DNA from: Allocoprobacillus halotolerans
GTDB taxonomy: Bacteria > Bacillota_I > Bacilli_A > Erysipelotrichales > Coprobacillaceae
Assembly: GCF_024399475.1 (NCBI RefSeq)
Contig: NZ_CP101620.1
Coordinates: 911,608 to 975,607, forward strand
Reading direction: 5' to 3'
Length of the DNA: 64,000 nt
Within the stretch, counting starts at the first letter, position 1. Every line of letters begins with the position of its first letter. The notes beneath the pieces were generated by a model. That model searched no databases and was not told the DNA's origin. It saw only the letters and a list, made by a program, of their open reading frames with translations. Of the stretch, positions 1 to 64,000 are shown one piece after another. The translations under genes were made by a program, and so were the position numbers.

Positions 1-428
1 TGATACATCAATGGATTAATAATCAGTATTCCTAACAATCCATAAACCACTGATGGAATACCTGCTAACAATTCAACTGCTGATTTAATAATACTACGTA
101 CTTTAGGATTGGCAATTTCAGCCAAATTCACTGCTGTTAAAATACCTATTGGTACTCCAATCAAAATCGCAAAGAACACACCAACAATAGATGTTAAGAT
201 AATGTTAAGAATCCCATATTGTGGATCGGATGCTGTTGGTGCCCAAACATTACTAAATAAAATTTCTGTGAGTCCCACTTTAAAAATAGCTGGAGTTCCA
301 GAAACAAACATATAAGCGGTGATTCCTACAACCGCAACAATAGATACAACAGCACAACAAATAAAAATAATTGCTGCTGTTTTTTCTACTATTGATTTTG
401 TTTTTCTATTTGCAATAATAGATGCCAT
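1..428 (-). CDS. pstC: Phosphate ABC transporter permease PstC (N-terminal part, runs off window)
   Basis: Reverse-strand frame open from an ATG at 428 to the window edge, giving about 142 residues of an inner-membrane permease. It reads MASIIANRKTKSIVEKTAAI, then one membrane segment (about residues 18-40), then a second segment in the ILTAVNLAEIAKPKVRS region and a GIPSVVYGLLGI stretch, all typical of PstC, which pairs with PstA to form the phosphate channel. A nearby upstream ATG at 439 is out of frame. The gene follows pstS on the same strand after about 400 bases that hold a terminator and its own PhoP-type box, so it probably has its own promoter. The C-terminal half lies outside the window. 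Confidence 0.9.
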   Translation of the reverse strand, partial: MASIIANRKTKSIVEKTAAIIFICCAVVSIVAVVGITAYMFVSGTPAIFKVGLTEILFSNVWAPTASDPQYGILNIILTSIVGVFFAILIGVPIGILTAVNLAEIANPKVRSIIKSAVELLAGIPSVVYGLLGILIINPLMY

Positions 429-530
429 CTTTTTTCCATACTTAGCCCCTTCTTCTACTTTTTTGCTTTCAAAACAATGCTAGTTTATATCTTTTCTATG
501 AAAAGAAATAGCAAGTTTTTGTATAAAGAA

Positions 531-547
531 TGTTAAGATTACGTTAA
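531..547 (-). promoter_or_regulatory. PhoP-type box upstream of pstC
   Basis: On the minus strand the site reads TTAACG-TAATC-TTAACA, two TTAACA-like hexamers with a 5-base spacer, the layout of Firmicute PhoP boxes. The same 17 bases, with one or two changes, sit upstream of pstS at 1771-1787. It is followed by an AT-rich stretch ending TTTATAC that could serve as a -10 region. Confidence 0.7.
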
Positions 548-552
548 ATATG

Positions 553-579
553 AAAAACTCATTTAAAAATCGAGTTTTT
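553..579. terminator. Hairpin with A/T flanks in the pstS-pstC gap
   Basis: AAAAACTC pairs with GAGTTTTT across an 11-base AT loop, with T runs on both strands. It lies between pstS and the pstC PhoP box and may insulate the two promoters. The stem has few G-C pairs, so it is weak. Confidence 0.4.
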
Positions 580-769
580 TCTCTTTACCTATTCTTTACA
601 AAAATTATAACTAGGAAAAAACATTTTATACAAAAAAGAGGTACTTCTATACCTATCATGTTTGATTCTTTCGTATCTTGGATTAAAATAATATATCAGC
701 ATCCTATATATTTAGCATAGGTATCACCAATTCCTTATTAATGCATATAAAATTTTTTTGATTTATGAA

Positions 770-797
770 AAAAGTGAACCAATACCTGATTCACTTC
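770..797 (-). terminator. Rho-independent terminator after pstS
   Basis: On the minus strand AAGTGAA pairs with TTCACTT and is followed by TTTTTTC, about 30 bases after the pstS stop. It should make pstS more abundant than the downstream permease genes. Confidence 0.65.
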
Positions 798-828
798 TTA
801 AAACTTTATCATAATCTTTAATGTTTCA

Positions 829-1674
829 CTATTTTGCACTTACTAGACCAACTGAAGAAATAACTTTTTGTCCAGCGTCACTATCAATAAATTCAAATAC
901 TGCTTGAACTTGTTCAGATTGTTCACTGACTTCACCTTTTGTTGCCATAACAAATGGTCTTTGTAATGTATAAGTCTGATCTTTAATTGTTGCTTCACTT
1001 GGAGTCACTCCATCTAACTGTAAAGCTTTAACACTATCACTTAATGCATCCAATGAAATATAACCAATAGATCCTGGTGTAGATTGAACTGCTGCTGCAA
1101 CTGCTCCTGTTTCATTTAATGTTTGTGCTAAGTCACATTGATCAGCAATATCTAAAATTTCTTCAAATGCATCTCTTGTCCCTGAACCACTTTCACGTCC
1201 AATAACAACGATTTCTTGATCTGCTCCACCAACTTCACTCCAGTTTTTAATTTTACCAGTGTAAATATCTTTTAATTGTTGTGTTGTTAAATTTGTTGCA
1301 GTATTAGCTGAATCAGTAACAATCGCAATACCATCTAAAGCCACAACGTTTTCTACTAAACCTTTACCTTTTTCTTCATCAGTTAATGCTCTTGAAACAT
1401 CTCCAATGTCTGCCGTTCCATTTAAAACAGCTTCAATTCCTGCACTAGAACCTGTAAATTGTGGCTCTAATTGTAAACTTGGATAAGTTTCTACAATGCC
1501 TTCCTTTAATCCATTAACAAGTTTTTCCATTGATGTAGAACCATTTAATGAAACTTTTCCGCTTACTTCACTTCCATTTGCAGCAGAAGAATTATCTCCA
1601 CCACCATTATTTCCACATCCTACTAAACTAAAACTTAATACACACGCTAATAATAAAGCTGAGATTTTTTTCAT
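829..1674 (-). CDS. pstS: Phosphate-binding lipoprotein PstS
   Basis: This 281-residue protein captures phosphate outside the membrane for the Pst ABC importer. It has a lipoprotein signal (MKKISALLLACVLSFSLVGC, lipobox LVGC, lipidated Cys about residue 20), a Ser/Asn/Gly-rich linker, then a PBP domain. Phosphate-binding loops are visible: NGSTSMEKLV near residue 45, TGSSAGIEAVLNGTADIGD near 75-95, and IGRESGSGTRDAFEEI near 160. The length is normal for Firmicute PstS. It is preceded by a PhoP-type box at 1771-1787 and followed by its own terminator, so phosphate-starvation control is likely. Confidence 0.95.
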   Translation of the reverse strand: MKKISALLLACVLSFSLVGCGNNGGGDNSSAANGSEVSGKVSLNGSTSMEKLVNGLKEGIVETYPSLQLEPQFTGSSAGIEAVLNGTADIGDVSRALTDEEKGKGLVENVVALDGIAIVTDSANTATNLTTQQLKDIYTGKIKNWSEVGGADQEIVVIGRESGSGTRDAFEEILDIADQCDLAQTLNETGAVAAAVQSTPGSIGYISLDALSDSVKALQLDGVTPSEATIKDQTYTLQRPFVMATKGEVSEQSEQVQAVFEFIDSDAGQKVISSVGLVSAK

Positions 1675-1770
1675 ATTTTAATATCCTTCCTTTTTTATCA
1701 TTCGTCTTTATTGACACACATAGTGTATATCTTTTAGGATACTAGAAAAATCATATTTATGTATAAAATT

Positions 1771-1787
1771 TGTTAAGATTACGTAAA
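1771..1787 (-). promoter_or_regulatory. PhoP-type box upstream of pstS
   Basis: On the minus strand it reads TTTACG-TAATC-TTAACA followed by AATTTTATAC. The hexamer pair and 5-base spacer match the site in front of pstC at 531-547. It starts 3 bases before the stop codon of the neighbouring reductase gene, so the pstS promoter is packed against that gene's end. Confidence 0.75.
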
Positions 1788-1789
1788 AA

Positions 1790-3448
1790 CTACAATGATT
1801 CAAAACAATAATCTAAATAAAAGCTTAACCCACCACTTAATACATAGACTTTTTTGTAACCTCTTTGCATTAAAATTCTGGCACAATTATAGGCTCTTAC
1901 ACCTACTGCACAATAAATTACTATTGTCTTATCTTTATCTAATTCTTGATAACGTTGAACTAATTGTCCATATGGAATATGAGAAGAACCTTCAATCCAC
2001 ATATGCTCTCTTTCTTCATCTTCTCTAACATCTAAAGTGATGACCTGTTCTTTTTGAATCTGATATTCGTCTGGTAACATCAAGCACACCATCCCATTTT
2101 CAATATTTTCAGCCACATAACCAAGCATATTAATCGCATCTTTCGCCGAGGCAAAAGGTGGTGCATAAGCAATATGTAAATCCTTAAGATCAGTAATTTT
2201 TCCATGTAACTGGATAACTGTTGAAATCACATCAATGCGTTTATCAACACCTTCATAGCCTATCACCTGCGCACCTAATATATGAAGTTGATGATCATAG
2301 ATAGCTTTTAAAGTCAATGGCATAGCATTTGGATAGTAACCAGCATGTGATTTTTGTTGAATAATCACAACTTCATAATCTTGATGTCTTTGCAATCCTT
2401 GTGCCTGTAACTGTTTTTCATTAAAACCTGTACTTGCCGCTGCCATGTCAAAGACTTTAATAATACTGCTACCTAGCGATCCTAAATAAGATTGATGTTC
2501 ACCAGCAAGATTGTTTGCTAAAATACGCCCCTGTTTATTCGCTGGTCCTGCTAAAGGAATCATTGTTTTTTGATGATTAATGAAATGTTCAACTTCAATT
2601 ACATCTCCCACAGCATAAATATCAGGTATTGATGTCTGTAAATATTGATCAACAATAATGCCACCTCGAGAATTGCATGCAATACCTGCTTTTTTTGCAA
2701 GCTCACTTTGAGGTTTAACACCGACTGATAAAATGACCATATCATAGACTTTTTCAAAACGATCTGTATTCACTTTAATTTGTCCTTCAACATCTTCAAA
2801 ACCAATTAATTCAGTCTTTAAATAAAGTTGTACTTGATGTTGATGTAAATGTTTATGTATCGGCTGAACCATTTCAAAATCTAAATTATTTAATATTTGT
2901 GGACTTCTTTCCACAATATCCACATGGACATCTAATTGACGTAAGTTTTCAGCTGTTTCAATACCAACAAAACCCCCACCAACAATACAAACATTTTGAA
3001 TATCTTCTTTCAATACTTTTTGCTTAATTCTATCAAAATCATCAAATGTCCATAATTGTTGAATAGCAGAATGTTGATGTCCATCAACTGGTAAAACAAT
3101 GGGTGATGAACCCGTCGCAATGACTAAGCAATCATAACTTTCTTGATAGCTTGTATGATGTTGATGATCTTGAACCATAACACATTTATGTTCAGTCTGA
3201 ATGTCGATCACTTCACACATAATTCTTACATCTATTTGAAAACGTTCGTTAAATAATTGTGGTGTCATCAACAACAACTGACCTTTGCTTTCTATTTCTC
3301 CTGATACATAATAAGGCAATCCACAATTGGCATAGGATATATATTGTTCCTTTTCAAAAATGACAATTTCAATATCCTTATCCAATCTTCTTAAGCGTGC
3401 AGCCGTTGAAGCACCTGCTGCCACTCCTCCAATAATAACGACTTTCAT
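1790..3448 (-). CDS. CoA-disulfide reductase with C-terminal rhodanese domain
   Basis: A 552-residue flavoprotein of the CoA-disulfide reductase/NADH oxidase group, which uses NAD(P)H to reduce CoA disulfide or persulfide. FAD is bound at the N-terminal GGVAAGASTAARLRRLD loop. The single redox Cys lies in SYANCGLPYYVSG near residue 43. A second nucleotide-binding loop reads VGGGFVGIETAENL near 155, and the second FAD motif is YAVGDVIEV near 275. The dimerisation domain ends near 445, and the last 90 residues form a rhodanese domain with active-site loop YCAVGVRAY. The fusion suggests thiol or persulfide redox work. Its neighbours, the Pho genes and the glycyl radical cluster, give no clear partner. 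Confidence 0.88.
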   Translation of the reverse strand: MKVVIIGGVAAGASTAARLRRLDKDIEIVIFEKEQYISYANCGLPYYVSGEIESKGQLLLMTPQLFNERFQIDVRIMCEVIDIQTEHKCVMVQDHQHHTSYQESYDCLVIATGSSPIVLPVDGHQHSAIQQLWTFDDFDRIKQKVLKEDIQNVCIVGGGFVGIETAENLRQLDVHVDIVERSPQILNNLDFEMVQPIHKHLHQHQVQLYLKTELIGFEDVEGQIKVNTDRFEKVYDMVILSVGVKPQSELAKKAGIACNSRGGIIVDQYLQTSIPDIYAVGDVIEVEHFINHQKTMIPLAGPANKQGRILANNLAGEHQSYLGSLGSSIIKVFDMAAASTGFNEKQLQAQGLQRHQDYEVVIIQQKSHAGYYPNAMPLTLKAIYDHQLHILGAQVIGYEGVDKRIDVISTVIQLHGKITDLKDLHIAYAPPFASAKDAINMLGYVAENIENGMVCLMLPDEYQIQKEQVITLDVREDEEREHMWIEGSSHIPYGQLVQRYQELDKDKTIVIYCAVGVRAYNCARILMQRGYKKVYVLSGGLSFYLDYCFESL

Positions 3449-3521
3449 AATGTAAAATCCTCCTTGTTTTTATTGTAAAACATCCTGCCACGAAAGTAAA
3501 TCTATGTGCTTATGTATGTAC

Positions 3522-3548
3522 AAAAAAGAGATACATATGTACCTCTTA
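3522..3548 (-). terminator. Terminator overlapping the end of the aldolase gene
   Basis: On the minus strand AAGAGGTACAT pairs with ATGTATCTCTT and is followed by TTTTTG. The stem starts inside the stop region of the aldolase gene and closes the glycyl radical operon. Confidence 0.7.
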
Positions 3549-4226
3549 CAAATCACATATTCCTGTTCCTTCTCCATACATTGCATACCAGTCTGCATTG
3601 AAATCATCCACTGCTTTTTCTATGTTTGGATTCTTAAAAATTTGTTTCAACACTTCTACTGGTGCTGTGATGGACTGTGCGCCATAGTTGAAAGCATCTC
3701 TTACCTGTTGCACTCCTTTGAATGAGGCTGCCACTATCTTTGTATCATATCCATCCATCACAATACGATTTGATAGTTCATTGATGAGTTCCATTGGATC
3801 GGCTCCCAAGTTTCCAATACGATTGACATATGGGGCAATATAGTCTGCTCTAGCAGCTAGTGCCATATATCCCTGCATTAAATCATAGACAGCTGTGGCT
3901 GTGACATTGACACCTTCAGCTTTCAAGATTTTAATGGCTTTGATTCCTTCATAAGATACTGGCACTTTGATATAGACTTGATCATCAATTTCTTCGAGTA
4001 TTCTATGTGCTTCTTTTACGATTGTATCACAGTCTTTAGAAATAACCTGAACATGCAAACTTCTTTCTTTGCCAATAATCTCTCTGATTTCACGCATATG
4101 TTCAAAGAAGTTTTGAGGACTTGTTTTCTTAACAATTGATGGATTGCTTGTCACTCCAACAATTGGCATATATTCCACTGCTTCTTTAATTTCATCTAAA
4201 TTAACTGTATCTATAATAAATTCCAT
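3546..4226 (-). CDS. Transaldolase-like fructose-6-phosphate aldolase family protein
   Basis: A 226-residue class I aldolase of the short transaldolase (Fsa/MipB/TalC) family. It opens MEFIIDTVNLDEIKEAVEYM and has the TSNPSIVKK motif near residue 27 and the Schiff-base Lys in QVYIKVPVS near residue 85. The length of about 220 fits Fsa, not full transaldolase. It lies 13 bases downstream of the glycyl radical enzyme on the same strand. Escherichia coli has the same pairing (pflD or ybiW beside fsa), so the two probably share a pathway: the radical enzyme makes a deoxy-ketose phosphate that the aldolase splits. That substrate assignment is an inference. Confidence 0.85.
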   Translation of the reverse strand: MEFIIDTVNLDEIKEAVEYMPIVGVTSNPSIVKKTSPQNFFEHMREIREIIGKERSLHVQVISKDCDTIVKEAHRILEEIDDQVYIKVPVSYEGIKAIKILKAEGVNVTATAVYDLMQGYMALAARADYIAPYVNRIGNLGADPMELINELSNRIVMDGYDTKIVAASFKGVQQVRDAFNYGAQSITAPVEVLKQIFKNPNIEKAVDDFNADWYAMYGEGTGICDL

Positions 4227-4238
4227 TTTTATTCCCTC

Positions 4239-6649
4239 CTACAATGTCTGTTCTGTTCTTTCAATAATATCATCCTGTGTTGCTTTCGATAAAACATTAA
4301 AGAATGCTGAATATCCTGCAACTCTCACAATTAAATCCTTGTGTTTTTCTGGATGTTTTTGAGCATCAATCAATGTATCTCTTGATACAACATTATATTG
4401 CACATGGTATCCTTCTAATCTATTAAAGAATGTTTTCATCATCATTTCTAGTTTTTGTTTATTTTCTTCACTTGATAACATCTGTGGTGTCACCTTTTGA
4501 TTTAATAAGACTCCACCTGTAATTTCATGTGTTGGTAATTTAGAAACAGATTTAAAAACTGCTGTTGGTCCACTCTTATCACAGCTATGAGCTGGTGAAC
4601 AACCTTCTGCTAAAGGTGTACGTGCTTTTCTTCCATCAGGTGTTGCCATCGTTCCAAAACCTTGTCCCACATTGGCAGAAACAGAAGATGTTCCAGCATA
4701 ACGAATACCACCAATTGGTCCACGTCCATATCTTGTATTTGGATATTTTTTCATTTCATCAATATAAGATGCATATGCATCAACAACCAATTGATCGACA
4801 TCATCATTATCATTTCCATATTTAGGTGCATCATTCATTAACATTCTTTGAATTCTTTGACCTTCTTCACCTGCAAAGTCACTCACAAGGGCATCCCATA
4901 ATTCTTGTCTTGAGATTTTCTTTTCCTCATAAACTAATTTTTTGATTGCTGATAAGCTATCTGCCATATTGGCAATACCAACTTGAAGTCCTGAAATAAA
5001 GTCATAAACAGCTCCACCTTCTTTAATTGTCTTTCCTCGTCCAATACAATCTTCTGTCAATGTTGAACATAAGACGTCAGGAACATCTCTTTCAGAAGCC
5101 AAGTCAATGGCATTTTCAACAATTACACTCATACGTGTTAATTCTCTTACAACCTGATCCCAAGCCTTCATTAAATCATCATATGTTTCCATGTCTGTAA
5201 AATATCCACATTCTTTGACAAAACGTTTTCCTGATGTCATATCCACACCATTATTCATCGCAATTAATAAAATTCTTGGGAAATTCATATAACTCATACC
5301 TGTACAACGATAACCCCATTTTCCAGGTACAGCTGTTTCTACACAACCAATTGCTGAATAGTTATAAGCATCTTCCTCTTTCACGCCTTTTTCAATAAAT
5401 GATGGAATAATGACTTCATCATTATTAAAGGCTGGCATACCTGTTCCTAGTTTCATAACTTCAATGGCTTCATCAAAAAATTCCTGATTGATATGTGCAT
5501 GATAACGTACTGTTAAGTTTGGTTGTGGCAATCTTGTTTGAGCTACTGATTTTAAAACAAGGAATGATAATGGATTGACTGCATCTTGTTTATCTGTTGT
5601 TTGTCCTCCAATGGTTACATTTTGATACATTGGACTTCCAGCACTAGAGAATGTATGTGCCTGACTACGAACTTTATTAATTGTTAGTGTTTTAATCCAT
5701 AAGTTTGTTAGTAATTCAACAGCTTCATCTTCATTTATCAAACCATGATCTAAATCATGTTTTAAATAAGGATACATATATTGATCAAAACGACCATATG
5801 ATAATGAATGTCCATTAGATTCAATTTGTAAAATCAATTGAATAAACCATACCGATTGAATGGCTTCATGGAAAGTTGTCGCTGGCTGATAAGGCACTTT
5901 TTCACAAATACGACTGATTTCTAATAATTCTTCTTTTCTTTTTCCAGTTTCGTTTTCAGCTTTTTCTTTAGCCAAATCACTAAAACGTTTGGCAAATGTT
6001 TTGACTGCTTCAATGACAATCAACACGGCATTATAAAATTGATATTTATCAATATTTTCAGGTACACATAAATCCAAATGATCTTTAATATCTATAACTC
6101 TTTCTTCATAACCTTTTAATCCAATTTCCAATACTTTTTGATATTCAACAGCTAAATGCGCATCTCCTGAATTTAACTTTCCTTCCATTCCAAAAATCCT
6201 GTTTCCATAAAAACACTAACTTCTTCAGGAAGTAAAGCTTCACCTTTAGCTCTTAAGTTATTGTTTTCCCAAAATGGAGCAATCTTTCTTAAGGCTTCTT
6301 TTGTTTCTTCTGTAATATAGAAAACATCACCATCACGTTTTTCAAAAGTATCTAATTCTTCCATGACAAATTTCATTGTATATTCAGGGAAGATAGGTGC
6401 ATCTTTATTTGATGAAGCCTGATTTCCAACAATCAATGTTTCATCTTCAATATAAATAGACATCTTTTCTAAGATATTCTTTAACATATAAGCACGTTTC
6501 ATAACAGGTGTCTGATTTTTATATTTTTCATAGGCTTCTGTCACAAGCAATGCACGCTGGGCATCAATATAAGGCTTTTTGTCCAATACAACTTCTCTAA
6601 AATGATTCATACGTGGTGTTAAATCACCAAAATGTTCAACATTCTTCAT
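4239..6649 (-). CDS. Glycyl radical enzyme, PflD/YbiW type (one frameshift)
   Basis: About 805 residues if one frameshift is repaired. The N-terminal part (start MKNVEHFGDLTPRMNHFREV, ATG 6649 after AAAGGAGAAG) runs to about 6180 and stops after GFLEWKES. The rest continues in another frame from GKLNSGDAHLAVEYQKVLEI. Restoring one G in TGGAAGG would give E-W-E-G-K-L and one continuous protein. The thiyl-radical Cys is in YSAIGCVETAVPGK and the glycyl radical loop is VRVAGYSAFFNVL near the C terminus, so catalytic parts are intact. The GCVE motif places it with dehydratase/lyase-type enzymes rather than pyruvate formate-lyase. The activase is encoded divergently and an fsa-type aldolase follows. 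The true substrate cannot be read from sequence. Confidence 0.85.
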
Positions 6650-6704
6650 TTTTCTTCTCCTTTTTATTTCATTTGAAAGTTTTATGTGTTTCATTTTCAA
6701 CTAT

Positions 6705-6732
6705 ATCTTATCATATAATACATCGAAGTCAA
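6705..6732 (-). promoter_or_regulatory. Promoter of the glycyl radical operon
   Basis: On the minus strand TTGACT and TAAGAT are separated by 16 bases, a good sigma-A pair, about 55 bases before the enzyme start. The divergent activase gene begins about 100 bases to the right, with the AT-rich gap between them available for shared control. Confidence 0.55.
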
Positions 6733-6828
6733 TATTTATTTAAATAAAAATATATTTTCTTTCATTCATAAGTTTTTATTTACTAATAGAAACATTTATG
6801 ATAACATAGAATCAAAAGGAGAATGATT

Positions 6829-7724
6829 ATGGCAAAAGGCATCATCTTTAATATTCAAAAATTTAGTATTCATGATGGTCCAGGAATTCGTACAACCGTC
6901 TTTTTAAAAGGTTGTCCTTTAAGATGTCAATGGTGTTCAAATCCTGAATCACAAAATGAAAATATTCAGATTTTATGTAATCATCAAACATGTGTGCATT
7001 GTCTTCATTGTGTTCAGACTTGCCCTCAACAAGCAATCACTGATCAAGATGGACATATTCATGTTGATTTTAAGAAATGTACTAGTTGTCTACAATGTGT
7101 CCAACAATGCCCATCACAATCTTTATCTTATGAAGGAGAATATCAAGAAGTAGAAGAAATTGTACGTATTTGTAAACAAGATTTACCATTTTATGAAGAA
7201 TCTCAGGGTGGTGTAACTATTTCTGGTGGTGAAGGAATGGGTCAGCCCCAATTTGTGGAGGCTTTAGTTCATGCTTTAAAAAAGAAAATATTCACGTTGC
7301 GATTGAAACAACTGGTTATATCCCAGAAGATACTTTCCAACATTTAGCACCTTTATTTGATTTATTGTTGTTTGATGTCAAACACTATGACAGTCAACAA
7401 CATTTCTTAAAAACCGGTGTCCATAATGAACTGATTATTAAAAATCTCACTTGGGCATTTCAACAAGGAATCGACATCTTACCTCGTATTCCTGTAATCC
7501 CTGAGTTTAATTATTCATTGGACGACGCTAGAGGACTTGCAAAGTTATTAGCACAAATCGGTTTAAAACGTGTACAACTTTTACCTTTCCACCAATTCGG
7601 TGAAAAGAAATATGAAATGTTGAATAAAGAATATCTCTATAAAAATCAAAAAGCCCTCCATAATGAGGACTTAAAAAACTATCAACAAATCTTTATTGAT
7701 GAAGGATTGGATTGTTTTATCTAG
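6829..7724 (+). CDS. Glycyl radical enzyme activating protein, radical SAM (one frameshift)
   Basis: About 298 residues if repaired. It generates the glycyl radical on the divergently encoded enzyme. I chose the ATG at 6829, eight bases after AAAGGAGA. The radical SAM cluster is in LKGCPLRCQWCSNPE. Two ferredoxin-like motifs follow: CVHCLHCVQTCP and CTSCLQCVQQCP, typical of PflC/YbiY-type activases with extra clusters. The SAM-binding VTISGGEGMGQP motif is present. The frame breaks at an A6 run at 7278-7283. One more A gives KKENIHVAIETTGYIPED and joins the second part, which ends at 7724. Every motif is otherwise intact, so I read this as a likely sequencing indel. Confidence 0.87.
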
Positions 7725-7741
7725 GAGCTTAGCTCCTTTTT
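7723..7741 (+). terminator. Terminator after the activase gene
   Basis: AGGAGC-TTA-GCTCCT followed by TTTTTATT, starting in the activase stop codon. It ends the plus-strand unit just before the convergent membrane-protein operon. Confidence 0.75.
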
Positions 7742-7742
7742 A

Positions 7743-8222
7743 TTATGAAAACAAAAATTTCATAAATATTTGTATGATAAAAATGATAAGAATTGCATAA
7801 TGATTTAAAAAATACATATCCATTAAAAATGCACTGATGGAAACAACACTTAAAACAATAGAAAAAAATGTAATGATTTTCATATCACAAAAACCATAGA
7901 AAAGAAATGGAATGATGATTTGTGATAAATAAAGTATCATTATCGTTAAACCTATCCTTTGAATCATAACTTTTTCATATTCTTTCCATGTTAATCTTGT
8001 GAGTATCATAGTTTGTATTTTCATATCATCTTTTATTGTATCTATTAAAAAATAAACTTCCGTCAACGATACAGCTATCGTTAAAACAAAATGAAAAAAT
8101 GACAAAGGAATTGTATAAACGATTTGATGATAATTTTCATAATTTGAACATAAAGATATGCAAATAAGCATTAAACCTATATAAATAAAGAAATATTTAA
8201 ATCTTCTTGTTAAGAATACCAT
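7743..8222 (-). CDS. Small integral membrane protein of the ABC cassette
   Basis: A 159-residue protein with four to five predicted membrane segments (for example YFFIYIGLMLICISLC, FHFVLTIAVSLTEVYFLI, LYLSQIIIPFLFYGF, LIIFIIQIFMKFLF). I do not recognise the family. It is the last gene of the secreted-protein/ABC operon and its start overlaps the end of the ATPase gene by 26 bases, so it is probably translated with it. Size and topology suggest one half of an ABC-2-type permease or an immunity-like membrane partner. No catalytic motif is visible. Confidence 0.6.
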   Translation of the reverse strand: MVFLTRRFKYFFIYIGLMLICISLCSNYENYHQIVYTIPLSFFHFVLTIAVSLTEVYFLIDTIKDDMKIQTMILTRLTWKEYEKVMIQRIGLTIMILYLSQIIIPFLFYGFCDMKIITFFSIVLSVVSISAFLMDMYFLNHYAILIIFIIQIFMKFLFS

Positions 8223-8799
8223 CTTTCAATACAAATTCCTTATCAAAATGAAGTTCATTTAATTCTTCATGTGAGCAGATGATAATCGTTTTTCCCTGTC
8301 TGTGTAAATCATCAATCAGTTGATAAAAAAACTTTACACTTTCTTCATCCAATCCTCTAGTTGGTTCATCTAAATAAATAACATTTTGGTCTTCCATAAT
8401 TGCCTGAATAATACCTAGTTTTTGTTTCATTCCCACACTATATTTTTTTACAGGTATCTTTAAATTTGGATCAAGCAGAAACTTTTTTAATAACGCTCGC
8501 ACTTTTTGATCATCATAACGATTTTTTAAGTTATACAAAAATTTCAAATTATACAATCCTGTTTCATTTTCTATAAAACATGGATTTTCGATTAACGCTC
8601 CAATATGATGTTTATCTTCATAAACAACTTCACCAGCATCACTTTTCATCAACCCTACTGCAATCTTTAATAAAGTAGACTTTCCACATCCATTAGGTCC
8701 ACTCATTCTTATTAAACTTCCTTCTTCAATACTAAGATACACATCTTTCAAAACAAGATTTTGATGAAATGATTTTGATATATGTTGAAATACAATCAT
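8197..8799 (-). CDS. ABC transporter ATP-binding protein
   Basis: A 200-residue stand-alone ATPase. Walker A is SGPNGCGKSTLL near residue 37, the signature is YSVGMKQKLGI near 120, Walker B is NVIYLDEPTRGLD near 140, and the switch His is in IIICSHE near 175. The short form and the YSVGMKQ signature are typical of exporters with separate small permeases (BcrA/NatA-like, often antibiotic or peptide export and self-protection). It overlaps the downstream membrane gene and touches the upstream one (4 bases), so the cassette is one operon. Substrate unknown; the secreted protein encoded upstream is the best candidate. Confidence 0.85.
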   Translation of the reverse strand: MIVFQHISKSFHQNLVLKDVYLSIEEGSLIRMSGPNGCGKSTLLKIAVGLMKSDAGEVVYEDKHHIGALIENPCFIENETGLYNLKFLYNLKNRYDDQKVRALLKKFLLDPNLKIPVKKYSVGMKQKLGIIQAIMEDQNVIYLDEPTRGLDEESVKFFYQLIDDLHRQGKTIIICSHEELNELHFDKEFVLKDGILNKKI

Positions 8800-9335
8800 A
8801 TAAACCCTCCTATTCTTTCATATAAAGTATTCAAAAAATAAATTTGTAAACTTAGATTAATTATAAAAGGCAAAATCAACAAGATAAAATGAGTGATTTT
8901 ATAAGGACAAAAAATAGCACTCAATTCAATCAACTGATAAAACAAAAAGGATATAAATAAAAGAATAATATATATAAAGTATACAGACAAATGATAAATA
9001 TGACGAAAAATCAATAAAGGGAAAACATAAACAAAGATAATGAAACTGATTGTTTCCATGAAAATACATTTGATACATTCTTGAATGAATTCATCCTTTG
9101 ATAATCTGATAAGTATATGATTTAAATTTTGAGAAAGCCTTTTATTACGATAGATAATATAAACAAGAAAATAGAGATTTATTGATAAACAATATGTATT
9201 AGAAATCACAATTGTTGTATCAACATATTGTGTCTTGTAACGATAAAGTTGAAAAAGAAGATAGAGATTAATTATACCAAAAAGAATAAAATTTGTTTTA
9301 TGAAAGAATGATTTTATAAAATATTTACCAATCAT
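8796..9335 (-). CDS. Small integral membrane protein, putative ABC permease subunit
   Basis: About 179 residues from MIGKYFIKSFFHK (ATG 9335, after AGAGGG). A longer frame exists but its extra start lacks a ribosome site. About five membrane segments are visible (NFILFGIINLYLLFQLY, TYCLSINLYFLVYIIY, FIIFVYVFPLLIF, YIILLFISFLFYQLI, LILLPFIINLSLQIYFL). The start overlaps the previous membrane gene and the end overlaps the ATPase gene. Family not recognised. It resembles the poorly described DUF2705-type proteins near stand-alone ABC ATPases, but I cannot confirm that without a profile search. Confidence 0.6.
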   Translation of the reverse strand: MIGKYFIKSFFHKTNFILFGIINLYLLFQLYRYKTQYVDTTIVISNTYCLSINLYFLVYIIYRNKRLSQNLNHILIRLSKDEFIQECIKCIFMETISFIIFVYVFPLLIFRHIYHLSVYFIYIILLFISFLFYQLIELSAIFCPYKITHFILLILPFIINLSLQIYFLNTLYERIGGFI

Positions 9336-10116
9336 AAAGAATCCCTCTTTTTCTAAGTATCCATAACACAACAATCATCAGTAAAGTATAAAAAACAATT
9401 CCACCAAAGAATTCAACCCCTGCATATTGATACCAGCTCCCTCCTGGTTCAATTAAACTTGTAGGTAATGGTGATAGAACCAGTGTACTAATTAAAAGTG
9501 AATATTCAAAAAATTGATAAATAATAGGTGAATATATAGTAGAAGCAAAGATGGATATAAACAAGATAATAATGGGTAAAGTCCTCATCATATATTTATT
9601 TTTAATCAATAGCATACATGGATAAAAACACATATACAAAAAACCTGTCCCAATACTTGAAAGTAAAATAAAAGTCAAAAGATTGATAAAAATATGCTTA
9701 GAAAAATAAAGATGTTGTAAAGTTGTGATGTCGTCTTGAAATGTAAAGTCATGGAAAATATTTAAGGATAGTACTAATAGTAAGTGAGTTGCTAAAGTAT
9801 ATAAAAATACTTTTATAAATGTCTTAATCATCCTTTGAAAAATAAAACGCTTATAACCTATACGTATTACAATATTTTTGAAACTTCCCTCATACCACAA
9901 CATATATTCATCTAATAGTACAACTTCAAGTATCGCTAACATAAATATGACTAAAAATATACCACTTAATCCTCTTTCCCATAACTTTAAATAAGCTTCA
10001 TTAAAAGATGTTTCTTCTACACCTTGTAGTAGTACAAATAATGTATAATAAACACCAAAAAGGATAGGAATACTGAAAATAACACTCTTTTTAAAGATTT
10101 TCCTTAATGGATACAT
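9325..10116 (-). CDS. Integral membrane protein, putative ABC-2-type permease subunit
   Basis: A 263-residue protein with about six membrane segments: SVIFSIPILFGVYYTLFVL near the N terminus, then IFLVIFMLAILEVVLL, VFLYTLATHLLLVLSL, FINLLTFILLSSIGTGFLYM, LPIIILFISIFASTIY, and GIVFYTLLMIVVLWIL at the C terminus. This fits an ABC-2-type permease without a known family signature. It is the first gene after the attenuator that separates the secreted-protein gene from the transporter part, and its end overlaps the next membrane gene. With the ATPase and the other two small proteins it probably forms one transport or self-protection complex. Confidence 0.65.
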   Translation of the reverse strand: MYPLRKIFKKSVIFSIPILFGVYYTLFVLLQGVEETSFNEAYLKLWERGLSGIFLVIFMLAILEVVLLDEYMLWYEGSFKNIVIRIGYKRFIFQRMIKTFIKVFLYTLATHLLLVLSLNIFHDFTFQDDITTLQHLYFSKHIFINLLTFILLSSIGTGFLYMCFYPCMLLIKNKYMMRTLPIIILFISIFASTIYSPIIYQFFEYSLLISTLVLSPLPTSLIEPGGSWYQYAGVEFFGGIVFYTLLMIVVLWILRKRGILYDW

Positions 10117-10133
10117 TATATTTTTCCTCCTTA

Positions 10134-10166
10134 AAAAGACTGAATTGTATTTTATCCAGTCTTTAC
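10134..10166 (-). terminator. Attenuator between secreted-protein gene and ABC genes
   Basis: On the minus strand AAAGACTG pairs with CAGTCTTT over a 14-base loop and is followed by a short T run. It lies right after the secreted-protein stop and before the first membrane gene. Partial readthrough would give much secreted product and little transporter, as in many peptide operons. Confidence 0.7.
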
Positions 10167-10170
10167 TACA

Positions 10171-10590
10171 TTAATTAACAGCGGAAAATTTTGCTGTAAT
10201 AGCTGTTCCGGCAGATGGTTCAAAATTTTCTCCAGATGCTCTAGCTTTGATGTTTAAACTCTTTGACGATGCATTACTACTTGTATAATGCATTTTCGTT
10301 AAATTGTTGACATGAATTTTATAATAATCTTTAGTAACTCTTGTTGTAGTAGCACTTGCTTTCACAAAATCTCCATATTTACTTAATCCAGTATCATCTC
10401 TTATAGCTTCCATATAACCATAACTACATGATGTATTTTTGGTTTTAGTCGTCTTAGTTGCTGCACTCCATGCACCCCAAGATGGAATTATAAAAACTTC
10501 TTCACCTGACCAAGAAATAGCTCCTACACTAACAATTCCTGTCAACAATAATACAAACGATAGTAAACTTGCTTTTAAAAGTTTTTTCAT
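10171..10590 (-). CDS. Small secreted protein of the LytTR-controlled cassette
   Basis: A 139-residue precursor with a clear signal peptide (MKKLLKASLLSFVLLLTGIV, cleavage probably near VGA-ISW), leaving about 115 residues. The mature part is rich in Ser, Thr, Ala and Lys, with a tryptophan cluster at its start (ISWSGEEV, IPSWGAWSAATK), one Cys in NTSCSYGYM, and no membrane segment or anchor. RBS AGGAGG lies 8 bases before the ATG. I do not recognise the family. Bacteriocin-like or DUF2712-like secreted proteins near small ABC transporters are the closest analogy. Its promoter carries the same tandem operator as the regulator gene, which suggests that the two-component system controls it. Confidence 0.75.
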   Translation of the reverse strand: MKKLLKASLLSFVLLLTGIVSVGAISWSGEEVFIIPSWGAWSAATKTTKTKNTSCSYGYMEAIRDDTGLSKYGDFVKASATTTRVTKDYYKIHVNNLTKMHYTSSNASSKSLNIKARASGENFEPSAGTAITAKFSAVN

Positions 10591-10614
10591 AATATCTTTC
10601 CTCCTCTATTAATG

Positions 10615-10677
10615 ATTATATATCTTTCCTACTAATAAACTTTTTTATTTCATATAAGACATCTTTTTTTCATCAAC
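10615..10677 (-). promoter_or_regulatory. LytTR-type tandem operator and -10 box before the secreted-protein gene
   Basis: On the plus strand TTCATCAAC (10669-10677) and TTCATATAA (10649-10657) start 20 bases apart. On the coding strand the nearer repeat is followed by exactly 28 bases and then TATAAT (10615-10620). No good -35 box is present, as expected for an activator-dependent promoter. The regulator-gene promoter has the same geometry. The intron end at 10682 lies 5 bases from the distal repeat. Confidence 0.7.
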
Positions 10678-10731
10678 AACAATCGAGTAGGAGAAAATAA
10701 ATAATTTTATATTTATTTTCGACCTCTCACA

Positions 10732-10761
10732 CCACCGTACGTGCCGTTCGGCATACGGCGG
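10732..10761 (-). ncRNA. Group II intron domain V
   Basis: The catalytic hairpin of the intron. The two arms CCGCCGTA and TACGGTGG pair, with a bulge and GAACGGCAC in the middle, followed by TGTGAGAGGTCG and the AT-rich domain VI. Its presence with an intact maturase suggests that the intron could still splice. Confidence 0.75.
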
Positions 10762-10768
10762 TTTAAAT

Positions 10769-12085
10769 CTATACTGAAATATGTTTTAACTGATATTGGG
10801 CTACCATTGATGGTAGTCCTTTTCTATATAATAAATCATTAGTTATTCTTGTTTGAAGAAATGTACTTGCACATCTTGCATATGATTTTCGACTGTTTGC
10901 CCAAGTTTTAGCTTGCCATGGTAATGCCCCTAACTTTCTTAGTTGCTTTTCTCTATTTCCTATGGTTTTCCATTTCTTCCATAAGTACATACGTATCCTA
11001 AATCTTATTTGTGCATCTAGTTTTCTACAGACTTTTATAAAATTTCCAATACGGTAATAGTTAATCCACCCATTTACAAGTTGTCTTATCTTAAGTATTC
11101 TATATTCCCACGATACTGACCAACTTCTATTTGTTAGTTTCCTTAGTTTTGTTTGCAGTGTTGCGATAGATTTCTCATGTGGTTTTGCTTTCCACATAGA
11201 TGAAAAAGAGTCATAATAGAATCCAAATCCTAGATATTTAATATCATTAGGTTTGGAAACTTTACTTTTAGTCATATTTACTTTAAGTCCTAGTTTCTTT
11301 TCTATGAATTTACTAATGTTTTCCATTACTCTATCGGCGGCTTTACTGCTACCCACTAATATAATACAATCATCTGCATATCGTGTGAATCTTAGTCCTC
11401 GTGCTTCCATTTCCTTATCTAGTTCATTGAGAACTATGTTACTGAGTAGCGGACTTAGATTTCCACCTTGTGGTGTTCCTACGACTGACTCTTTATATTC
11501 ATTATCAATCATAATCCCGCTTACTAGAAACTTCCTAATTAGGGATACTATTTCTCCACTCTTTACATCTTTCATGACAAGTGAAATAAGTTTATCATGA
11601 TTAACTGTATCAAAGAACTTTTCTAGGTCTATATCTACTATCCACTGATAGCCTTCATTCATATATTCCAATGCTTTGATGATTGCCATTTCGCAACATC
11701 TATTTGGTCTAAATCCAAAACTATTGTCACTGAATATTGGTTCATAGATAGGTATTAACACTTGGGCTATGGCTTGTTGGACAAATCTATCAAGTACTGT
11801 TGGCACTCCTAGATTTCGTATTCCGCCATCGGGTTTGGGTATTTCTACTCTTCTCACAGGTTGTGGCTTATATGTCTTGTTTCGTATACTGTCCTTAATT
11901 TCTTCTAGATGTTTATCTAAATAGTCTTTAAGTTCAGCTACTTCCATTCCATCTACTCCACTTGCACCTTTGTTTCGTTTGACTTGTGTAAATGCTAGTT
12001 CTAGATTAGTATCACTAAGCATTTCCTCAAGCAATGTGTTATCAGTTTTCATATTTTCGTTACCTCCATTTCTTTCGCTATCCAT
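10769..12085 (-). CDS. ltrA: Group II intron reverse transcriptase/maturase
   Basis: About 438 residues from the ATG at 12085 (RBS GAAGGTGAG). It splices the intron RNA and copies it into new sites. RT motifs appear in order: KRNKGASGVDGM, RRVEIPKPDGGIRNLGVPT, FGFRPNRCCEMAI, VDIDLEKFFDTVNHDKL, GTPQGGNLSPLLSNIVLNELD, and the catalytic RYADDCIIL. The maturase X domain follows (WKAKPHEKS to GWINYYRIGN), and a C-terminal tail ends near KTWANSRKSYARCASTFLQ. No HNH endonuclease follows, which fits class C. The frame is intact, in contrast to many host genes here. Confidence 0.93.
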   Translation of the reverse strand: MDSERNGGNENMKTDNTLLEEMLSDTNLELAFTQVKRNKGASGVDGMEVAELKDYLDKHLEEIKDSIRNKTYKPQPVRRVEIPKPDGGIRNLGVPTVLDRFVQQAIAQVLIPIYEPIFSDNSFGFRPNRCCEMAIIKALEYMNEGYQWIVDIDLEKFFDTVNHDKLISLVMKDVKSGEIVSLIRKFLVSGIMIDNEYKESVVGTPQGGNLSPLLSNIVLNELDKEMEARGLRFTRYADDCIILVGSSKAADRVMENISKFIEKKLGLKVNMTKSKVSKPNDIKYLGFGFYYDSFSSMWKAKPHEKSIATLQTKLRKLTNRSWSVSWEYRILKIRQLVNGWINYYRIGNFIKVCRKLDAQIRFRIRMYLWKKWKTIGNREKQLRKLGALPWQAKTWANSRKSYARCASTFLQTRITNDLLYRKGLPSMVAQYQLKHISV

Positions 12086-12571
12086 TATACTCACCTTCCC
12101 TACATTCTTCTTTCGGGTCTTCTAGTGTACTCGTCTATCTCCACGGTTTCGTATAATGAAATCAATTCAAAATTCAATAACTGATAGATTTATTCAGTCC
12201 TTCGCTCCATGACCATTACAGTCACTTCCTTACTACTACGACTTCTGCTGACTTCTCACTATTCGTTGTTACTGCTGTATCGCTAGTGAGACCTCCCGGG
12301 ATAAGGTCATATCTCTTTCCTCCCATATATCCGCCACATTTACATATAATAGTCCTATTCCGCAACCTCTTATGACTTCGTGTTGTTTTGCACACTCGTC
12401 CCTATTATATGCCTGATGTGATTCGTGTTCCTCGGACCAGGACTTTGCCTCCATCTTCTTTCAGATTCCATCTCACGATAGACACCCTTGATATTGGCTA
12501 GTGGTTGGCAGTTGCGACATCGCCCCCACAGTGGACTTTCACCACCTAGATATATGCCATGCCCGGCATAC

Positions 12572-12606
12572 AAAAAAGCACTTAACCCAAATAAGTTTTG
12601 TGCTTT
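12572..12606 (-). terminator. Terminator after the sensor kinase; target of the group II intron
   Basis: On the minus strand AAAGCAC pairs with GTGCTTT across a loop with extra AACT/GGTT pairing, followed by TTTTTT. The intron begins at the very next base (12571). It ends the regulator-kinase operon 5 bases after the kinase stop. Confidence 0.8.
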
Positions 12607-12610
12607 ATTT

Positions 12611-13777
12611 TTATATATCTTCTCCCATATCAAAAAGAAAACAGATTCCATTTCCTGTTAAAGAATAATCTAAGTGTTGAAATTGCTTAATATGTTTTTG
12701 AGATAAAGGTTGTTCTAAATCATCAATTGTAACTTTAACAAACTGATTGATTTGAACAATACTAATACTTAGTGATTGATAGTGATAAAAACTATCTAAG
12801 ATTGTTGTTAAAGTATTTAAAAATGATAAATCATCATAAAAAACATGTTGTTCTATTGTAATCATCAATTTGATGTCAATACCTGATTTTTGCATATCAC
12901 TCAATTTAGAACTCATGACATTATCAAATATTGGATTTTGTGTATGTATTCTTATTGTCATTTTTAAAATTCGTTCCTTATATTGTTTTAATATTTTAAG
13001 TGCTTTTGTGTCATCATGATTGACAATAGCATTTTCAATAATATTCAAATGATATAACAATCTATGTTCCGTTCTTTCAATTTCATCTTTTAAATAACGA
13101 AATGTACTTAATTTTTGTTGCTGAAATAACGCTAATTGTTCTTTTTTCTTTTCTTCTAAAAGTTTTTGATTAACGTAGTTGTAATAATAAACAGTATGAA
13201 CAAAAATAGTCAAAATACTAATAACTAGAATAAAATCTATCAAGACCATAAACTTTGAAAAAAGTGATGTCTGTAAATTCATCCATTCTATTCCTACACT
13301 CAATAATAATAACATTTGAATGGAAACTATACTTTTCCAATTCTTTATTGGAGTTGATTGTTCTGAATAATGGCATCTTTTTAAGTAGCCAAAGGTAAAT
13401 AGAGCCTGTATAACTCTTTGAACAACATCAATAAGATAATAAGATATATGAATATCAAAGTGCATAAATATATTTGTGATAATCACTGAGAAAATACCTA
13501 ATACTATCACAAATGATTCATACACCACAACTATATAAAAATCTAAAAATGTCATTTTCTTCGTTTTCATGAAAACTGATAACAACATGACTAAAATAGT
13601 CCCCAATGTAAACCACATACCATAATCATGAAAATAAATATGGATATAATGAAGAACCATTTGAGCAAAAACAGAGTAAAATATATATGTCTTTTTTGAA
13701 GAATAGTGAAAATAATAAGCAATAAAACATGAAAAAAGAATACTTTCAATCAAAGATATAGTTAGTGAAAATATCAT
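12611..13777 (-). CDS. AgrC-like sensor histidine kinase with degenerate ATPase domain
   Basis: A 388-residue membrane sensor. Six or more membrane segments fill residues 1-200, a coiled linker rich in K/E/Q follows (about 201-228), then the dimerisation helix with candidate phospho-acceptor His in RTEHRLLYHLNII (H238 or H243). The ATPase part is short and unusual. Where GHKL kinases have an N-box with paired Asn, this protein has LNTLTTILDSFYHY, and only a weak GNGICF glycine loop remains. It may therefore be a poor or non-canonical kinase. It overlaps the response-regulator gene by 4 bases, so they are co-translated, and the pair should sense an extracellular cue, possibly the secreted protein encoded across the intron. 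Confidence 0.8.
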   Translation of the reverse strand: MIFSLTISLIESILFSCFIAYYFHYSSKKTYIFYSVFAQMVLHYIHIYFHDYGMWFTLGTILVMLLSVFMKTKKMTFLDFYIVVVYESFVIVLGIFSVIITNIFMHFDIHISYYLIDVVQRVIQALFTFGYLKRCHYSEQSTPIKNWKSIVSIQMLLLLSVGIEWMNLQTSLFSKFMVLIDFILVISILTIFVHTVYYYNYVNQKLLEEKKKEQLALFQQQKLSTFRYLKDEIERTEHRLLYHLNIIENAIVNHDDTKALKILKQYKERILKMTIRIHTQNPIFDNVMSSKLSDMQKSGIDIKLMITIEQHVFYDDLSFLNTLTTILDSFYHYQSLSISIVQINQFVKVTIDDLEQPLSQKHIKQFQHLDYSLTGNGICFLFDMGEDI

Positions 13778-14463
13778 AATCGTAAAAATGTCTTATATCT
13801 TTCTTTAAATTGTTCTTTATAACTTCTTCCAATAGAAAGAACTTTTTCATTTTTCATAATAACTTCCTGACTTTTTATTGCTTTGACTTCACTTAAATGG
13901 ACAAGAAAAGATTTATGTACTTGTACAAATTCATGATTCAATATTTTCTGTATTGCTTTTAAAGATCGATTATCATAATAAATACCATTGTATGTATGAA
14001 TAGATAATTTATGAACTTCTATTTCTATATATATGATTGATGATATTGGAACAACAGCTTGTGTATATTTATAATTCAAATGTAAAAGCTGATGATTTTT
14101 TAATTTCTCCATCAATAAATTTATAAAAGATTGAAAATCTTTTTTATAAATACTCTTTCTAATAAAGAAAAAAGGTTGCGTGATCAATGTATCAAAAACA
14201 AGCGAAGAATGTGAAGAAATAAATACAAGATAGGATGTTGGATTGTTTTGTAGCATTTTTTGAGCAATATCTATTCCATTATCTTGCAGCAAATCAATAT
14301 CTATGAAAATAAGGTGATACTTTTTTTGAAAATTCATTTCATTGAAATGAGAGGATTGTATTTCAAAATTTAAATAATCAGTTTTTTCACTTAAATAGAT
14401 AATTAAATCTTTTTTTAATTTTTGACAAAACTCAAAATCATCATCAACAATACAAATATCCAT
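13774..14463 (-). CDS. LytTR-family response regulator (AgrA/ComE type)
   Basis: About 229 residues from MDICIVDDDFEFC (ATG 14463, RBS AAGGATG). An upstream in-frame ATG at 14481 lacks a ribosome site. The receiver domain has the acidic cluster VDDD near 7-9, the phospho-Asp in HLIFIDIDL (D55), and switch residues in YLVFISSHSSLVF and the Lys of FFIRKSI. The LytTR DNA-binding domain occupies about residues 130-229 (YIEIEVHKLSIHTYNG, FVQVHKSFLVHLSEVKAI). LytTR proteins bind tandem 9-base repeats about two helical turns apart. Such repeats lie upstream of this gene and upstream of the secreted-protein gene, which points to autoregulation and control of the cassette. Confidence 0.92.
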   Translation of the reverse strand: MDICIVDDDFEFCQKLKKDLIIYLSEKTDYLNFEIQSSHFNEMNFQKKYHLIFIDIDLLQDNGIDIAQKMLQNNPTSYLVFISSHSSLVFDTLITQPFFFIRKSIYKKDFQSFINLLMEKLKNHQLLHLNYKYTQAVVPISSIIYIEIEVHKLSIHTYNGIYYDNRSLKAIQKILNHEFVQVHKSFLVHLSEVKAIKSQEVIMKNEKVLSIGRSYKEQFKERYKTFLRL

Positions 14464-14529
14464 TTTTATTTCATCCTTCATTTTATAAATTTTCTGTTTT
14501 GAATAATCTTTTTCAATAACACCTTATTT

Positions 14530-14592
14530 ATTGTAATTTATAAATACACAAATAGAGATTTATTTCATCAACTACTGAATTATTTCATCAAC
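14530..14592 (-). promoter_or_regulatory. LytTR-type tandem operator and -10 box before the regulator gene
   Basis: TTCATCAAC occurs at 14564-14572 and 14584-14592 on the plus strand, starting 20 bases apart. On the coding strand the nearer copy is followed by exactly 28 bases and then TACAAT (14530-14535). A third copy in inverted orientation lies at 14610-14618. Element order and spacing match the secreted-protein promoter. Confidence 0.75.
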
Positions 14593-14655
14593 AACATTAA
14601 AATAGTGTTATTGATGAAAATCATTTATTTTAGTCACTATTTTAATCCGTACTTT

Positions 14656-15068
14656 TTACAATACAAAATATCCACCACCTTTTTTATTGCCTATATATTC
14701 AACCAAACTCTGTTTCTTTAGTTTTCTTATAGCATTATCAATACTTGTTTCTTTTAATCCACATAACTGACTTAATGCAGGTATTCTTAATCCAGGATTA
14801 TTTAAAATTGTATTATAAACAATTTGTTGATTTTTAGGTAGTTTAATAACTTCTTGTATTGGTTTATTATCTTGATCTTCGTATTCTTTATATTCTTTAT
14901 TAATATACATAATAACTTGTGTATAATCATCGGTTTCATTATCAGGTAAAAATACTGGAGCATCATTACCATTTTCCTGTAAAGCCATTTTTGCTCGTCT
15001 AACTCACATTCAACTCTGTTATTTTCTATCATACTATAAGCAAAAACTTGTAAATCATTTAAATTCAT
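14656..15068 (-). pseudogene. Remnant of an AlbA_2/ATP-binding transcriptional regulator
   Basis: The start (MNLNDLQVFAYSMIENNRVE, ATG 15068) looks like the N terminus of an AlbA_2-type putative regulator. After about 27 residues it runs, with a frame change near 14985, into LQENGNDAPVFLPDNETDDY and a winged-helix C terminus (RIPALSQLCGLKETSIDNAI, KKQSLVEYIGNKKGGGYFVL), which normally ends proteins of 400-500 residues. The middle is missing, so this is an internal deletion plus frameshift. It lies between the LytTR cassette and the DeoR gene and is probably not functional. Confidence 0.6.
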
Positions 15069-15230
15069 ACAACCTGCTCCTTTCTTTCATTTTCATATTT
15101 GATTATACCACAATTTATAAGTCAAATTCAGTTATATCATATTCTTATCAAATATTATTATGTATAAAGAAAGATAGTCATGACAACTCTATATATTTCT
15201 ATTTGAGTTTTCATAACTACCCGTTAAATA

Positions 15231-15984
15231 TTATACCTTTTTCACGATAACATTTTGACTTTGTAAATATTCCTCACTATCAAAAGGAATCTGTTGATCC
15301 GTAACAACATAAGACACTTCATGCGTAGGCAAAAGATTAACTAAGCCAACTTGCTGAAACTTTGATGATTCCGTGATCACAATAACATGATAAGCCTGTT
15401 TTGCCATATCTCTTACCGTTTCACTACGCATATAATCATTACCAGTAAATCCTGATGCCTTAGAAAAACCATCTGCCCCAATAAAAAACTTATCTACAAA
15501 AAGGCTTCAACACATTTGCGTGTCATCGGTCCAACACAAACCTGTGCTTCTTTTTGATATTCACCACCAAGTAAAATAATACGTACCTGTGAATATTGAC
15601 GAATAAACTCAGAGATAAAGGCTGAATTGGTAATAATTGTGACATCTTTTTTTGTCATAGCGATTTCTTGTGCCAATAATGCACAACAAGAACCTGATTC
15701 AATCATAATCGTTTCCCCATCTTCTATTAACTGACAAGCAGCTTTCGCAAGTTTCTGTTTGACATCATAATGATAAGCCAAACGATTATTCATATCATCC
15801 TGACCATTAAGAGTCGCAAAACCATGTTCTCTAATAATTAAACCTTTTTTCTCCAACAAATCTAAATCTTTACGAATTGTTACTTGTGAAACTTTTAAAA
15901 GTTCAGAAAATTCATTCACTTCTACTTTTTTCTTTCCGTCAACAATTCTAATATCTGTGTCTGTCTAACTTCCATTTTTTTCAT
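15231..15984 (-). CDS. DeoR/GlpR-family transcriptional regulator (two frameshifts)
   Basis: About 251 residues if repaired. The start is the ATG at 15984 (RBS AAAGGTG; MKKMEVRQTQILELLTERKK). The frame breaks at a T6 run at 15926-15931 (plus strand), continues as VEVNEFSELLKVSQVTIRKD with the HTH, and breaks again near 15496 (AFF then VDKFFIGADGFSKASGFTGN). The sensor domain shows ESGSCCALLAQEI and IILLGGEYQ, and the end is DQQIPFDSEEYLQSQNVIVKKV. DeoR regulators sense sugar phosphates. No target operon is adjacent. Each break is one missing base in a homopolymer. Confidence 0.75.
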
Positions 15985-16045
15985 ATCCATCACCTTTATA
16001 CCTAGATTATCACAAACAAGTTTCAAACGCAACTTTATATCTTAA

Positions 16046-16075
16046 AGAAAAAAGCAATCCGAAGATTACTTTTCA
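16046..16075 (-). terminator. Terminator of the small iron-controlled transcript
   Basis: On the minus strand AAAAGTAATC-TTCG-GATTGCTTTT followed by TTC, a stable UUCG tetraloop hairpin. It ends a transcript of about 250 nt that begins near 16297. Confidence 0.75.
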
Positions 16076-16134
16076 TCATACACAAAATGTGTTGTTAAAG
16101 GATGAAACAATGATAGTCACAAGTATGTCTAGAT

Positions 16135-16194
16135 TTAATCTGGCTTATATAATCTAAAATGACGATGAATAGGAGTATGAGGGCGACTATGCAT
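16135..16194 (-). CDS. Putative 19-residue His/Pro/Arg-rich peptide
   Basis: A short frame MHSRPHTPIHRHFRLYKPD with AAGGA nine bases before the ATG. It contains four His, three Arg and three Pro. It is the only frame I found with a good ribosome site in a transcript that has a strong promoter (16304-16331), two overlapping GTTAG-N6-CTAAC operators and a UUCG terminator. Both the peptide and the RNA itself could be the product. A His-rich micro-peptide in an iron regulon suggests metal binding, but that is an inference. The frame may be fortuitous and the locus an iron-responsive sRNA. Confidence 0.4.
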   Translation of the reverse strand: MHSRPHTPIHRHFRLYKPD

Positions 16195-16244
16195 ATATTC
16201 AAGTCCTTGTTTTTATTATATATCTTACACGCTTAGATATATAG

Positions 16245-16294
16245 GTTAGTTTATGCTAACTTTAGTTGATAATTAATAGTTAGCTTTAACTAAC
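16245..16294 (-). promoter_or_regulatory. Two metal-regulator operators in front of the small transcript
   Basis: GTTAG-TTTATG-CTAAC (16245-16260) and GTTAG-CTTTAA-CTAAC (16279-16294), inverted repeats with identical 6-base spacing. The second covers the predicted transcription start. The same motif occurs before feoA (two copies) and before the ABC pair. Confidence 0.75.
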
Positions 16295-16303
16295 TCTATA
16301 ACT

Positions 16304-16331
16304 AGTATACTATATTATGTTGATTTGTCAA
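16304..16331 (-). promoter_or_regulatory. Promoter of the small iron-controlled transcript
   Basis: On the minus strand TTGACA and TATACT with 16 bases between them, a near-consensus sigma-A promoter. It points away from the feo accessory genes and into the short-peptide region. Confidence 0.75.
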
Positions 16332-16387
16332 TACTTTTTCTCATTTTTTTAACTTTTTAAAAGCAGATTATCTTATGACAACCTGCT

Positions 16388-16753
16388 TTATTTATCCATT
16401 ATAGATTGAATATGATAACCAGCTTCTTCTACCACATAATATAACTCTTGTTCATTGAGTTCTCGATCATATGATACAACAGCTAAGTGTGTATCTAAAT
16501 CAACTTTAGCACTTGCACCTTCAATAGAATTAATCGCCTTCATCACATGATGAACACAATTTTGACAATGCATCCCTTCAATTTCTAAAGTTTTCTTACC
16601 AATGATTGGAGATTGAAGTTTCTTTTCTTCAATGTCATAACTTTCATGACTTCCTCCACAACAAGGACTCTCACCTTTAAAATGTTTTAAGCTTCCTTTC
16701 AATGCCAAAGCCAATAAAACTACAACTATAATAATGATAATCGCATCAATCAT
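16388..16753 (-). CDS. Membrane-anchored heavy-metal-associated (HMA) domain protein
   Basis: 121 residues: an N-terminal membrane segment (MIDAIIIIIVVVLLALALKG), a linker with CCGG, then an HMA ferredoxin-like fold with metal-binding GMHCQNCVHHVM near residue 61. HMA domains carry Cu, Zn or related ions to transporters. It is the last gene of the feo operon and its start overlaps the preceding small membrane gene by 8 bases. As a tethered metallochaperone beside FeoB it is unusual. It could serve a general metal-trafficking role in the same operon. Confidence 0.8.
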   Translation of the reverse strand: MIDAIIIIIVVVLLALALKGSLKHFKGESPCCGGSHESYDIEEKKLQSPIIGKKTLEIEGMHCQNCVHHVMKAINSIEGASAKVDLDTHLAVVSYDRELNEQELYYVVEEAGYHIQSIMDK

Positions 16754-16904
16754 GTTGATCCCTTCTTTCTTGGAATTTTTGATCTTTGCGCATATTCAAT
16801 TTCTTCTTGAACTGTTGAAAACCTAAATAAGCCAACATGCCTATGATATACACAACAATAATAATGATAAACATATAAAACATTGATCCTGTTGAATTAC
16901 CCAT
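16746..16904 (-). CDS. Small single-pass membrane protein of the feo operon
   Basis: About 52 residues from MGNSTGSMFYMF (ATG 16904, RBS GAGAGGAA), with one membrane segment (FIIIIVVYIIGMLAYLGFQQ) and a basic, charged tail. A longer frame to 16934 has no ribosome site. It overlaps the gene before it and the HMA gene after it, so translation is coupled. Family not recognised. Position suggests an accessory subunit for FeoB. Confidence 0.55.
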   Translation of the reverse strand: MGNSTGSMFYMFIIIIVVYIIGMLAYLGFQQFKKKLNMRKDQKFQERRDQHD

Positions 16905-17091
16905 TGAGATGTTCCTCTCTTTTATCTGCATCATACATTTCTTTTAAACGACTTATATCACCGCATCCACTACATCCTGCGCAAATACCGTTACAGCCAT
17001 TTTTTGATGCATTTTTCTTTTTACGATAATGTTGAATCATAATCCATAAACAATAACTGGCAATCAATGCCAAAACAATTATATCCATCAT
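16897..17091 (-). CDS. FeoB-associated Cys-rich membrane protein
   Basis: About 64 residues from MMDIIVLALIASYCLWIMIQ (ATG 17091, RBS GGAAGGAG): one membrane segment followed by a basic stretch and the Cys-rich motif NGCNGICAGCSGCGDISR. This matches the FeoB-associated Cys-rich family found after feoB in Firmicutes, thought to help Fe(II) transfer at the cytosolic face. It follows feoB after a terminator hairpin, so it is probably expressed at a lower level from readthrough. Confidence 0.8.
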   Translation of the reverse strand: MMDIIVLALIASYCLWIMIQHYRKKKNASKNGCNGICAGCSGCGDISRLKEMYDADKREEHLNG

Positions 17092-17115
17092 ATCATTCAA
17101 CTCCTTCCATACGGT

Positions 17116-17144
17116 AAAACTGGACACTTTTAGTATCCAGTTTT
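17116..17144 (-). terminator. Attenuator between feoB and its accessory genes
   Basis: On the minus strand AAAACTGGA pairs with TCCAGTTTT around a short loop, followed by a weak T run. It lies 5 bases after the feoB stop and would reduce expression of the three small genes. Confidence 0.65.
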
Positions 17145-17148
17145 TATA

Positions 17149-19332
17149 CTATGAATTCACCTGAACAGAACGTCTTGCATAAACTTTCTGATTTTTATAA
17201 GGATCAGGTCTAAACAATAAGAATAATAGCACAGCTGCTAAGACAAATGCAATAGCTGTCCAAATACCAAATACACCTGTTACAACAAATGTTCCAATTT
17301 GATAAATGCATAAGCATACAACATAAGCAAAGACATTTTGGAAAATAATTGCAAACCAGAACCATTTTCTAGACTGCATTTGTTGTGCCATTGTTGCGAT
17401 AGCTGCAAGACATGGAGAATCTAACATATTGAAAATCAAGAATGATAAAGCTGATAATGTTGTTGGGAACCATGCATGAACACCTTGCGCAACGTTCATA
17501 GCATCTTCTACGTCACCTGCCACATTCGCAAGAACTCCCATTGTAGAAACAATGGCTTCTTTAGCACTGAATCCTGAAAGCGAAGCAGCTACTGCCTGCC
17601 AATTTCCAAAACCTAATGGAGCAAAGATTGGCGCAATCAATCCAGCAATAAGTGCTAATAAACTATCACCACTATCTTCAACCATACCAAATGTACCATC
17701 TGCAAAGCCATAACCTTCTAAGAACCAAATCACAACACATGCCAAGAATAAGATTGTACCTGCTTTAATCAAGAATCCTTTTAATCTTTCCCACACATGT
17801 AATAAAACAGTTTTCACTGATGGAATATGATATTGAGGTAATTCCATGACAAATGGAGCAGGTTTTCCTGAGAAAGGTTTTGTTTTCTTTAAGATAATTG
17901 CCGCAACAAGGACTGCAACAATTCCTAAGAAATACATCATAGGTGCAATCAATGCACTTTCTGCATAACCTGCAACTTCACCAGCAATAACACCACCCAT
18001 TAGTGAAATAACTGGAAGTTTGGCACCACAAGGAATGAAAGTTGCTGTCATAATTGTTAAACGACGATCATTATCTTGTTCAATTGTTTTAGATGCCATG
18101 ATTCCAGGAATACCACATCCTGAAGAAATTAATAACGGAATAAAGCTTTTTCCAGACAAACCAAAATGTCTAAAGACTCTGTCCATCACAAAAGCAATAC
18201 GCACCATATATCCACAATCTTCTAAGATAGATAAGAACAAGAACAAAATAGCCATCTGTGGTGCAAAGCCAAGCACTGCTCCTAATCCACCAATAATGCC
18301 ATCGACAACCAAACCAGTGACAATATCACCAGCACCGATATTCCCTAAAAACGCGGTAACGGCATCTTGAATCGCAACTACAAAGACATCATTTGTCCAA
18401 TCAGTCACCCAAGTTCCAACTGTTGTGACTGATACATAATAAACTAAAAACATCACAGCTATAAAAATAGGAATACCTAAAATACGATTTGTAACAATCT
18501 TATCAATTTTATCAGATATAGTTAATTTTTCTCCACCTTTTTTCACAGTAGTGGAAATAATCTTTTGAATAAATTGATAACGCTCATCTGTCACAATACT
18601 TTCCATATCATCATCATGTTTCTTTTCTAATGCTTGACGCTTTTCATCAATAACATTTTGATCAGAAATCTTTGATTGTAATTTTTCAACGACTTGACTA
18701 TCATTTTCTAATAGTTTAATCGCATACCATCTTTTTTTATCTGCACTTATAGATGCAGGTAATTGATTTTCTACTTCAGTAATCGCTTTTTCTAAATCAG
18801 TTGAGAATATATCTTTTGGTAAAGATACATCTTTTTGACGAGCCACTTTCACGGCTTCCTCAATTAAAGCATCTAATCCAGTTTGTTTTAATGCTGAAGT
18901 TTCAATAATTGGACAATTCAACAACATAGATAGACGTTTAACATCAATTTTAATATTTCTCTTTTTCAATAAATCTGCCATATTTAACGCAATCACAACT
19001 GGTACACCTGTTTCAATCAATTGTGTTGTTAAATAAAGGTTTCTTTCAATATTAGTTGCATCAACCAAATCAATAATCACATCAGGGTTTTCATTTAAAA
19101 TATAATCACGACTGACAACTTCTTCTAAAGTATAAGGTGAAAGAGAATAAATACCAGGTAAATCTGTAATGATAATATTTTCATCTTTACGTTTTCCTTT
19201 TAACTTCCCTTCTTTTTTCTCTACGGTTACTCCAGGCCAGTTTCCAACATATTGATTTGCCCCTGTTAAAGCATTGAACATTGTTGTTTTCCCACAGTTA
19301 GGATTTCCTGCAAGAGCAATTTTTATATTCAT
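17149..19332 (-). CDS. feoB: Ferrous iron transporter FeoB
   Basis: About 727 residues from MNIKIALAGNPNCGKTTMFN (ATG 19332; RBS GGGAGG). The cytosolic G domain has G1 GNPNCGKTT, G3 DLPGIYSLSP near 60 and G4 NMAD near 120, followed by a helical GDI region and a membrane domain with gate motifs (SGCGIPGIMASKTIEQ near residue 400, PCGAKLPV near 435, FSAKEAIVSTMGVLAN near 580). It imports Fe(II) under anaerobic conditions. It is encoded with two FeoA proteins upstream and small metal-binding membrane proteins downstream, under a promoter with two metal-regulator operators. Confidence 0.96.
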   Translation of the reverse strand: MNIKIALAGNPNCGKTTMFNALTGANQYVGNWPGVTVEKKEGKLKGKRKDENIIITDLPGIYSLSPYTLEEVVSRDYILNENPDVIIDLVDATNIERNLYLTTQLIETGVPVVIALNMADLLKKRNIKIDVKRLSMLLNCPIIETSALKQTGLDALIEEAVKVARQKDVSLPKDIFSTDLEKAITEVENQLPASISADKKRWYAIKLLENDSQVVEKLQSKISDQNVIDEKRQALEKKHDDDMESIVTDERYQFIQKIISTTVKKGGEKLTISDKIDKIVTNRILGIPIFIAVMFLVYYVSVTTVGTWVTDWTNDVFVVAIQDAVTAFLGNIGAGDIVTGLVVDGIIGGLGAVLGFAPQMAILFLFLSILEDCGYMVRIAFVMDRVFRHFGLSGKSFIPLLISSGCGIPGIMASKTIEQDNDRRLTIMTATFIPCGAKLPVISLMGGVIAGEVAGYAESALIAPMMYFLGIVAVLVAAIILKKTKPFSGKPAPFVMELPQYHIPSVKTVLLHVWERLKGFLIKAGTILFLACVVIWFLEGYGFADGTFGMVEDSGDSLLALIAGLIAPIFAPLGFGNWQAVAASLSGFSAKEAIVSTMGVLANVAGDVEDAMNVAQGVHAWFPTTLSALSFLIFNMLDSPCLAAIATMAQQMQSRKWFWFAIIFQNVFAYVVCLCIYQIGTFVVTGVFGIWTAIAFVLAAVLLFLLFRPDPYKNQKVYARRSVQVNS

Positions 19333-19346
19333 ATCTTCATACCTCC

Positions 19347-19565
19347 CTATTTTACTTGTACACATTGCGCATCCATTTTTCTTACAGACAATTCATAACC
19401 TCTGACTGTAATTTCAACCGGATCACCTAAAGGAGCTACTTTTCTAATATATAAATCTGTTCCTTTTGTGATTCCCATATCCATGATGCGTCGTTTATAA
19501 GCACTATCCCCATCAATCTTTGTGACAGTGACTGTGCTTCCTACTTTTGCTTCACTTAAATTCAT
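19347..19565 (-). CDS. feoA: FeoA-domain protein (second copy)
   Basis: 72 residues with an SH3-like FeoA fold: MNLSEAKVGSTVTVTKIDGD, RRIMDMGITKGTDLYIRKVA, and DPVEITVRGYELSVRK. FeoA is a small cytosolic partner that helps FeoB iron uptake. It lies between the first feoA copy (35 bases away) and feoB, whose start is 15 bases downstream. Confidence 0.92.
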   Translation of the reverse strand: MNLSEAKVGSTVTVTKIDGDSAYKRRIMDMGITKGTDLYIRKVAPLGDPVEITVRGYELSVRKMDAQCVQVK

Positions 19566-19600
19566 TTGTTATCTCTCCTTTCAATCTATGCATATATCAG

Positions 19601-19813
19601 CTATACCATAATATGACGTGCCATCTCTTTATTAATCGCAACACGTGAATCTTTAATATTAACAATCACATTTCCACTAATAGTTGATAAAACTGTAATT
19701 TCACTGCCAGCTACAAAACCAAGATTCTTTAAAAAACGTCTTGTTTCTTCACTACCACCAATCCTGCGAATTGTATTCACTTCTCCAATACCTACTAATG
19801 TTAATGGCATCAT
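19601..19813 (-). CDS. feoA: FeoA-domain protein (first copy)
   Basis: About 70 residues from MMPLTLVGIGEVNTIRRIGG (ATG 19813 or 19810, with GGAAGG upstream). FeoA fold: RRFLKNLGFVAGSEITVLST and GNVIVNIKDSRVAINKEMAR. It differs clearly from the second copy, so this is not a recent duplication. It heads the feo operon, with operators at 19830-19845 and 19864-19879 between promoter and start codon. Confidence 0.9.
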   Translation of the reverse strand: MMPLTLVGIGEVNTIRRIGGSEETRRFLKNLGFVAGSEITVLSTISGNVIVNIKDSRVAINKEMARHIMV

Positions 19814-19829
19814 ACTCATCCCTTCCTAA

Positions 19830-19879
19830 ATTAGCAAAAGCTAACTCTTAATTAAAAATATAAGTTAGTTGATACTAAC
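19830..19879 (-). promoter_or_regulatory. Two metal-regulator operators before feoA
   Basis: ATTAG-CAAAAG-CTAAC (19830-19845) and GTTAG-TTGATA-CTAAC (19864-19879). They share spacing and arms with the sites near 16.25 kb and 23.58 kb. Position downstream of the promoter fits repression by a metal-bound regulator. Confidence 0.78.
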
Positions 19880-19888
19880 CACATCATT

Positions 19889-19917
19889 AGAATACTCCCA
19901 TTTCCTATATTTGTCAA
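19889..19917 (-). promoter_or_regulatory. feo operon promoter
   Basis: On the minus strand TTGACA and TATTCT with a 17-base spacer. The operator at 19864-19879 begins 9 bases after the -10 box, the same promoter-then-operator order seen for the short transcript. Confidence 0.75.
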
Positions 19918-20007
19918 TATTGCAAAGCAAAAAAGTAGCTATTTTTCTTTTTTATAAGTATAATGAAAGAATAACGATAAATTATTTTCTATTGTCAAAC
20001 CTTTTAC

Positions 20008-21756
20008 CTATTCATTGTCAAGCTGCCAATGAGAACTTTCATTTTGTAATTCAACCATATGATGATATAGTCCTTTTTCAGCATATAACTGTGCCGGTGT
20101 CCCCTGTTCCTTGACTCGTCCATTTTCCAGTACAACAATCTTATCAGCTGATTGAACTGTACGCATGCGATGTGCAATAACTAATACCGTTTTATTTTCC
20201 AAGAGTCTTGATAAAGCCTCTTGAACTCTTGTTTCATTTTCCACATCAAGACTCGCAGTAGCTTCATCCAATAAAATGATTGAAGCATCTTTCAACAAAG
20301 CTCTGGCAATGGATATACGTTGTCTTTCGCCACCAGAAAGCTTCGCTCCATTTTCACCAATAAATGTATTATATCCTTGGGATAATACATCTACAAATTC
20401 ATCACAGTTAGCCGCTTTGGCAGCTGCCAGTACTTCTTCATCTGTTGCTCCTCGCTTACCAAGACGAATATTTTCCATAACAGTATCATCAAATAAAACA
20501 ACATCTTGAAATACCATTGAATAGTCACTTAACAATATCTCTGGATCAACTGTGGAAATATCCACACCTCCTACCTTAATTGTACCTTTAGAAATATCCC
20601 ATAATCTGGCTGCCAATCTTGCACAGGTGCTCTTCCCTGAACCTGATGGACCAACCAGCGCCGTCACTTCTCCCTCTTTGGCAGTAAAGCTAATATCATG
20701 TAAAACTTCATTTTGATCATAAGCAAATCTGACATGTTCAAATACAATATCATGTCCTTGAGGTTCAAAATTTTCTATACCGCCTGCCAAAGATGTTTCA
20801 TAGATTTTATTCATGCGATTAGCTGATATTTGTGAAACAAACATTTCCGCAATCAAAGCCAGACTTTGATCGAAAGGAGCATAAATACGTGTAATAACCA
20901 TCAAAAATAAGAACAAAAGCATAAAGTCAATACTTCCAGATAAAATGAGGTGAGTTCCTACAAGCATTGTTGTTGCGACACCAAGACGCATGATAACACT
21001 CGCTGCATTGACAAAAAGTCCGGTTCCAAGTTCTCCCTGAATCATGACGCGTTCATGATCATCAATTTTCTGATATAATTCTTCTAAATATCGTTCTTCT
21101 TGATTAGTAGCACGGATTTCTCTAATATTTTCTAATGTTTCCTGAATACCATCAGAAACACGAATGGCATAACTTTTTGTTCTTTTAGATGCTTGAACAG
21201 TCAATTTTCTTGATCCAAACAATAAAGCAAAAGCTACCGGAACACCCCATAGACAAGCCGCAGCAAGTCGCCAATCATATATAAATAAAAAAACTGCGAT
21301 AATTGCCGTAGAAATATAAGCACCATAGAGATAGCCTAAGACATGGGACCAGACATGTTCCATACGATTGACATCGCCCATAATCGTTTCTGTTAAATCA
21401 GCTAAATCACGCTTACCAAAATATCCAAGTGGAAGCTTGCGAAGTCGTTCAGCAAGACTCAAACGTGTTGCTTTCACTTCATTATACACAAGTCCATAAG
21501 TGGCTTTATATTGCTGTAAATGTGTTATAAAAGACAAGAACACAAATACGACAAGTAAAGTAATAATAAGCATGGTATGAGATAATGAACTTCCATCAAC
21601 AAGAACCGCCATAAAATCAGACATCATCAAGTAGAGAATACTCATCCCCATCATAACGACCAAGTTAACAACAACTGTCCAAAATGTTCCTTTTTTTATA
21701 TTCTGTATACCTTGATCTGTGAGAGCATACTTGCGTTTAAATTTTTCTCCAAACAT
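20008..21756 (-). CDS. ABC transporter, fused membrane/ATPase half (IrtB/YbtQ-like)
   Basis: 582 residues: a six-segment type IV membrane domain (about 20-315), then an ATPase with Walker A VGPSGSGKST near 372, signature LSGGERQR near 475 and Walker B IILLDEATASLD near 500. With the adjacent 600-residue half it makes a heterodimer. The fold is that of exporters, but such pairs (YbtPQ, IrtAB) can also import Fe-siderophore. It lies 1 base after its partner and belongs to a unit with an iron-type operator at 23579-23594. The DNA looks richer in GC than surrounding genes, which may indicate transfer. Substrate not readable. Confidence 0.85.
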   Translation of the reverse strand: MFGEKFKRKYALTDQGIQNIKKGTFWTVVVNLVVMMGMSILYLMMSDFMAVLVDGSSLSHTMLIITLLVVFVFLSFITHLQQYKATYGLVYNEVKATRLSLAERLRKLPLGYFGKRDLADLTETIMGDVNRMEHVWSHVLGYLYGAYISTAIIAVFLFIYDWRLAAACLWGVPVAFALLFGSRKLTVQASKRTKSYAIRVSDGIQETLENIREIRATNQEERYLEELYQKIDDHERVMIQGELGTGLFVNAASVIMRLGVATTMLVGTHLILSGSIDFMLLFLFLMVITRIYAPFDQSLALIAEMFVSQISANRMNKIYETSLAGGIENFEPQGHDIVFEHVRFAYDQNEVLHDISFTAKEGEVTALVGPSGSGKSTCARLAARLWDISKGTIKVGGVDISTVDPEILLSDYSMVFQDVVLFDDTVMENIRLGKRGATDEEVLAAAKAANCDEFVDVLSQGYNTFIGENGAKLSGGERQRISIARALLKDASIILLDEATASLDVENETRVQEALSRLLENKTVLVIAHRMRTVQSADKIVVLENGRVKEQGTPAQLYAEKGLYHHMVELQNESSHWQLDNE

Positions 21757-23559
21757 TTACTTTGCCTCCTTATCACTTGTAATTTTCCATTGAACAGCTT
21801 TATTGTAATCTTGCCACATTCTAGCATACAGACCATTTGCATTTACCAATTCTTTATGCGTACCCTGTTCAACAAGTTTTCCTTTTTCTAATACAATAAT
21901 TTTATTGGCACCGACAACAGTAGAAAGACGATGGGCAATCATAATGACAGTTCGTCCCTTTGTAAGTGTAGCAAATGCTTTTTGAATGAGCGCTTCATTT
22001 TCTGGATCAGCAAAAGCTGTCGCTTCATCCAGTACGACAATAGGTGCGTCTTTCAAAATCGCTCTAGCTAGTGCAATACGCTGTTGCTCCCCACCAGAAA
22101 GATAAGTTCCTTCAGTTCCAATCTGTGTATCAATACCATCGGGTAGTTTATCAATAATATCTTTGCACTGAGCTGCCATTAACGCTTCCATGACTTGTTC
22201 TCTTGATGCCTGTGGACGTGCAGCACGTACATTTTCTAAAATAGATGCTTTGAATAAACGATTATTCTGAAAAACAAAAGCCACTTGATCCATAAGAACA
22301 TGGGGATCCATTTGTGTAACATTCACACCACCAACTTCTACGGCACCTGAACTGACATCCCAAAATCTTGGAATCAGACTCGCCGCTGTTGTTTTACCTC
22401 CACCAGAAGGTCCGACCAATGCTATTGTCTGACCTGATTCTGCTGTAAAAGATAGATGTGAAAGTGCTGGTTTTGTGGCTCCACTATAAGTAAAACTGAC
22501 ATCCTTAAATTCCACTTTATTATTTTGAGGCATTTGTGGATGATCTGGTTTCTTGAGAGTTGGTGCTTCTATGACTTGACGAATACGATCCAATGCTGTA
22601 CCCGCCAACATCATTCCTGAAGAAGCAAACATGATTTTCGCAAGAGCCGTAGAAATGATAGCTGAAAAAACAGCGTAGAAAACAAAATCAGTGACAAACT
22701 CTGCAAACTGTCCGTTTGCTAAAGCACTAGGTGCTAAAAACAGGGCAACTGGTACCAGAAAAATAAAAGCACCTTCTGTAAAAGTCAAGTTGACAGTTTG
22801 AGGGACTTGACAGACATCCGCCTGATAATATTCAGCCTTATTGCTATAAACTTCTATCGCCTCTTTAAAAGCCTTAAAAGAATATACTGTCTGCTGGAAG
22901 ATTTTGACGACTGGAATACCACGAACATATTCCGTTCCCGCCTTTGTCATGCGATCTTGAGTCGCTTGATATTCCCCGACAATTTGTGCATTTTTGCCAC
23001 CCATCATTGAAAACATCGCAATCACCGAAATTACCACTGCCATCAAACATGCCAAGCCCATGCGCCAGTCAAAGACAAACATCATAACTATCATTGATAC
23101 AAAAAGCACGATTGTACCTACAATATCAGCCAAGTTATGAGCCATAAGCTGTTCAGTGTCAGCCGACGCTGCATCCAATCGTCCACGAATCAACCCAGAG
23201 GCATTGGAATCAAAATAGCCAAGAGGCACTTTCATCATATGGGCAACACCCTGTTTACGAATATTTGCAGCAGTACGAAAAGCAGCAAGATGCGTACACA
23301 TCAATCCCATAAAATATAAGATGATTCCACCTACCGCAAAACCAAAGGCTATCCATCCATATTGGGAAATACCTTGTGCCTGTGTCCAATTCGGTGCTAC
23401 TGCAATGAGATCACGGGCTACCAACCAGATACAAATGTAAGGCACCATACTTAAAAGCATCGATACAGCTGACAAGGCTAATCCTAAGAAAGTCAAACCT
23501 TTTCGGTTCCCTGCATATTCTAACAAAACAGCGACATCACTTTTCTTCTTTTCTTTCAT
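21757..23559 (-). CDS. ABC transporter, fused membrane/ATPase half (IrtA/YbtP-like)
   Basis: 600 residues. A six-segment membrane domain is followed by an ATPase with Walker A VGPSGGGKTT near 378, signature LSGGEQQR near 480 and Walker B IVVLDEATAFADPENEALIQ near 503. The AFADPENE stretch after Walker B is characteristic of the siderophore-type YbtP/IrtA group, not of multidrug exporters (usually ASVD). The start ATG at 23559 follows AAGGAGGGG. The operator GTTAG-N6-CTAAC lies 20 bases upstream of the start codon, and a TetR gene is next. I infer iron-chelate transport, with drug or lipid export as the alternative. Confidence 0.85.
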   Translation of the reverse strand: MKEKKKSDVAVLLEYAGNRKGLTFLGLALSAVSMLLSMVPYICIWLVARDLIAVAPNWTQAQGISQYGWIAFGFAVGGIILYFMGLMCTHLAAFRTAANIRKQGVAHMMKVPLGYFDSNASGLIRGRLDAASADTEQLMAHNLADIVGTIVLFVSMIVMMFVFDWRMGLACLMAVVISVIAMFSMMGGKNAQIVGEYQATQDRMTKAGTEYVRGIPVVKIFQQTVYSFKAFKEAIEVYSNKAEYYQADVCQVPQTVNLTFTEGAFIFLVPVALFLAPSALANGQFAEFVTDFVFYAVFSAIISTALAKIMFASSGMMLAGTALDRIRQVIEAPTLKKPDHPQMPQNNKVEFKDVSFTYSGATKPALSHLSFTAESGQTIALVGPSGGGKTTAASLIPRFWDVSSGAVEVGGVNVTQMDPHVLMDQVAFVFQNNRLFKASILENVRAARPQASREQVMEALMAAQCKDIIDKLPDGIDTQIGTEGTYLSGGEQQRIALARAILKDAPIVVLDEATAFADPENEALIQKAFATLTKGRTVIMIAHRLSTVVGANKIIVLEKGKLVEQGTHKELVNANGLYARMWQDYNKAVQWKITSDKEAK

Positions 23560-23578
23560 AACAACCCCTCCTTATCAA

Positions 23579-23594
23579 GTTAGTCAAAGCTAAC
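23579..23594 (-). promoter_or_regulatory. Metal-regulator operator before the ABC pair
   Basis: GTTAG-TCAAAG-CTAAC, the same arms and 6-base spacing as the operators at 16.25 and 19.85 kb. It lies about 20 bases before the first ABC start codon and so places the transporter in the presumed iron regulon. Confidence 0.72.
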
Positions 23595-23684
23595 TTAAAA
23601 CTTTAAAAAAGAAGATTTTTAGGCTTTCCACTTATGACAAAGCAAGAAAGCCATTATATATCATTTTTCAGCAGATTCTCTACG

Positions 23685-24302
23685 TTATATTAGAAACAGT
23701 TTTAACCATCCAGCAGTATAAAATTCTCGTAACTGTTCGACATCTCGCACAGCTTCTTCTTTTGGCATATCATGAATCACAATCTCAAAAATGCCACCTA
23801 GCATACCACTGACAATAATATGACAAAGTGAACGACTCAACTCAAGTCCTTCATAGCCTAAAGATCGAAACGTTTCTACATATTGCATTGTGCTTTCCAC
23901 TTCAACTTCAACCATATTGTGGACAAAGTTTTCATAATCCGTACCGGCAGCACCACATATCAACAATTTGACCGGTTCTTTATGTTCGCAAATGTAATCC
24001 ACCATCCAGCGAAGGTAAGATCCAGATTCTACTCCAACATGTTCTATTTTTTCTTTTTCAGGCAATCCTGCAAAAGAAAGCTGAGCATCCATAAACCTTG
24101 ACATCAAAGCTTTCGCATGTGGTTCAACAATTGACGCAAATAAAGCTTCCTTACTAGAAAAGTATCCATAAAAAGCACCTGTCGTTACACCAGCATTTTT
24201 AACAATCTGGCGTAAAGAAGACCCTCTAAACCCTTTATCCAAAAATTCATCAAGAGCTGCCTGTTGAATCTTTTCCAATGTTGAACTTGACGTTTCCTGC
24301 AT
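23685..24302 (-). CDS. TetR-family transcriptional regulator
   Basis: About 205 residues from MQETSSSTLEKIQQAALDEF (ATG 24302, RBS GGAGGTG). The HTH is SLRQIVKNAGVTTGAFYGYF near residues 28-47, followed by a helical ligand domain with no obvious signature. It is encoded upstream of and in the same direction as the ABC pair, so it probably senses a compound handled by that transporter. Its own promoter has a perfect inverted repeat at 24329-24343, a likely autoregulatory site. Base composition matches the ABC genes, suggesting that all three came together. Confidence 0.9.
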   Translation of the reverse strand: MQETSSSTLEKIQQAALDEFLDKGFRGSSLRQIVKNAGVTTGAFYGYFSSKEALFASIVEPHAKALMSRFMDAQLSFAGLPEKEKIEHVGVESGSYLRWMVDYICEHKEPVKLLICGAAGTDYENFVHNMVEVEVESTMQYVETFRSLGYEGLELSRSLCHIIVSGMLGGIFEIVIHDMPKEEAVRDVEQLREFYTAGWLKLFLI

Positions 24303-24328
24303 CTTCGCACCTCCATATAACAACGATA

Positions 24329-24343
24329 TATAACACTGTTATA
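24329..24343 (-). promoter_or_regulatory. Probable TetR operator
   Basis: TATAACA-C-TGTTATA, a perfect 15-base inverted repeat about 27 bases upstream of the TetR start codon, size and place typical for autoregulation. Confidence 0.6.
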
Positions 24344-24399
24344 ATACACCCTTATCTCCCTTCTTGTCAAGAAAATACATAACATAAATGATTAAACAT

Positions 24400-24431
24400 A
24401 AAAAACTTGAGATTTTATTTTCTCAAGTTAT
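24400..24431 (-). terminator. Terminator overlapping the end of the lipoprotein gene
   Basis: On the minus strand AACTTGAG pairs with CTCAAGTT, followed by TTTTATG. The upstream arm lies in the last codons of the lipoprotein gene. Confidence 0.7.
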
Positions 24432-25406
24432 GTTTTGATAACCGTGTTGACCGACTTCAAATGTATTGCCTTCCACAAATAAAGTCAAAACACCTTTTTC
24501 ATCTGCCTGTGTTTTTAAAATAGGCATAGCTAAATATAGAGTACGTGCCTGCCCTGCAAGAATACTTCCACTTTGAGAGATAGACTTATGATCTTCACTT
24601 TCTAATATGACTTGTGAACGAATTGTTTCATCTCCTATTTGATATTCACAATATAAATAATCTGATGGATCAATATCTGAAGATGACTGATTTTTTATTT
24701 CTAAAGACAAAACTACAAAGATTTCATTCTCATTTTCAGTTGGATGATAACTATAAAAGAAACCTTTTTTTGATGGTTCAATACGTGCACTTTGTTGATA
24801 ATCTAGTAATGTCACTTGAGCACTTGGACATTCAATCACATCACCAATTGATTTTACTTGGGCATTTTCTTGAAATTCTTCTAAAGAAAAAATATATTGA
24901 TAATCTTTTTGATTCATCACCCTTACATTTAATTGTGCTTGTTGTTCTTCACTTTTCATAACTTCACAATAAAGATGAACATATCTTTCTTCTTGTGATT
25001 TTAAGGTATCCGTTGTACTGATTTGTGTATAGTATAAAGATTCAATAGCTAATTGTACATCATGTTCTTCTTGATTCAACTGTATTGTTCCCTGATACAA
25101 ATCATCAAGTTCATATTCTTGATCTGTTAAATTTTTTGTTTTAAAAATCAAATCAACAAAGACATAATTTTCATCTATTGGTTTTAAATACTGATATGTT
25201 TTATTTTTATTCGTTGGTGCAATCTCATCTGTTAGTGATGTTTTGACAATTTCAAATTCTAATTGATCATCTATTGTATATGTCTTTGTGGTTTCTAATG
25301 TTTCTATTGTTGGTTGTTTTTTTGTTGTGGCATTGGTCTTGTTTTCTTGAGGTGAAGAACATCCACATAGAAGCATTGCCACTATAAAAATCATTAATTT
25401 TTTCAT
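24423..25406 (-). CDS. Lipoprotein with two DUF4352/DUF5067-like domains
   Basis: 327 residues with a lipoprotein signal (MKKLMIFIVAMLLCGCSSPQ, lipobox LCGC). A Thr/Lys-rich linker follows, then two similar beta-sandwich regions. The first (about 50-180) includes ENYVFVDLIFKTKNLTDQEY and the second (about 195-320) NEIFVVLSLEIKNQSSSDID. The pattern of a conserved acidic 'NxT/SxxD/E' strand is that of DUF4352/DUF5067 extracellular domains, which often sit on the cell surface with unknown ligand. It is a single gene with its own terminator, unlinked to its neighbours. Confidence 0.7.
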   Translation of the reverse strand: MKKLMIFIVAMLLCGCSSPQENKTNATTKKQPTIETLETTKTYTIDDQLEFEIVKTSLTDEIAPTNKNKTYQYLKPIDENYVFVDLIFKTKNLTDQEYELDDLYQGTIQLNQEEHDVQLAIESLYYTQISTTDTLKSQEERYVHLYCEVMKSEEQQAQLNVRVMNQKDYQYIFSLEEFQENAQVKSIGDVIECPSAQVTLLDYQQSARIEPSKKGFFYSYHPTENENEIFVVLSLEIKNQSSSDIDPSDYLYCEYQIGDETIRSQVILESEDHKSISQSGSILAGQARTLYLAMPILKTQADEKGVLTLFVEGNTFEVGQHGYQNIT

Positions 25407-25481
25407 AAATATCCATCCCCTTTGACTTTATTTTACCATAGATTTCTTTTTTAGCGAAAAATTAATGACCTTATCAAACAA

Positions 25482-25508
25482 AAAGGCAGAAGCTTTCACT
25501 TTTGCCTT
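25482..25508 (-). terminator. Terminator after serA
   Basis: On the minus strand AAGGCA pairs with TGCCTT, with an inner AAGTG/CTT segment, followed by TTTGTTTG. It begins at the serA stop codon. Confidence 0.7.
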
Positions 25509-26659
25509 TATTCAATCACTCTCACTTGAATGACATTTTCTAATTTCTTTAATTCTTCTTTATCTACAACATCTTGTGTATCAATCATGGTATAAGCATA
25601 TTCCCCTTTTGCTTTATTGACCATGTTTTCAATATTAATATGATTATTTGCAAGTAAAGTTGCAAATTGTGCTAACATATTTGGTACATTTTTATGGATT
25701 AAACAAATACGATATTTTGTTGTACGTGGTTCTTTGACTGCTGGCATGTTGACAGAATTTGTAATATTTCCATTTTCTAAATAATCTTTCATTTCTTTTA
25801 CTGCCATACTTGCACAATTATCTTCAGATTCAGGTGTTGATGCTCCTAAATGTGGCATAACTACAACATCTTTTTGATCAATAATATCATCTGTTGCAAA
25901 GTCTGTAATATATTTTTTGATTTTACCACTTTGAATCCCTGCCAAAACATCTTGAGAATTGACAAGATCTGCTCTGGCAAAGTTTAAAATACGTACACCA
26001 TCTTTCATTTTAGCAATACTTTCTTGATTAATCATCCCTTTTGTTTCAGGTGTACTTGGCGCATGAAGTGTAATATAATCACATTCACTAAAAATTGTAT
26101 CCATATTTTGAGCATTTTTAACCCATTTACTCATTCCCCATGCAGCATCTACAGAAATATATGGATCATATCCATAAACTTCCATCCCCAATTTAATCGC
26201 CGCATTAGCAACATGAACACCTATTGCTCCTAAACCAATAATCCCTAATTTTTTACCATCTAATTCTGGTCCTACAAATTGACTTTTTCCTTTTTCGACA
26301 AGTTTTCCAACATCATTTTGTCCTTTTAAAGTTTTCACCCATTCAATAGCTTCTACAACCTGACGTGAAGCTAGAAATAGTCCACATAAAACCAACTCTT
26401 TAACCGCATTGGCATTAGCTCCTGGTGTATTAAAAACAACAATTCCTTGTTCACTACATTTATCAATAGGGATATTATTCACCCCTGCACCAGCTCTAGC
26501 TATCGCTTTTAATGTTGTTGGAAAATTATAATCATGCAAAGAGGCAGAACGAACTAAAATTCCATCTTCTTGTTCAATGTCTTCTCCTATTTGATATTGA
26601 TCATGAAACAAATCTGTTCCTGCCGGAGAAATTTTATTCATTAATTTTATCTTATACAT
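25508..26659 (-). CDS. serA: D-3-phosphoglycerate dehydrogenase
   Basis: About 383 residues from MYKIKLMNKISPAGTDLF (ATG 26659; the in-frame GTG at 26668 lies inside the ribosome site). First step of serine synthesis: 3-phosphoglycerate to 3-phosphohydroxypyruvate with NAD. The NAD-binding loop is LGIIGLGAIGVHVANAA near 142. Catalytic Arg lies in NFARADLV near 230 and His in VVMPHLGASTPES near 283. A C-terminal ACT domain is present (RICLIHKNVPNMLAQFATLL), so feedback by serine is possible. It overlaps the stop region of serC, so the two are co-translated. Confidence 0.95.
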   Translation of the reverse strand: MYKIKLMNKISPAGTDLFHDQYQIGEDIEQEDGILVRSASLHDYNFPTTLKAIARAGAGVNNIPIDKCSEQGIVVFNTPGANANAVKELVLCGLFLASRQVVEAIEWVKTLKGQNDVGKLVEKGKSQFVGPELDGKKLGIIGLGAIGVHVANAAIKLGMEVYGYDPYISVDAAWGMSKWVKNAQNMDTIFSECDYITLHAPSTPETKGMINQESIAKMKDGVRILNFARADLVNSQDVLAGIQSGKIKKYITDFATDDIIDQKDVVVMPHLGASTPESEDNCASMAVKEMKDYLENGNITNSVNMPAVKEPRTTKYRICLIHKNVPNMLAQFATLLANNHINIENMVNKAKGEYAYTMIDTQDVVDKEELKKLENVIQVRVIE

Positions 26660-26664
26660 TGATC

Positions 26665-27750
26665 TCACCCATTTTCTTCTTCAAATTTTTTCATAAAGGC
26701 AACTAATGCCTCCACACCTTCTTTTTCCATCGCATTATAAATAGAGGCACGAATACCACCTACTGAACGATGACCTTTTAAGTTTGTCATTCCTGCTTTG
26801 ACAGATTCTTTAACAAACAATGCATCTAAATCTTTATTTGGACAAGTAAATGTCACATTCATAATAGAGCGATTATCAGGATTACTATGTGTCTGATAGA
26901 AATCGCTTTGATCTAGGTAGTCATAAAGAAGTTTCGCTTTTTCTTCATTAATTTTTTGCATTACTTCTAAGCCACCCAAATCATCAATCCATTTTAAAAC
27001 TTCACCTAATACATAGATAGAGAATGTTGGTGGTGTATTGTACATAGAATCGTTTTTCGCAATTGTATCATATTCCATTAAAACAGGAATTTTATCTTGA
27101 TGATCTTGAATCAAATCTTCTCTGACAATCACAACACCTAATCCAGCAATTCCCATATTTTTTTGTGCACCCGCATAAATCATACCATAATCACTAACCT
27201 GAATAGGTTTAGATAAAATATTTGATGACATATCTGCCACAATTGGAACGCCATGTGTATCAGGAACATATTTCCATTCTGTTCCATAAATCGTATTGTT
27301 TGAACATAAATGCACATATGATGTATCTTCTCTTAAATCTAATTCATCTTGTGTTGGAATATGTTTAAAGTTGCGTTCACTTCCATCATAAACAATATGC
27401 ACATCTCCAAATTTCTTTGCTTCTTGGGCTGATTTTTTAGAAAAAGCCCCTGTCACAATATAATCAGCTTTCCCATTTTTCATTAAATTTAAAGGAATAG
27501 TAGAAAACTGCTGTGTAGCCCCACCTTGAATAAATAATATTTGATAGTTATCAGGTATATTCATAACCTTCTTTAACATGGTTTTTGTTTCATTAAAAAT
27601 TTCAAGATAGGATGATGATCGATGACTCATTTCCATAACACTCATACCACTATCGTTATAATTCAACATTTTAGAAGCAATACTTTCTAATACAGATACA
27701 GGTAATGTTGATGGACCTGCTGAAAAGTTATAAACTCTTTTTGTCGTCAT
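26665..27750 (-). CDS. serC: Phosphoserine aminotransferase
   Basis: 361 residues. It converts 3-phosphohydroxypyruvate to phosphoserine with glutamate. It begins MTTKRVYNFSAGPSTLPVSV, has the SerC motif GGATQQFSTIPLNL near 78, and the PLP Lys in IYAGAQKNMGIAGLG near 195. C-terminal GHRSVGGIRASIYNAM is diagnostic. It is first in the serC-serA operon. A phosphoserine phosphatase is not next to it, though the PHP protein upstream (27929-28726) might act as a phosphatase. Confidence 0.96.
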   Translation of the reverse strand: MTTKRVYNFSAGPSTLPVSVLESIASKMLNYNDSGMSVMEMSHRSSSYLEIFNETKTMLKKVMNIPDNYQILFIQGGATQQFSTIPLNLMKNGKADYIVTGAFSKKSAQEAKKFGDVHIVYDGSERNFKHIPTQDELDLREDTSYVHLCSNNTIYGTEWKYVPDTHGVPIVADMSSNILSKPIQVSDYGMIYAGAQKNMGIAGLGVVIVREDLIQDHQDKIPVLMEYDTIAKNDSMYNTPPTFSIYVLGEVLKWIDDLGGLEVMQKINEEKAKLLYDYLDQSDFYQTHSNPDNRSIMNVTFTCPNKDLDALFVKESVKAGMTNLKGHRSVGGIRASIYNAMEKEGVEALVAFMKKFEEENG

Positions 27751-27912
27751 ATCGACATCCTCCTTTTTAGAATATTGATGTTATTATATATGATTTATAC
27801 AAATTTATCAATTAATTTTATAATTTTTCATAATTTGGAACATTATTTTTATTAAATTGTATACAATAAAGCAATTTCCACCTCCACCTTTATAATATAT
27901 TTCAATAAAACA

Positions 27913-27943
27913 AAAAAAGAACAAGTATTTAAAACTCGTTCAT
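27913..27943 (-). terminator. Terminator after the PHP phosphatase gene
   Basis: On the minus strand GAACGAGT pairs with ACTTGTTC around TTTAAAT, followed by a T7 run. The upstream arm is in the last codons of the gene. Confidence 0.75.
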
Positions 27944-28726
27944 TCTTTGCATTGCTTCTTGTATAAAGTTTCCTACATCTTGAGGTTTATGTGCATCTGA
28001 AGCATAAATTAATGGAATGTCATTGTCTTTAAAAATACGCAATAGTTCATCAGACAATCCCAAATCAGGATGATTATAACGATAATAACATCCAACATTA
28101 TTTTCTGCTTTCATATGATGTTGTTTTAAAAGTTCTGCCATTTTTTGATAAGTTGGCTTTAAATCATAATTAGGATAAATTTGAAAAAGTTTAATCGTAT
28201 CTGGATGAGCTAACTGGGTAAATAAATCAGATTTAATTAATTGAAACACCAAATCATAATATCTTTGATAAATATGATTGACATCATATTGATTCCACAA
28301 TAATTCTTTAGAAAAACTCATATCATATAAAATACCATCTATTGAATGAATAGCACCCACAATAAAATCAAAAGAATACATACTTAATACTTCTCTTATA
28401 TTATCTTCATATTGAGGAACATAACAAACTTCTAATCCATATTTCACTTTAACTGGTAAATCCATAGCTTGTATGTCTTTCATTAAATCCACAAAATCAC
28501 TGATATGATCTTTAAACTTCATTTTTTTGTTTTCTAGCCATGTCTTTTGTACATCATGAACTTTTAAACCTTCATAAATAGGTTCAAATTCTATAAAACG
28601 ATGCGTATGATCTAAAATTTGTATTTCATCCAATCCTTTTTGATGTGCTGTTTCAACAAATTGTAATACATATTCTTTAGTTAATGGTCCATTTTCTAAA
28701 TGCATATGTCCATCTATATATTTCAT
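27929..28726 (-). CDS. PHP-domain phosphatase, histidinol-phosphatase (HisK/HisJ) family
   Basis: About 265 residues from MKYIDGHMHLENGPLTKEYV (ATG 28726, RBS AAAGGGG). Metal-binding PHP motifs: GHMHLE near 5, EIQILDHTHRF near 35, KYGLEVCYVP near 100, FIVGAIHSIDG near 130, LAHPDTI near 190 and YASDAHKP near 240. The family includes histidinol-phosphate phosphatase, but no his genes are near. It lies upstream of serC-serA with its own terminator, so a role as phosphoserine phosphatase is possible but unproven. Confidence 0.82.
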   Translation of the reverse strand: MKYIDGHMHLENGPLTKEYVLQFVETAHQKGLDEIQILDHTHRFIEFEPIYEGLKVHDVQKTWLENKKMKFKDHISDFVDLMKDIQAMDLPVKVKYGLEVCYVPQYEDNIREVLSMYSFDFIVGAIHSIDGILYDMSFSKELLWNQYDVNHIYQRYYDLVFQLIKSDLFTQLAHPDTIKLFQIYPNYDLKPTYQKMAELLKQHHMKAENNVGCYYRYNHPDLGLSDELLRIFKDNDIPLIYASDAHKPQDVGNFIQEAMQRMNEF

Positions 28727-28869
28727 TTCAATCAACCCCTTTATCTATATCATTTAAACTATAATTCAAAGTCAAGCGAAATCATCAACACAAAATTGTC
28801 AAACGAGCCAATTTTCAATAAAATCTCGACTGAACTTCGACTTATTTATTTTAAAGTATACACTCTTAA

Positions 28870-29360
28870 TTATATCAGTTCAAGCAAAGTCTTATTTGTA
28901 TAAATAACTTTCATTCCATTATCATATGTTCCTATAACAGTATGCTTTCCATGATAGAAAGTATCTTTGAAAATAAAATCAGATTTCAATTGATTATCAT
29001 GTCCCGTTAAAATAGCTCCTATGCAAGTTAAAGGTGTTCCACCTTTTGGATTTGTTATTCTACATAAAGATTCTATAACATTAAGGAAACAATAATCATT
29101 ATATGTTGATGGCACTTCTTTATTCAAAGCTATATTTTTTAAAGAATAAAATGCATTATAAAAATCTACATCAGGATAGTTTTTCCACTTTGATAAATCA
29201 ACATGCAATATAAGTTTATTGTTTTCAATGATTAAATCTTTTTCATGAATTTGAAAGACTGATTTACATGATGATTAAAAACATTCATAACTTTTTATTT
29301 TGATAAAGTATCAAAAATAAATTGAATATCACTCACATCATTCAATTGTATCTCTTTCAT
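28870..29360 (-). pseudogene. Broken gene of unknown function
   Basis: A coding-like stretch with at least two frame breaks. The N-terminal piece is MKEIQLNDVSDIQFIFDTLS (ATG 29360), then KSVFQIHEKDLIIENNKL and DLSKWKNYPDVDFYNAFYSL in another frame, ending in TVIGTYDNGMKVIYTNKTLL at 28870. The central piece from 29208 is open for 112 residues. I do not recognise the family: no signal peptide, membrane segment or catalytic motif stands out. Repaired length would be about 160 residues. No clear ribosome site precedes the first ATG. Confidence 0.4.
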
Positions 29361-29495
29361 TTTTATCGTCTCTTTGTTTTATTATATGAAAATCTTTACT
29401 GATTGTAAAATTATATTCTTTATTTATTTCCAAAATATTGAAATATGAAGTTGTATAAAAGATTTGTGATATAATCTTTAATAGAGGTGATGAAA

Positions 29496-31163
29496 ATGCA
29501 AACATGGTGGAAAGAAGAAATTGTTTATCAAATTTATCCTAAAAGTTTTAAAGATAGTAATCATGATGGTATTGGAGATATTCAAGGAATTATCGAAAAA
29601 TTAGATTATTTAGAAACTTTAGGCGTGACAATGCTTTGGGTTTGTCCTGTCTATTTATCTCCAATGGATGATAATGGTTATGATATTGCCAATTATTATC
29701 AGATTCATCCCGATTTTGGAACAATGGAGGATATGGATGAACTGATTCAAAAAGCTAAAGAGAAAAATATTAAAATTATTATGGATTTAGTCATCAATCA
29801 TACATCAGATGAACATGCATGGTTCCAAGAAGCACTAAAAAATCCTGATAGTCCTTATCGTCAATATTATATATTTAAAGAAGGTGTTCATCATCAACCA
29901 CCTACAAATTGGCGTTCTGTTTTTAGTGGTTCTGTATGGGAAGAAGTTCCTGATGAAGAAAATATGTACTATTTTCATTCTTTTTCTAAAAAACAACCTG
30001 ATCTCAATTGGGAAAATCCACAAATGCGTGAAGATATTTATCGTATGGTGAATTGGTGGCTTGAAAAAGGAATAGCTGGTTTTAGAGTCGACGCAATTAA
30101 CTTTATCAAAAAAGATCAAAGTTGGCAAAATGGTCCAGTTGATGGCGCTGATGGGTTATCTTCTTGTTTTGAATTTACAAGAAATCAACCTGGTATTGAA
30201 GTTTTCTTTCAAGAATTAAGAGAAAAGACTTTTGATGTCCATCAATGTATGACAGTTGCGGAAGCTGTTGGTGTTCCTTATCATCAATTAGATATATTTA
30301 TTGGACAAAAAGGATGTTTCTCAATGATGTTTGATTTTAATTATTCACATATTGATATTACAGAACATGAAGAATGGTTTCCTATTCAAAATTGGACAAT
30401 GCAGGAATATAAAGATAAACTCTTTTTAAGTCAAAAAGAAATATTTAAAACTGGATGGTGTGGTGTCTTTTTAGAAAATCATGATATGCAAAGAAGTTTA
30501 AATAGATTAATACGTGAACCTAAAGAACGTACTTTTCAAAGTGCCAAAGCACTTGGTCAATTATTTATGTTTTTAAAAGGTACACCTTTCATTTATCAAG
30601 GTGAAGAAATTGGTATGATTAATAATCATCGACTTTCCATTGAAGATTTTGATGATTTAAATTCACATGCTCAATATCGTAGAGCCTTACAAGAAGGTTA
30701 CAATCAAGAAGAAGCCCTTGAATTTGTGAATCGTCGTAGTCGTGATAATACTCGTTCGCCTATGAGTTGGAACAATCAACTCTATGCAGGATTTGGTGAT
30801 GTCAAACCTTGGTTAAAGAATAATGAATATTATCAAGAAATCAATGTTGAAAAACAAGAGAATGACCCAGAATCCGTTTTATCTTATTATCGACAGATGA
30901 TTGCGTTAAGAAAAAATCCTTTGTATCAACAAACTTTTGTATATGGTGATTTTATTCCATTAGACACGGAAGAATATGTCATTGCCTATATACGACAAGA
31001 TCAACACAATAAGATTTTATGTATTCATAATCTTCAAAATAAAACAACATCTTTTTCATTAGAAAATGATTCAAAAATTCTTTTATCTAATGATCAAGTC
31101 ATTATCAATCAACAACAGATTCAACTTTTGCCATATCAAGCAATTATTTTACAAATAGTTTGA
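29496..31163 (+). CDS. Oligo-1,6-glucosidase / alpha-glucosidase, GH13
   Basis: About 555 residues from MQTWWKEEIVYQIYPKSFKD (ATG 29496 after AGAGGTG; two upstream in-frame starts fall in the ribosome site). It is a cytosolic GH13 enzyme that releases glucose from isomaltose-like or short alpha-glucosides. GH13 regions: DLVINHTSDEHAWF near 97, nucleophile Asp in GIAGFRVDAINFI near 195, acid Glu in MTVAEAVGVP near 255, and FLENHDMQRS near 325. A MalL/DexB-type active site is likely. It stands alone, with a -10 TATAAT near 29470, followed by a tiny frame. Confidence 0.92.
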   Translation: MQTWWKEEIVYQIYPKSFKDSNHDGIGDIQGIIEKLDYLETLGVTMLWVCPVYLSPMDDNGYDIANYYQIHPDFGTMEDMDELIQKAKEKNIKIIMDLVINHTSDEHAWFQEALKNPDSPYRQYYIFKEGVHHQPPTNWRSVFSGSVWEEVPDEENMYYFHSFSKKQPDLNWENPQMREDIYRMVNWWLEKGIAGFRVDAINFIKKDQSWQNGPVDGADGLSSCFEFTRNQPGIEVFFQELREKTFDVHQCMTVAEAVGVPYHQLDIFIGQKGCFSMMFDFNYSHIDITEHEEWFPIQNWTMQEYKDKLFLSQKEIFKTGWCGVFLENHDMQRSLNRLIREPKERTFQSAKALGQLFMFLKGTPFIYQGEEIGMINNHRLSIEDFDDLNSHAQYRRALQEGYNQEEALEFVNRRSRDNTRSPMSWNNQLYAGFGDVKPWLKNNEYYQEINVEKQENDPESVLSYYRQMIALRKNPLYQQTFVYGDFIPLDTEEYVIAYIRQDQHNKILCIHNLQNKTTSFSLENDSKILLSNDQVIINQQQIQLLPYQAIILQIV

Positions 31164-31178
31164 TAGGAGGTTTGTTTC

Positions 31179-31301
31179 ATGAAACAAATAGAAAGTTTAA
31201 ATAAACATATTGTCATCTATCCAATCTATGGTAATCAGCCAGTTGATTCTTGGCTTTGTGATGCTTTAGGATATGATGTCAATGATATTCAAAACATCTG
31301 A
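31179..31301 (+). CDS. Short frame of 40 residues after the alpha-glucosidase
   Basis: A good ribosome site (TAGGAGG, 8 bases before ATG) starts MKQIESLNKHIVIYPIYGNQ and the frame stops after GYDVNDIQNI at 31301. It starts 15 bases after the glucosidase stop, so it is probably in the same transcript. I do not recognise it. It could be the intact start of a longer gene whose remainder was deleted, since coding-like sequence ends abruptly before the terminator. Confidence 0.4.
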   Translation: MKQIESLNKHIVIYPIYGNQPVDSWLCDALGYDVNDIQNI

Positions 31302-31355
31302 TGTTAGTACAGCCGAAATATTGGTAAGAAGTTTTGTGACATTTTTCTCACAACA

Positions 31356-31381
31356 AAAATAGCACTTTTGTGCTATTTTTT
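31356..31381. terminator. Bidirectional terminator between convergent units
   Basis: AAAATAGCAC-TTTT-GTGCTATTTT with T or A runs on both sides, between the glucosidase unit and the ABC exporter gene ending at 31380. Confidence 0.8.
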
Positions 31382-33239
31382 AGTCTAATTCAAATTGTCC
31401 AGTATACAATTGATAATAACGTCCTTTTTGTTCGATTAATTCATCATGACTTCCACGTTCAATGATTTCACCATGATCTAAAACCATAATCGCATTAGAA
31501 TTTCTAACCGTTGATAATCTATGAGCAATCACAAAAACAGTACGATTTTCCATTAAACGATCCATACCTTTTTCAATCAATTTTTCGGTACGAGTATCAA
31601 TAGAACTTGTCGCTTCATCTAAAATCAAAACTGGAGGATTCGCAATCGCTGCTCTAGCAATCGCCAATAATTGACGTTGTCCTTGTGAAAGATTGGCTCC
31701 GTCACCACTCAACATTGTGTCATAGCCATTAGGCAATCTTTTAATAAAGCTATGGGCATTCGCTAATTTAGCGGCTTCAATGACTTCATCCATTGTTGCA
31801 TCTAATTTTCCGTATCGTATATTATCAGCAATTGTTCCTGTAAATAAATGTGTATCTTGTAAAACAATGGATATAGAATGTCTTAAATCTTCTTTCATAA
31901 TAAGCTTAATATCTATTCCATCATAAGTAATACTTCCACTATGAATATCATAAAAGCGATTAATCAAATTTGTAATCGTTGTTTTTCCTGCACCTGTACT
32001 TCCTACAAAAGCAATCTTTTGTCCTGGTTTCGCAAACAAGTTGATATTCTTTAAAATAGGAACATTTTCTTCATAACCAAAAACAACATCATGAAAACGC
32101 ACATCTCCCTTTAATTCCACCAGGTCCACACCGCCATCACTTCGTGGATGTCGCCATGCCCAATATCCTGTATGTTCATGACATTCATACAAATGTCCAT
32201 CTTGATCTTTTCTGACTCTTGTTAATGTTACTTTTCCTTCATCAATTTCAGGTTTTTCAGACATCATCTGGAAGATTCTTTCTGCCCCTGCTATCGCCGC
32301 TAAAATAAAGTTTAACTGTTGGGTAAATTGATTAATAGGTTGCGCTGTTTGTCTGACAAAAACAAGATATGATGATAAACTTCCTAAATCCATAAACCCA
32401 TGAATGGTTAAAAAACCACCTACGCATGCCACAATCGCATAATTAAAATAAGAAAGGCTTACAACTGTAGGAATACTACGTCCTGAATAGGTTAAAGCAT
32501 TTGTCGCTGCTTCTTGTAAAATAACATTGCGGCGATTAAATTCTTCAATATTTGCTTGTTCATGATTAAACACCTTAACAACTTTGACTCCATCCACCAT
32601 TTCTTCAATAAATCCATTCAAGTTTCCTAGTGCTGCCTGTTGTTTAGAAAAATAATGTTTACTACGTTTCGTTAAATATTGAATCATGATATACATTATA
32701 ATCATACTAACAAAAACAATAAGTGATAACTGCCAACTTAAAACAAAAATTAAGGTTAATGTTCCAACAATCATCATAAAACTTTGAATCAAGTTATCAA
32801 AACAGTTATTCAAAGCATCTTGAACTGTATCTAAGTCATTCGTAAAATGACTCATCATTTCTCCATGTGTATGACTATCAAAATAACGAATAGGTAATTT
32901 CTGTGTTTTTTCAAATAATTCTTGTCGCATTTCTTTCACAATCTTTTGTGAAGTATGCACCATTAACTGTTTATAAATAGCTGTTGACGTTGCTCCAATC
33001 ATATAAACAATAACCATAAAAACAATAAAATGAAATAAACCATCATAATCTCCTGGCATTAAATAACGATTAATCACTGTACGAATTTGAAATGTTCCCC
33101 ATAGATTAATACCAGTACTCAACATAACCAATAAAGCAACAATACTTAAAGCATATTTATGATAACCAATATATTTTTTAAAGGAGCGTAAAGTTTTCGT
33201 CATATCCTGTGGTCTTGCATTTGAAATTTGTTTTGCCAT
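31380..33239 (-). CDS. ABC multidrug-type exporter, half B
   Basis: 619 residues: a six-segment type IV exporter membrane domain (about 30-330), an insert of about 40 residues (KDQDGHLYECHEHTGYWAWR) before the ATPase, Walker A VGSTGAGKTT near 415, signature LSQGQRQLLAIARA near 520, and Walker B VLILDEATSSID near 543. The upstream gene encodes the partner half and the stop/start codons overlap, so the two form an LmrCD/BmrCD-like heterodimer. A MarR regulator heads the unit. Multidrug or lipid export is the general family role. Confidence 0.9.
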   Translation of the reverse strand: MAKQISNARPQDMTKTLRSFKKYIGYHKYALSIVALLVMLSTGINLWGTFQIRTVINRYLMPGDYDGLFHFIVFMVIVYMIGATSTAIYKQLMVHTSQKIVKEMRQELFEKTQKLPIRYFDSHTHGEMMSHFTNDLDTVQDALNNCFDNLIQSFMMIVGTLTLIFVLSWQLSLIVFVSMIIMYIMIQYLTKRSKHYFSKQQAALGNLNGFIEEMVDGVKVVKVFNHEQANIEEFNRRNVILQEAATNALTYSGRSIPTVVSLSYFNYAIVACVGGFLTIHGFMDLGSLSSYLVFVRQTAQPINQFTQQLNFILAAIAGAERIFQMMSEKPEIDEGKVTLTRVRKDQDGHLYECHEHTGYWAWRHPRSDGGVDLVELKGDVRFHDVVFGYEENVPILKNINLFAKPGQKIAFVGSTGAGKTTITNLINRFYDIHSGSITYDGIDIKLIMKEDLRHSISIVLQDTHLFTGTIADNIRYGKLDATMDEVIEAAKLANAHSFIKRLPNGYDTMLSGDGANLSQGQRQLLAIARAAIANPPVLILDEATSSIDTRTEKLIEKGMDRLMENRTVFVIAHRLSTVRNSNAIMVLDHGEIIERGSHDELIEQKGRYYQLYTGQFELD

Positions 33240-34962
33240 TATAAACCAGCTCCTTCCCTTTGAGAATAATAAATATCTTGATAAATAGCATCATGAGCTA
33301 ACAATTCATCATGTGTTCCTATCGCATGAATATGACCATCATCTAAAATTACAATTTGATCTGCATGTTGAACACTTGATACACGTTGAGCAATAATAAT
33401 TTTGGTTGTATCTTTTAAAGATGCCAAGCCTTCTCTAATACTTGCTTCAGTGGCTGTATCTACGGCACTTGTCGAATCATCTAAAATAAGAACTTTAGGC
33501 TTTTTGAGTAACGCTCTGGCAATACACAATCTTTGTTTTTGTCCACCTGAAACATTGACTCCACCCTGTCCCATATCAGTTTGATAACCATCAGGAAAAT
33601 TGTTGATAAATTCATCAACACAAGCAATATGACACGCCCATTCTATATCTTGTTGACTAGCCTCTTTATTTCCCCAAAGTAAATTATCTAAAATCGTTCC
33701 ACTAAATAATGTATTTTTCTGTAAAACCATCCCGACACTATCTCTTAAATGTTCTACGGAATAATCTTTCACATTATGTCCATCCACCAAAACTTCTCCT
33801 TCACTAACATCATAAAGTCTAGGAATCAACTGAACAAGACTTGTTTTGGCAGAACCTGTTCCTCCCAATATACCAATAGTTGAACCACTTGGAATATGCA
33901 AATCTATATCCGTTAAAACATATTCTTTGGCACTGGCTTTATATTTAAAATAAACATGATGAAAATCTATATCTCCGTGTTTCACTTCTAAAGATGTATT
34001 TTGAGGATCATGAATATCTGGGACTTCGTCTAAAACTTCTACAATACGTTCACAACTGGCAATGGAACGTGTCAACATTAAAAAGACAGCAGAAATCATC
34101 ATTAAAGAATTTAAAATCTGTAAAACATAACTTAAAAAGCCTGTTAATTCACCAACTTGCATAGTACCATTTAAAATCATTTGTCCTCCAAAAATAAAAT
34201 GGATACAATCGTTAAATACATAACATATTGAAACAATGGCATATTCCATACGGATGTACGAAAAGCTTTTTCACTATTTTGTTTCAATCCTTCATTCATC
34301 TTTTCAAACTTACTGGCTTCATAGCCTTCTCTGACATATGATTTGACAACACGCATCGCATTTAAATTCTCTTGAACAACGGTATTGATTTGATCCACAC
34401 TTGATTGCATCAATTTATAAAGAGGTCCTACTCTTTTGACAATCACAAACAAACCAATTCCCAATATAGGTGTCGCAACAATAAAAATCAAAGCCAATTT
34501 AGCATTAATTGTAAAAGTAAAAAACAATGCCAACAACAACATAAAAGGTGCACGTACTAATGGTCTAATACCATTACAAATGGCATTTTGAATAATGATG
34601 ACATCACTTGTTAAACGAGTAATTAAAGATGATGTTGAAAAATGATCAGTATTCGCAAAAGAAAAATTCTGAACCTTTTCAAACTCATCTTTTCTAAGTT
34701 CTGCCCCAAAACCTTGTCCTGCCCTCGCTGCAAAACGTGCATATAAAACGCCTAGAAAATAAGCAATCGTTGCGCATATTACCATCAAAACACCCTGGAT
34801 TACAATATAATTGGTATCTTGACTCGCCACCCCAACATCTATAATATTAGCCATTAATATGGGAATGACTAATTCAAATATTGTTTCACCAATAATACAT
34901 AAACAAGCCCATACAAAATAACGACGATATTTTTGAGTATAAGGCCATAAACGTTTTAACAT
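33239..34962 (-). CDS. ABC multidrug-type exporter, half A (one frameshift)
   Basis: About 574 residues if repaired. The start MLKRLWPYTQKYRRYFVWAC follows AGGAGGAG. The frame runs to LTIVSILFLEDK near 34177, and the rest continues in another frame from FIFGGQMILNGTMQVGELTG. One missing T near 34190 explains it (ATTTT where ATTTTT is expected). ATPase: Walker A LGGTGSAKTSL near 370 of the repaired protein, signature VSGGQKQRLCIARAL, Walker B VLILDDSTSAVDT. In Walker A the usual G-K-T is present but preceded by S-A, a minor change, and Walker B has Asp in place of the catalytic Glu (LILDD). This is the usual degenerate-site half of such heterodimers. Confidence 0.88.
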
Positions 34963-34993
34963 CTTTTCTCCTCCTATAAAATCTCTTTCCCAG

Positions 34994-35401
34994 TTAAATT
35001 TGTATACATTCTACATAAGTATTCCTGAAACTGCTTTTTTCATCCTCACTGAACCCTTTTAATGAAATCTGTTCAACTTCTAAACAATGCTCATTCCATT
35101 TTTTCAAAGCACTTTCTCCTGTTTCAGTCAAATTCAATTGATAAGCACGTTTATTTTGAGGATTAATCGCTTTTACAATCATTTTTTTATCAGCTAAATT
35201 ATCAAGGATCTTACTCACTGTTGCACTTTCAACATCACATTCTTTTGCGATATCTTTGAGCTTACAATTTTCATGTGTTTGAATATAACGTAAAACTTTC
35301 GGTTGTCCTGGTGATAAATGAAAAAGATTCATATTTGCTCGGTTTTTTTGCCTTTGGGCATGAAAAGCCTTAAAAACTAGCATATAAAATGGTGTTTTCA
35401 T
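34994..35401 (-). CDS. MarR-family transcriptional regulator
   Basis: About 135 residues from MKTPFYMLVFKAFHAQRQKN (ATG 35401, RBS GGAGG). Winged-helix DNA-binding region: CKLKDIAKECDVESATVSKI near 55-75 and wing KKMIVKAINPQNKRAYQLNL. It heads the exporter operon, 31 bases before the first ABC gene, and a perfect 24-base palindrome lies just upstream. Together these indicate an autoregulated repressor of the exporter. Confidence 0.92.
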   Translation of the reverse strand: MKTPFYMLVFKAFHAQRQKNRANMNLFHLSPGQPKVLRYIQTHENCKLKDIAKECDVESATVSKILDNLADKKMIVKAINPQNKRAYQLNLTETGESALKKWNEHCLEVEQISLKGFSEDEKSSFRNTYVECIQI

Positions 35402-35425
35402 AATTTCCTCCATTCGTTAGCATCC

Positions 35426-35449
35426 TAATAATTAGTATACTAATTATTA
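35426..35449 (-). promoter_or_regulatory. MarR operator, perfect 24-base palindrome
   Basis: TAATAATTAGTA followed by its exact reverse complement. It lies about 25 bases upstream of the marR start, the usual place for autorepression. Confidence 0.72.
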
Positions 35450-35550
35450 TAGACTTCTTCTTTTCTTTTATCAAGAGAAATGTATGTCATTTCATTTGCT
35501 TGTTAAAAATACGAGTGATATAATACATTAAGAAAGAAGGTCGATGACAC

Positions 35551-36602
35551 ATGAGTAAAGTTGATATTATTTCAGGCTTTTTAGGAGCTGGAAAAACAAC
35601 ATTAATTAAAAAATTAATCCAAGAATGTCTTGGAAATGAAAAAGTTGTCTTAATTGAAAATGAATTTGGTGAAATTGGTATAGATGGAAGCTTTTTAAAA
35701 GAAGCTGGAATTGAAATTACAGAAATGAACTCTGGATGTATTTGTTGTTCATTAGTTGGTGATTTTAGTGAAGCTTTGAAAAAGTTGTTGCCCAATATCA
35801 TCCTGATCGTATTATTATTGAACCATCAGGAGTTGGAAAATTATCTGATGTGATTAAAGCCGTGCAAGATGTTCATAGTGAAGAACTTAAACTAAACAGT
35901 TTTGTGACTGTTATTGATGTCAAAAAATGCAAAACATATTCTTTAAACTTCGGTGAATTCTTTAATAACCAGATTGAATATGCATCTTCAGTGATTTTAA
36001 GTCGTACACAAGATGTTTCACAAGACAAAATACAAGAAGCGATTGAAATCATCAAATCCATGAATACTTCAGCTTCTATTATTACAACAGCTTGGGATGA
36101 ATTAAGTGGCGAAGTGATTTTACAAACAATTGAAAATCAAAATTCTTTACAAGATATATTAATGAAAGAAGCAGATATTTGTCCTGAATGTGGACATCAT
36201 CATGAAGACGATGAACATTGTCATCATGGACACCGCCATGAAGAACATGAATGTTGCCAACACGAACATCACCATGAAGAACATGAGTGTGGTTGTGGAC
36301 ATCATCACCACCATCACCATGCTGATGAAGTTTTCACAAGTTTAGGAAAAGAAACGATTCATACATATACACATGAACAATTAGAAGATATTTTAAAAAG
36401 CTTAGCTTCATCTGATGAATATGGAAATATCTTACGTGCTAAAGGTATTTTGATGACATCCGATAAAAAATGGTTACATTTTGATTTAGTGCCTGGAGAA
36501 TATGAAATTCGTTTTGGACCTGCTGATTATACAGGACGTTTATGTGTGATTGGAAAAGATTTAGTAGAAGATAAAATTTATCAATTATTCGGAGTTGAAT
36601 AA
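35551..36602 (+). CDS. CobW/G3E-family GTPase, probable zinc metallochaperone (one frameshift)
   Basis: About 351 residues if repaired. Walker A SGFLGAGKTTLIKKL near 10, switch ENEFGEIGIDGSFLKEAG near 35, and the metal motif NSGCICCSLVGDF near 62. The frame breaks at AAAAAG near 35783; one extra A gives VVAQYHPDRIIIEPSGVGKL and continues. A very His-rich stretch (about residues 205-240, more than 20 His with Cys-rich CGCG) precedes the C-terminal CobW domain. ZNG1/ZigA/YciC-type G3E proteins with His-rich loops work under zinc limitation. A second CobW-like gene overlaps the stop by 1 base. No other zinc gene is adjacent. Confidence 0.88.
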
Positions 36603-37543
36603 TGAAAACAAGAATATATTTATTTACTGGATTTTTAGATAGTGGAAAAACATCATTTATTAATGATACCATTACCACAACAGATTTTTGTCAAGATGAA
36701 AAAACATTACTGATTGTCAGTGAACAAGGAGAAAAAGAATATCAACAAGAAGAAATTGAATCTTTTAACTGTGATATTGTCTATATTCGTAAAGAAGATG
36801 AATTTTGTCTTGAATTTCTTGAAGAACTTGAAAAGAAATATCATCCGACTCAAGTTTTAATGGAAGTCAATGGGATGTTTAATGTAGATCGTTTGATTGA
36901 ATGTGAAAAACCTAAAGATTGGGAAGTTGTGCAAGTCTTAACAACTATTAATGCAAAAACTTTTGGATTATATATTCAAAATATGCGTTCTTTGCTTTAT
37001 CAACATGTTGTACACAGTGATTTACTTATTTTCAATCGTATTGATGAATCAACAAAAAAATCATTTTTACGTAATAACATTAAAGCGATTAATTCAACTT
37101 GCCAAATCATTTATGAAAAAGAGGATGGTACTGTCAATACTTTAGAAGATGATGAACTTCCTTTTGATATAACACAAGACTATATTCAAGTCTTAGATCA
37201 TGATTTTGGATTGTTTTGTATGGATGCTTTAGACCATCCTGATAAATATGATCATAAAAAAGTAACTTTAAGAGGTAAATTTATTGGTCGTGATAAACAG
37301 CTTGAAAACGGTTTTGTCTTAGGCCGTTTAGCAATGGTATGTTGTGAAGAAGATACCTCTTTGATTGGTATGGTTTGTGAACACCCTACCAGTAAACAAC
37401 TGATTCCTAATGAATGGATTGAAGTCACTGGAATCATTGATGTTCAGTATGATCCAGATATTAACGGGAATTTCTGTTTATTAAAAGTGGATGACTTAAA
37501 AGTCATTCCACCTTTACAAAATGAATATGTAACATTTGATTAA
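36602..37543 (+). CDS. CobW-like GTPase fused to a YcgQ/TIGR03943-type C-terminal domain
   Basis: 313 residues. N-terminal G3E-type P-loop FTGFLDSGKTSFINDTITTT near 10 and switch-like IVSEQGEKEYQQEEI near 40. The CXCC metal motif of CobW is absent. Residues 210-310 read KVTLRGKFIGRDKQLENGFV, LGRLAMVCCEEDTSLIGMVC and EWIEVTGIIDVQYDPDINGN, which resembles the C-terminal domain of YcgQ (TIGR03943/DUF1980), the partner of the YcgR permease. It overlaps the zinc GTPase upstream by one base, so the two are coupled. Role inferred: a metal-dependent companion of the first GTPase. Confidence 0.8.
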   Translation: MKTRIYLFTGFLDSGKTSFINDTITTTDFCQDEKTLLIVSEQGEKEYQQEEIESFNCDIVYIRKEDEFCLEFLEELEKKYHPTQVLMEVNGMFNVDRLIECEKPKDWEVVQVLTTINAKTFGLYIQNMRSLLYQHVVHSDLLIFNRIDESTKKSFLRNNIKAINSTCQIIYEKEDGTVNTLEDDELPFDITQDYIQVLDHDFGLFCMDALDHPDKYDHKKVTLRGKFIGRDKQLENGFVLGRLAMVCCEEDTSLIGMVCEHPTSKQLIPNEWIEVTGIIDVQYDPDINGNFCLLKVDDLKVIPPLQNEYVTFD

Positions 37544-37630
37544 TCTGTAAATTGATATTTATCTATTTAATCCTCTATAAACCCTGTATTTTCAAGGCAT
37601 ATCGCCTATTAAATGTTCAAACCTTATGTA

Positions 37631-37675
37631 TTTTCCCTTGTTTTTGCCCTTATGAGCCAAAACAAGGGAAATTTT
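37631..37675. terminator. Hairpin at the end of the integrase remnant
   Basis: TTTCCCTTGTTTT pairs with AAAACAAGGGAAA over a 17-base loop, with T runs on both sides. It lies directly after the integrase stop and may be part of the element end. Confidence 0.65.
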
Positions 37676-38958
37676 ATTCTCCGCCGATTACCTTATCCAG
37701 CAGTCTTGCGTAAGTACGCTTTGCTTCCCTTGTAGCGTGAGCGTAAATGTTCATTGCGGTACTGACATCAGCGTGTCCGAGAAGTTCCTGCACATCTTTA
37801 GGTGCAGCACCGTTTGAAAGCAGATTACTTGTATAAGTGTGTCTGAGCATATGGAAGTGGATGTCCTCCAATCCCTCCACCTTTTTTCTTGCTGTCTTGC
37901 ACATAATCCCCACCGTACTCGGTGCTTCAAATGCCCCGTCAGGTCTAAGGCAGACTGTAAACCTCATAATAGGTGCGGTCTTTTTCTTTGACCTCCAAAT
38001 AGTAATTAAGGCTGTACAGTTCCCCGTATCGGAAACGGTTTTTATGCTGTTCTGCTTTCACAGTTTTCATGATTGCGGCAAGCGTATCGCAAAAGTCCAC
38101 GGTGCGATTTTTTTACGCTTTGTTGCCCTATTTCTGTTTTGTGTCTTGCCCCGTTGTAACGCATGCTGCGGTGTACTGTCAAATATTGTTCTTCAAGGTT
38201 GTTGTCCACCACAGACCTCTCCAATACGCAAGCCTGTATAATAGGCTATCTGTATAGGAAGAAGTGCAGGATTGTTTTTCTTTTTCAGGAAGTCCTCTAA
38301 TCTCTGATACTGTTCGTAGCTGAGCGTTGGTGTGGAAGCAGTTTATCCGTCCTCGTCCGAGAACAGTTCGTATTCTTCTTTCTTTACTCGCCATACCACA
38401 TACTGCATCGAGTTAAAGGTTATCACTCTTTTCGGGAATACTGCAAAACGGAACGTCCCTTGCAAAACAAGCTGAAAACAATCGGAGATACCCTTTGCTG
38501 AGTGCCTTTGCGGTTGTACCGTCAGGATTTGTGCTGCCAAAGCTGAGAAAATCTATATACGCATGTAAATGATCGGCGGTTACGGTTTTCAGCTTTCGGT
38601 TTCCTATCGGGTGCTGTTTGATACAGTTGACCGTTCCTTGATAGGACATTACCGTACCATTGCTGAGATTGCTGGGTTTCAGTTCTTCCTCCACCCATAG
38701 ATCAAGCAGCATACCAACTGTGATGTTTTCAGACTTCGCAACGAATTTCTTTTCCTCATAGTCAGCGATTGCTGTCCGAGTCATACTCGCAGTACCCTCT
38801 CCGCGGGTGATTTTATTATCAGTTGCGGAAAGAATGCTTGTTCCGTTTACATCCAAAACTGTAAGACTTGCAGCCAAAACAGTTGTCGGCAATAAGCCGA
38901 TTATGAGCATACAGCAAATCAATGCTGCCAGCACTTTACTTTTTATTTTCGCTTTCAT
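37674..38958 (-). pseudogene. Tyrosine integrase remnant fused to a foreign signal peptide
   Basis: The start at 38958 reads MKAKIKSKVLAALICCMLII, a secretion signal with a short surface-protein-like stretch, then joins in frame to an integrase: TASMTRTAIADYEEKKFVAK, the core-binding domain NITVGMLLDLWVEEELKPSN, and then frame breaks near 38420 and later. The catalytic box with Arg, LLPIQIAYYTGLRIGEVCGG, survives near 38230, and the C-terminal part HMLRHTYTSNLLSNGAAPKD with LLGHADVSTAMNIY ends at 37674. The whole is broken in several places and clearly richer in GC than its surroundings. It looks like a degraded Tn916/ICE-type integrase from another Firmicute. Confidence 0.75.
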
Positions 38959-39001
38959 ATTTTCACCCTTTCACTTTATTTTCACTTGATGCAACAAATG
39001 C

Positions 39002-39048
39002 AAAAAGGCGTATTCTTCCTATAATAAAATGGGCAAAATACGCCTTTT
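39002..39048. terminator. Strong hairpin upstream of the queuosine operon
   Basis: AAAAAGGCGTATT pairs with AATACGCCTTTT over a 22-base loop. It lies upstream of the signal-peptide start at 38958 and about 240 bases before the tgt promoter. It could terminate a transcript from either side or mark the element edge. The next 210 bases (39050-39260) hold no gene that I can support. Confidence 0.6.
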
Positions 39049-39262
39049 AATTGTATGTAGTTTAGGTATTGACAAAAAAATGAAATTAAGCTTAGTTTAT
39101 TTATTTGCTTGCTAACACTGTGCTGCTCATCATCTTTGTCAATCCCCTTTCTTAAAATAATTTTATTAATGTCATTATACAGAAAAAATTAGTTTATTTT
39201 TAATGTTTTTTCAAGAAATAACCAATAATAAATGAATTGTCAATAAAATAAGAGATAAAAAT

Positions 39263-40451
<1,189 letters not shown>

Positions 40452-41476
40452 ATGAAACTAAGTGAATTTGATTATCATTTACCTGAAGAATTAATTGCAC
40501 AAACTCCTTTAGAAAAAGAGATACTTCTCGTTTAATGGTATTAAATAGAAAAGATGAAACAATTGAAGATAAACATTTCTATGATATTATAGATTATTTG
40601 CGTCCAGGTGATATTTTAGTTAGAAACAATACGAAAGTCATTCCTGCCAGACTTTATGGTATCAAAGAAGAAACACATGGTCATGTTGAAGTGTTGTTAT
40701 TGAAGGATTTAGGGGATAATATTTGGGAATGTTTGGTTGGTAATGCCAGAATTGTCAAAATGAATACAGTCATTACTTTTGGTGATGGTTCTTTAAAAGC
40801 CAAATGTGTGTATATTGGTGAAGAAGGTATTCGTCATTTTGAAATGATTTATGATGGGATTTTCTATGAAGTTTTAGATCATTTAGGAACAATGCCTTTA
40901 CCTCCTTATATTAAAGAAAAGCTTAATGATCAAAATCGTTATCAGACTGTTTATGCAAAAATTGAAGGAAGTGCTGCGGCACCAACTGCCGGTTTACATT
41001 TTACCGATGAAATTCTTGAAAAGTTACAAGCCAAAGGTGTTGAAATCTTAGATGTTACTTTACATGTTGGACTAGGTACTTTTAGACCAGTAAAAGTGGA
41101 TGATGTCTTAGAACATCATATGCATAGTGAATTTTATATGATTGATGAAAAGACAGCACAAAGATTAAATGAAGCCAAAAGTCAACATCAACGTATTATT
41201 AGTGTGGGTACAACATCTACAAGAACATTAGAGGCGAACTTTAAAAAATATGGAGAATTTAAAGCGACTCAAGAAAGCACTGATATTTTTATTTATCCAG
41301 GATACCAATTTGAAGCGATTGATGCTTTAATTACCAATTTCCATCTTCCTAAATCAACATTAGTGATGCTTGTCAGTGCATTTGCTAGTAAGGATTACAT
41401 TATGAAAGCTTATCATCATGCGGTGGAAGAAAAATATCGTTTCTTCTCATTTGGTGATTGTATGTTTATTCAATAA
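40452..41476 (+). CDS. queA: S-adenosylmethionine:tRNA ribosyltransferase-isomerase (one frameshift)
   Basis: About 342 residues if repaired. It adds the epoxycyclopentandiol group to preQ1 in tRNA. The start [20 protein letters not shown] is directly after the tgt stop. The frame breaks at GAAAAAGAG near 40520; one extra A gives [20 protein letters not shown] and the remainder is intact to 41476 ([21 protein letters not shown]-type motif, ATPTAGLHF core at about residue 175, and [20 protein letters not shown] near the end). A single homopolymer indel in a conserved gene is probably a sequencing error. Confidence 0.9.
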
Positions 41477-42129
41477 TGAAAATCAATTATGATTTAAAAT
41501 TACAGGAAGAACTTCAAAAAATTGGTGATTCTAAACCAACTTTATTATTGCATGTTTGTTGTGGTCCATGTTCAAGTTATGTGATTAAAAGTCTATGTGA
41601 ACATTTTCAGATTACCATTTATTATTCTAATTCAAACATTTATCCGTTTGAAGAATATCAAAGACGTTTTCAGGAATTATTATCTTTTATTGAAAAGTTT
41701 AATCAAGATTTTCACCAAGATATTCAAGTCATTGAAGACCCTTATAACCATAGTGAATGGATATCACATCTTTATCCTTTAAAAGAATATCCTGAAGGAA
41801 GTATCAGATGTCGTTTGTGTTATAGTTTAAGAATGCGTAGAACATTTGATTATGCGAATATTCACCATTATGATTATTGGACAACAGTCTTGAGTGTTTC
41901 TCCTCATAAAAACAGTCAATGGATTAATGAAATTGGTGAGCAATGGCAAAGTGACTGCCCTAAATTTCTATATGCTGATTTCAAAAAGAATAATGGCTAT
42001 TTAAAATCTACACAAATGACACAAGAATATGGAATGTATCGTCAAAATTATTGTGGTTGTATGTTTAGCTATGAAGAAATGTTAGAAAGAGAAAAGAATA
42101 AAAGAATGCAAAACGAAAGTTTTAAATAA
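41476..42129 (+). CDS. queH: Epoxyqueuosine reductase QueH
   Basis: About 217 residues from [20 protein letters not shown] (ATG 41476, overlapping the queA stop by one base). It reduces epoxyqueuosine to queuosine, as the non-orthologous alternative to QueG. Cys pairs for the Fe-S cluster and metal are visible: LLLHVCCGPCSSYV near 33, SIRCRLCYSLRM near 115 and NYCGCMFSYEE near 200. It completes a tgt-queA-queH operon, which allows the last steps of queuosine synthesis from preQ1. No preQ0 genes are in the window. Confidence 0.95.
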   Translation: MKINYDLKLQEELQKIGDSKPTLLLHVCCGPCSSYVIKSLCEHFQITIYYSNSNIYPFEEYQRRFQELLSFIEKFNQDFHQDIQVIEDPYNHSEWISHLYPLKEYPEGSIRCRLCYSLRMRRTFDYANIHHYDYWTTVLSVSPHKNSQWINEIGEQWQSDCPKFLYADFKKNNGYLKSTQMTQEYGMYRQNYCGCMFSYEEMLEREKNKRMQNESFK

Positions 42130-42171
42130 ATTTATTGGATACTCTATTTTTTAATTGTTGAAACAAATGAT

Positions 42172-42212
42172 AAAGACTGATTTTTGTATTATACACGAAT
42201 CAGTCATTTTTG
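42172..42212 (+). terminator. Terminator after queH
   Basis: AAAGACTGATT pairs with AATCAGTC around a TATTATACAC loop and is followed by ATTTTTGTTTT. The next 320 bases contain only AT-rich promoter-like sequence (for example TATAAT near 42313) and no gene that I can support. Confidence 0.75.
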
Positions 42213-42537
42213 TTTTCATATCATTTTTCTCCTGTAATCTTTTCAGTTTCTTATATTTTTTATAGGATAAAATATTTCCTTGCATCTTGTTATATTATTA
42301 TTTTTTCTCTACTATAATATATCTCCATCCCATCTTTAAAAACTATAGTTGTTATTCAGTAACAATAAAGAATTTACTCGTCTTTTCTAATTTTAATCAT
42401 GAGTTTATCTATTCTTAAACTATTAAATCCATGCCTTCATCTTAAAACATGGCTATATTGTCTATTTTTTAAAAACCTTTCTATTTTCATGCTTTATTCA
42501 CATCTTTTCTATATAATAAAGGTAGGAGGTTATGCTT

Positions 42538-44001
42538 ATGAAAAAATATTTGAATTATTTTATTTTTCGTTATGCATTAACGTATTTTCTTCTTTCATTA
42601 ATTTGTATCATCACTGCTATCATACCTGAGTTCTTTCTCTTTTTTATAGGTATTGAATTACTCATTTATACATATGTCCTACATAAGAAAAATCGTCTCA
42701 AAGAAACTGATTTTTTTATGCAATGTTTCATTATTCTTTTCTTAGCTATGGCTTTAACCATTTCGCTTATTCTTTCCAATGGTTATCTATCTTCACCTTA
42801 TTGGAATATTTATTATGCTGCTGGATTCCCTTTTCTATTATTCTTTGGTTTGGCCAGCCTTTCAAGAAATTATGCGATTGTATTCATTGCTCCATTAATC
42901 ATTACTGTAGGTCATTTAATGATGATTTATGCTTTTACAAAGCCAAAAATTTCTGTCAAGAATCTTGTAATCAAAGGATTATGTTTTGTCTTGCTTTGTT
43001 CAACAAGTTTCTACATTTATCATAATTCTCCATCAAGAAAATATAAAGGTGGTCATGATTTTGAATATATGGGTGGTTATTCTACAACTGATTTATCACC
43101 TTTCTATGTCTATAATCCTAATCATCAACTTGTTGAATTATCAGTTCCTAGTACCTTTACGATAGAAAAAGAAACGGATATGCCTACCTTAGATGGTGCC
43201 GAAGCTTGTTATCCAGTATATAGTGCTATTGCCAAAGCTGTTTATAAAGATATTGATAAAATTGAAGAAGACTATACTCTCACAGAAGATTATCTTGATA
43301 ATAATACAAATGGAAAAATTGTAACTTTTACAAATACTTCAGTAGGATATTCTCGTTTAATACAAGGTGAAGTTGATATGTTTTTTGGAGCAAAACCATC
43401 ACAGTCACAATTAGAAGAAGCCAAAGAAGCTGGCGTAGAATTTGAATATACACCTATTGGTCAAGAAGCTTTTATCTTCTTTGTGAATACAAATAACCCC
43501 GTTTCTAATCTTTCTTCCAATCAAATTCGTTCAATTTATCATGGTGATATTACACATTGGAATGAAGTGGGTGGAAACAATCAAGAAATACTTGCTTTCC
43601 AAAGACCAGAAAGATCTGGAAGTCAAGCTATGATGACTTATTTCATGGGTGATGTGTCTTTAAAAGAACCACTTCAATATGAGTATGTATCAGGTATGAC
43701 AGGTATTATTTCTCAAACTGCTGAATATAATGGAGAAGATGATGCAATTGGCTACACTTTTAAATATTTCTTAGAAGGACTTCATCAAGAGCAGAATGTT
43801 AAGATTCTTTCTATTGACGGCGTTGAACCAACTGCTGAAAACATTAAATCAAAGACTTATCCTTTATCTACTTATTTATATTGTGTGACTTTAAAATCTA
43901 ATGAAAAAGAAAATGTGCAAAAATTAAAAGATTATCTCCTTTCTCCTCAAGGTCAATACATTATTGAGCAAACTGGATATTGTTCTCTTTCCAACTCTTA
44001 A
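42538..44001 (+). CDS. PstS-like periplasmic-binding domain fused to an N-terminal membrane domain
   Basis: About 487 residues from MKKYLNYFIFRYALTYFLLS (ATG 42538, eight bases after AGGAGG). Residues 1-160 hold about five membrane segments (ALTYFLLSLICIITAIIPEF and FFLFFIGIELLIYTYVLH early, later NYAIVFIAPLIITVGHLMMI). Residues 200-485 are a phosphate-binding-like fold: LDGAEACYPVYSAIAKAVYK, LIQGEVDMFFGAKPSQSQLE, IRSIYHGDITHWNEVGGNNQ and QRPERSGSQAMMTYFMG, the last matching the ligand loop of PstS. It may therefore be a membrane-tethered phosphate or oxyanion sensor or binding protein. It is followed by a terminator and then by an antiporter gene. No PhoP box was found. Confidence 0.78.
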   Translation: MKKYLNYFIFRYALTYFLLSLICIITAIIPEFFLFFIGIELLIYTYVLHKKNRLKETDFFMQCFIILFLAMALTISLILSNGYLSSPYWNIYYAAGFPFLLFFGLASLSRNYAIVFIAPLIITVGHLMMIYAFTKPKISVKNLVIKGLCFVLLCSTSFYIYHNSPSRKYKGGHDFEYMGGYSTTDLSPFYVYNPNHQLVELSVPSTFTIEKETDMPTLDGAEACYPVYSAIAKAVYKDIDKIEEDYTLTEDYLDNNTNGKIVTFTNTSVGYSRLIQGEVDMFFGAKPSQSQLEEAKEAGVEFEYTPIGQEAFIFFVNTNNPVSNLSSNQIRSIYHGDITHWNEVGGNNQEILAFQRPERSGSQAMMTYFMGDVSLKEPLQYEYVSGMTGIISQTAEYNGEDDAIGYTFKYFLEGLHQEQNVKILSIDGVEPTAENIKSKTYPLSTYLYCVTLKSNEKENVQKLKDYLLSPQGQYIIEQTGYCSLSNS

Positions 44002-44004
44002 AAA

Positions 44005-44040
44005 GATGGTGATAAACAAAAAAGTTTTATCACCATTTCT
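44005..44040 (+). terminator. Terminator after the PstS-like fusion gene
   Basis: GATGGTGATAAA pairs with TTTATCACCAT, followed by TTC. Separates the gene from the antiporter gene 45 bases further on. Confidence 0.7.
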
Positions 44041-44085
44041 TATTAAGTTAATAAAAGCATGTTATTTTTTTAAGGAGTTGATGCG

Positions 44086-45638
44086 ATGAATTTGTATTTT
44101 GTATTAGTGGGATGTGTCATTCTTATATGTATTTTATTAAATCGTTTTTTAGACAAATTAGCTATTCCTTCTTTATTATTCTTTATTTTACTCGGGGAAT
44201 GGTATTTTAGGTGTTGTTTTCAATGATTATCAAATTGCCGAAATGATTTATTCAACAAGCTTAATTTTTATTATGTTCTATGGTGGTTTTGGTACCAATT
44301 TAAATGTAGCCAAACCAGTTCTTGTTAAATCAATACTTTTATCAACCATTGTTGTATTATTTACAGCTTTTCTCGTTGCTGGTTTCGTTTATTTTGTTTT
44401 TGATTTAACTTGGTTACAAAGTTTATTGATTGGTTCTGTCATTTCATCTACTGATGCAACATCAGTCTTTAATATTTTACGTTCTCGACATTCATCTTTA
44501 AAATATGGAACAAATTCTCTGCTAGAAGTGGAATCAGGTTCCAATGACCCTGTGTCTTATATGTTGACAATCTCGGTTATTATGTTAATGACTGGTCAAG
44601 ATATTTCTTTACCTATTATGGTTTTCCAACAAATTGTATTTGGTCTTTTATGTGGTTTCTGTATTGGAAAAATTATTGTAAAAATATTAAATACAATTCA
44701 TGTTGATGAAAGCTATGAAAATACAGTGCTTATTTTTGCAAGTAGTATTGTTGCCTATGCCTTAGCCAATATATTAGGTGGCAATGGTTATTTAAGTGTA
44801 TATATATGTGGAGCTATTTTAGGGAACAGCTATATTCCACATAAAAAAGATATGGTTCATTTCTATGAAACACTCACAAAAATAGCTCAGGTTCTCATTT
44901 TCTTTTTATTAGTTTTATTGGTGACACCTTTTGAACTTCCACAAGTTATTATTCCTGCTATTTGTATTATGATTTTCTTAACGCTCATAGCCCGTCCTTT
45001 ATCTATTGCTTTATTATTAACACCATTTCGTGCTCCACTTCAACAAATCACAGTTGTATCATGGGCAGAATTAAGAGGTGTTGCTTCGATTGTATTTGCC
45101 ATATACACTGTGCTATATCAAGTCGATTTACCTTTTGATTTATTTAATCTTGTCTTTTGTATTGTTTTATTATCATTATCAATTCAAGGATCTTTACTTC
45201 CATATATTTCTCAAAAATGTCATATGATTAATCCACATGTGGATATTATGCGTACTTTTAATGATTATCAGGAAGATAATGATATTAGTTTTGTAAAAAT
45301 GAAAATTGAAAGATATTGATAGTCATGGTTTATTAGTCATATTAATCGCAAGAGGTCATCAAACAATTATTCCTAATGGTGAAACAGAAATATTAGAAAA
45401 TGATTTGTTTGTCTTAGCTGCAAAGAAATTTGAAAATAGAGAGAACATTCATCTTGATGAAACCTATATTCATAAATCACATAAATGGAAAAATAAACAG
45501 ATTAAAGATATTTCTTTACCAGATGATCAACTTGTCATTATGATTCAGCGTGATCAAAAATCAATTGTTCCTAATGGAACAACACCTATTTTAGAAAAAG
45601 ATACACTTGTGACTATTCAAATTCATGAAGAAAAATAG
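44086..45638 (+). CDS. CPA1-type K+ or Na+/H+ antiporter with C-terminal RCK_C domain (two frameshifts)
   Basis: About 515 residues if repaired. The start MNLYFVLVGCVILICILLNR follows AAGGAG. The frame breaks near 44195 (CTCGGGGAATGG) and again near 45312 (ATTGAAAGATATTG, one extra A). The membrane part has NPxNS/T-like QSLLIGSVISSTDATSVFNI near 120 and VVSWAELRGVASIVFAIYTV near 320, both conserved in CPA1 exchangers. The tail IDSHGLLVILIARGHQTIIP is an RCK_C/TrkA_C ligand-binding domain, as in KhtT/CvrA-type potassium/proton antiporters, which often bind c-di-AMP. Assignment of ion is an inference. Confidence 0.85.
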
Positions 45639-45664
45639 TGAAGTCATGACGACCTCACTATTTT
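45633..45664. terminator. Bidirectional terminator between antiporter and lipoprotein genes
   Basis: AAATAGTGA pairs with TCACTATTT around a short loop and has T/A runs on both sides, joining two convergent genes. Confidence 0.8.
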
Positions 45665-46156
45665 TTATTCACGAATTGTTTCATCATTAGTATAAGTGAC
45701 ATTCTGATTGTCATCTTTAATAAAAGTAAGTTTAAAATCATGTATTTCTTTACTGTTATCTGAATTTACATATTCCATAGAGAAACATGCCACATTTTTA
45801 TCTAAAACTATTCCATCTTCTTTTCTATATTTACCGTTACGTTCATCTCCAAGAGTGACTTGATGAATCACATCATTATCATCAACAATAAATAATGTTT
45901 GTGATGAACCATCATCCTTATTTTCGCCAATAGCTACTAATTGAATAGGAGCATTATCACTTGTTCCTTTTTGGGTATCAAGAATATTAAAGTTTGGATA
46001 TTCCTGTAATATTTGATTTTCAAACTTTTCAGAAATAGTATCAGTTGTGACCTCATTTTCATTTTTTTCAACTTCTTTTGATTGACATCCATATATCATC
46101 ATAAGTACAAGAACAAAGGAAAATATTTTATGAAAGTGCATCTTTTGCATGAGCAT
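45665..46156 (-). CDS. Small lipoprotein of unknown function
   Basis: 163 residues with signal MHFHKIFSFVLVLMMIYGCQ (lipobox IYGC). I start at the ATG 46156, six bases after AAGGAAG, giving a short N-terminal extension. The rest is hydrophilic and acidic, with a repeated pattern of short beta-like strands (PIQLVAIGENKDDGSSQTLF, VLDKNVACFSMEYVNSDNSK). No family recognised. It overlaps the end of the SRPBCC gene upstream by about 27 bases and probably shares its transcript. Confidence 0.6.
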   Translation of the reverse strand: MLMQKMHFHKIFSFVLVLMMIYGCQSKEVEKNENEVTTDTISEKFENQILQEYPNFNILDTQKGTSDNAPIQLVAIGENKDDGSSQTLFIVDDNDVIHQVTLGDERNGKYRKEDGIVLDKNVACFSMEYVNSDNSKEIHDFKLTFIKDDNQNVTYTNDETIRE

Positions 46157-46614
46157 CTAATTCTTCCTTACTCATTCTTTTGGTTTCATTTCCTGTACAT
46201 AATGCTTCAAAATTTTGATAAATATGTTTTGTCATAATCTTTTCCATTGGTTTTGAAAAAAGCGCCTACTGCTTTTACAAGTAAATGAACTCCAGTATTA
46301 ATTTCCACTTCAATTGTTAATGTGACTTCAATTGCAGATACTTCTGTTACAGTCAAATAAATATAATCATGTTCTTTCTTTGTATCACTTACACCTTCAA
46401 TAATAACCTGTTTTTTAGCTTCATCAAAAGTTGAAGTATAATGTGCTGTGACATTAGCTTTTTCATTTGAACTCGTTGTTTTTGCCGTCCATTCTGTATC
46501 AGAGATAACTGTCACTTCTGTTCCTGGCGAAACATCTAAATGACTTGGTTTTTGTAATGTCTTCCACGCAGTTTCTAAAGTGAAAGGAAAATTTTCTTCA
46601 TGTTTAAATTTTAT
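46129..46614 (-). CDS. SRPBCC/DUF2505-like protein (one frameshift, unusual start)
   Basis: About 161 residues if repaired. It reads FKHEENFPFTLETAWKTLQK, then TVISDTEWTAKTTSSNEKAN, STFDEAKKQVIIEGVSDTKK and TLTIEVEINTGVHLLVKAVG, breaks at a T6 run near 46262, then continues AFSKPMEKIMTKHIYQNFEA and ends at 46131. The pattern resembles DUF2505/SRPBCC ligand-cavity proteins. No ATG or TTG starts the frame; the in-frame codon after AGAGGGAAG is ATA at 46614, so the true start is uncertain. It may use a rare start or carry an error. Confidence 0.55.
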
Positions 46615-46871
46615 TGTCTTCCCTCTTTTCTTATTTCCTTTAATTTTATTCTAACAAAGTTTATTTATAAGTTCAATAAAATGGAGTAAAGCATTTGAAA
46701 TGACTATACATTAATATTTTTAACGATTGCATATGATGAACTCAAAAATTAATTTGCTGTTGTATATTAATATCATTATTTGAAATCAAACTTTTTTTCA
46801 TCTATGAAAAGATAAATTATTAATAGTTTACTATGATGTATTTTATTGACAAATATTTTAGTACCTTTTAT

Positions 46872-46908
46872 CAACAAAGGACCTCTATATTAATAAGAGA
46901 TCCTTTGT
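46872..46908 (-). terminator. Terminator after the GH4 gene
   Basis: On the minus strand AACAAAGGA-CTCT pairs with AGAG-TCCTTTGTT around an AT loop. It ends the GH4-nagB-PTS operon. The 250 bases from 46615 to 46868 have no gene that I can support. Confidence 0.7.
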
Positions 46909-46911
46909 TTA

Positions 46912-48228
46912 TTATTTATAAAATTGTGGTAAATATTTTTGATGAGCTTCTAACATTTCATCTAAGATTTTCTTAGCTATAATTTCACTTTGAACTAATG
47001 GGTTAATAGTCATTGCGACTAAAGCATCATCATAATTACCACTCAATGCTACATTGGTTGTCAAAATTTCAAAAGCTTTTAATTGTTGAATCAATCCTAC
47101 TGTCTGTAAAGGAAGTTCGCCTACTTGAATAGGAATAGGTCCATCTTTGGTAATTTTACAGCTGACTTCCACTACAACATCATCAGGCAAATTAGAAATA
47201 GCTCCTTGATTTAAAGTATCAACAACTTGTATATCCCCTTTATCATTATATAAAGATGAAATCAAATTACAAGCTGCATCACTATAATAAGCACCACCAC
47301 GTTTTTCTAATTCTTTAGGCTTGACATCTAAATTGACATCTTTATATTTTTCAAATAATTCTTTTTCAACTTGTTTAACCACTTGTGCACGGCATTGTCC
47401 TTTCGATGCATCTTCTTGACAGTGTTCTAACATTTGTTGTTTTTGTAAATAGTAACGTAAATAACCAATACCCAAATATCCAAAACTATTTAAAAATTCT
47501 TTTGACCATGGAATATCTACAATATTCTTTAAAGTTTCACTATTACCTTCATCAATCATCCTATCAATTAACTGACGATTTGCATTTTTTCCATTCAATG
47601 TAATGTCTAAGGCAAAAATCATATGGTTAATTCCACCGATTTTGACATCTAATTGATCATTTTCTTGAACTTTTAAAATATGTTCAATATCTTTAATCAT
47701 ATTGACAGGTCCATTACATAACCCAATAAACTTTTTCCAACCAGTATGTCTAAACACAGCTTCAGCATTAATACCTGAAGGATTTGTAAAAGAGATAATC
47801 CATGCATTTGGACATAATTTTTCACAATCTTTAATAATATCAAAGATAACTGGGATTGTTCTTAAGGCTTTAAACATGCCTCCTGGACCATTGGTTTCTT
47901 GTCCAATCACACCATATTTTAAGGGAATTAATTCATCTTTTTCTCTGGCATCCAATTGTCCAACTCTAAATTGTGTTGTGACAAAATCGGCATCTTTTAA
48001 AGCTTCTTGACGATTTAAAGTTAAATGAATGTCCATTGGAATCTTAGCTTTTTTAGCCATTCTTTTCGCTAGATTTCCAACAATCTCTAATTTATGTTTG
48101 CCTTCTTCAATATCAACAAGCCATAACTCTCTAACTGGTAATTCATCATATCTTTTAATAAAACCCTCAATCAGTTCTGGAGTATATGAAGAACCTCCAC
48201 CAATGGTTACAATTTTAATACCTTTCAT
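46912..48228 (-). CDS. 6-phospho-beta-glucosidase, GH4 family
   Basis: 438 residues. NAD-dependent GH4 hydrolase of 6-phospho-beta-glucosides formed by PTS uptake. N-terminal MKGIKIVTIGGGSSYTPELI binds NAD. FVTTQFRVGQLDAREKDELI near 78, SFTNPSGINAEAVFRHTGWK near 148, metal-binding CNGPVNMI near 172, and GINHMIFALDITLNG near 198 are typical of CelF/LicH. The start overlaps the nagB stop by 14 bases. It is the last gene of the operon. Confidence 0.93.
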   Translation of the reverse strand: MKGIKIVTIGGGSSYTPELIEGFIKRYDELPVRELWLVDIEEGKHKLEIVGNLAKRMAKKAKIPMDIHLTLNRQEALKDADFVTTQFRVGQLDAREKDELIPLKYGVIGQETNGPGGMFKALRTIPVIFDIIKDCEKLCPNAWIISFTNPSGINAEAVFRHTGWKKFIGLCNGPVNMIKDIEHILKVQENDQLDVKIGGINHMIFALDITLNGKNANRQLIDRMIDEGNSETLKNIVDIPWSKEFLNSFGYLGIGYLRYYLQKQQMLEHCQEDASKGQCRAQVVKQVEKELFEKYKDVNLDVKPKELEKRGGAYYSDAACNLISSLYNDKGDIQVVDTLNQGAISNLPDDVVVEVSCKITKDGPIPIQVGELPLQTVGLIQQLKAFEILTTNVALSGNYDDALVAMTINPLVQSEIIAKKILDEMLEAHQKYLPQFYK

Positions 48229-48963
48229 AATCTTCCTCCTTTAATTGACTAGCAGCCCCCTGATCTAAACAGACAAGTACATGGTCATGGTTTTGAATAA
48301 CAGAACTTGGAAAATCTGATGTCACTTCACCATAAATCATCTTTTCAACAAGTTTTGCTTTCTTTTGTCCTTTCGCCATCATGATTAATTGATGTGCTTT
48401 CATAATTGTACCAATGCCTTGTGTCACACCTTGTCTAGGTACATCTTGAATATTATCAAACCCATAATCTAAAGAACTTTCAATAGATTCCTGATGTAAA
48501 TCAACGACATGACACATTCCATCTAATGGACTCCCTGGTTCATTATAGGCAATATGTCCATCCATACCAATACCTAGAATTTGAATATCAATCGGATTAT
48601 TTTTAATTAATGATTCATATCTTTGACATTCTTGATCCATATCCTGTTGAGAACCATCTAATACATGAATGCTTTCTAATCGAATATCAATATGTGAAAA
48701 TAAATCCTTTTTCATTGCACTGGCAAAGCTGCGAGGATGTCCAGGTTTTAATCCCACATATTCATCCAAATTAAAAGCCTGTATATTTTGAAAGCTCACT
48801 TTTCCTTTTTGATAGCTTTCAATCAAATATTTATAAACACCTAAAGGTGTTGAACCTGTCGCAAAACCAATATTGGCATGACCATGCTTTCTAATAAAAT
48901 CACAGATATACTCTCCTACATGTGCATCAAGACTTTTTCTTGATCAAAGACAAGAATCTTCAT
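48215..48963 (-). CDS. nagB: Glucosamine-6-phosphate deaminase (one frameshift)
   Basis: About 249 residues if repaired. It converts glucosamine-6-phosphate to fructose-6-phosphate and ammonia. The start MKILVFDQEK (ATG 48963, RBS AAGGAGG) breaks at GAAAAAGTC near 48940; one extra A gives SLDAHVGEYICDFIRKHGHA and NIGFATGSTPLGVYKYLIES. Catalytic loops ILGIGMDGHIAYNEPGSPLD near 130 and FNLDEYVGLKPGHPRSFA near 75 are intact. It overlaps the EIIC stop upstream by 20 bases and GH4 downstream. This ties amino-sugar breakdown to a diglycoside uptake operon, as for chitobiose. Confidence 0.9.
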
Positions 48964-49969
48964 AAATAACCTCCTTATTTACTAATTCATTTTTCTTGGC
49001 ATTGTCCAAAAATTGTTTATCAACTGCTTTAACAAATGGGAAATAAATAATAATTGCGATAATGAAATTAATAATTTGTAAAATTACTGCTCTCCATCCT
49101 CCTGCTAACCATCCTGAAATAAAGACTGGAGTTGTCCAAGGAATTTCAATTCCTGTTAGAAGTGGAACCAAACCTAACGACATAGCAATATAGGTTGTCA
49201 CGCATAAAACAACTGGAACTATAATAAATGGTATCATCATTATAGGGTTCAAGACAATAGGAATTCCAAAAATAACTGGTTCATTGATATTAAATATAGC
49301 TGCTGGTCCTGCTAATTTAGCAACTGTTTTCAATTCTGGGCTCTTGGCACTCATCCAAATACATACCAACAAAGAGAAAGTTGCTCCTGTTCCTCCAGCA
49401 ATTAAGTAAACATCTCTAAATTGTTGACAAATAATATTGGCTGGATCTAATCCTGATGATACTAACGCTAAATTTTCTGCTGATAAACCTCTCCAAATTG
49501 GTCCCATAACCGAACTCACAACAGTATCTCCATGGATACCAAAACACCATAACAAACTAATTAATGCTTCACTAATCATTTGTGATGGTAAAGAATTACC
49601 TAAAGCATATAATGGTTGTTGTAAACATTGATAAATCAAATTAAAGATAGTTTCATATGGTGTTGCTTCAAATAAGACTTTTACAATAAAGACAACCGTT
49701 AAAATAATTGCTGCTGGTATTAATGATGAAAATGAGCGGCTGACTGCTGGTGGCACTGAATCAGGCATCTTAATAACCCAACCTTTATTCTTAATCCAAC
49801 GATAAGCTTCAACTGTAAAAATTGTCACAATCATCGCTACAAACAAACCTGCTGCACCTAAATAATCCATTGGAATGACACCACCTGATGTCACAGCTTC
49901 TCCTGAATCAGTTGTTAGTGTAATAAAAAAATTATTTAACAACAAAAATGTAATAACTGGTAAAATCAT
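48944..49969 (-). pseudogene. PTS EIIC, cellobiose/lactose family, N-terminally truncated
   Basis: 341 residues from MILPVITFLLLNNFFITLTT (ATG 49969). Family members are about 430-450 residues; the first membrane segments (roughly 100 residues) are missing. The rest is well preserved: AYRWIKNKGWVIKMPDSVPP, GIHGDTVVSSVMGPIWR, NINEPVIFGIPIVLNP and the final membrane segment. Reading the same frame upstream leads straight into the EIIAB stop codon at 50003-50005, with a perfect 20-base palindrome at 49979-49998 in between. I infer a deletion of the EIIC start. It could be an assembly collapse. Confidence 0.75.
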
Positions 49970-49978
49970 TATTTCTGG

Positions 49979-49998
49979 TTTCGCTAATATTAGCGAAA
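49979..49998. repeat. Perfect 20-base palindrome at the EIIC deletion junction
   Basis: TTTCGCTAATATTAGCGAAA. It lies 5 bases after the EIIAB stop codon and just before the first in-frame EIIC codons. It has no T tract, so it is not an obvious terminator. Confidence 0.7.
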
Positions 49999-50002
49999 TT
50001 AT

Positions 50003-50653
50003 TTAATGTTTAATTTTCTTAAACAAATCTTCAGCTTGTTTATATATCGTTTGTCCATCAAGTTTTCCATATGCCTTCATATCCATTAATCCAACAATTT
50101 GAGTTCTTGGCTTAATCATACGTTCAATAACAGGAATTCTAAATCTAATTTGAGGACTTGCTAATAAAACATCATATTCATCAATTACACTTGGCAACTC
50201 TTCAAATGATGTTGACTCAATATAATCTCCTTCTCTAGCATATTGGTACATTGCTTGTACAAGCAAACTTGTAGACATTCCCTGTCCACACACCAATAAA
50301 ATCTTCATTGTTTGTTGACTATATGTACGTTCATTTCCTAAAAACTCTTTAATTTGATAAATTTCCTCATATAAATTTATCAATTCTTTTGATAAATCGT
50401 ACTGAATCTTAGCATTAGTTAATTGATCTTGAGCATGTACAAAAATAAGATTAGGATTATATGCATCTTCTTTTTCTTTTCTTTTTAACGTTTTTGTTTG
50501 ATATTTTTGTGCGGCAACAAGCTCTTCATGAGCTTCATTCATCTTCAAATCAGCACTTTCAAAATCACTCATCCTTGCACATTCAATAGCCTCCATTGAA
50601 CTTGATTTAGAATTTCCAGAATGTAAAATAATTTGTAAAGCCGTATTTTCCAT
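50003..50653 (-). CDS. PTS EIIA-EIIB fusion, lactose/cellobiose family
   Basis: 216 residues. The N-terminal half is a Lac-type EIIA (helical bundle, ALQIILHSGNSKSSSMEAIE, phospho-His in NLIFVHAQDQLTNA near residue 74). After a linker (FLGNERTYSQQT), the C-terminal half is an EIIB with phospho-Cys in MKILLVCGQGMSTSLLVQAM near 120. In most genomes EIIA and EIIB of this family are separate genes. The start follows GAGGGG. It is the first gene of the PTS operon and is followed by a truncated EIIC, so in this strain the system may depend on another EIIC, for example that at 56383. Confidence 0.88.
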   Translation of the reverse strand: MENTALQIILHSGNSKSSSMEAIECARMSDFESADLKMNEAHEELVAAQKYQTKTLKRKEKEDAYNPNLIFVHAQDQLTNAKIQYDLSKELINLYEEIYQIKEFLGNERTYSQQTMKILLVCGQGMSTSLLVQAMYQYAREGDYIESTSFEELPSVIDEYDVLLASPQIRFRIPVIERMIKPRTQIVGLMDMKAYGKLDGQTIYKQAEDLFKKIKH

Positions 50654-50703
50654 CGCTATTCCCCTCGTATAATATGTATAGAAGTTTGAATTAAGGATTT
50701 CTC

Positions 50704-50739
50704 TTTTTAAACAACTGAGATATCTCAGTTGTTTAAAAA
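50704..50739. repeat. Perfect 36-base palindrome upstream of the EIIAB operon
   Basis: TTTTTAAACAACTGAGAT followed by its exact reverse complement, with further complementary flanks (GGATTT at about 50695 and AATCC at about 50740). It lies about 50 bases upstream of the EIIAB start and just left of the IS110 element. Possible operator, palindromic insertion site or extragenic repeat. Confidence 0.75.
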
Positions 50740-50744
50740 ATCCT

Positions 50745-50990
50745 TGCTTCTACACTCTCTTTTAAGATAATAGTTTCGTTTTGAATCAAGGTTTTATTCT
50801 TTTCTCCTGCGGCCATCTTGTTATGTTCGCTTCTAAAAGACTTAATCCTCTGTTCAAGGCGTACTTTATACCCGAATGAGTTTGTTGCAGCAGTGTATTC
50901 TCACTTGTCTCCGCATTTACGAGGTTGCGTTTGTCTTGATTTAGAGGTGCAATTCAAAACCATTTACATACTTTAGAAAGAAGGTCATTT
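50745..50990 (+). ncRNA. Possible bridge RNA region of the IS110 element
   Basis: About 245 bases of non-coding sequence upstream of the transposase with higher GC than the host flanks and several short complementary segments. IS110-group elements encode their bridge RNA in this position. It contains GTCTTGATTTAGAGGTGC at 50933-50950, whose near-complement is at the right end (52502-52519). RNA boundaries cannot be set from sequence alone. Confidence 0.4.
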
Positions 50991-50993
50991 TTT

Positions 50994-52397
50994 ATGAAAA
51001 ATTACAATTACAATCTTTATGTTGGCATTGATGTCTCTAAAGGCAAGGCTGATGCTGCTGTTCTGGCTGTCCCTGAATTAAGATCGGTCAAACCTCATTT
51101 CCTTAGAAAAAAATTATCTTTTAAGTTTATTAAATCTGAAGTTGTTGAGTTTTTAAATACTGTTAGAAAGTATTCCAGTGATCAGTACTGTCTCCACACT
51201 TATTTTGCTTTGGAAGTCACTGGCATATATTCTACTAATATCTACACCTTTATTAAACAAAACTGTAATAGCGATGAAGAAATCCATCAGCTTAATACGG
51301 ATTTCGTTAATAAATGGAGAGAAAGCCATAATATATCTAAATCTGATCCTTTGGATGCTCAAACCATCTGTTCCATTATCGGTACTGATGATCAGGTCAA
51401 ATATGTTTCAGATTCTGTTTTTGAAAACAAAAACGGATATCAAGATCTTAAGGCTCTCGTTCACAGACACTATCAGATTAAAAAACTCTATTCTCAGGAA
51501 ACTAACCGTCTCATTGCCCTTTGTGATTGTTATTTCCCTGAACTTCAGTATGTTTTTGAACCTAAATCAGCTGCTTTCCTGGCTGTCTTATCTCAATATC
51601 CTACTTCGCATGATATCATAAATGCTTCCAAAAATGAAGTGTTTCATCTTGTTTACGAAGCAACTAGACATCGCTGCAGTATGGATAAGATTGATAAGCT
51701 TTTCAATTATGCTCAGGATACACTGGTTCCACATGTATCCGATCATATGAGATATGTTATTTCCAACACTGTTGAAAGCATCATCCATATTCGTACACAA
51801 TTGAAACTGATTGAAAAAGATATCAGAAAGCTTGCTGCCACTTTTAATGTTTACAGTCTGCTGTTGACCATCACTGGCTGTGGTCCTTTGACTGCCGCTG
51901 TTATCATCGCTGAAACCGGAGACATCTTCAGATTCAAAAATGCTGATCATTATGTCTCTTACAGTGGTTCATCACCACGTAACAAGCGTTCTGGCAAGTC
52001 TGTGGAAATCATGGGCAAGATTTCCAAGAAAGGCTCAAAATACCTGAGACACGCTCTTTACATGATTGCCGAATTTGCCAGACGACATAATCCTGTTCTT
52101 AAACACTTATTTGAAAGAGTGAAGAACGGAAATAAAAAGCGTCATAAATTAGCGGTCATTGCAGTTGCCAATCGCATTGCCAGATATATCTATTCAATCA
52201 TGAAAAACGAAAGCAGTTTTATAATCATGCATGAAAATATCATGCGATTACCAGAAGAAACCCGAAATACGTTCTTCAATTCAATATCTTTAGATTTTCC
52301 AAAGAATACCAGAAAACAGATTTATCAGTATTCTGATATCAATGGTGAAATCCATCGCTTTGTTTATAGGAACGAAGCAACGGAATCAGTAGCTTAA
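50994..52397 (+). CDS. IS110-family transposase (bridge-RNA recombinase)
   Basis: 467 residues. The N-terminal DEDD RuvC-like domain has YVGIDVSKGKADAAVL near 10, FALEVTGIYSTNIYTFI near 70 and the conserved KSDPLDAQTICSI near 115. The C-terminal Tnp_IS116/IS110 domain has LTITGCGPLTAAVIIAETGD near 288, then FRFKNADHYVSYSGSSPRNK and KSVEIMGKISKKGSKYLRHA with the serine region. RBS AAGAAGG lies before the ATG. The frame is intact. Family enzymes use a structured RNA from the element end to choose target and donor DNA. Confidence 0.95.
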   Translation: MKNYNYNLYVGIDVSKGKADAAVLAVPELRSVKPHFLRKKLSFKFIKSEVVEFLNTVRKYSSDQYCLHTYFALEVTGIYSTNIYTFIKQNCNSDEEIHQLNTDFVNKWRESHNISKSDPLDAQTICSIIGTDDQVKYVSDSVFENKNGYQDLKALVHRHYQIKKLYSQETNRLIALCDCYFPELQYVFEPKSAAFLAVLSQYPTSHDIINASKNEVFHLVYEATRHRCSMDKIDKLFNYAQDTLVPHVSDHMRYVISNTVESIIHIRTQLKLIEKDIRKLAATFNVYSLLLTITGCGPLTAAVIIAETGDIFRFKNADHYVSYSGSSPRNKRSGKSVEIMGKISKKGSKYLRHALYMIAEFARRHNPVLKHLFERVKNGNKKRHKLAVIAVANRIARYIYSIMKNESSFIIMHENIMRLPEETRNTFFNSISLDFPKNTRKQIYQYSDINGEIHRFVYRNEATESVA

Positions 52398-52501
52398 AAA
52401 CAAAGAAAACCTAAAATGTAAGAGCTTTCAAACACTGAGTTTTGAGAAGTTGTTTTTAGTGCACCCAAAAATCCACTAAAAACATCAAAGAACATCGGAT
52501 T

Positions 52502-52519
52502 GCTCCTCTAAATCAGGAC
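52502..52519 (-). repeat. Right-end copy of the IS110 inverted segment
   Basis: The reverse complement, GTCCTGATTTAGAGGAGC, matches 50933-50950 at 16 of 18 positions. Such inverted segments can be subterminal repeats of IS1111-type elements or donor-recognition sequences. Confidence 0.55.
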
Positions 52520-52546
52520 AAACACTATTAAAATCATTTTTTTAAA

Positions 52547-54449
52547 TTAATTATTGACATTTAATAGTTTGTCTTTCAAAATCTTACCTAATATATCAGT
52601 TAATGCCTGATAACTTTTTTGTTCAATAATTGTTTGAATATAATTATCGTTCAACATTAATTTAGCTATATGTTCGAATAAAACCCTTAAATCTTTTTGA
52701 TTCCCTTTTTCAACACAAATCAAAAAGATAAGTTGGACTTTTTGATGCGACCATTCAATAGACTTATCTAATATAGCTGTCATAACAAATGTTTTTTGTG
52801 AAATCAATGAATCAGGATGTGGTAATGCAATACAATGCCCATATGCTGTACTTCCTAAAAATTCCCTTCTTAAACATGATTCATAAAGATCATCATTAAA
52901 TTGACTTAATTGACTCGCATATTGACACATTTGTCTGATAACTTCCTTTTTATTTTTTGCATGAATGACTCCCATAAAATAATCTTCTTGAAAATATTTT
53001 AATAGTTGTGAGGATTCATCATTTCCTTTTAAAGCATGATCTATTCTTACTTTATCTTTCTCATCAATAAAAAAATTAATTCTTAAAGCTTTTTTTGGTA
53101 TGAATGGATGATTTAAAAAAGTCGTAAAAATGCAATCATATTGACTTAAATCACATTCGGGGAGTTCAATTGCATTTTTAATATCTAATTTACTAATCAT
53201 TTCACTAAATTCCTGCATAAACATATGTTGCATCATTAAATAATCACCACGTCTAGCACTACATATAATTAATACCTTTTTTGGATTAATTTTCTTTTCT
53301 TTCTTAGATAAAGCTAATGAAAAGTGAACAGCTAAATATCCAACCTCATCTTCATCTAATGATACATGTATTTTTTGAGATATATATGCAGCTGCAATAA
53401 GTGCCACATCATAAGCCAATGGATAATTAACCTGAATATCTTTTACTAAATTATTTTTAAGCTGCATCCTATTTCTTAGTCTAACAAGCAAAGGGGCAAT
53501 ATGTAAAGCTAAAGAAATTCTAAGTTCTACATCTCCTGCAAAATCAATATTTGTTTTTTGTTTGATTTCATCTAAGATCCCATTCACAAACAAGTCAACC
53601 TCTTGACTAATAACGTCATCTTCGCCGTAATTTTTCTTTCCCAAAAGATGTGTCGCTAAAAATGATATTTCACTTTTCTTCACTTCAAAATCAAAAACTT
53701 TTGCTAATTTTTCTAGAATTTTTTTGCAATAACACTTTCTTGTCCTCTTTCATGATAAGGTACATCTTCAATATAAATTCCTTTTTTATTCTTTGAATGG
53801 ATACAGATACATGAATCACTAAATTCTGTAAAACAACATCACTGATACGATATTTCGATGCCATTAATGTTTCTACAATAATATTTGTAATTAATGATAA
53901 TTGATTTTTTTCTACTAACAACGTTCCTGATGTCAATGCTATTTGTTCTTTCGTAATACATTCTCGCATATTTTGTTCAAAACCAGAGACTTTAATTCCA
54001 TAATTTGGTCTAGCATCCAAAGTCAAATCATATTTCTCAAGAATCTTTTTTACTATTTTCATATCAACTGAAAGGCATGAACGTGATACAAACATTTCAT
54101 CGGCAAGTTGTTCTGACTTAATATATGATGGACAAGTAAATAATCTATTTAATATGTAAGCTATGCGTGAACTCTGATCATTAAAGTCACATGTTGAATC
54201 ATTTTGCAACTCTTTTTGTTTATAGTGATTATATTGTTCTAAATCATGAATTTCTAGAATATATCCTTTACTTGGAACCGAAATAATATCTACTCCACTT
54301 TTCAACATTTCATGACGCATGATTTTCATATCGGTTTGTAAAGTTTTAACGCTACATCCAACTTGTGAAGCCAAGTTTTTTCCATTCATATAAGTTTGTT
54401 GATTCATATCTAAAATCGTTAAAATTTGCTTTTGTCTTTTCGTTAACAT
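52547..54449 (-). CDS. PRD-containing PTS regulator, LicR/ManR type (two frameshifts)
   Basis: About 635 residues if repaired. An activator of a PTS sugar operon. HTH at MLTKRQKQILTILDMNQQTY with LASQVGCSVKTLQTDMKIMR, a second HTH-like SEQLADEMFVSRSCLSVDMK, PRD1 around VLQNLVIHVSVSIQRIKK, PRD2 with LRISLALHIAPLLVRLRNRM and EDEVGYLAVHFSLAL, an EIIB-like VLIICSARRGDYLMMQ, and a Fru-type EIIA with HCIALPHPDSLI. Frame breaks near 53785 (IKK then GIYIEDVPYHERGQESV) and near 53728 (IAKK then ILEKLAKVFDFEVKKSEISF) each need one extra A. IS110 lies between it and its likely EIIAB target operon. Confidence 0.85.
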
Positions 54450-54586
54450 ACTACCCACTCCTTTGTTTTAGCCTATCATAATTCAATACTCATCACCATA
54501 TATCTTTTTATCCTCTTATTAACGTAATTTATTGTCATGAAATTTTCTCTAATCAATTTTATAATACCCTTGAAAGGAGAATTTAT

Positions 54587-55145
54587 ATGTCTAAAAAACA
54601 ATCAAAAGAAATATTTCAAAATGCTTCTCTTATCAAAAGAGGAATTGCTTATTTCATAGATTGGTATATCATCAGTATTCTTACAATTATACCAATTAAT
54701 ATCATTTATAGTATCATTTTTCAAAAATAAATTTTGAAAGTACACTTATGAACTTACCCGTCATCTATGCTTCTCTAGCATGGATTATTGGGTTTATATT
54801 AACACTTATCTATCTTGTTTATCTACCTTATAGATGGGATGGTATGACTATTGGAAAAAAATTTGTTCTATTCGTATAGTTAAATCAGATTATTCTAAAA
54901 TAGATTTTAAAACATTATTTTTAAGAAATGGTATTGGTATTTTAGTCATTGAAGGGACTTTTATGACATGTTCAATCTATTTTTGGGAATTGATGAACTT
55001 ATTTACTAATCACAATATTTCTTCTCCTGCTTTAAGTCTTTTTACAATGATTTCTCTCATTTCTTTTGGAATATGTGTCATGACTCCTCATCGTTCAATG
55101 ATTCATGATTTTATTGGACATACAAGAGTTATTTCTAAATCATGA
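54587..55145 (+). CDS. RDD-family membrane protein (two frameshifts)
   Basis: About 187 residues if repaired: start MSKKQSKEIFQNASLIKRGI (ATG 54587, RBS AAAGGAGA), membrane segment near AYFIDWYIISILTIIPINII, a break near 54727 (AAAAATAAATTTTG, one missing A), then VIYASLAWIIGFILTLIYLV, a second break near 54862 (one missing T, MTIGKKF then CSIRIVKSDYSKIDFKTLFL), and a C-terminal region with two more membrane segments. The pattern RG...D-W...T.GK is that of RDD proteins, three- to four-segment membrane proteins of unknown role. Its stop overlaps the following PTS gene by 4 bases. Confidence 0.75.
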
Positions 55146-55912
55146 AACTATCTCAACTCACAAACGAGTATCTTATTGAACTTCATTGTAAACTCACATC
55201 CAAGCAGGATATTATTCAATTCCTTATTCAAAAACTCTTTGATGAACATAAAATTAGTAATATTCAAAGTTTTTACGAATCTGTTATGGAAAGAGAAGCA
55301 CTATCACCTACTGGCATTGATTGCGGGATTGCTATTCCACATGGGAAATCCAATACTGTTTTAAAAACAAGTTTTGCTGTTGCTATTTTAGAGCAACCAC
55401 TTTCCTCATGGGAAAGCGTAACCCCAGACAGTACAGTTCAATATATTTTTTTATTAGCTATCCCTCTTTCCAATCAGAAAAATGAACAAATTAATTTACT
55501 TTTGACTCTTATGACACACGTTTCACATCAAGAATATTTGAATAAATTAACAACATCTTCAATGCCTCAAGAATTTATTCAAAATTTAGATGCACCACTT
55601 TTTATTTCAACTCCAAAAAATAAAGAAAGTATTGTTGCTGTGACCGCCTGCACATATGGTGTCGCTCATACATACTTAGCCGTCGAAGCTTTAAAGAAAG
55701 CAACTAAAGATAACCATATTGACATTTATATTGAAAAACAAGGTGCAAGTGGTATTGTTGACGAACTAACACATGAACAGATCAACCAAGCTTTAGGCGT
55801 TATTATTGCATCAGATGTTCATATTCGTCATATGGAACGTTTTAAAAATAAGAATATATTAGATGAACCCATCAAAAATGCTTCCCAATTAATCTATAAA
55901 ATTTTAAATTAA
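55142..55912 (+). CDS. PTS EIIA-EIIB fusion, fructose/mannitol type
   Basis: 256 residues. EIIA (about 1-150) has the phospho-His in GIDCGIAIPHGKSNTVLKTS near residue 67. EIIB (about 155-256) has the phospho-Cys in AVTACTYGVAHTYLAVEALK near 166, a variant of the usual CPTGIAHTFMAAEAL. No EIIC of the fructose type follows, so it may serve a membrane component elsewhere, or be a regulatory PTS protein. It shares a 4-base overlap with the RDD gene. The next gene, after the leader RNA, is a cellobiose-type EIIC, which belongs to a different PTS family. Confidence 0.85.
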   Translation: MKLSQLTNEYLIELHCKLTSKQDIIQFLIQKLFDEHKISNIQSFYESVMEREALSPTGIDCGIAIPHGKSNTVLKTSFAVAILEQPLSSWESVTPDSTVQYIFLLAIPLSNQKNEQINLLLTLMTHVSHQEYLNKLTTSSMPQEFIQNLDAPLFISTPKNKESIVAVTACTYGVAHTYLAVEALKKATKDNHIDIYIEKQGASGIVDELTHEQINQALGVIIASDVHIRHMERFKNKNILDEPIKNASQLIYKILN

Positions 55913-55995
55913 CCTTAAGTCAAGATATTTTTAAATATCACAAATTATTTGTATAAAGCAATTAAATATTTATATTTTCTATGTTAGAATAAAAA

Positions 55996-56203
55996 GGATT
56001 AACTATCCAATAGTAACTGACGAGTGAAGAGATACAGACGTGTACAGTAAAATTTCGCATGCTGAAATGAGAGGATGACAAAAAAATGGCATGAAAAGTG
56101 GAAATGAGGGTATATCCATTAGACTGATCATCTATAAACGCTACCCATTACATCCACTATAAAGAAGATCAAAGATAAGAAATGGTAACTCTTATCTTTT
56201 TTC
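55996..56203 (+). promoter_or_regulatory. Structured leader RNA with terminator, unknown class
   Basis: A 200-base non-coding stretch with base pairing in several places: GGAT/ATCC (55996-56008), CATGC/GCATG (56058-56093), a long-range stem (56097-56112 with 56142-56158, AGTGGA and AATG-GGGTA against TACCC-ATT and TCCACT), and a terminator AAAGATAAGA/TCTTATCTTT (56171-56203). It lies 180 bases upstream of an EIIC gene. No known riboswitch or T-box signature was recognised. It could be a riboswitch-like attenuator or a free sRNA. Confidence 0.45.
56171..56203 (+). terminator. Terminator at the end of the leader RNA
   Basis: AAAGATAAGA pairs with TCTTATCTTT around AATGGTAAC, followed by TTTTCG. 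A strong hairpin before the EIIC gene. Transcription of the PTS genes would need readthrough or a promoter between 56204 and 56380. Confidence 0.8.
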
Positions 56204-56382
56204 GTTTGTATAGAAAATTTCTATTTTATGAATATTTAACATTATCAATTAATAATCTTTTATTTTTCAAAAAAAATATAATAATTCCAAATATTTTGAT
56301 ATATTAAGTATGTTTCATTCTTATAATGTAAATTGTCGATAAACAAGAAATACGTATTTCAATCAAAAAAATTGGAGGGCTT

Positions 56383-59960
<3,578 letters not shown>

Positions 59961-59969
59961 CTTTCATCG

Positions 59970-61161
59970 TTACTTGCTATTTTTATAATGAGCCGGACTC
60001 ATACCTGTTATATCTTTAAAGACTTTTTGAAAATGACTTTGACTAGAAAATTGTAAAATATCGCAATTTCTAGTAAAGAATAATGTGAGTTTTTAATCAA
60101 AAACTGGGCTTCTTTAATCTTTTGACAATTGATATATTGTTTTAAAGATTGACCAGTGATTTTCTTGAATTGTGACGATAAATAACTTGGATTCATATCT
60201 ACTTCTTGAGCCAGTTCATCTAAAGTTATATGTTGATGAAGATGATGTGAAATATAAGCTTTACAACTTTTTACCCAATAAGGATTTTGAATATGCTTAT
60301 AACGCTTTACTAGATGTGTAAAATCAGTAATCGCATCACTAATTACTTTATATATTTGTTGACTTGTTTGACATTGATCTGTTTTCATAATGTATACATC
60401 GCTTAACGTATAAGCTTTCGCAACTGGAACACCAACGTCTATAACGGAACGGGTAAATATCGCAATAGCACTGACAACTTTATATTTAGAAGATTGCATT
60501 TGATTTTGAGAAAGATGTCTTTCATCTCTAATTTGTAATAATTCACTCAATAAAATACGAGCTTGGGTACTATTTTCATTTTGAATACAGTTAATTATCT
60601 TTTTTTCATACTCATAACTAAAATCATGTAAAGAATTTTCACGAATCTCAAACAGTTCCTGATTCAATGTTTCCTCCTGTTTCAATGGATCAGTGCTTGG
60701 TTTTATAAAATTAAGTTTTAATTCATTAATAGCAATGTTTTGTCCTGTTATTATTTGATATGCAAAGGCAATATTTTGATTTAAATTTTCAAAAACATAA
60801 GGCATATTCATAAAATCATTAAGAGTATAAGGTTGTATAACATGTTTTAATATTTCATAATCCGATGGTTTATCTTTTGTTGTCATTTTTTTACTAAAAA
60901 TGGGTCCTAAAACAACATAAGAAATATCTTCTAAAGGATATGAAAAAAGAAGAAAGCTGCATCTTTAAAACAAGTATATATTTTATATTGATTAAGTTTT
61001 TGTAAATCAACTATAGATTGAAAATAATCAGTTTCTAATTGTAAGAAGAATGATGGTGTAGAATACTTGATATGAATTTGATTATCCAAAAGGTAGATAG
61101 GAATTTGTAAACACTGATAGATGGAAGGTAATGCAATGATTAATTCTGTTTGTGTCATCAT
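59970..61161 (-). CDS. AraC-family transcriptional regulator (two frameshifts)
   Basis: About 397 residues if repaired. N-terminal piece MTQTELIIALPSIYQCLQIP (ATG 61161 or 61158, RBS GAAAGG) with a PAS/sensor-like domain, a break near 60945 (one extra T, FFF then SYPLEDISYVVLGPIFSKKM), a middle part with MTTKDKPSDYEILKHVIQPY, and a C-terminal double HTH (HITLDELAQEVDMNPSYLSS, QFKKITGQSLKQYINCQKIK) that breaks near 60058 (one missing T). The last helix QFSSQSHFQKVFKDITGMSP follows. It is transcribed away from the second GH1 gene and probably controls it. Confidence 0.82.
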
Positions 61162-61232
61162 AAAAATCATCCTTTCTTTATCATTGTACAATGATTTATA
61201 AAGATTGAAAATAAAAAAGAAAAGAGGAATAG

Positions 61233-62696
<1,464 letters not shown>

Positions 62697-62700
62697 AAAA

Positions 62701-62738
62701 GGTTTCAGAATGTCAAATGGCATCTGAAATCTTTTTTA
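62701..62738. terminator. Terminator between the GH1 and deoC genes
   Basis: GGTTTCAGA pairs with TCTGAAATC around a 20-base loop, with T/A runs on both sides, between convergent genes. Confidence 0.75.
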
Positions 62739-63404
62739 TTATTGTTCAAATTCTTCTAATATTTTAAGTGAACTGCTTGTTCCAATACGGCTTGCTCCAG
62801 CGTTAATCATAGCTTGACATGTTTTCCAATCACGAATACCACCAGCTGCTTTTACTAACACATCATCACCAACTGTTTCTTTCATTAAACGCACATCTTC
62901 TACGGTCGCTCCTGAAGTGCCAAAACCTGTACTTGTTTTAATATAATCAGGTCTTACCTTTTTTGCTATTAGAGCAATTTGTTTAATTTCTTCTTTTGTC
63001 AAATAACAGTTTTCAAAAATCACTTTACATATAATATGATGTTGATGACAAAGTGATACAATCTCCTGCATTTCTTTTTCAATATAATCCCAATCATGCA
63101 TTTTCGCTTTCCCGACATTAATCACATAGTCAATTTCATCTGCACCATCTTGAATTGCTTGTTTTGTTTCTGCAAGTTTGACTTCCAATGTTGTTTGTCC
63201 TAAAGGAAATGAAATAGCTGCACCAACATGTACATCTGTTCCTTTTAATAACTCTTTACAAAGTTTCACTGGTTCACTATTAATGGCTACCATTGCTGCT
63301 TTCATATCTTTTGCTTCTTGACACAATTTGATGAAATCATCATCTGTGGCATAAGCCTTTAAGAATGTATGATCAAACATTTTTGCTAGTTCTTCTTTTG
63401 TCAT
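62739..63404 (-). CDS. deoC: Deoxyribose-phosphate aldolase
   Basis: 221 residues. It cleaves 2-deoxyribose-5-phosphate to glyceraldehyde-3-phosphate and acetaldehyde. MTKEELAKMFDHTFLKAYAT at the start, catalytic Asp in ADEIDYVINVGKAKMHDWDY near 90, Schiff-base Lys in DYIKTSTGFGTSGATVEDVR near 155, and VLVKAAGGIRDWKTCQAMIN near 180. RBS GAGGAGG. It stands alone, close to a sugar region, with no nucleoside genes nearby. Confidence 0.96.
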   Translation of the reverse strand: MTKEELAKMFDHTFLKAYATDDDFIKLCQEAKDMKAAMVAINSEPVKLCKELLKGTDVHVGAAISFPLGQTTLEVKLAETKQAIQDGADEIDYVINVGKAKMHDWDYIEKEMQEIVSLCHQHHIICKVIFENCYLTKEEIKQIALIAKKVRPDYIKTSTGFGTSGATVEDVRLMKETVGDDVLVKAAGGIRDWKTCQAMINAGASRIGTSSSLKILEEFEQ

Positions 63405-63451
63405 GCTTTTTCCTCCTCATTTTTATATTTCAATTATAACACAAACAAAAA

Positions 63452-63482
63452 AGAAAAACCTATGGATTCTATGTCCATAGGT
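63452..63482 (-). terminator. Terminator after the 3D-domain gene
   Basis: On the minus strand ACCTATGGA pairs with TCCATAGGT around a short loop and is followed by TTTTTC. It sits just after the 3D-domain stop. Confidence 0.75.
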
Positions 63483-63489
63483 CATCAAT

Positions 63490-64000
63490 CTATCTCCAAA
63501 AATTTGCATTTCCACTACCAAGTGAAACAACTTCAAATTTGGTATTATGTGAGGTGCCTCCACTAAAATATCTTTTTCCTGAACCTTCACTACCATTAAA
63601 AATATCAATTTTATTTCCCTTAATAGCACCACCACGATCTACAACAATTCCATAAATAGTACCAGCTGTATTTAAATTATGATTAGAAATCTTAATCACT
63701 GTTCCAAATGGAATCGAACGATCAGCTGCTAAGCAATAATATTTCTTTCCTTTATAATATAAATATGGTGAATTCGTATTATTGACACCACTTGTAGGTG
63801 ATAACTTCACACCAGAAGAAGATGTTCCTCCACATCCTGTACAATCTCCACCATAAAGTGTCAATCTTCCAGTAAATGTTGTTCCTTCTAAAACACCACC
63901 ATATTGAATAATTTTATCCACTGGTTCTTCAATGATCTCTTCTTTAATCATTTGTTGATTCGTTTCTTTTCCATTAGCATAAGTGAAAAGATAAGTTCTT
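63490..64000 (-). CDS. G5-3D domain cell-wall protein, C-terminal part (runs off window)
   Basis: The frame is open across the right edge, giving about 169 visible C-terminal residues. TYLFTYANGKETNQQMIKEE and EPVDKIIQYGG form the end of a G5 domain. Then a linker and a 3D domain: LAADRSIPFGTVIKISNHNL and TIYGIVVDRGGAIKGNKIDI with the Asp residues that give the domain its name. G5-3D proteins (YabE/Rpf-like, or lytic transglycosylases) bind or cleave peptidoglycan. The N-terminal part, probably with a signal peptide, lies outside the window. Confidence 0.88.
   Translation of the reverse strand, partial: RTYLFTYANGKETNQQMIKEEIIEEPVDKIIQYGGVLEGTTFTGRLTLYGGDCTGCGGTSSSGVKLSPTSGVNNTNSPYLYYKGKKYYCLAADRSIPFGTVIKISNHNLNTAGTIYGIVVDRGGAIKGNKIDIFNGSEGSGKRYFSGGTSHNTKFEVVSLGSGNANFWR

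Follow-up and report, generated by a model that had tools for sequence, protein, structure and literature searches.

A conserved, probably metal-repressed small RNA of Massilimicrobiota and relatives that most likely arose from a FeoB-associated gene

Small RNAs of the RyhB class (RyhB, PrrF, FsrA and IsrR) belong to the regulon of an iron repressor, whose site lies at their promoters, and they expose an unpaired CU-rich region suited to ribosome-binding sites. In a 2022 review, RyhB analogues appear under Fur and RsaC under MntR, and the entry for iron-sensing DtxR reads "none reported" (PMC9294342). RsaC of Staphylococcus aureus is cut by RNase III from the mntABC mRNA and responds to manganese (PMC9438474). 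An origin of sRNAs from pseudogenes has been proposed in Sodalis (PMC7067036), and a study of Feo systems called the translation of FeoB-associated Cys-rich ORFs, which belong to the widespread family PF12669, an unanswered question (PMC8749426).

The RNA described here, on which no publication was found in the open-access literature, shares with the RyhB class a predicted place in an iron-repressor regulon, a putative repressor site at the promoter and an open CU-rich region. It differs in that its box looks DtxR-like and not like a Fur box, its sequence is unrelated, it has a coding ancestry and its targets are candidates only. RsaC is the nearest in logic, as an sRNA 3' of a metal-importer operon governed by a DtxR-family repressor, MntR (PMC9438474). 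The present RNA, in contrast, is about 250 nt long, adjoins feo and has its own predicted promoter and boxes, so release by processing is not needed. The FeoB-associated Cys-rich genes of two related genomes (G018 and G022) are homologous to its core and occupy the same position at the operon end, but at the RNA locus the frame is destroyed and only the RNA is conserved. The locus thus bears both on sRNA control by iron-sensing DtxR and on the translation of FeoB-associated ORFs.

The features of the locus, given as positions in the window (the whole 64-kb stretch of DNA analysed, from the genome here called G000), are as follows.

16304–16331, minus strand: promoter TTGACA-16 bp-TATACT, with 11/12 consensus matches, the top-scoring site within the window
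16044–16296, minus strand: predicted non-coding RNA of about 253 nt, its 5' end placed from the -10 element
16279–16294, minus strand: operator box 1, GTTAGTTAAAGCTAAC, at about +3 to +18, conserved in the g1 and g8 homologues
16245–16260, minus strand: operator box 2, GTTAGCATAAACTAAC, 34 bp from box 1
16217–16243, minus strand: 5' hairpin UAUAUAUCU...AGAUAUAUA from predicted folds, with a similar hairpin in G002, G003 and G004
16113–16194, minus strand: conserved core domain (covariance model R1), from the covariance model search
16183–16190, minus strand: 5' arm of the covarying stem, AUAGUCGC, from covariation
16164–16182, minus strand: presumed seed CCUCAUACUCCUAUUCAUC, 19 nt, anti-Shine-Dalgarno-like, identical in 8/9 homologues
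16113–16120, minus strand: 3' arm of the covarying stem, GUGACUAU, from covariation
16135–16194, minus strand: 19-codon frame MHSRPHTPIHRHFRLYKPD, with its ATG at 16194, judged non-conserved as a gene
16107–16208, minus strand: relic frame of a FeoB-associated Cys-rich gene (containing VALILLFIVILDYISQIKSRHTC), from a protein search
16044–16071, minus strand: UUCG intrinsic terminator, arms AAGTAATC and GATTGCTT plus a T-run, from sequence and fold
15494–15990, minus strand: DeoR-family regulator gene downstream of the RNA, frameshifted in the G000 assembly
16388–19819, minus strand: feo operon upstream of the RNA (feoA, feoA, feoB, FeoB_associated and an HMA-domain membrane protein)
19830–19879, minus strand: feo promoter boxes GTTAGTATCAACTAAC and GTTAGCTTTTGCTAAT, from a box search

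The first-pass annotation had described, without giving a strand, a near-consensus promoter, two operators at the start, an AAGGA-supported 19-codon frame and a UUCG terminator, and all four were recovered. The -35 element starts at 16331 and the -10 element ends at 16304, which places the whole unit on the minus strand; both operators are palindromes (16294–16279 and 16260–16245), the ATG of the frame follows AAGGA by nine bases, and the terminator (16071–16044) carries its T-run. As in the RyhB class, the locus has the layout of a non-coding RNA with a promoter and a terminator of its own, as predicted from its sequence. The fold energy of the predicted RNA was 3.9 standard deviations better than that of shuffled sequences (n=200). 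In Massilimicrobiota timonensis the RNA is predicted to be shorter, about 209 nt.

A DNA search of 60 related genomes detected strong homologues both within the genus (three genomes) and in other genera (several genomes), with matches beyond chance at E values of 1.2e-86, 8.1e-70, 6.9e-20 and about 2e-19. The core-domain covariance model located RNA copies in G000, G002, G003 and G004 (g1), in G034, G011 and G026 (g8), in G009 (g6) and in G010 (g7), that is, in nine genomes of four genera comprising Massilimicrobiota and relatives; among the carriers are Massilimicrobiota timonensis An13, Massilimicrobiota sp. An134, an uncultured Massilimicrobiota and Erysipelotrichaceae MAGs. Matches below about 30 bits (L043–L052) were left out of this count. 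The model also matched inside the two intact genes of G018 and G022. Across the carriers the promoter, one or two GTTAGN6CTAAC boxes, the 19-nt core, the covarying stem and the terminator are kept, the promoter being TTGACA or TTGGCA in the equivalent position in 9/9 homologues. No copy was found outside the family among 395 genomes of the class, which confines the RNA to part of one family, and no Rfam family was matched by the RNA at the gathering score, the window giving only pieces of a group II intron. A further genome, G025, carries a shortened core after its feo operon (L061 7525–7583) without feo-type boxes; by its appearance this copy is a decaying sRNA.

The boxes point to the kind of control that would act on the RNA. 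The two boxes at the feoA promoter are 34 bp apart, a spacing identical to that at the RNA promoter, and they share the GTTAGN6CTAAC pattern, so that an operator of the cell's presumed iron regulon is found at the RNA promoter, as in the RyhB class; in G003, G009 and G010 a single box is present at the RNA. The boxes appear DtxR-like and not Fur-like, and because those of the RNA match those preceding feoAAB, the RNA is likely to be controlled by a metal repressor of the DtxR/MntR type, and the metal is probably iron. One DtxR-family gene (Fe_dep_repr_C) was found in G000, and we infer its product to be the iron-dependent protein that binds these boxes. That protein is also what speaks for manganese as the metal sensed: the only Fe_dep_repr_C protein found, it adjoins a ZIP-like transporter and has an MntR-like size. 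Identical boxes precede feoAAB, the ferrous iron importer, which argues for iron, but they are not decisive since some Firmicutes Feo systems may transport manganese (PMC8749426). We regard a manganese-sensing sRNA as rather unlikely.

In G000 the same box also lies ahead of an ABC exporter pair (window position 23579), of a peroxiredoxin gene and of a further ABC locus. The copy at G000:C1:1847027 (L079) is an exact GTTAGTTAAAGCTAAC box upstream of the peroxiredoxin gene, which is followed by an AhpF-like reductase gene; this arrangement suggests a link between the responses to metal and to peroxide. A pair of boxes 30 bp apart, resembling the feo promoter, lies upstream of an ABC exporter gene at G000:C1:2821508-2821553 (L082), and a candidate box GTTAGATATAGCTAAC, perhaps a chance occurrence, lies directly upstream of the enolase gene at G000:C1:1550100 (L077). 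Seven identical GTTAGTCACTGCTAAC sites mimic the box inside copies of an IS3-like transposase (L070, L075) and were discounted.

Downstream of the RNA, on the same strand, the DeoR-family gene is a constant neighbour in every sRNA-bearing genome examined, an arrangement that would suit a cis-acting leader (attenuator) of that gene. This function is quite improbable: a strong terminator ends the RNA, the predicted folds offer no alternative antiterminator, and the RNA's open, CU-rich conserved core resembles that of trans-acting sRNAs. Moreover, the DeoR gene also follows the intact coding gene of G022, which implies that the adjacency was inherited. The RNA is kept beside DeoR in G003 and G011 although feo is not adjacent there, and this retention marks it as an independent unit. 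The DeoR-family gene is intact in the relatives although frameshifted in G000, where mnmG and the genes for asparagine synthase and an aldo/keto reductase also appear broken; indel errors in the G000 assembly are a likely cause.

Within the RNA, the motif CCTCATACTCCTATTCATC is invariant in 8/9 copies, the G010 variant being CTCAACTCCTATTCATC, and in ViennaRNA ensembles the core was the most unpaired 19-nt stretch in 7/9 RNAs. It is enclosed by the stem AUAGUYRC/GURACUAU, in which 93.9% of the cells were paired and two-sided changes occurred in 5/8 pairs. The covariation score of this stem was reached by 0/500 shuffles, and slid controls were worse; the alignment was fitted to the tested structure, which biases the result in its favour, and coding genes make up 2 of its 12 rows.

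The first-pass annotation had left the choice between a metal-binding micro-peptide, an sRNA or both, and had named conservation in relatives among its checks. The sRNA half of that proposal gained from the promoter, boxes, terminator, covariation and open core, and the RNA sequence was conserved in nine genomes; the start codon and frame of the peptide were not. A His-rich, metal-binding micro-peptide MHSRPHTPIHRHFRLYKPD that functions alone or alongside the RNA could draw on the AAGGA ahead of its ATG, on a 42-codon ATG-started version in G004 and on the motif PHTPIHRH, which is readable in most homologues, but solely through invariant core nucleotides. Its ATG is missing in at least five homologues (G002, G003, G034, G011 and G009), indels change its C-terminus in nearly all of them, and the core nucleotides are invariant at every codon position, unlike coding sequence. 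The missing starts and the indels rule the peptide out as a conserved gene, and we give a functional micro-peptide very little credence. Since neither frame nor start is conserved while core, stem, promoter and terminator are, the locus is, as far as sequence can tell, a structured non-coding RNA.

The RNA nevertheless retains traces of a gene, which the first-pass annotation had missed. Its relic frame matched the G018 protein at 47% identity across 34 aa (E 0.0057), and the order after feoB in G022 is an intact FeoB-associated Cys-rich gene of 57 codons (PF12669), a near-identical terminator and the same DeoR gene. At the DNA level, the similarity of the G022 gene surpassed 500/500 codon shuffles for six of the nine RNAs (those of the G000 window, G004, G002, G003, G034 and G011); 2/500 shuffles did as well for the G026 RNA, and for the G009 or G010 RNA alone the similarity was within chance (500 codon shuffles). 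The G018 gene was closer, surpassing all 500 codon shuffles for 9/9 RNAs, and when it was recoded synonymously its score was never reached for 7/9 RNAs, so the match exceeds what the amino acids require. Because FeoB fragments share only about 46% identity between G018 and G000, silent sites between these genomes should be saturated; that the G018 gene is similar to the RNAs all the same makes this gene seem constrained as RNA.

Continued translation of a degenerate Cys-rich peptide in the relic frame, which in G000 has a 45-residue open stretch matching the G018 protein, is hardly credible, since that frame has no ATG or GTG start, its sole TTG is poorly spaced from AAGGA, three stops interrupt it in G002, it is broken after about 16 codons in G004 and the Cys motif is gone. 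Judged against PF12669, the RNA locus shares descent with the family; the intact ORF with a transmembrane helix and a Cys motif has given way to a broken or startless frame in which that motif is lost. As PF12669 is widespread (PMC8749426), we take the coding state to be ancestral, and we consider a decayed feo-operon gene of the FeoB-associated Cys-rich type to be the most likely origin of the RNA.

In a FeoB tree, G018 and G022 grouped with G009, G010 and G025, separate from g1 and g8. The RNA form is present on both sides of this split, with which a single origin and repeated origins are both compatible. We tentatively propose, as something short of an even chance, a double life, in which the mRNA of the FeoB-associated gene already bore the seed and its RNA role survived the loss of the protein in Massilimicrobiota and relatives, becoming an iron-responsive sRNA under DtxR-type control. 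In G018 such an RNA may be processed from the operon mRNA, as RsaC is. The living genomes form a series, from an intact gene (G022) through a gene with the seed (G018) to a pure RNA (nine genomes), which offers a rare traceable origin of a bacterial sRNA; if the double-life reading is true, other "FeoB-associated" ORFs could conceal RNAs.

The core is complementary to AGGAG-type sites, which makes a trans-acting repressor of translation the natural model. The first-pass annotation had proposed target prediction, which yielded no conserved target in the sample covered: duplexes were ranked for 1003 genes in 20-kb stretches, about 56% of G000, and two 12-nt patterns searched in the nine genomes recovered no recurrent gene. 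A search for the 14-nt complement of the core matched only the RNA locus itself. In G000 the core can form 11 perfect pairs at the ribosome-binding site of a DUF362 protein with 2x[4Fe-4S], and it pairs over the start codon of a 2x[4Fe-4S] aldo/keto reductase in G000 and G002; both were rejected as targets because the sites are not kept in other carriers, that of the reductase being absent from G003 and others. Across ribosome-binding regions overall, the core bound no better than shuffled cores. Enrichment of Fe-S genes in G000 was equalled by 0/150 shuffled cores, a figure resting on only 7 motif-picked proteins, some of them not true Fe-S proteins; elsewhere it was not significant (p 0.10), some members having been chosen by the seed search itself, and we did not count these figures as evidence.

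A metal-repressed, trans-acting, iron-sparing small regulatory RNA is, in our judgement, the best explanation of the locus and a probable one. Its conservation, structure, non-coding nature, shared boxes and homology to a coding gene were computed; beyond these we infer its transcription, the identity of the repressor and of the metal, its trans-acting mode and its targets. With ample metal (iron, possibly manganese), a repressor of the DtxR/MntR family would occupy both boxes over the start and shut the RNA promoter together with feoAAB. Under scarcity, an RNA of about 250 nt ending at the UUCG terminator would be made, exposing its CU-rich core in the loop of the covarying stem; this core would pair with target mRNAs, most likely those of iron-using proteins, at their ribosome-binding sites and block their translation, thereby sparing iron.

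Two further observations concern the window. The final gene of the feo operon (16388–16753) consists of a FeoB_associated-like membrane segment fused to a heavy-metal-associated (HMA) domain, and positions 10682–12482 hold a group II intron together with the gene for its reverse transcriptase.
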